Positions 1 to 22,286 of a stretch of DNA of 22,286 nucleotides are shown here, piece after piece. Under the pieces are notes generated by a model. That model did not search any database, was not told the origin of the DNA, and saw only the letters and a list, made by a program, of their open reading frames with translations. Position 1 is the stretch's first letter, and the number at the start of each line of letters is the position of its first letter. The position numbers and the translations under genes are program-made. The stretch comes from a virus, in the IMG/VR virus record IMGVR_UViG_3300045010_000113, positions 1 to 22,286 of that record, one strand, 5' to 3'.

Positions 1-106
1 TCTTGCTGGGCCGACGCACGGAATCCCCCGGCCCATCTCTCTGTGCGCCTCCGCAGATAATGCAGGTTTATGATGGAGCCCCTGATGCGAGAGATTGAGG
101 CGAAAC
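1..106 (+). other. 3' end of an upstream gene, reading frame undecided
   Basis: All three forward frames are open from base 1. They stop at 58-60 (TAA), 71-73 (TGA) and 96-98 (TGA), so one of them is probably the tail of a gene that begins outside the window. The third frame runs longest and its stop overlaps the GAGG ribosome binding site of the small terminase, which would fit tight packing. A 15-codon ORF from ATG 70 to the TAG at 115-117 is also present but has no support. In phages of this type an HNH endonuclease often precedes the P27 small terminase, but no HNH motif is visible in these few residues. Confidence 0.3.
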
Positions 107-580
107 ATGGGTGGTAGAGGATCCGGGCGCAGGCCGAGGCCGACTGAGCAGAAGCGGCGGCTCGGCAACCCCGGAAAGCGAGCCCTCCCATCGCAGGTTG
201 CGGAGGTCATCGTAGGGGCCTTCGGCCCGGAGCCGATGGAGCCGCCCCGGACTCTTGGCCGATTCGGCAGGGCTCTGTGGGATCAGGTCTGGCAGGGAGG
301 AGCCGCATGGCTGAAGCGATCCCTCGATACGGAGTTGGTACTGATGGCCTGCGAGATGACCGATGAGCGGATCATCCTTCGGGCGGCTGTGCTGCAGAAT
401 CCCGATGATTGGCGCAAGCGACGAGCCCTCCGCGACCTCGACAAACAACTACAGTCTCTCCTCGGCCAACTCGGCTTCTCTCCGACAGATCGCAGTACGC
501 TAGGCATCGGTGAGATTAGGGAGCATGGCTTCAGCGAACTCCACAAACGCATCGCCGCGAAGAGGCATGGCTCCGCATAG
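107..580 (+). CDS. terS: Terminase small subunit, P27 family
   Basis: This is probably the DNA-recognition subunit of the packaging motor, which binds phage DNA and hands it to the large terminase. The protein is 157 residues. Its start is rich in Gly, Arg and Pro, with a GRRPRP stretch followed by LGNPGKR, the signature opening of P27-type small terminases. The middle is helical with a WDQVW segment, and the C-terminal third (LDKQLQSLLGQLGFSP) matches the family's conserved LGLTP-like ending. I chose ATG 107 because GAGG at 97-100 lies six bases upstream; a TTG at 95 would add four residues but overlaps that site. The gene directly precedes and overlaps the large terminase. The family call is by motif and gene order. 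Confidence 0.85.
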   Translation: MGGRGSGRRPRPTEQKRRLGNPGKRALPSQVAEVIVGAFGPEPMEPPRTLGRFGRALWDQVWQGGAAWLKRSLDTELVLMACEMTDERIILRAAVLQNPDDWRKRRALRDLDKQLQSLLGQLGFSPTDRSTLGIGEIREHGFSELHKRIAAKRHGSA

Positions 581-2030
581 CAGGTGGGCTCCGACCTATC
601 TCACGCCACGCATCCACTGGCCCAGTGATGGGGATGAAATCATCGAGTTCGCCCGAGAGCATTTCACGGTTCTCAAAGGGTTCAGGGCTGGGCATCCGCT
701 GGAGTTCACCGCATGGCAGAGATGGCTCCTACGGGCTCTCTATGAACGGAGACCTGATGGCAGACTCCGTTATCGGAGAGCCCTAGTCGGCCTGCCTCGC
801 AAGCAGGGCAAGAGTCTGCTGGGCTCGGCAATCGCCGTCTACGGGATGGTGGCAGGCGAGCCGGGGGCCGAGATTTATGCAGTCGCCGGAGACAGACAAC
901 AGGCAAGGATCATCTTCAACGAAGCCAAATCTCAGATCATGGCCTCCCCGATGCTGACCGCCGAGACGAAGGTGTATCGAGATGCCGTCGAGATGCCCCG
1001 CTTCGGTTCGGTGTTCAGGGTTCTTTCCTCGGAGTTCAGATCGCAGGCAGGCCTAAACCCGAGCCTCGTGCTGTTCGATGAACTCTGGAATCAGCAGAGC
1101 CCAGAACTCTACGACCAAATGAGCCTCGGCTCAGGCGCGAGGCTGGAGCCGCTGATCATCTCCATCACCACCGCAGGCTATGACCTCGACTCCGTATGCG
1201 GTCAGCAGTATCAGTACGGAAAGCAGATCGCTTCGGGCGAGGTTGCGGATGAGCAGTTCGGATTCTGGTGGTGGGAAGCCCCAGCAGACTGCGCCATCAC
1301 CAGCAAGAAAGCGTGGAGGCAGGCGAATCCGAACATCGCTGAGGGGCTCCTCGACCCGGCGGACCTAGAGGCGGCAACGAGGCAGACTGCCGAACTTGCG
1401 TTCAGGAGATGGCGACTCAATCAGTGGGTGCGCACTCAGGAGTCGTGGCTTCCGATAGGAGCATGGGATGCCTGCCGCTCAGACCTCGCTCTGCGCCCCG
1501 ACCTCCCTGTTTGGGTAGGGATAGACATGGCGTTGAAGCACGACTCCATCGCCGTAGTCCTAGCGCAGCCGCAGGATGATCGCCTAGTAGTCAGAGCCCG
1601 AATCTGGAATCCCAGCGAACAGGGCGTTGATGTGTCCGAGGTTGAGCATCATCTCCGAGGTCTCGCCGCCTCCTATCAGGTGCAAGAGTTCGCCTATGAC
1701 CCCTCGTTCTTCCAACGCTCGGCAGAGGCCCTCGCGGATGATGGTCTCCCAATGATCGAGTTCCCTCAAAGCGCACAGCGGATGGTGCCTGCCTGCGGCA
1801 ACGCATACGAACTGATCGTCGCCGGGAAGATCGCCCACGATGGGAGCCCGACTCTCAGCGATCATGTTCATTCAGCGGCCCAGAGGATGACGGAGCAGGG
1901 CTGGAGACTGAGCAAGGGGAAGAGCAAGCGGAAGATAGATGCCTGCATCGCTCTCGTGTTAGCGTTGGATCGAGCAACGAAACGGCAGCGATCCGAGGCG
2001 GCCCCAACGGTTCTCAACATTTGGCGATGA
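567..2030 (+). CDS. terL: Terminase large subunit (ATPase and nuclease)
   Basis: This is the packaging motor: an ATPase that drives DNA into the prohead through the portal, and a nuclease that cuts concatemers. Residue numbers assume ATG 567 (487 aa). Walker A is GLPRKQGKS at about 75-83 and Walker B is LVLFDE at about 167-172, with its acidic pair. The C-terminal RNase H-like nuclease starts at VGIDMALKHDS (Asp about 320), and a later acidic segment, KIDACIALVLALD, carries the last metal ligands. The start is uncertain. GTG 510 and ATG 525 are in frame but would overlap the small terminase by 71 or 56 bases, against 14 for ATG 567, and none has an ideally spaced ribosome binding site. The stop overlaps the next start as ATGA. 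Confidence 0.93.
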   Translation: MAPHSRWAPTYLTPRIHWPSDGDEIIEFAREHFTVLKGFRAGHPLEFTAWQRWLLRALYERRPDGRLRYRRALVGLPRKQGKSLLGSAIAVYGMVAGEPGAEIYAVAGDRQQARIIFNEAKSQIMASPMLTAETKVYRDAVEMPRFGSVFRVLSSEFRSQAGLNPSLVLFDELWNQQSPELYDQMSLGSGARLEPLIISITTAGYDLDSVCGQQYQYGKQIASGEVADEQFGFWWWEAPADCAITSKKAWRQANPNIAEGLLDPADLEAATRQTAELAFRRWRLNQWVRTQESWLPIGAWDACRSDLALRPDLPVWVGIDMALKHDSIAVVLAQPQDDRLVVRARIWNPSEQGVDVSEVEHHLRGLAASYQVQEFAYDPSFFQRSAEALADDGLPMIEFPQSAQRMVPACGNAYELIVAGKIAHDGSPTLSDHVHSAAQRMTEQGWRLSKGKSKRKIDACIALVLALDRATKRQRSEAAPTVLNIWR

Positions 2031-2167
2031 ACAGAACCCAGATCACAACCGCAGCAGAGATCATCGGCGGAGGTCTCATCGTTCTCGGCATCGGCCTGTG
2101 GACCATCCCCGGAGCCGTCATCACGGCAGGTATCCTCCTCATCCTCGCAGGAGGTCTCGCAGCATGA
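2027..2167 (+). CDS. Small membrane protein between terminase and portal
   Basis: This is a 46-residue ORF joined by ATGA overlaps on both sides: its ATG (2027) overlaps the terminase stop and its TGA (2165-2167) overlaps the portal ATG. After a short polar start (MNRTQITTAAE) almost the whole chain is Ile, Leu, Gly, Ala and Val, with a Trp-Thr-Ile-Pro break in the middle. It could form one long or two short membrane helices. The gapless coupling suggests it is translated. The function is unknown. Small hydrophobic proteins occur at this position in other phages, but I do not recognise this one. It could instead be only a coupling ORF that carries ribosomes into the portal gene. Confidence 0.6.
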   Translation: MNRTQITTAAEIIGGGLIVLGIGLWTIPGAVITAGILLILAGGLAA

Positions 2168-3360
2168 GTTTGTGGCGCAACAGAGAGAGGCGAGCCCTGC
2201 CGAACGATCTCGACCCCTATCAGATCACCGCCCGGCCCTACTACCCAAACTACTCCGGCGAGGTAGTCACCGAGTTATCGGCGTTCGCATCCTCGGCGTT
2301 CCTCTCCGCAGTCTCGATCATCGCAGACTCAATCGCGGCGATGCCTCTGGATTTGTATCGCAAACGAGGAAACCGTATCGAGGTACTGCAGACTCCCAGC
2401 GTGCTGCAGAAGCCAAACGAACATCAGAACATGTTCGAGTTCATCCATCAGGTCGTGCTGACGCTGACCACTCATGGATGCGCCTACATCTTCGCCCCTC
2501 GCAATCCGGGGGAGTTGCCCGTCGAGATGATCAACATCCATCCGCAGCGCATCAAGGATGTGTACTCCGATACCGATGCGTCATATCAGTACGAGATCAA
2601 CAAGGAGCGATACTCAACCTCGCAGATCAAGGCGATTCACTGGATAATCCTCCCGGGCAGGCGCAGGGGCATCTCTCCGCTGCACGCCAACCGCAACGCC
2701 ATCGGTACGGCGATGGCGATGGATCGCTACCTCGCTCAGTTCTACGGCGAGGGAGCAACCCCATCCTCGGTGCTGGAGACCGATGGCTCCCTGACTCAGG
2801 AGCAGGCAGAACTCGTGCGCCGCAACTGGGAGGACTCGCACTACAAGCATCGCCGCCCAGCAGTCCTCACCTCCGGCCTGAAATGGAAACCGATAGTAAC
2901 GTCTGCGGCGGATCTGCAAATGCTGGAGCATCGCGAAGCCCTAGTGCGAGACATCGCACGGGCCTATCGCATACCGCTCCATCTCATCAACGGAACAGGC
3001 GGAGATTCCCAGACGTATCAGAACGTGGAATCTGCCGGAATAAACTTCGTTCGTTACACCCTCCTGCCGTGGATGCGGAGGATCGAGGTCGCCATCTCCG
3101 ATCTCCTGCCGATGCCGCAACAGGTCAAGTTCAACGCCGATGAGTTCGAGAGAGCCGACCTGCTCACCCGAGTCAGGGCGCAACAGACACAGATCATGTC
3201 CGGCACATTGACTCCGAACGAGGCGCGAGATCAGGAGGATCGCGAGCCGTACGAGGGCGGAGATCAGTTCGTTCTCGGCATCTCCGGCACAGCAGTCGCC
3301 GGGGTTGAGGGCGGAACGTTGCCCACCATCGGATCCGATGCCCAGCCTCCGGCGAGATGA
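2164..3360 (+). CDS. Portal protein, HK97-like family
   Basis: This is probably the dodecameric portal ring at the capsid vertex through which DNA enters and leaves and to which the terminase docks. The protein is 398 residues. The N-terminal part carries the portal-family pattern FASSAFLSAVSIIADSIA followed by MPLDLYRKRG, in which the chain runs through several active helices into a beta segment. A central region holds SPLHANRNAIGTAMAMDRY, typical of the stem and clip region. The C-terminal part has the acidic TPNEARDQEDREPYEGGDQF ending seen in this family. ATG 2164 is preferred over the upstream GTG 2098, because 2164 overlaps the preceding stop (ATGA) and gives a family-like N terminus. 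It lies between the terminase and the protease as expected. Confidence 0.92.
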   Translation: MSLWRNRERRALPNDLDPYQITARPYYPNYSGEVVTELSAFASSAFLSAVSIIADSIAAMPLDLYRKRGNRIEVLQTPSVLQKPNEHQNMFEFIHQVVLTLTTHGCAYIFAPRNPGELPVEMINIHPQRIKDVYSDTDASYQYEINKERYSTSQIKAIHWIILPGRRRGISPLHANRNAIGTAMAMDRYLAQFYGEGATPSSVLETDGSLTQEQAELVRRNWEDSHYKHRRPAVLTSGLKWKPIVTSAADLQMLEHREALVRDIARAYRIPLHLINGTGGDSQTYQNVESAGINFVRYTLLPWMRRIEVAISDLLPMPQQVKFNADEFERADLLTRVRAQQTQIMSGTLTPNEARDQEDREPYEGGDQFVLGISGTAVAGVEGGTLPTIGSDAQPPAR

Positions 3361-3363
3361 CCG

Positions 3364-4806
3364 ATGCCGTTCGGAATCTCAGACAACGCCCCGGGCTGCA
3401 GCGGATGGGCGGCAGTCATGCGAGAGGATGATGGCAGTCTCGATGTGATCGGATGCCACGATACGAAGGATGAGGCAATCGCACAGATGGTCGCCGCCTC
3501 GATTGCGAAGGGAATCGAACCTCTAGGGGAGATTTCTTGGACTGAACCGAGAGTTGAGGAGCGAGAGGAGCCGGATCTCTCACCGCCCTCGTTCATGCGA
3601 GCATCAGCAGAGAGGGGGCTGCGGCTCCACGAGGACGGCAAATCCGGCTCCGGGCTGATGCCTCAGACCGTTGAGGATGCCCGTAAGATGGCGGCTGGGC
3701 AGGTTTCAGAGCAGAAATGGCGCAAGATAGGGCCTTGGATTGCCAGGCACATCGTTGATCTGGCGGCTGTGGATGAGCCCGGAGAGATAACGCCGGGGCT
3801 GGTCGCCATGCTGCTGTGGGGCGGAGGCTCCAGCAGATCGAGCGCAGAGAGGGCGCAGGCCTATGCCGAGCGCATAGTAGAGAGGCTCGATGCAAGAGCA
3901 CTACACTCGTCGGCTGAGATGAGCATCGTTGCGACTGAACCCCGGGCCTCCATCGAGGATCTCTCAGTTGGCACGTTCGTCAAATGGGATTCTGCTGGAG
4001 GAGAAGCATACGGGCGGATCGAGAAGGTGCAGACCAGCGGCTCGGTCTCCGCCTCCCCGGGCGATTTCACGATGCAGGGCTCCGAGGATGAGCCCGCCTA
4101 TCTCATCCGAGTTTACGGGGCCGAGGAGGAGGATGGTGAGACTGAGTATAAACCTACCGACACGCTCGTGGTCCACAGGGCTGAAGCCCTGACGGTGACT
4201 GCCAAGCGCAGCATCCGGGCTCACCGCTGGGTTTCCAAGCAGGTAGATGAGCGTCGCACCGTCGCCTACTCAACGATGGAGATGCGCCGAGAGGCAGGCA
4301 ACCGCCTCGTTGGATACGCAGCAGTATTTGACTCGCCTTCGGAGCCGATGCCGTTCATCGAGTATGTTCGGCGTGGCGCATTCACCAAGACCCTCAAAGA
4401 TGGGGCGGATGTGAGGCTCCTCGTAGATCACGAGGGGGTTCCTCTGGCTCGCACCAAATCCGGTACCCTCAGACTGTCCGAGGATCAGCGAGGCCTCCTT
4501 GTTGAGGCAGAACTCGATCCCAAGAACCCGGATGCCCAGCGAGTCCTCTCCGCAATGACCCGAGGAGACCTCTCACAAATGTCGTTTGCGTTCCGCACCG
4601 TCAAAGACTCGTGGAACAAGGAGATGAGCATCCGGGAACTGACGGAGGTGCAACTCTTCGATGTGTCGGTAGTGACCTTCCCCGCCTACGAGGAGACCTC
4701 CGCAGAGTTGCGAACTGCACAAACCTTTGGTACGCTCCCTAGTGTCGCTCCGGCGTTGAGGAAAGCACAACTCAGAATCGCCAGAGCGAAACGGCAGCCG
4801 CAATAG
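3364..4806 (+). CDS. Multi-domain prohead protease (HK97 type, N-terminal extensions)
   Basis: This is probably the maturation protease that cleaves the capsid protein and itself inside the prohead. The 480-residue chain has four parts. Residues 1-52 hold a GWAAVM...GCHDTKDEAIAQ module. Residues 80-178 form a helical module (RGLRLHEDGKSGSG, KIGPWIARH). Residues 200-278 form a beta-rich, Tudor-like module (VGTFVKWDSAGGEAYGRIE, ending DTLVVHRA). Residues 295-450 form the serine protease, with GYAAVFDS, the probable catalytic His 356 in LLVDHEG, and the probable catalytic Ser 407 in DLSQMSFAF. Ordinary prohead proteases are about half this length. The start is three bases after the portal stop. 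The protease call is firm; the roles of the three front modules are not known to me. Confidence 0.88.
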   Translation: MPFGISDNAPGCSGWAAVMREDDGSLDVIGCHDTKDEAIAQMVAASIAKGIEPLGEISWTEPRVEEREEPDLSPPSFMRASAERGLRLHEDGKSGSGLMPQTVEDARKMAAGQVSEQKWRKIGPWIARHIVDLAAVDEPGEITPGLVAMLLWGGGSSRSSAERAQAYAERIVERLDARALHSSAEMSIVATEPRASIEDLSVGTFVKWDSAGGEAYGRIEKVQTSGSVSASPGDFTMQGSEDEPAYLIRVYGAEEEDGETEYKPTDTLVVHRAEALTVTAKRSIRAHRWVSKQVDERRTVAYSTMEMRREAGNRLVGYAAVFDSPSEPMPFIEYVRRGAFTKTLKDGADVRLLVDHEGVPLARTKSGTLRLSEDQRGLLVEAELDPKNPDAQRVLSAMTRGDLSQMSFAFRTVKDSWNKEMSIRELTEVQLFDVSVVTFPAYEETSAELRTAQTFGTLPSVAPALRKAQLRIARAKRQPQ

Positions 4807-4875
4807 AGCCGATCCGATGAGGGTCACTCGCAGAAGCACTCCGAGACATTCAGAGACGACAGAAACGGAGCAACC

Positions 4876-6177
4876 GTGAAGCACTCAGCCACCCTCATCG
4901 AGAAGCGCGACGCGCTGATCACCGCAAGCGAGAACATCGTGAACGAGGCGCAAGCCGCAGGCCGCGACATCAACTCCGAGGAGGATGGAGAAATCGCAGC
5001 CAACCTCGACCTGATCCGCTCGCTGGATGAGCAGATCGCTCGCTACAGCGAACTCGAAGAGCGGCAGGCGAAGGCTGCGGAGATCCGAGCCGAAGTAAGA
5101 CTACAGGAGACCGATGTGACCACCATCAAGTCAGAGCCACGCACCTACAGCCTGGAGAGCAGCAACTCGTTCCTCCGCGATGCGTTCGCCGCACAGTTCA
5201 ACAACGATTACGCCGCCCGGGAGCGACTCGCCCGACACATGAACGAGGAGCGCATCGAGCGTCGCGATGTGACCTCCGCGAACTTCGCAGGTTTGGTGGT
5301 TCCGCAGTTCCTGACCGAACTTGCCGCACCGCTGGCACGAGCAGGCCGCCCCGTCGCGGATCGCGCCCGCAAGCACGCCCTCCCCGATGCAGGCCTGACC
5401 ATCTCGATCTCGAAGGTCACCACCGGAACCGCAGTAGCGGAGCAGACCGAAGGCGCAGCCGTCCAAGAGACGAACGCCGACGACACCAAACTAGACCTGA
5501 CGGTCAAGACCATCGCTGGTCAGCAGAACGTTTCGCGTCAGGCCATCGAGCGCGGCACGAACGTGGACTCGCTGGTCATCGCAGACCTCATCGCCGCCTA
5601 CCACACGAAACTCGACGAACTGCTCGTGGCGGAACTGTTCGCCTCCGCAGGTCAGGCAGTCACCTACACCGACGACACGCCCACGGTGACGGAGTTGTAC
5701 CCCAAGTTGGCGGATGCGGTGCAGAGAGTACAGACAACGTTTTTCGCAGGCCCCAACTCGATCATCATGCATCCTCGCCGCCTAGCGTTCATCCTTGCGG
5801 CACTTGACGGTCAGAACCGCCCAATCGCGGTTCCGTCGCCTGTTGCTCTGAACCCTGTGGCAACGGGTGCAGGATCGGCGCAGTATGGCAACAGCGGCTA
5901 CAGCATCCTCGGCCTCCCGGTCATCACCGATGCGAACGTGGCGACCAACAAGGGTTCCGGAACGAATCAGGACACCATTTATGTCGGCAACCTGCAGGAA
6001 CTCCACCTGTGGGAGCAGGCTGGCGGCGATCCGATGCTGCTCCGCTTCGAGCAGCCGAAGGTTGCCGAACTCGATGTGACCCTAGTTGTCTACGGCTACT
6101 CGTGTTTCACAGCGAACCGCTACCCGAACGCATGGGCGCAGATCAACGGCACTGGTTTGGTCCCACCGACCTTCTAA
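4876..6177 (+). CDS. Major capsid protein, HK97 fold
   Basis: This is probably the main shell protein. The 433-residue chain begins with a charged helical region (about 1-95, with EKRDALI, EEDGEIAANLDLI and ELEERQAKAAE). It matches the delta or scaffold domain that HK97-type phages carry in place of a separate scaffolding protein and remove during maturation. The HK97 core follows, with LVVPQFLTELAAPLARAGRPVADRA, a conserved MHPRR segment, NSGYSILGLPVITDANV and a C-terminal strand LDVTLVVYGYSCFTANRYPNA. The GTG start is supported by an ACGGAG site ending five bases upstream. The neighbours are the protease and the connector genes, which settles the role. Confidence 0.93.
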   Translation: MKHSATLIEKRDALITASENIVNEAQAAGRDINSEEDGEIAANLDLIRSLDEQIARYSELEERQAKAAEIRAEVRLQETDVTTIKSEPRTYSLESSNSFLRDAFAAQFNNDYAARERLARHMNEERIERRDVTSANFAGLVVPQFLTELAAPLARAGRPVADRARKHALPDAGLTISISKVTTGTAVAEQTEGAAVQETNADDTKLDLTVKTIAGQQNVSRQAIERGTNVDSLVIADLIAAYHTKLDELLVAELFASAGQAVTYTDDTPTVTELYPKLADAVQRVQTTFFAGPNSIIMHPRRLAFILAALDGQNRPIAVPSPVALNPVATGAGSAQYGNSGYSILGLPVITDANVATNKGSGTNQDTIYVGNLQELHLWEQAGGDPMLLRFEQPKVAELDVTLVVYGYSCFTANRYPNAWAQINGTGLVPPTF

Positions 6178-6229
6178 ATCGGGGTTCTCTCATCGCGGAG
6201 GCATCGGCCTCCTCTACGATGGAGGCATG

Positions 6230-6427
6230 ATGAGCCACGCACGGAAAGAGGAGATCAACGCTCTGCTCGTTGAGCGCAGGGGCTATGAGGCCAGAGGTCT
6301 CCGTGATCGGATCGCTGCGGTTGATGCCGCTCTCGCAGCCCTCGGGCATGAGATAGAGACTACCTCGCTCTGCCCAGAGACTGAGCGAGCCACCGCTCCT
6401 CGCGCCCGGAAGCGCAGGAAGCCGTGA
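6230..6427 (+). CDS. Small head-region protein
   Basis: This is a 65-residue, very basic and helical protein. Residues 4-38 (ARKEEINALLVERRGYEARG, then LRDRIAAVDAALAALG) resemble a short conserved protein often found right after the capsid gene in actinophages. The C terminus ends in RARKRRKP. GGAGG at 6221-6225 is the ribosome binding site. Two ATGs are adjacent in frame (6227 and 6230); I took the second because the first sits only one base from that site. The stop overlaps the GTG start of the connector gene by four bases. A head or connector accessory role is inferred from position only; no function is known. Confidence 0.7.
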   Translation: MSHARKEEINALLVERRGYEARGLRDRIAAVDAALAALGHEIETTSLCPETERATAPRARKRRKP

Positions 6428-7023
6428 GCATCACCAACGGATACGCAACGCTGTCGGAGGTCAAAGCCGTCCTCCGGCTGACTGACGATAACGACAACAC
6501 GCTGCTGGAGCAGGCCATCGAGGGGGCGTCTCGGCGGATCGACGGGTACTGCAATCGGTTCTTCTATCAGACCGCCTCAACCGCGATCCGGCTTTATGCC
6601 AACTACTCCTACCATCTCACCGTTCAGGATCTCTCCTCAACGAACATCACCCTGCAGACAGATACTGATGGCAACGGAACCTATGAGACCACATGGAGCC
6701 TCAACACCGACTACATTCTTGCGCCAACAAACGCCTCGCTCCAGTATCGCCCCTACACGCTGATCCAAGCAACGGGAGGCAAACGGTTCCCCCTCTTCTC
6801 CCCTCCTGATCTCCCCGGCGTTCAGGTCACGGCAGTCTGGGGATGGCCCTCCGTTCCTGATGATGTGAGGGAGGCCTGCATCCTCCTCTCCATCAGAGGC
6901 TTTGCGCGATACAACGCCGCCCTCGGAGTCGTCGGCTTCGGAGACATGGCCCTGCAGGTGCGCTCCGTTGATCCCGATGTGCGAGACCTCCTGCAGCCGT
7001 ATCGCATCCTCGGGATCGCCTGA
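6424..7023 (+). CDS. Head-tail connector (adaptor) protein
   Basis: This is probably the adaptor ring that sits under the portal and joins head to tail. The 199-residue protein starts with YATLSEVKAVLRLTDDNDNT, then LLEQAIEGASRRIDGYCNRFF, the recognisable N-terminal pattern of gp6/gp15-like connectors (a helix, then a helical bundle ending in an aromatic-rich turn). The middle is beta-rich, and VTAVWGWPSVPDDVREACILLSIRGFARYN is the matching C-terminal helix. The GTG start overlaps the previous stop as GTGA, so translation is probably coupled. The exact ring assignment comes from family resemblance and gene order. Confidence 0.82.
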   Translation: MSITNGYATLSEVKAVLRLTDDNDNTLLEQAIEGASRRIDGYCNRFFYQTASTAIRLYANYSYHLTVQDLSSTNITLQTDTDGNGTYETTWSLNTDYILAPTNASLQYRPYTLIQATGGKRFPLFSPPDLPGVQVTAVWGWPSVPDDVREACILLSIRGFARYNAALGVVGFGDMALQVRSVDPDVRDLLQPYRILGIA

Positions 7024-7430
7024 TGCCTGCCACCATCTCACAGGTCGCCTCCGGGCTGCAGACCCGGCTCGCAACGATCTCGGGGCTCAGAACCTACTCC
7101 TATCAGCCAGAGCAACTCAACCCTCCGTTCGCTTTCCCCGTCCTCCAGCAGGTCGAGTACCACAGAGCGATGGGAGGAGGCGATGTTCTGATGACTTGGG
7201 GCATCACAGCAGTCACGGGCCGCTGGATTGATCGCACGGCCCACAGCCTGCTCGATGCCTACCTAGCCTACTCGGGAGCCTCCTCGATCAGAGCAGCAAT
7301 AGAGGCGGATCCGACTCTCGGCGGAGTTTGCAGCACGCTCATCGTCGCCTCGGCTGCGAACATTACCTCTCTCACGGTTGCGGATGCGGACTTTCTTCAG
7401 GTACAGTTCACGGTGACGGTTCACGGCTAG
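7023..7430 (+). CDS. Probable tail terminator or head closure protein
   Basis: This 135-residue protein opens with ISQVASGLQTRLATISGLRTYSY. That helix followed by a strand is common to small tail-completion proteins, which cap the tail tube and join it to the head. The body alternates strands (DVLMTWGITAVTG) with one helix (DRTAHSLLDAYLAYSGASSI) and ends in ADFLQVQFTVTVHG, a terminal strand also typical of this group. It starts at ATG 7023, overlapping the connector stop by one base, and sits between connector and major tail protein, where a terminator is expected. Tail terminator is my first choice and head closure the alternative. Confidence 0.65.
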   Translation: MPATISQVASGLQTRLATISGLRTYSYQPEQLNPPFAFPVLQQVEYHRAMGGGDVLMTWGITAVTGRWIDRTAHSLLDAYLAYSGASSIRAAIEADPTLGGVCSTLIVASAANITSLTVADADFLQVQFTVTVHG

Positions 7431-7439
7431 GAGACCTCA

Positions 7440-7604
7440 ATGGCTCAGTACAAAGTGACTAGCGACCTGCTCTCAGGTCACAAGTACGGCGATCTGGTGA
7501 CCGACGAGGATCTCCCGGGCGCGAACATTGCGGCTCTCATCGAGGCGGGCCACCTCGGAGTCGTAGGCGTTCCGAAGATCAAGGCCGACAAGGACAAGGA
7601 GTAA
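7440..7604 (+). CDS. Small protein upstream of the major tail protein
   Basis: This is a 54-residue ORF with a good ribosome binding site (AGGAG at 7429-7433, six bases before ATG 7440). The sequence MAQYKVTSDLLSGHKYGDLV followed by TDEDLPGANIAALIEAGHLG reads as a compact fold: a strand, a GDLVT turn and a helix. It ends in a charged tail (KIKADKDKE). The same kind of short protein is found beside major tail protein genes in several siphophages, but no function is assigned. An AAGGAG at 7596-7601, overlapping its last codons, serves the next gene. A structural or assembly role is inferred from context only. Confidence 0.7.
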   Translation: MAQYKVTSDLLSGHKYGDLVTDEDLPGANIAALIEAGHLGVVGVPKIKADKDKE

Positions 7605-7610
7605 TCGCTC

Positions 7611-8018
7611 ATGGCTCAAATCGTTCTCAAGGATGTGACGGTTACGATCAACAGCGTGGATCTGGCGAGCCGAGCCACGCAGGTGACCATCAACTACGAG
7701 AAGGAAGCCGTAGAGGTCACGGCGTTCGGAGACAACAGCCGAAAGTTCACGGACGGTCTCGGCAACATCTCGGCAGCCGTTACCCTGAATCAGGACTTTG
7801 CCGCATCGAATGTGGAGGCGACCGTCTTTCCACTCGTTGGCACAACCACCACCGTCGTGTTCAAGCCGACCTCCTCCGCCGTTTCCTCAACGAACCCTTC
7901 GTACACCATCACAGGTACTTACCTCGCCTCGCACACGCCGATCAACGGCAGCGTTGGAGAACTCGGAACCACCGAACTGAACTTCCAGGGTGGAACGCTC
8001 ACAAAGGCAACATCGTAA
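7611..8018 (+). CDS. Major tail protein (tail tube)
   Basis: This is probably the tube subunit that stacks into the non-contractile tail. The 135-residue chain is almost all beta strands: IVLKDVTVTINSVDLASRA, then QVTINYEKEAVEVTAFGDNS, where the VEVTAFGD segment is characteristic of siphophage tube proteins. The C-terminal strands (TITGTYLASHTPINGSVGEL and TTELNFQGGTLTKAT) complete the barrel. It is short for a tube protein and has no extra Ig-like domain. The ribosome binding site AAGGAG (7596-7601) lies nine bases before the ATG. It directly precedes the frameshifted chaperone gene, as in most long-tailed phages, which supports the call. Confidence 0.85.
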   Translation: MAQIVLKDVTVTINSVDLASRATQVTINYEKEAVEVTAFGDNSRKFTDGLGNISAAVTLNQDFAASNVEATVFPLVGTTTTVVFKPTSSAVSSTNPSYTITGTYLASHTPINGSVGELGTTELNFQGGTLTKATS

Positions 8019-8045
8019 TCCGAGCATCAGAGAGGAGCAGGGGCG

Positions 8046-8330
8046 ATGAAGATTGCTCTGAGCGTTGAGTTCATCAACGGCGACAAGGCCGATGTTGATG
8101 CGGCGTTCCCGGATTTCGTCGGCTTTGAGCGTACATGGAATCGGAGTGTGGCTCGCCTCGACTCAGACCTCCGGCTCACGGATCTCGCATGGCTTGCGTG
8201 GTCTGCTTTGACTCGAACGAAACAGACTGCGCTGCGTTTTGACCCGGATTGGATCAGCACGGTTGTCTCATGCGCCCCCCGAGAGGCGGCTGACCCCGGC
8301 CCTTTGGCTCAGAGTCAGCCACCTACCTGA
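8046..8330 (+). CDS. Tail assembly chaperone, short product (gpG-like)
   Basis: This is probably the unshifted tail assembly chaperone, which helps the tube polymerise around the tape measure. The 94-residue product has a small domain (SVEFINGDKADVDAAFPDFV), followed by RLTDLAWLAWSALTRTKQT, a typical helical stretch of actinophage G-type chaperones. The ending is an unstructured tail. The start follows a GAGGAG-type site. It lies between major tail protein and tape measure, where lambda G/GT and its analogues lie. Near its end (8300-8306) the message carries an in-phase slippery heptamer that yields the longer product described in the next entry. Confidence 0.83.
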   Translation: MKIALSVEFINGDKADVDAAFPDFVGFERTWNRSVARLDSDLRLTDLAWLAWSALTRTKQTALRFDPDWISTVVSCAPREAADPGPLAQSQPPT

Positions 8331-8449
8331 TCGCGGCTCTGGCCTGTGAAACGGGGATAGCACCGCTCGATCTCCTCGATTCGGGTGATGCGATGATCAG
8401 AGAGATGTGGGCTTACCTGCGGTGGAAAGCAGAGAGGATGCGCCGCTGA
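8046..8449 (+). CDS. Tail assembly chaperone, -1 frameshift fusion (gpGT-like)
   Basis: The frameshifted form uses the first 87 codons of the chaperone, slips back one base on CCT TTG (8301-8306) to CCC TTT, and continues from 8306 in the -1 frame. It adds 47 residues (GSESATYLIAALACETGIAP, then a helix ending in YLRWKAERMRR) and stops at TGA 8447-8449, for 134 residues in all. The downstream frame is open only after a TGA at 8291-8293, has no early start codon or ribosome binding site, and its first ATG is at 8393. Frameshifting is therefore the natural way to express it. The heptamer fits the X XXY YYZ rule exactly and is in the correct phase. Confidence 0.8.
8288..8320 (+). promoter_or_regulatory. 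Programmed -1 frameshift site (CCCTTTG) inside an inverted repeat
   Basis: The slippery heptamer C CCT TTG lies at 8300-8306 in the chaperone frame. GGCTGAC (8288-8294) and GTCAGCC (8314-8320) form a perfect 7-bp inverted repeat around it, leaving a 19-base loop that contains the heptamer. Classic stimulators lie downstream of the slip site rather than around it, so the pairing may be chance or may act before the ribosome arrives. A run of six C at 8275-8280 lies upstream, but a -1 slip there would meet the TGA at 8291, so it is not the productive site. Confidence 0.75.
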
Positions 8450-8465
8450 TACCATCGGAGTGATC

Positions 8466-9071
8466 ATGGCTGCACTGACTCAGATTGACGGCATCAAGAA
8501 GGTTCTGCAGGAACTCTATTATCTCGATAGGTCGCTCCATAAGGCGATCACGGGGAGGATGCGAACGGCGGCGCAACCCATCGCGGACTATGTAGGTTCT
8601 CTGTTCCCCGAGTCGGATGCTCTGAGCGGATGGCAGGGCTCGGCCCCCGGGCAGAGAACCGCAGGAGGGTTCCCCAAATACTACGGTCCTTCGGCCCGGA
8701 AAGGAATCAAGGTCAGAACGGGCGGCAGAACGAATCGGGCGACGGGAATGGCCCCCATCGTCAAACTTGTTCAGACCGACCCAGCAGGAGCCATCTTCGA
8801 CATCTCGGGCCGCTCCTCCTCCGGCAAGCATCCGAGCTTCATCCCGAACCTCCGAGGGAAACAGGGGGAGGCATCGAGGGCGATGTGGCCCGGGGTTCTC
8901 TCCAAGTTCCCAGCCATCGAGAGCGAGATCAGGGCCGCAATCGCGGAGGCAGAGAAAGTCGTGAACGAGTCGCTGGCTGCAGGCGCAGAGTCTCGCACGG
9001 CGAAACAGTCTGCGTTCGCATCCGCCCGGGTACGCACATCGCTCGGCAGGTTCGGATCGCGAGGAATCTGA
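8466..9071 (+). CDS. Basic tail or neck protein (HK97 gp10-like)
   Basis: This is a 201-residue basic protein. The N-terminal helix (QIDGIKKVLQELYYLDRSLH) leads into a segment with RMRTAAQPIADYVGSLFPES. A Gly- and Arg-rich middle (RKGIKVRTGGRTNRATG) is followed by VKLVQTDPAGAIFDISGRSS. The conserved-looking ending includes MWPGVLSKFPAIESEIRAAI. This arrangement recalls HK97 gp10-type neck or minor tail proteins. Those usually lie before the tail terminator, whereas this gene lies between the chaperone and the tape measure. ATG 8466 is favoured over GTG 8460 because GGAG at 8457-8460 then sits five bases upstream. A structural role is likely; the exact one is open. Confidence 0.65.
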   Translation: MAALTQIDGIKKVLQELYYLDRSLHKAITGRMRTAAQPIADYVGSLFPESDALSGWQGSAPGQRTAGGFPKYYGPSARKGIKVRTGGRTNRATGMAPIVKLVQTDPAGAIFDISGRSSSGKHPSFIPNLRGKQGEASRAMWPGVLSKFPAIESEIRAAIAEAEKVVNESLAAGAESRTAKQSAFASARVRTSLGRFGSRGI

Positions 9072-9072
9072 A

Positions 9073-11811
9073 ATGGCAGTTGTCGTTCCGATCATCTCTA
9101 CCTTCGATGCGAAGGGGATAGATCGCGCAATCCGCGACTTCAAGCGGTTGGAGTCTGGCTCAGACAAGGCGGCGTTCGGACTGCTCAACGCAGACAAGGC
9201 GGCAAGATCTCTCGTTGCAGGACTGGCGAAGATCTCGGCAATCGCCATCGGGGCGGCTGCAGTCATCGGAAAGAACCTCGTTGATGCGGCCTCTGCATTG
9301 GAGGAGTCGCAGAGCAAGGTCAATGTGGTGTTCGGAGACTCTGTAGGCATCATCGAGGACTTCGCAGCCAAGAGCGCAGTCAGCGCAGGCATCTCCAAAC
9401 AGGCGGCTCTGGAGGCTGCAGGAACTTACGGCAACCTGTTCCAAGCGTTCGGGGTCGGCAGAGAGCAGGCCGCGAACATGAGCGTGACGCTCGTGCAGTT
9501 GGCATCGGATCTCGCGTCGTTCAACAACACCAGCGTCGAGGATGCGATCCAAGCCCTCCGCTCGGGGCTCTCCGGGGAGACTGAGCCGTTGAAACGGTTC
9601 GGAGTCGCCCTCAACGATGTTCGCCTGAAGCAGGAGGCTCTCAACCTCGGACTTTACAGCGGCAAGGGCAACCTCGATGTGGCCGCGAAATCTCAGGCTG
9701 CATACGCCCTGATCCTGAAGGACACCGCTCTTGCTCAGGGAGACTTTGCGCGAACCTCGGATGGGGCCGCGAACCAGCAGCGCATCCTCGCAGCGCAGTT
9801 CCAGAACATCAGGGCGGAGATCGGCACGGCCCTCCTGCCTGTGTTCAAGGCGATGCTCTCGTTCATAAATGAATCCATCCTCCCCGTGCTGCAGCAGTTC
9901 GCAAACCTGCTCGGAGAGCGAGGAGCCGGGGCTGCGTTCAAGTTCTTGGGCCAATCGGTTCTCAACTTTACTTCCAACCTCGGCCCGATGGGAACCGCCA
10001 TCCTCGCAGTCGCCGGGGCTCTGGTGACTCTCCGGGCCGCAGCAGTCGCCTACACGGTGGCGGCGAATGCGGCGAAACTTGCGAACATCGCCTTCGGAGT
10101 GTCGTTCGCGGCAACCCCTTTCGGTCTGATCGCGGCTGCAATCGCGGCAGTCATCGCGATCATCGTGATCCTCTCCGTGCGATTCGAGGGATTCCGCAAA
10201 GTGGCGATTGCTGCGATAAATGTCGTAATCAAGGCGTTTGAGTTGCTGGTGAACGCAATCATCGGTGTGGTGAACTCGTTCATCGCGTGGAACAATGTGT
10301 TCCTCAAAGTGTTCCGTTTCTTCGGGGCAAACCTCAAAGATGTGACGCTGCTTAGCACCGTTTCGTTCGGCAAGATCGGGGATGCCGCCGAGGATGCCGG
10401 AGGGAGGGCTAATATCGCACTCTCCAGGTTCGATGTTGCGGAGACTGCGAGGTTTCGGCGGCGCATCGCTCAGTATCAGGAGGAGAAGAAGCAGCAGGAG
10501 GAAACGTTTACGGGAGGGGCTGCGAAGGTCAAGACTGCTGCTGAGATGCTGAAGGAATACACCGCAGCCCTGCGAGGCGTGACCTCCCAGCAGAAGGATT
10601 TGACGGAAGCGAGCGCAGCGACAGCGGAGGCTCAGAGAGCCCTCGGGAACGCCACTGAGGGGGTCAGGGTCGCCCAAGCGCAGTTCAACCTCGTGACTCA
10701 GGGCTACCCCAGAGAGTCGAAGAAGGCGCAGGAGGCGACTCGGGCTTTAGAGGATGCCAATAGGCGGCTCAGGGATAGCAACCTCTCGCAGGCTGATGCT
10801 TTGCGGAGAGTCACGCAGGCTGAGCAGGCTCTCGCGGCCCTCCGGGCGATCAAGGCAGACCCGGAGGCAGTCGCCAAAGCGGAGAGGAACCTCTCGCGAT
10901 CCAAGTTCGATGTGGAGGAAGCGGCGTTCCGGGTCGCTGAGGCAGAGAAGGAACTCGCTGATCTCCGGGGGAGCCCAGAGGCCTCGGCAGTTGAGATTCG
11001 CAGAGCCGAGATTGCGTTGGAAGAGGCCAAGTTCAGGGTTGCCGAGGCAACGCTGGGGGTCAAAGATGCGGAAGGGGCTCTCGCCGCTGAGCGCAACAAA
11101 TCGGCCACCGCCGAGGAGTTGGCTGAGGCCGAGAGGGATCTGGATGCAGCCAAGCGAGGAGTTGAGGATGCCATTCGCGATCAGAAGGATGCAACGGTTG
11201 AGCAGGCGGCTGCTCAGGCCTATCTCAACGAGGTGCTGAACGGAGCGAAGGAGGGGTCCGATGCCTACAGGGCGGCCCTCGATGATCTGAACGAAGCCAA
11301 GAAACGTGAGCAGGAAGCCATCGACGCTGTTGCAGAGGCGTTCGAGAGGGAGAGGGATGCGTTGCTCTCCCTGATCGAGGCCCAGAAAGAACTCAACGCC
11401 CTGAAACGGCAGACTCCATCGGAGATCATCTCTCGGGCTGAGGATAGGATCGCGGCGCAGCAGGGGGCTGCTCTCCCATCGCAGGTCGCCGCAGCCGCAG
11501 CCGCAGCCGCTCAGGCTGCTGCTGCAGCAGCAGCGGCGTTGCTCAGCCCTCTCGGATTTGGCCCTGTCGCTGAGTTCGCCTCCGGCGGCATCGTGACTCG
11601 CCCGACCATCGGACTCGTTGGAGAGGCAGGCCCGGAGGCGATCATCCCCCTGAGAGATGCCGCTGGGATGGGGGCGATCCACATCACAGTCAATGCCGGG
11701 ATGGGGGCGAACGGCCCGGAGATCGGGGATGCCATCGTTGAGGCCCTCCGCAAATGGCAGTTCCGCAACGGAGCCCTAGTCGGCGCAGCCCAACCCCTGA
11801 AGGTCGCCTGA
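9073..11811 (+). CDS. Tape measure protein
   Basis: This is probably the tape measure, which fixes tail length and may take part in DNA delivery. The 912-residue chain is the longest in the window. Residues 75-230 hold the conserved tape-measure core (ALEESQSKVNVVFGDSVG and VEDAIQALRSGLSGETEPLK). Residues about 300-400 contain several hydrophobic stretches (AAIAAVIAIIVILSV and others) able to span a membrane. Residues about 480-790 are a long charged coiled coil with imperfect repeats. Near 806-822 are two runs of eight alanines, and the C terminus has the typical FASGGIVTRPTIGLVGEAGP followed by EAIIPL. By the usual 0.15 nm per residue rule the tail would be about 135 nm. The next gene overlaps the stop by one base. 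Confidence 0.93.
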   Translation: MAVVVPIISTFDAKGIDRAIRDFKRLESGSDKAAFGLLNADKAARSLVAGLAKISAIAIGAAAVIGKNLVDAASALEESQSKVNVVFGDSVGIIEDFAAKSAVSAGISKQAALEAAGTYGNLFQAFGVGREQAANMSVTLVQLASDLASFNNTSVEDAIQALRSGLSGETEPLKRFGVALNDVRLKQEALNLGLYSGKGNLDVAAKSQAAYALILKDTALAQGDFARTSDGAANQQRILAAQFQNIRAEIGTALLPVFKAMLSFINESILPVLQQFANLLGERGAGAAFKFLGQSVLNFTSNLGPMGTAILAVAGALVTLRAAAVAYTVAANAAKLANIAFGVSFAATPFGLIAAAIAAVIAIIVILSVRFEGFRKVAIAAINVVIKAFELLVNAIIGVVNSFIAWNNVFLKVFRFFGANLKDVTLLSTVSFGKIGDAAEDAGGRANIALSRFDVAETARFRRRIAQYQEEKKQQEETFTGGAAKVKTAAEMLKEYTAALRGVTSQQKDLTEASAATAEAQRALGNATEGVRVAQAQFNLVTQGYPRESKKAQEATRALEDANRRLRDSNLSQADALRRVTQAEQALAALRAIKADPEAVAKAERNLSRSKFDVEEAAFRVAEAEKELADLRGSPEASAVEIRRAEIALEEAKFRVAEATLGVKDAEGALAAERNKSATAEELAEAERDLDAAKRGVEDAIRDQKDATVEQAAAQAYLNEVLNGAKEGSDAYRAALDDLNEAKKREQEAIDAVAEAFERERDALLSLIEAQKELNALKRQTPSEIISRAEDRIAAQQGAALPSQVAAAAAAAAQAAAAAAAALLSPLGFGPVAEFASGGIVTRPTIGLVGEAGPEAIIPLRDAAGMGAIHITVNAGMGANGPEIGDAIVEALRKWQFRNGALVGAAQPLKVA

Positions 11812-13070
11812 TGGCCTCAACTCTGCCGTGGGGCGAGCAGATCGAGATCCTCGCGGAGGTCGGTTTTGTTGTTCGGGAGTTCACGCTCAACTCGTCTACC
11901 CTCAACGGCTCCGATGTGCTCAATGGAACACTGGAGGGCCTCGACATAGCACCGTATGTTCAGGAGGCCCGAATCTCTCGCGGCAGACAGGATCAACTCT
12001 CCTCCTTCTCGGCAGGCTCCCTCTCGCTGAAACTGCTGAATAATGATCGCCGGTTCGATCCCTTGAATCAGGACTCGCCCTATTGGTCTGCGGCTGCAGG
12101 TCGCTCAGGAGTGGTCCCCCGAAGGAAGGTGTCGGTCTCCGCCGATGGGGAGCCTCTGTTCGTTGGCCGAATCGTTGATGTGGATGTGCAGTATCAACCT
12201 GCCCCCTCCGAGCAGGATCGCTCAACAGCGGTTCTGACCTGCGCCGATGAGTTTCAGATTCTCGCCAGAACGGCAACAGTGACCGCCGTGACCCCCTCAG
12301 CCGAACTCTCGGGGGCGAGAGTCTCATTCCTGCTCGATCTCCCAGAGATCTCGTTCCCGGCGACCCGAGACATAGATTCAGGGGTGGCCAGCCTCGGCTC
12401 CTATGAGATCAAGGAGAACACAAACGCTCTGACCTATCTCCAGAGCATCGCTCAGGCGGAGCAGGGCCTCTGCTTCATCGCCCGGGGCGGAGATCTCACG
12501 TTCCTCGACAGAACAGGCACCTCATTCTCCAACCCTGTAGAGTCGTTCTCAGACTCAGGCATAGGCATCCCCTATCAGACCCTTTCGATTCGCTACGGCT
12601 CAGAAATCCTGTTCAACAAAGTTGTGGTCACCCCAGAGGGGGGCTCCCCCCAGACTGCGGATGATGAGGCCTCCCAAGCCGAGTTCGGCATCCAAACCCT
12701 GACGCTCTCTGACTCGCTGCTCGGCTCCGAGGCGCAAGCCCTGACCCTCGCGAATGACCTCATCGAGCAGTTCGCTCAACCTGAATACCGATTCGATGCC
12801 ATGAGCGTGATCCTGAACGACAAATCGGAGGCTGATCGAGTCGCCATCCTCGGGCTGGAGATCGGAGACCAAATCGTGATCAACCGCACGTTCGCATCAG
12901 GCTCCCCTCTGGAGGTCTCGGACACCTATCGGATACAGAGCATCTCCCATCAGATAACGCCCGGGGCGCATACGGTTGCAATCGGCCTCGCATGGATTCC
13001 CATCGTCTTTCAGTTCGTCCTCAACGACTCGGAGTTCGGGGTCCTCGATGCAGACAACGCACTCGTCTGA
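11811..13070 (+). CDS. Large minor tail protein (tail tip or hub)
   Basis: This 419-residue protein is the only large gene between the tape measure and the fibre region, so it probably forms much of the tail tip. The sequence includes VQEARISRGRQDQLSSFSAG and SLSLKLLNNDRRFDPLNQDS, a pattern common to tail-tip proteins that define how far the virion tube extends (an early strand pair, then LxLxNxDGRFDP). Later parts (ENTNALTYLQSIAQAEQGLC and FLDRTG) look like hub proteins of actinophages. ATG 11811 overlaps the tape measure stop as TGATG. The longer frame from GTG 11754 lies inside the tape measure and is not used. No enzymatic motif is seen. Confidence 0.8.
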   Translation: MASTLPWGEQIEILAEVGFVVREFTLNSSTLNGSDVLNGTLEGLDIAPYVQEARISRGRQDQLSSFSAGSLSLKLLNNDRRFDPLNQDSPYWSAAAGRSGVVPRRKVSVSADGEPLFVGRIVDVDVQYQPAPSEQDRSTAVLTCADEFQILARTATVTAVTPSAELSGARVSFLLDLPEISFPATRDIDSGVASLGSYEIKENTNALTYLQSIAQAEQGLCFIARGGDLTFLDRTGTSFSNPVESFSDSGIGIPYQTLSIRYGSEILFNKVVVTPEGGSPQTADDEASQAEFGIQTLTLSDSLLGSEAQALTLANDLIEQFAQPEYRFDAMSVILNDKSEADRVAILGLEIGDQIVINRTFASGSPLEVSDTYRIQSISHQITPGAHTVAIGLAWIPIVFQFVLNDSEFGVLDADNALV

Positions 13071-13088
13071 GCAGTAGGATGCTCGGGT

Positions 13089-13367
13089 ATGGCAGGCGCA
13101 GGCGCACTCCTCTTCACATCCGGGCAGGTGCTCACAGCCCAACAGGTCAACACTTTCTTGATGGATCAATCCATCATGCGGTTCGCAACCACTGCGGCTA
13201 GAGATGCAGCGTTCGGCGGAGCCGGGGAGCCGACTCTGGCAGAAGGTATGTTCGCCTACATTGATGCAGACGATTCCCTCTACGTCTACTCCGGTTCTTC
13301 TTGGTCGAAGTATGGGCTCGTGAATGACTCCGATCAACTCGTTCTTGCGGCATCCCTCTTCTCATAA
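13089..13367 (+). CDS. Small tail-tip protein
   Basis: This 92-residue protein starts MAGAGALLFTSGQVLTAQQV, followed by NTFLMDQSIMRFATTAARDA, a pattern recurring in small tail proteins of actinophages. The second half (AEGMFAYIDADDSLYVYSGS and SWSKYG) is beta-rich with aromatic residues and resembles a short fibre or adhesin motif in which a label-like strand pair is displayed. An AGGA site at 13076-13079 lies nine bases before the ATG. It lies between the tail-tip protein and other fibre-region genes. A structural tail role is inferred; no enzyme motif is present. Confidence 0.7.
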   Translation: MAGAGALLFTSGQVLTAQQVNTFLMDQSIMRFATTAARDAAFGGAGEPTLAEGMFAYIDADDSLYVYSGSSWSKYGLVNDSDQLVLAASLFS

Positions 13368-13376
13368 GGAGACCTC

Positions 13377-13739
13377 ATGGCGACATACAGCAAGATCCAT
13401 CTCTCGGGCTCGACCGATGGGAAACTGATCAAGGTCGCCGCAACGGCGACGGCTGGAACGACAATCCATACCGGATCTTCAACCGCCACGACCTACGACG
13501 AAATCTGGCTGTATGCCGTGAACTCGGATGCGACTGATCGCAAACTGACGATCGAGTTCGGCGGCACATCATCCCCGGATGATCTCATCGAGCAGACGAT
13601 CACCGCCGAATCGGGTCTGCTTCTCGTCGTGCCGGGTCTCGTGATCAAGGGCAACGCGACTGCGCTCGTCGTGCGTGCGTTCGCCGCTACTGCGAATGTG
13701 GTGATGGTCGGCGGTTATGTGAACCGCATCACCGCCTAG
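13377..13739 (+). CDS. Small beta-rich tail protein
   Basis: This is a 120-residue protein with a strong ribosome binding site (AAGGAG just before the ATG at 13377). The sequence is mostly beta strands: KIHLSGSTDGKLIKVAATAT, then HTGSSTATTYDEIWLYAVNS, and SGLLLVVPGLVIKGNATALV near the end. This looks like a jelly-roll or Ig-like structural unit. It has no catalytic motif and no membrane segment. Position next to the Gly-rich fibre points to a tail or fibre attachment role. The closest type I know is the family of short structural proteins encoded beside fibres in aquatic phages, but this is by resemblance only. Confidence 0.68.
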   Translation: MATYSKIHLSGSTDGKLIKVAATATAGTTIHTGSSTATTYDEIWLYAVNSDATDRKLTIEFGGTSSPDDLIEQTITAESGLLLVVPGLVIKGNATALVVRAFAATANVVMVGGYVNRITA

Positions 13740-13749
13740 GCGGCGACTG

Positions 13750-14556
13750 ATGCGTTTCGGTGAGCGCACTCGTTCGGGTACGAAGGTAAGCGGCTGGACT
13801 CAGCGTGATGTTGGCAAGCAGACGCTCGCCGTCGAGTTCCTGCTGGTCGGTGGCGGCGGTGGCGGCGGTTGCGGCGGAGGCGGAGCCAGCCCCGGCGGAG
13901 GCGGTGCGGGCGGGTTCGTGACGGGTAGCGGCATCATCGGCAAGACGACCTACACGGTGAAAGTCGGTGCAGCAGGAGCGGCGGCTACACAAAGCACAGC
14001 AGCAGGCGGCAACAACGGCAGCAACGGCACAGCGTCATCGTTCATCTCGTCTGCCAACGGCGGAGGCGGCGGCGCAGGAGCGGACGGCACCGTCGCCGTG
14101 AATGGTCAAGTCGGCGGTTCGGGCGGCGGTGGAGGCTCGAACGGTGGCGCAGGCGGTAGCGGTGTCTCAGGCGAAGGCAACAACGGAGCAGCAGCAGTCG
14201 GATTCACGGGCGGAGGCGGCGGCGGCAAAGGCAGCGCAGCCTCCGGCTCCACAGGCGGCAGCGGCTCGACCAACGACTTCACCGGTGCCAGCATCTCTTA
14301 CTCGGCTGGCGGCAACGCCAACGGAGGAGCGTCAGGTGCGGCGAACACGGGCAACGGCGGGCAAGGAAGCGACGCCGACACAGGCTCGACCGCAGGCGCA
14401 GGCGGCTCAGGCATCGTCATCATCCGCTATCTGACGAGCGACGCAACAGGCTTGACGGTGAGCGCAAGCGGCGCAACATCACCGACACCAACAGACGCAG
14501 GCGGCGGCTATTCGTATTTTCAGTTCAACGGCTCAGGAAGTTTGACGGTGGCGTAA
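13750..14556 (+). CDS. Glycine-rich tail fibre or adhesin
   Basis: This is probably a receptor-binding tail protein. It has 268 residues. After a short start (about 1-32), residues 33-215 are dominated by Gly runs (LLVGGGGGGG, GGGGAGADG, GGQGSDADTG), the polyglycine II helix type of adhesin tip seen in many aquatic phages. The end has GGSGIVIIRYLTSDATG, a conserved closing strand, then GGGYSYFQFNGSGSLTVA. The Gly codons are mostly GGC and GGA, and the gene has no GATC site. Its start lies nine bases after an AGG that overlaps the previous stop. The stop overlaps the next start as TAATG, and the next gene is the companion typical of such fibres. Confidence 0.82.
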   Translation: MRFGERTRSGTKVSGWTQRDVGKQTLAVEFLLVGGGGGGGCGGGGASPGGGGAGGFVTGSGIIGKTTYTVKVGAAGAAATQSTAAGGNNGSNGTASSFISSANGGGGGAGADGTVAVNGQVGGSGGGGGSNGGAGGSGVSGEGNNGAAAVGFTGGGGGGKGSAASGSTGGSGSTNDFTGASISYSAGGNANGGASGAANTGNGGQGSDADTGSTAGAGGSGIVIIRYLTSDATGLTVSASGATSPTPTDAGGGYSYFQFNGSGSLTVA

Positions 14557-14816
14557 TGGCACACTTCGCAAAGATTGAGAACGGTGTGGTGCGTGAAGTC
14601 ATCGTCATCGGCAACGACGATTGCGGCGGCGGCGACTTCCCCGAAAGCGAAGCCGCAGGTCAGGCGTTCATCGCCAGCATCGGACTATCGGGCGAATGGC
14701 GGCAGTGTAGTTATTCAGGGCGGTTTCGTCAGAAGTACGCAGGCATCGGTGATACCTATGATGCGGCGAACGATGTGTTCGTATCACCGACACCGACTGG
14801 AGAACAAGATGCCTAG
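14556..14816 (+). CDS. Tail fibre companion protein
   Basis: This is an 86-residue protein of a recognisable kind: MAHFAKIENGVVREVIVIGN at the start, and WRQCSYSGRFRQKYAGIGDT followed by YDAANDVFVSP at the end. Proteins with this MAHFAKI...QTSYNG...YAGIGYTYD pattern are very common beside tail fibres of marine and freshwater phages. They are generally taken as fibre accessory or assembly proteins, though the function is not proven. Its ATG overlaps the fibre stop (TAATG), so the two are translationally coupled. The last codons overlap the holin-like start by eight bases. The family pattern is clear; the role is inferred. Confidence 0.78.
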   Translation: MAHFAKIENGVVREVIVIGNDDCGGGDFPESEAAGQAFIASIGLSGEWRQCSYSGRFRQKYAGIGDTYDAANDVFVSPTPTGEQDA

Positions 14817-15018
14817 CCTCACCCGGCAACAGAAGGCCGCCCTCGCCTCCTACCTGCGCTCCGCCCTCGCCGCCGTGCTCGCCGTCCTCGCCACCGGCAA
14901 CTACGCACCCGAGGACATCGGCAAGGCGGCGGTCGCCGCGATCCTGCCGCCACTCATTCGGTGGGCGAACCCTAACGATCGGGCGTTCGGCAGAGGATCA
15001 TCGGATGACTCCCTCTAG
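14809..15018 (+). CDS. Holin-like membrane protein
   Basis: This is a 69-residue protein that probably makes lesions in the inner membrane so that the endolysin can act. It begins MPSLTRQQKAALASYLRSAL, followed by a hydrophobic Ala-Val-Leu stretch (about residues 13-28). A second, less hydrophobic segment (GKAAVAAILPPLIRWANP, about 37-54) and a polar tail follow. That fits a small one- or two-segment holin. GGAG at 14799-14802 lies six bases before ATG 14809. The stop overlaps the endolysin start by 14 bases, and that pairing is the main reason for the call. The longer reading frame starting at 14575 lies over the preceding gene and is not used. Confidence 0.72.
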   Translation: MPSLTRQQKAALASYLRSALAAVLAVLATGNYAPEDIGKAAVAAILPPLIRWANPNDRAFGRGSSDDSL

Positions 15019-15505
15019 GCCTGCTCGCAGATACACAGGAATCTCTGATGGGATCGGCCCGGGGGCTCGCCCGGGGCTTGTTGAGTTCGTTGCACAGATC
15101 GAGGCTCGGACTGATCGCGCCCTGTGGAACAACGGCACTTTTGCGAACCGCAAAGCCAGAGGAAAGGAGACCCTGAGCGTTCATGCCACAGGTAGGGCGG
15201 TTGATCTCTCCTACCGCAACATGAGGGATGGCAGAGGGAAGCCTGATGGAATCAGGGTTGCTCGCGAGTGGATGCGGCTGCTGACCTCTCGGGCAAACGA
15301 GTTCGGTTTGGAGGCCATCCTGGACTACCAGCCTGCCCCATACGGCAGAGGATGGCGATGCGATAGGGGCTCATGGATGCGATACGAGCAGCCGACGATC
15401 TTCGGGGCTCCGGGCGGCGATTGGTTTCATGTGGAACTGTCGCCTGCGATGAGCGACGATTCGCACGCCATGAGGACGGCTTTCGAGAGGCTGGAGGTCT
15501 GCTGA
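15005..15505 (+). CDS. Endolysin, peptidase M15-like
   Basis: This is probably the lysis enzyme that cuts cell-wall peptide links at the end of infection. The 166-residue chain contains a zinc peptidase core of the M15 or VanY type: H60 and D67 in SVHATGRAVDLS, and the terminal ligand H142 in GGDWFHVELS. These match the HxxxxxxD and WxH patterns of D-Ala-D-Ala and L-Ala-D-Glu peptidases. A conserved-looking LDYQPAPYGRGWR segment lies between them. The enzyme has no recognisable wall-binding domain and no signal peptide, so it should depend on a holin for export. It overlaps the holin-like gene on one side and the next membrane protein by one base (TGATG) on the other. Confidence 0.83.
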   Translation: MTPSRPARRYTGISDGIGPGARPGLVEFVAQIEARTDRALWNNGTFANRKARGKETLSVHATGRAVDLSYRNMRDGRGKPDGIRVAREWMRLLTSRANEFGLEAILDYQPAPYGRGWRCDRGSWMRYEQPTIFGAPGGDWFHVELSPAMSDDSHAMRTAFERLEVC

Positions 15506-15771
15506 TGGATCAGGGGCTTGCGGCAGTCATCGTTGGGCTTCTGTCGGTCGTCGGGGGCATCATCGTTGCGCTGATACAGAAATCGCGGAAGGAGAATCGG
15601 GATGATCATGCGGTAGTTTCTCAACAGATCGCCCATGTGTTTAGGTCGCTGACTCGGGTTGAGGATCTCATGAATGGACACATACGATGGCACAAGGAGG
15701 AACAGCGTGAGCAGACTGGGCGACGAAATCCGGGAGCAGGCGGCGAACTCGCGCCCGAAGAACGGGGTTGA
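15505..15771 (+). CDS. Single-TM protein of the lysis region
   Basis: This is an 88-residue protein with one clear N-terminal membrane segment (AAVIVGLLSVVGGIIVALIQ, about residues 6-25). A basic stop (KSRKENR) and a helical, probably coiled region (HAVVSQQIAHVFRSLTRVED and MNGHIRWHKEEQ) follow. The predicted topology is N-out with a cytoplasmic coil. Such proteins often sit next to endolysins in actinophages and are annotated as holins or holin partners. ATG 15505 overlaps the endolysin stop. The last 65 bases also encode the start of the next gene in another frame. A lysis role is inferred from position; a spanin is less likely because there is no lipobox. Confidence 0.68.
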   Translation: MDQGLAAVIVGLLSVVGGIIVALIQKSRKENRDDHAVVSQQIAHVFRSLTRVEDLMNGHIRWHKEEQREQTGRRNPGAGGELAPEERG

Positions 15772-15931
15772 TCATGCTCTCGAACAACTGTCCGATGAGG
15801 AGGAGAGGAGGGATCTCCTAGAGGCAATCCTCGATCCTGCGATTCCTCTCCATGCGATAGCAGAGGCGATGCGGAGCAGGGGGATCAGACTCTCAACGCA
15901 CTCGATCAGGAAAGCCCGTAGGGAGAACTGA
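15707..15931 (+). CDS. Small HTH-like protein
   Basis: This is a 74-residue protein starting at GTG 15707, with AAGGAGG (15694-15700) six bases upstream. The front is charged and helical (RLGDEIREQAANSRPK, LEQLSDEEERRDLLEAIL). The end, DPAIPLHAIAEAMRSRGIRL followed by STHSIRKARREN, reads as a helix-turn-helix: a helix, a short turn and a recognition-like helix rich in Ser and Arg. It overlaps the previous gene by 65 bases. It ends four bases before the metallophosphoesterase start, so the two are probably expressed together. DNA binding is an inference from the motif; no target is apparent. Confidence 0.65.
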   Translation: MSRLGDEIREQAANSRPKNGVDHALEQLSDEEERRDLLEAILDPAIPLHAIAEAMRSRGIRLSTHSIRKARREN

Positions 15932-15934
15932 TCT

Positions 15935-16996
15935 GTGAGGCTTAGAGGAGAGATTGAGCAGCAGAGCAACCTTGCCGCTCAATCGGCCCTGATCAAAGTC
16001 AGGCGTGAGCGCGACTCCGCTGTCAGGGAGGTTGCTCGTCTCCGCGACGCATTGGAGACCTCCGAGAAGGCTCTCTCCCTAGTCTCTGCCGCTGAGGGGG
16101 CGGAGTTGCAGCCGCCCCGATGGATGAGCCCCGGCAAGCCGAGAGCCTCGGCGGCGACCCTGATGGCGATGCTCTCAGATACCCACTTTGACGAAGTTGT
16201 GAACCCGGAGGAGATGGAGGGTCTCAACGCCTACAACCGTGAGATTGCCGTCATCAGGCTGGAGCGATGGGCGCAGAACGTGGTGAAACTCGCTCGGCAC
16301 TATCTCGCCGGGGTCAGGTATGACGGCATCATTCTGATCCTCGGCGGCGACATTTTCTCTGGCGACATTCACGAGGAACTGAAGGAGACGAATGCGGACA
16401 CCATGCTCGGCTCGCTGCTGTTCTGGAGCGAGCAGATCGCGGCAGGCATAGACCTGCTCGCAGGGGAGTTCAACAACATTCATGTGGCGTCCGTCGTCGG
16501 AAACCACGGCAGGATGAGCAGGAAGCCCCGGGCGAAACAGAGGGTTCGCACCAACTTCGATTGGCTGCTCTCAAAGATGGTAGAACGCCATTTCTCCGGA
16601 GATGCCCGAGTCTCGTTCCAGATTCCCGAGTCGGCAGACTGCCTCATCCGAATCTACGAGCATCATCATCTCGTGACTCACGGCGATCAGGTGAGCGGCG
16701 GAGGAGGGATCGGAGGCATCTACCCGCCGATCATGCGGCTCCGGGCGAGAAAGGCTCAGCATCATCTCGCCATCGGCTCGCAGTTCTCAACGCTGTGGCT
16801 CGGGCATTGGCATCAGTATCTACCGACTCCCTCTTTGATCATCAACGGTTCCCTAAAGGGATTTGATGAGTACGCAAAGGTGAGCAACTTCGGGTTCGAG
16901 CCGCCACAGCAGGCTCTCGCCATAGTCACTCCTGAGCGAGGTCTGACGGTGCAGGCCCCCGTGTTCTGCGCCGACCTGAAGAAGGAGAAATGGTGA
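15935..16996 (+). CDS. Calcineurin-like metallophosphoesterase
   Basis: This is a 353-residue two-part protein. Residues 1-55 form a charged helix or coiled coil (AALIKVRRERDSAVREVARL in outline). From about 76 on comes a calcineurin-like phosphoesterase with all hallmark motifs: SDTH at 81-84, GGDIFSGD at 137-144, GNHG at 189-192, THGD at 248-251 and GHWH at 290-293. These residues bind two metals. The substrate cannot be told; related enzymes include nucleic acid nucleases and phosphodiesterases of nucleotides. The start is GTG 15935 after a GGGAG site. It lies at the end of the late operon, unlike the SbcD-type enzymes found with replication genes. The enzyme class is firm; its role in infection is unknown. 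Confidence 0.87.
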   Translation: MRLRGEIEQQSNLAAQSALIKVRRERDSAVREVARLRDALETSEKALSLVSAAEGAELQPPRWMSPGKPRASAATLMAMLSDTHFDEVVNPEEMEGLNAYNREIAVIRLERWAQNVVKLARHYLAGVRYDGIILILGGDIFSGDIHEELKETNADTMLGSLLFWSEQIAAGIDLLAGEFNNIHVASVVGNHGRMSRKPRAKQRVRTNFDWLLSKMVERHFSGDARVSFQIPESADCLIRIYEHHHLVTHGDQVSGGGGIGGIYPPIMRLRARKAQHHLAIGSQFSTLWLGHWHQYLPTPSLIINGSLKGFDEYAKVSNFGFEPPQQALAIVTPERGLTVQAPVFCADLKKEKW

Positions 16997-17298
16997 GCGG
17001 CCTGCAGATAGTCATTGTTGAGTGGGATGATGCCCACTCTGATCCCGGCTCATGGATCACCCATAGGGAGATCGAGCAGGACTCCTGCCGAGTCCGCACC
17101 GTTGGGCTGCTGATCTCATCAGCGAAACCTGATCATGTTGTTGTGGCACAGTCGGTCCACAGCCTCGGGGAGGATGACTCTGAGCCGCACTACGACTCGA
17201 TGATCTGCATCCCTGTAGGCATGGTGAGGAGTATGAGAGTAGTATCACAGTCGGGTGCAGCCCCCCTGTTCCGCTGCGCTCCCTCGGGGCAGGAGTGA
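16990..17298 (+). CDS. Conserved-looking small protein at the end of the late operon
   Basis: This is a 102-residue protein with a compact alternating pattern: LQIVIVEWDDAHSDPGSWIT, CRVRTVGLLISSAKPDHVVV, then AQSVHSLGEDDSE and MICIPVGMVRSMRVV. Short phage proteins with this W-DAH...TVG-L...IP-G-V layout are frequent near the end of structural regions, and they have no assigned function. ATG 16990 overlaps the phosphoesterase stop, and the AAGGAG at 16982-16987 would serve either this ATG or, with better spacing, GTG 16993. The stop codon lies inside the hairpin that marks the convergent junction. I do not recognise a function. Confidence 0.62.
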   Translation: MVSGLQIVIVEWDDAHSDPGSWITHREIEQDSCRVRTVGLLISSAKPDHVVVAQSVHSLGEDDSEPHYDSMICIPVGMVRSMRVVSQSGAAPLFRCAPSGQE

Positions 17299-17335
17299 GT
17301 TCCCTCCCTTCCCTCCCCTGCCCCGAGTGGGGGGG
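17283..17335. terminator. Convergent-junction hairpin with G-quadruplex motif
   Basis: CTCGGGGCAGG (17283-17293) and CCTGCCCCGAG (17317-17327) pair perfectly over 11 bp. The loop (17294-17316) carries the rightward stop codon and part of a pyrimidine tract. Read on the minus strand, 17302-17318 is GGGG-A-GGG-AA-GGG-A-GGG, a textbook G-quadruplex motif with loops of 1, 2 and 1. A seven-G run follows on the plus strand (17329-17335), directly before the leftward stop codon. The position between two converging operons suggests a terminator or transcription block for one or both directions. There is no T run after the stem on either strand, so it is not a classic intrinsic terminator. Confidence 0.55.
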
Positions 17336-17581
17336 TCAGTCGCTCGGGAACGCCTCAGGGCAGAGCGAGCGCAGGATGGCGATGCTCTCGAATGTCTGAG
17401 AGATGCGCCTGCGCACATCGTTGAGATCGAACTCCATCAGGGCGACCTCATCATCATCAGCGATGCACATCACCGCCTCTATGTCGTGTGCAATGACCTC
17501 CTGCCGCTCCAGATAGTCGCTTAGAGCGGTGAGCAGGATGGTGACCTGCTCAGCGGTCAGCCTCGGCTGTTTGCGCCTCAT
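17336..17581 (-). CDS. Small acidic helical protein, last gene of leftward operon
   Basis: This is an 81-residue protein starting at the ATG at 17581, read leftward. It opens with a basic MRRKQPR, followed by a helix (LTAEQVTILLTALSDYLERQ). A run with DDDEVALMEFDLNDVRRRIS and a terminal helix with FESIAILRSLCP complete it. The start overlaps the stop of the upstream gene as ATGA, so it is probably translated by coupling; no good ribosome binding site of its own is visible. The stop abuts the seven-G run of the convergent junction. I do not recognise the family. Size, charge and place next to an HTH gene fit a small early regulator or host-takeover protein, but this is a guess. Confidence 0.6.
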   Translation of the reverse strand: MRRKQPRLTAEQVTILLTALSDYLERQEVIAHDIEAVMCIADDDEVALMEFDLNDVRRRISQTFESIAILRSLCPEAFPSD

Positions 17582-17931
17582 GCCTGCTCTCGTAGTCTGC
17601 GAACGATGCGCTGGAGTTTGCGGAACGCTGGGCAGTCGAGATCGGCAACGACGATGTTCTCCCATCGCTCCAGATAATCCGCAAACTGCTCCCAATCCAC
17701 TCGTTGGTCAGGATCCGGGCAGAGGTCATCCGTGAGTTCGGAGATGGCTGGGAGCATCTCCTCCGTCAGGTCTGCAGCCTCTCGGATGATGATGGGGGTG
17801 CGAGGTCTCCATCTCAGGGCTCCCTCTTGGGGAGACCTCTGCTGATGCTGTGCCTCCGCCTCCTCCTTCTTCCTCTGGGAGGTTGCGTTGATTGCTGCGA
17901 GAGCATCGGCTGGGATGTGCAGGTCGCTCAT
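17578..17931 (-). CDS. Unknown protein, middle gene of leftward operon
   Basis: This is a 117-residue protein. The N-terminal part (MSDLHIPADALAAINATSQR, then a KKEEAEAQHQQ run) looks helical and disordered. The second half (TPIIIREAADLTEEMLPAIS, then WEQFADYLERWENIVVADLD) is acidic with aromatic residues and ends in a basic helix (FRKLQRIVRRLREQA). I chose the ATG at 17931 because it overlaps the HTH gene's stop by one base (TGATG on the minus strand); an upstream in-frame start at 17955 would lie inside that gene. No known motif is present. It is probably co-translated with its neighbours, and its function is unknown. Confidence 0.62.
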   Translation of the reverse strand: MSDLHIPADALAAINATSQRKKEEAEAQHQQRSPQEGALRWRPRTPIIIREAADLTEEMLPAISELTDDLCPDPDQRVDWEQFADYLERWENIVVADLDCPAFRKLQRIVRRLREQA

Positions 17932-18308
17932 CAGAGGTCTGCCTCTCCTCGGCACTCATAGGAGCGGCCCTCGGATTTGCGGAACAGGCGAGGGTTCTCC
18001 TTGACGGTTTTGCGAGCGATGCCGAGCGAGACTCCTGCCATGTCTGCGAGTTCCCTGACGGTGACCATGACTGCGAAGTTCTCTCTAGCGAATCGGATGA
18101 TCGCCTCTCTGCCTGCATCCCGAACCCTACTCTGCCAGCCCTCGGAGATGCGAGCCCCTTTGAGGATCTCTCTGCGAGTCTCCAGTGGAACCATCCTGCG
18201 GATGCGCCCGGGGATGAACGCAATGTAGACCGGGCTGCCGTGCCGCTCCGTCACCTCTCGAAGCAGGGCCTCAGCCTGCTCGGGGGTAGTGATCTCCTTC
18301 GTATCCAT
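17931..18308 (-). CDS. HTH DNA-binding protein, first gene of leftward operon
   Basis: This 125-residue protein is the first leftward gene after the divergent control region. The C-terminal third, VTVRELADMAGVSLGIARKT followed by VKENPRLFRK, reads as a helix-turn-helix or winged-helix unit (about residues 82-111), where GVS marks the turn before the recognition helix. The front has a helix (EQAEALLREVTERHGS) and a strand-loop region (PVYIAFIPGRIRRMV). The start has a good GAGGGAG site about seven bases upstream on the minus strand. Its own promoter appears to be the leftward half of the 18347-18414 region, so it could control that region. The repressor or regulator role is inferred from motif and place. 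Confidence 0.7.
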   Translation of the reverse strand: MDTKEITTPEQAEALLREVTERHGSPVYIAFIPGRIRRMVPLETRREILKGARISEGWQSRVRDAGREAIIRFARENFAVMVTVRELADMAGVSLGIARKTVKENPRLFRKSEGRSYECRGEADL

Positions 18309-18347
18309 TCCATGTCTCCCTCTGTCTGAGCAGGCGGATGCCTGCTG

Positions 18348-18375
18348 CTAATAGAAGGATAGCAAACGAAGTCAA
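18348..18375 (-). promoter_or_regulatory. Leftward promoter (divergent pair)
   Basis: On the minus strand TTGACT (18375-18370) is followed after 16 bases by TATTAG (18353-18348). This is a plausible sigma-70-type -35 and -10 pair about 40 bases ahead of the HTH gene. The -35 box is part of the left arm of the inverted repeat described below. The -10 box has four of six consensus bases, so strength is uncertain. Confidence 0.5.
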
Positions 18376-18392
18376 ATCGGGGTCTTTGACTT
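18369..18392. promoter_or_regulatory. Palindromic operator candidate holding both -35 boxes
   Basis: AAGTCAAA (18369-18376) and TTTGACTT (18385-18392) are perfect 8-bp inverted copies separated by eight bases (TCGGGGTC). Each arm contains a TTGACT -35 box, one on each strand. Arm centres are 16 bases apart, less than two helix turns. A dimeric regulator bound here would cover both -35 boxes at once. The HTH gene next to it is the obvious candidate, but no binding is shown by sequence alone. Confidence 0.55.
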
Positions 18393-18414
18393 TGCGTCAT
18401 CCCCTCCCTATTCT
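18386..18414 (+). promoter_or_regulatory. Rightward early promoter
   Basis: TTGACT (18386-18391) and TATTCT (18409-18414) are separated by exactly 17 bases, the optimum for a sigma-70-type promoter. They match five of six and four of six consensus bases. Transcription would start near 18421, at the foot of a hairpin and about 35 bases ahead of the first early gene. No other convincing promoter is visible for the rightward early operon. Confidence 0.6.
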
Positions 18415-18419
18415 GGGGC

Positions 18420-18440
18420 CATCGGGCAGGATGCCCGATG
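18420..18440 (+). promoter_or_regulatory. Hairpin or operator at the start of the early transcript
   Basis: CATCGGGCA (18420-18428) and TGCCCGATG (18432-18440) form a perfect 9-bp inverted repeat with a three-base loop (GGA). It lies directly after the predicted -10 box, so it would form the very 5' end of the early message. As RNA it could protect the message from decay; as DNA it could be an operator that overlaps the start point. The first ribosome binding site (GGGAGG, 18447-18452) follows and stays free. Confidence 0.55.
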
Positions 18441-18456
18441 AGACATGGGAGGCTGT

Positions 18457-18633
18457 ATGAAGGTTTGTTATCGCATCCAAATCCGCAGAGGGGTTCGTCG
18501 CCATTGGGAGACTCGGTTCTCCTCTGATAATCACGCAGAGGCCCATCTCCTCTACGAGGGGATCAACATCGGCTACGGATGGCAGAAGAGGCTCACTCGA
18601 AACAACGAGGAAATCCGGCGTTCCGAGTCCTGA
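18457..18633 (+). CDS. Small protein, first gene of rightward early operon
   Basis: This is a 58-residue basic protein: MKVCYRIQIRRGVRRHWETR, then FSSDNHAEAHLLYEGINIGY and a basic end (GWQKRLTRNNEEIRRSES). The pattern suggests a strand, a loop, a helix (HAEAHLLYEGI) and another strand, a minimal alpha/beta fold. GGGAGG (18447-18452) sits four bases before ATG 18457; the ATG at 18445 overlaps that site and is rejected. It is the first gene behind the predicted early promoter and its hairpin leader, so it should be made early and in quantity. I do not recognise the family; position suggests a host-directed or regulatory early protein. Confidence 0.62.
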   Translation: MKVCYRIQIRRGVRRHWETRFSSDNHAEAHLLYEGINIGYGWQKRLTRNNEEIRRSES

Positions 18634-18693
18634 TCGGATCTGTATAGCACCCCTTCGGCATGATGGGAGTCACCAGACTAGGAGGGAACAAGT

Positions 18694-19659
18694 ATGCAGA
18701 CCGTTAGAAAGCCTGAGCATGGCTCCGAGGAGTGGCTCCGTTTGAGATGGAGAGACTCTCAGGGTCTCTGCGTGTTCGGCGCATCCGAGGCCGCCTCGCT
18801 GATGGGGCAGAGCCCCTATGTGAGCAGAGGCGACCTGTTCGCATCCAAACGCAGTCAGCCGATCATCTCCGAGCAGACTGAGGTGTTCCGCAGAGGTCAT
18901 GTTCTGGAGCCTGCGCTGCTCGCTGAGGCAGGGCGCATCCTTCGTGCAGAGGTGGTCACCCCGGATGTTATGTATGCCGAGGGGCGATGGATCGCGACCC
19001 TCGATGGGATTGTTGGCGCAGCCGAGCAGCCAGAGGTCATCGTTGAGGCCAAGACCACGACTCGCTACTCGGTGAGAGATGCCGATGATCTCCCTGCAGA
19101 GTGGCTTTGGCAGTCATGGGTTCAGGGCTCGCTCCTCGGAGCAGAGGTGTTCATTATGGCTCTGGATCGAGACCTCCGGCTCTCTTTGACTCAGGTTCCC
19201 AAGAACCCCGAGGCGTGGGATGCGTTGCTGCTGGAGGCTGAGCGGCTCGGTTGCGCCGTTGATGAGGGGAGCCCTCTCGCCCCGGATGAGTTCTCCTACG
19301 AACAAATCGTTGATCTGTGGAAGCCAACGCCTCGCATCGCAGAGTTGCCGAGCGAGGCAGGGCTGTGGCTCCACATCCTCGCTGATGCCAGAGACCTGAA
19401 GGGGCAGGCCGAGACTCAGGAGAAGCAGGCGAAGGATGCGCTCGCCCGAATGCTGCTGGATGCGGAGATCGGAGTGCTGGAGGGCCGTCAGGTCATCACA
19501 TGGAAAGAGCAGGCTGGGAGAGCCTCGCTCGATGAGTCTCGGTTGAGGCAGGATCATCCCGATCTCTGCGCCAACTATGAGAAACCCGGGAAGCCGTATC
19601 GCGTGATGCGGATCTCCTCGGGCAAGCCGATCAAGTCACGCAACAAGGAGCAGTCATGA
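18694..19659 (+). CDS. YqaJ-type recombination exonuclease
   Basis: This is probably the phage exonuclease that resects DNA ends for recombination, the partner of an annealing protein. It has 321 residues. It carries the YqaJ pattern: GSEEWLRLR at 10-18, GASEAASLMGQSPY at 29-42, and RRGHVLEPAL at 66-75 with the first acidic ligand. D104 follows in ATLDGIV, then the E-x-K pair E118/K120 in VEAKTTT, and glutamines near 140-144. These make up the PD-(D/E)XK nuclease core of lambda-exonuclease relatives. The C-terminal part is helical (DARDLKGQAETQEKQAKDAL). A strong AGGAGGG lies before the ATG. The stop overlaps the next start (ATGA), and that next gene is its likely partner. Confidence 0.88.
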   Translation: MQTVRKPEHGSEEWLRLRWRDSQGLCVFGASEAASLMGQSPYVSRGDLFASKRSQPIISEQTEVFRRGHVLEPALLAEAGRILRAEVVTPDVMYAEGRWIATLDGIVGAAEQPEVIVEAKTTTRYSVRDADDLPAEWLWQSWVQGSLLGAEVFIMALDRDLRLSLTQVPKNPEAWDALLLEAERLGCAVDEGSPLAPDEFSYEQIVDLWKPTPRIAELPSEAGLWLHILADARDLKGQAETQEKQAKDALARMLLDAEIGVLEGRQVITWKEQAGRASLDESRLRQDHPDLCANYEKPGKPYRVMRISSGKPIKSRNKEQS

Positions 19660-20312
19660 GTTTCAGCATGGAAGGGTATGTGGATGTAGCGGAGCGCATC
19701 CGCAGGTTCAAGGCGGCGCATCCGAACGGATGCCTCAGACCATTCAACCCGAGCGAGCCGTTCCGCATCATGGAGATCGGAGGTCGCGAGTTCATCGTTT
19801 ACACCGCTGCGGCGTTCCGCTCCCCTGATGACCCCTGCCCGGGAATCGCCGTTGCGGCGGAGCCTGCAGTCGGGCAGACCTCGTTCACAAGACTGAGCGA
19901 GGTGATGAACGCAGAGACCTCGGCGTGGGGCAGGGCCATCGTCGCAGTCCTCGCAGCCGACTCCCAGCGCATCGCCTCAGCGGAGGAGGTTCGCAACCGC
20001 CAGCCTGAGACCCCGAGGGAGGTCTCAGGAGCCCCCATCGCCCCCATCCCGTCGCCTGAGCGGAAATCTCCGAACAAAGAGCCATCAGGGGCATCAGATC
20101 GAGTCTCAGACAAACAACTAGGGCTGATTCACAAACTCGTTAGGGAGCGAGGAGTCGCTGATCTGCTCGTTCTCGCCTCGGCGCAGGCGGATCGCGAGAT
20201 CGTCTCGCTCGCTCAACTGAGCAAGAAAGAGGCGAGCGGCCTGATCTCAACGATCATGACTCTGCCGCCCGATGCCCAGCCGGAGACTCCTCGGGATGAG
20301 GAACCGTTCTGA
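19656..20312 (+). CDS. Putative single-strand annealing or ssDNA-binding partner
   Basis: This is a 218-residue protein. The N-terminal domain (about 1-115) includes VDVAERIRRFKAAHPNG, a strand pair with FRIMEIGGREFIVYTAAA, and SEVMNAETSAWGRAIVAVLA, ending EEVRNRQPE. This NAETSAWGRA...S.EEVRNR pattern is common in actinophage proteins encoded next to an exonuclease, and some are annotated as ERF-like or ssDNA-binding. A Pro-rich linker (about 118-148) leads to a small C-terminal helical domain (SDKQLGLIHKLVRERGVADL, LSKKEASGLISTIM) of a type that recurs in recombination proteins. The ATG overlaps the exonuclease stop. The pairing suggests an annealing role, but the fold is not recognised with certainty. 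Confidence 0.65.
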   Translation: MSFSMEGYVDVAERIRRFKAAHPNGCLRPFNPSEPFRIMEIGGREFIVYTAAAFRSPDDPCPGIAVAAEPAVGQTSFTRLSEVMNAETSAWGRAIVAVLAADSQRIASAEEVRNRQPETPREVSGAPIAPIPSPERKSPNKEPSGASDRVSDKQLGLIHKLVRERGVADLLVLASAQADREIVSLAQLSKKEASGLISTIMTLPPDAQPETPRDEEPF

Positions 20313-20716
20313 TGCAGGAGCAACTGTTCAGCCACTCCTTCGGGCTTGGCGGCCCATCCGAGAAGCCGAATCTGGAGTTGGTCAGAGAGCCCCGGGCTCT
20401 CGCCCGGAGTTCCGATCCGCAGACCTCGAAGGAGGCTGCGGCTGCAGCCGAGAGGAGGGCTCCATCGCAGCGAGACCGACTGCTCTCAGCCTACATGACT
20501 GCCGGAGATCGAGGTCTGACCGATGAGGAGGCAGGAGTCTCCGCAGGTCTCGCAGGGTCGGGTTATTGGAAGCGATGCTCCGATCTCAGGAGCCTCGGCC
20601 TCATCGTTCCGCTCGGTTCGCTCAGGCGGGTCTCCTCGGGGCTGATGGCGCAGGTTTGCGTGATAACGCTGGACGGATGGCGGCGCATGGATCAGTTGAG
20701 TCGGCGTGCCAGATAG
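20312..20716 (+). CDS. Winged-helix-like DNA-binding protein
   Basis: This is a 134-residue protein. After a disordered front, residues about 33-46 (SSDPQTSKEAAAAA) open a conserved block. A helical run (SQRDRLLSAYMTAGDRGLTD) and EEAGVSAGLAGSGYWKRCSD follow, then LRSLGLIVPLG. This is the sequence order of a winged-helix domain: a helix, an acidic turn, a recognition helix ending in an LR.LGLI strand, and a wing (RRVSSGLMAQVCVITLDG). Proteins with this DPxTSKEAA...GLTDEEA layout are common in early regions of actinophages. ATG 20312 overlaps the previous stop (TGATG). DNA binding is likely; whether it acts in replication or regulation is unknown. Confidence 0.7.
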   Translation: MQEQLFSHSFGLGGPSEKPNLELVREPRALARSSDPQTSKEAAAAAERRAPSQRDRLLSAYMTAGDRGLTDEEAGVSAGLAGSGYWKRCSDLRSLGLIVPLGSLRRVSSGLMAQVCVITLDGWRRMDQLSRRAR

Positions 20717-21011
20717 GGGCGATTGGCGAGAGAGAGCCGCCTGCCGAGGCAAACCCTCCGACCTGTTCTTCCCCCCGAAGCCGCTGCTTGCTACCAACTA
20801 TCGGATTGCGAGAGCAGTCTGCGAGAACTGCGAGGTCAGGGAGCAGTGCCTCGCCCTCGTGATGCGGCTCGATGCGATGGATGACCGATGGGGGATGTTC
20901 GGAGGTTTGACTCCATCGGAGAGAAGGAGGCTGCGCTCAGACCTCGCATGGAGGTACGCTCTAGGCGATGGAGCAGCAGGGCCGGAAGGGGCAGTGCGAG
21001 GGGAACCGTGA
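20706..21011 (+). CDS. WhiB-family iron-sulfur regulator
   Basis: This is probably a WhiB-like transcription factor that carries a [4Fe-4S] cluster and works with the host's primary sigma factor. The 101-residue chain has four cysteines in the family arrangement: C13 in RAACRG, C39 and C42 in VCENC, and C48 in REQCL. It also has DLFFP near 19-23, typical of WhiB, and the tail GGLTPSERRRLR. The usual G-V/I-W-G-G turn reads GMFGG here, with Phe replacing Trp. The gap between the first and second cysteine (25 residues) is longer than in many members. GTG 20706 overlaps the previous gene by 11 bases. The family is restricted to Actinomycetota and their phages, so it identifies the host phylum. 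Confidence 0.87.
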   Translation: MPDRGDWRERAACRGKPSDLFFPPKPLLATNYRIARAVCENCEVREQCLALVMRLDAMDDRWGMFGGLTPSERRRLRSDLAWRYALGDGAAGPEGAVRGEP

Positions 21012-21429
21012 CCGATGCAACGAGCAGGGATGCCCCCGCTTCGGCACCCTCGGGAGACCGGGGCGAGATGGCAAGAGGCGTATCAGGGGCTGCGGAGATC
21101 CTGCGGCTCGCGGCAAACGCAACCGAGCGAAGGGAGATGCGAAGGCTAGGAGGGCTCGGAAGAGGCTCGGCATCGCAGGAGCGAACACTCGACATGAGGA
21201 ACTATGGGGAGGGGCTTTGCGGCTGGAGGTCAAATCAGGGGTGCAGGTTGCGCCTATCGCCACTCGGTTCCGGGCGGCAGAGCAGCAGAGCAACGCCGCA
21301 CGATCCCTCGGGGATGTGCGACCTTTCGTGTTAGTTGCGATGCCGGATGGGGACAGCGATGGGCTCGCCATCATGCGCCTCTCTGATTTCGCAGACCTCA
21401 TCACGCTCCTCGGAGATGCCGCCCACTGA
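20968..21429 (+). CDS. Cys-rich nuclease-like protein
   Basis: This is a 153-residue protein with a likely zinc-binding front and a possible nuclease core. Cysteines at 10, 17, 22 and 42 (GQCEGNRDRC, GCP, GCGDP) could hold one zinc ion. A very basic stretch follows (RGKRNRAKGDAKARRARKRL). Residues 74-91 (TRHEELWGGALRLEVKSG) then show acidic residues 77/78 and E87-x-K89, the arrangement of a restriction-endonuclease-like active site. The rest (RPFVLVAMPDGDSDGLAIM) is alpha/beta, ending in a helix. Proteins of this layout are found in early regions of actinophages; I would suggest a Holliday-junction or repair-type nuclease, unproven. ATG 20968 overlaps the WhiB-like gene by 44 bases. Confidence 0.62.
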   Translation: MEQQGRKGQCEGNRDRCNEQGCPRFGTLGRPGRDGKRRIRGCGDPAARGKRNRAKGDAKARRARKRLGIAGANTRHEELWGGALRLEVKSGVQVAPIATRFRAAEQQSNAARSLGDVRPFVLVAMPDGDSDGLAIMRLSDFADLITLLGDAAH

Positions 21430-21446
21430 TAGACATGAGGCCTGCT

Positions 21447-22286
21447 ATGGATGAGAGGCTCGGAGTCGTATCGCTGTTCTCAGGAGTCGGAGGGATGGAA
21501 CTCGGGTTAGAGCGAGCAGGGATGCGCTCGGTTTATCAGTGCGAAATAGACAAGAACTGCAGGGCCGTGCTGGAGCGGCATTGGCCGGGGCTCCCTCGCT
21601 GGGATGATGTGCGAACCCTCACAGGCCGAGAAATCATCTCTAAGATAGATCGAGCCGATGTGGTGGCGTGGGGATCGCCATGCCAAGACCTTTCGTTGGC
21701 AGGCAAGAGGGCAGGTCTCTCCGGGGAGCGATCATCGCTGTTCCACGAGGGGATGAGAGTTATCAGAGAAATGCGAGAGGAGACAAACAATGAGTATCCA
21801 AGAATCTCTCTTTGGGAGAATGTGGCAGGAGCCCTCTCTTCCAACAAAGGGGCTGACTTCGGGGCAGTCCTCAACTCGATGGCTGAGGCAGGGGCGGTGG
21901 TCATCGAGTGGCGGCTGCTGGATGCACAGTTCTTCGGAATCCCCCAACGGCGTAGAAGAGTGTTCGTCGTCGCTGTCTTCGATCCTGCAGCCGCAGCACA
22001 ATGTCCCGATCCACTACTACCTCTCAGCGAAGGCCTGCGAAGGCATCCTCCGCAGAGCAGATCGCAGAGGCAAGGTTCTGCCGGAGAGACTGCGGCGAGC
22101 CCTAGAGGCAGGCATGGGCAGGGCGTGATCTCCTTCCCTGTTGCGTTCGGCTCTTACGCTCAGGCAACCGAGGAGATCGCGCAGAGCATGACTATCAAGG
22201 CAGGGCCTCCAGCAGTCGTGCAGAACTATGCTCGCCCAACAGGGCAGGCGGTTATCGGTTCGGAGATAGTTGCGAACCTCAACGCC
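21447..22286 (+). CDS. C5-cytosine DNA methyltransferase (3' end outside window)
   Basis: This is probably an enzyme that methylates cytosine at carbon 5, protecting phage DNA from host restriction. The reading frame is open to the window edge, 280 codons, so the C terminus is missing. Motif I is VSLFSGVGGMELGLERAG (8-25). Motif IV with the catalytic cysteine is GSPCQDLSLAGKRAGL (83-98), motif VI is WENVAG and motif VIII is FFGIPQRRRRVFVV. The rest looks like the start of the target-recognition region (FPVAFGSYAQATEEIAQSMT). GAGG at 21437-21440 is the ribosome binding site for ATG 21447; an in-frame ATG at 21435 has none. No cognate restriction gene is visible, so this looks like an orphan enzyme. 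The recognition site cannot be read from sequence. Confidence 0.9.
   Translation, partial: MDERLGVVSLFSGVGGMELGLERAGMRSVYQCEIDKNCRAVLERHWPGLPRWDDVRTLTGREIISKIDRADVVAWGSPCQDLSLAGKRAGLSGERSSLFHEGMRVIREMREETNNEYPRISLWENVAGALSSNKGADFGAVLNSMAEAGAVVIEWRLLDAQFFGIPQRRRRVFVVAVFDPAAAAQCPDPLLPLSEGLRRHPPQSRSQRQGSAGETAASPRGRHGQGVISFPVAFGSYAQATEEIAQSMTIKAGPPAVVQNYARPTGQAVIGSEIVANLNA

Follow-up and report, generated by a model that had tools for sequence, protein, structure and literature searches.

Probable back-to-back -35 regions and divergent promoters in an uncultured phage

Genes and features of the intergenic stretch

The window analysed here is a stretch of viral DNA of 22,286 nucleotides (IMG/VR record IMGVR_UViG_3300045010_000113), in which a leftward and a rightward operon meet at the intergenic stretch 18309-18456. 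The first leftward gene (17931..18308, minus strand) encodes a 125-amino-acid protein with a predicted C-terminal winged helix, which we call the HTH protein. The second (17578..17931, minus strand) is joined to it by an ATGA overlap and the third (17336..17581, minus strand) completes the operon, the starts of both being placed by comparison with relatives. A homologue of the second gene also follows the HTH gene in the related genome G004 and in the distant record L020, where the HTH gene, its downstream partner and a 62-amino-acid gene stand together on one strand (3658-4884), so that the three appear to move as one unit, whether or not the palindrome described below goes with them. On the plus strand, the rightward operon opens with a small protein (MKVCYRIQIRRG...; 18457..18633), whose start at 18457 matches the relatives better than one at 18445, and goes on to encode a YqaJ/RecE-like recombination exonuclease (18694..19659; PF09588, 4.8e-8; phrog_434, 1.2e-40), a WhiB-like protein (20706..21011; PF02467, 1.1e-17) and a cytosine methyltransferase. 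The window also encodes a head-and-tail module, a lysin and a phosphoesterase-like exonuclease; the structural, lysin and methyltransferase names come from reading the translations. An 11-bp perfect inverted repeat (CTCGGGGCAGG / CCTGCCCCGAG, 23-nt gap; 17283-17327) lies where the leftward operon and the late rightward operon converge; it has no T-run and is possibly a two-way terminator. A search of the window against Rfam matched no family.

The intergenic stretch holds an inverted repeat, AAGTCAAA-N8-TTTGACTT (18369..18392, no strand assigned), with perfect 8-bp arms at 18369-18376 and 18385-18392, which we read as two back-to-back -35 regions. The palindrome and the four promoter hexamers assigned to it lie exactly where the original prediction had placed them. 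Taken by itself, an 8-bp inverted repeat is at chance level in the window: perfect 8-bp repeats with loops of 0-20 nt number 21, against 8-22 in ten dinucleotide shuffles, and those with AT-rich arms number 2, against 0-4 in shuffles. The whole pattern of palindrome and hexamers occurs once, and a search at up to three mismatches again gives one match in the window, where 0.02 would be expected by chance for a pattern that was picked after the sequence had been seen. The exact 20-mer also matches L013, in an unrelated coding context.

The HTH protein has no significant Pfam or PHROG match. A first AlphaFold model reached a pLDDT of only 51; a deeper alignment raised this to 84, and the resulting AlphaFold2 model, built with eight homologues, has a C-terminal winged helix. 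The best matches in a structure search were generic winged helices (Z about 7-9) among which no family stands out, so that a nucleic-acid-binding fold is likely and no function can be named from it.

The virus probably infects freshwater actinobacteria. The closest cellular relatives of its YqaJ exonuclease come from freshwater Acidimicrobiia assemblies (52-53%), which suggests that group as the host. Many such assemblies (genome contigs L091-L107) contain relatives of this kind, uniformly 51-53% identical to the phage protein; two of them, L092 and L105, are titled Bifidobacterium breve, in what looks like mislabelling. In L095 the YqaJ gene sits among ordinary chromosomal genes and may therefore be a cellular relative rather than part of a prophage. 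Among INPHARED phage records, the exonuclease was found in none at 1e-10 and an HTH homologue in one record only (33%). Neither the Phage_integrase nor the Resolvase family was found in the window or its relatives, including G002 (32.4 kb), which spans nearly the whole gene order; comparison with the window puts what is missing at an estimated <1 kb. This absence from a near-complete genome makes a lysogeny switch unlikely; we rejected that candidate on it, other lysogeny routes remaining, and the phage is probably one without a lysogeny module.

Conservation and the two promoters

Four distinct genomes carry a node of the window's type (type A), namely the window itself, G001, G002 and G003; these are close relatives and the only ones from which this type is known, and a contig nearly identical to G001 (3300021093) was not counted as a separate genome. 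Their alignment reveals AAGTCAAATCGGGGTCTTTGACT, a block of 23 consecutive nucleotides (18369-18391) that includes the asymmetric middle of the palindrome and is invariant in all four. The flanking columns are invariant at 68 of 112 positions (61%), a rate at which 23 invariant positions would arise with a probability of about 1e-5. In G003 the right arm lacks its outermost T (TTTGACTC). The repeat, whose conservation in close relatives had been set beforehand as a test capable of refuting the original prediction, is thus retained. It is this conserved block, and not the inverted repeat itself, that makes the palindrome more than chance, and by comparison of the four genomes we take it to be a genuine site of control, of a kind that is not unusual. 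An inverted repeat that arose between genes by accident would be in keeping with the number of such repeats, neither rarer nor commoner than in shuffles, but it is a highly improbable account of a block kept without change together with a TAnnnT at exactly 17 bp in four genomes; a simple chance origin was rejected on this conservation.

The asymmetric 8-nt middle, TCGGGGTC (18377-18384), is itself invariant in the four genomes, which at the flank rate would happen by chance with a probability of about 0.02, and it has no dyad symmetry. Two -35 boxes alone do not explain its invariance, so that a further protein might also bind there.

The rightward promoter is well supported by this alignment, as the original prediction had proposed it. 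Its -35 element, TTGACT (18386..18391, plus strand), is invariant in the relatives and always lies 17 bp from TAnnnT, the form expected of an actinobacterial -10. The -10 element, TATTCT in the window (18409..18414, plus strand), keeps only T1, A2 and T6 among the relatives: across the four genomes it reads TATTCT, TACTCT, TATCAT or TATGAT, each exactly 17 bp after TTGACT, while its three inner bases and most bases of the spacer vary.

Some leftward promoter must exist within the stretch to serve the leftward operon, and its position is less certain. The original prediction took the TTGACT of the left arm (within CGATTTGACTT; 18370..18375, minus strand), which is invariant, as the -35 and TATTAG (18348..18353, minus strand), 16 bases further on, as the -10. 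Both elements are present at that spacing, but TATTAG makes a weak -10: the site reads TAATAG in relatives, lacks T6 and stands just 2 nt short of the core of the leader hairpin. A second candidate, TGCTATCCT (18356..18364, minus strand), would be an extended -10 of the form TGnTAnnnT and is conserved as TGCTATSCT in all four genomes. The hairpin core begins 10 nt after TATSCT, against 8-9 nt in 12 other promoters of the family, so that its spacing is within 2 nt of the family value. Because it is conserved, carries T6 and fits the hairpin spacing, TGCTATSCT (18364-18356) is more likely than TATTAG to be the leftward -10. No TAnnnT occurs 15-19 bp from the left TTGACT, and the left arm, whose CGATTTG is common to other promoters of the family, stands just 8 bp from the favoured -10, so it may have no role as a -35.

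Each transcript would open with a short stem-loop, followed by a ribosome-binding site. Where the rightward transcript is expected to begin, a 9-bp stem closes a 3-nt loop (18420..18440, plus strand; z -3.1), and in the leftward leader a 7-bp stem closes a 4-nt loop (18329..18346, minus strand; z -3.6) and is kept in relatives. Folding z-scores of such leaders range from -2.2 to -3.6 in the phage group, with -1.6 for the more distant record L018. The stems differ from promoter to promoter (CGGGC, CGCCTCC, GAGGGGC, GCAGGC) and the pairing is retained, which is what an RNA structure, and not a protein site, would be expected to show. This suggests that the leader hairpins have a role in the RNA, for example in protecting the 5' end.

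Reuse of the promoter cassette in relatives

Comparison with relatives indicates that the elements of the node belong to a recurring cassette, in which CGATTTGMM-17-TAnnnT is followed by a hairpin and then by a GAGGGAG-type ribosome-binding site. An ungapped alignment of twelve family promoters reads TTTG[AC]...17...TAnnnT. A weight matrix built from ten sites scores the family at 32-48 bits, against a maximum of 11.4 elsewhere in five genomes and in shuffles; being trained on its own sites, it speaks for the distinctness of the cassette and not for independence. Searches of IMG/VR led back to the same group: a -10/leader pattern returned 51 stretches, the genuine ones among them all from the group already known, and an arm/-10/ribosome-binding-site pattern returned six, three from the known group and three by chance (two of these in tRNA-like sequence). 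No description of a CGATTTG-17-TAnnnT cassette was found in the open-licence literature.

A second divergent node with CGATTTG arms occurs in G002 (L040 10650-10790) and G003 (L042 270-470), and the node beside the HTH operon of G004 is of this same second type. In G002 and G003 the arms of the second node, CGATTTGCA / CGATTTGCC, lie 59-60 bp apart around a stretch of G/C runs, with genes beginning MRIGELIDRL... on the left and MATKATHEV... on the right; the TTGCA-type arms of the second node are poor matches to a -35. Exactly two divergent nodes are present in the almost complete genome G002. The gap between divergent TTTG elements is thus 8 bp at the window's node, 27 bp in G004, 60 bp in G002 and 59 bp in G003. 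The cassette is also found with a single arm: in G004 (L043 14573-14660) it follows a lysozyme-like gene, and no gene diverges from it; in L018 the sequence CGATTTGACA-17-TAGAGT and a hairpin precede an HTH homologue.

Promoter pair, operator or switch

The observations are best accommodated, with a probability that we put at about 0.62, by a divergent promoter node in which back-to-back -35 copies drive two operons whose transcripts begin with leader stem-loops, and in which the two promoters probably compete for polymerase. Two copies of the phage promoter -35 region, (CGA)TTTGAC, would create the palindrome simply because they stand back to back. The copy on the right, which has TATTCT 17 bp further along, would drive the recombination, WhiB and methyltransferase operon; the left side would drive the three-gene HTH operon, likelier through the extended -10 TGCTATSCT than through TATTAG. 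Competition for RNA polymerase would be probable because the promoter elements are so close. Of what was originally claimed, the divergent promoter region between the HTH and YqaJ operons proves to be conserved, and exclusion between polymerases is plausible at 8 bp; as a property of the family it does not hold, the other arms being 27-60 bp apart.

The proposal of one operator controlling both operons has fared worse. Arms of the same type stand at gaps of 8, 27 and 59-60 bp, which a single dimer of fixed geometry cannot read, and the promoters that have no divergent partner (L043 14573; L018) have one arm, which argues that the arm is an element of each promoter. The palindrome is therefore probably two promoter -35 regions placed back to back, and a fixed-geometry operator was rejected because arm spacing differs between nodes. 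The idea that the palindrome is an operator for a dimer of the neighbouring winged-helix protein, by which that protein would control its own operon and also repress the recombination operon, draws on the position of the candidate gene, on its predicted fold, on the invariance of both arms and the 8-nt middle, and on the chance that the leftward -10 does not need the left arm as a -35, which would free that arm as a protein site. We nevertheless consider it unlikely, since relatives have arms 27 and 59-60 bp apart or one arm alone, the 8-nt middle is not symmetric, HTH homologues in other phages (L018, L020 and L025) lie away from any such palindrome, and no family match of the protein points to a function. 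With those homologues elsewhere and the HTH operon of G004 at the other type of node, control by the HTH protein as a compact switch is possible and finds no support in the relatives.

A tentative alternative, to which we give somewhat less than even odds, is that the two sides differ in kind: the right arm alone would serve as a -35, and the leftward promoter would be of the extended -10 type, its spacer containing the left arm and offering a regulator or the rightward polymerase a place from which to block it. The conserved TGCTATSCT, the lack of a TAnnnT at the usual distance from the left TTGACT, and a hairpin spacing that suits TATSCT (10 nt) over TATTAG (2 nt) speak for this reading; against it, the left arm has the full CGATTTG signature, as in promoters where the arm is clearly at -35. 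More doubtful is a scheme in which two divergent nodes bearing the phage group's own cassette (CGATTTG-type -35, 17 bp, TAnnnT, stem-loop at +1, GAGGGAG) together precede every transcription unit, and in which the unusual TTGCA-type -35s are read with a phage factor, perhaps the WhiB-like protein working through sigma region 4, so that control over timing or stoichiometry would be built in; we regard this as a long shot.

The preferred reading, a node of two back-to-back promoters, has parallels in known systems. On plasmid pLS20 the overlapping divergent promoters Pc and Pr act with RcoLS20 as a switch, and it is argued there that, since polymerase can occupy only one of the two at a time, their overlap is a switch in itself; that work measured the start sites, the binding of the regulator and the looping of the DNA (PMC4207663). 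The phage node likewise has two divergent promoters in the intergenic region of a candidate regulator. Unlike pLS20, it is known from sequence alone, and the arms of its sister nodes are too far apart for such an overlap. As regards exclusion of the pLS20 type, the window offers arms 8 bp apart, a supported rightward promoter and a leftward promoter of uncertain position. Bidirectional promoters are common in E. coli, where a symmetric -10 is shared and start sites lie beside or inside it (PMC12825309); at the five that were tested, basal transcription was too low for polymerases to compete (PMC12825309), which calls for caution in assuming competition at the phage node. Both kinds of promoter have symmetric DNA able to engage polymerase in either direction, but the phage node is symmetric at the -35 and has a separate -10 for each direction, on opposite sides of the palindrome.

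Repressor and stoperator sites of mycobacteriophages can overlap TTGAC. In a general comparison, the node resembles the immunity repressor sites of those phages as a putative phage regulator site controlling early promoters. Stoperators are numerous and spread over the genome (PMC9283540), whereas the window has one node and the almost complete relative has two, and searches for an integrase or resolvase found neither. An L5-like stoperator array was rejected on the single copy in the window at up to three mismatches and the two nodes in the 32.4-kb relative.

In summary, the arrangement is already known in kind and the phage node is a further example, which overturns nothing known. Its value lies in a concrete, alignment-based promoter model, two nodes and one cassette, for a group of uncultured phages whose hosts are probably freshwater Acidimicrobiia, bacteria in which phage transcription is little known. 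Moreover, it illustrates that back-to-back promoters can imitate the palindrome of an operator.
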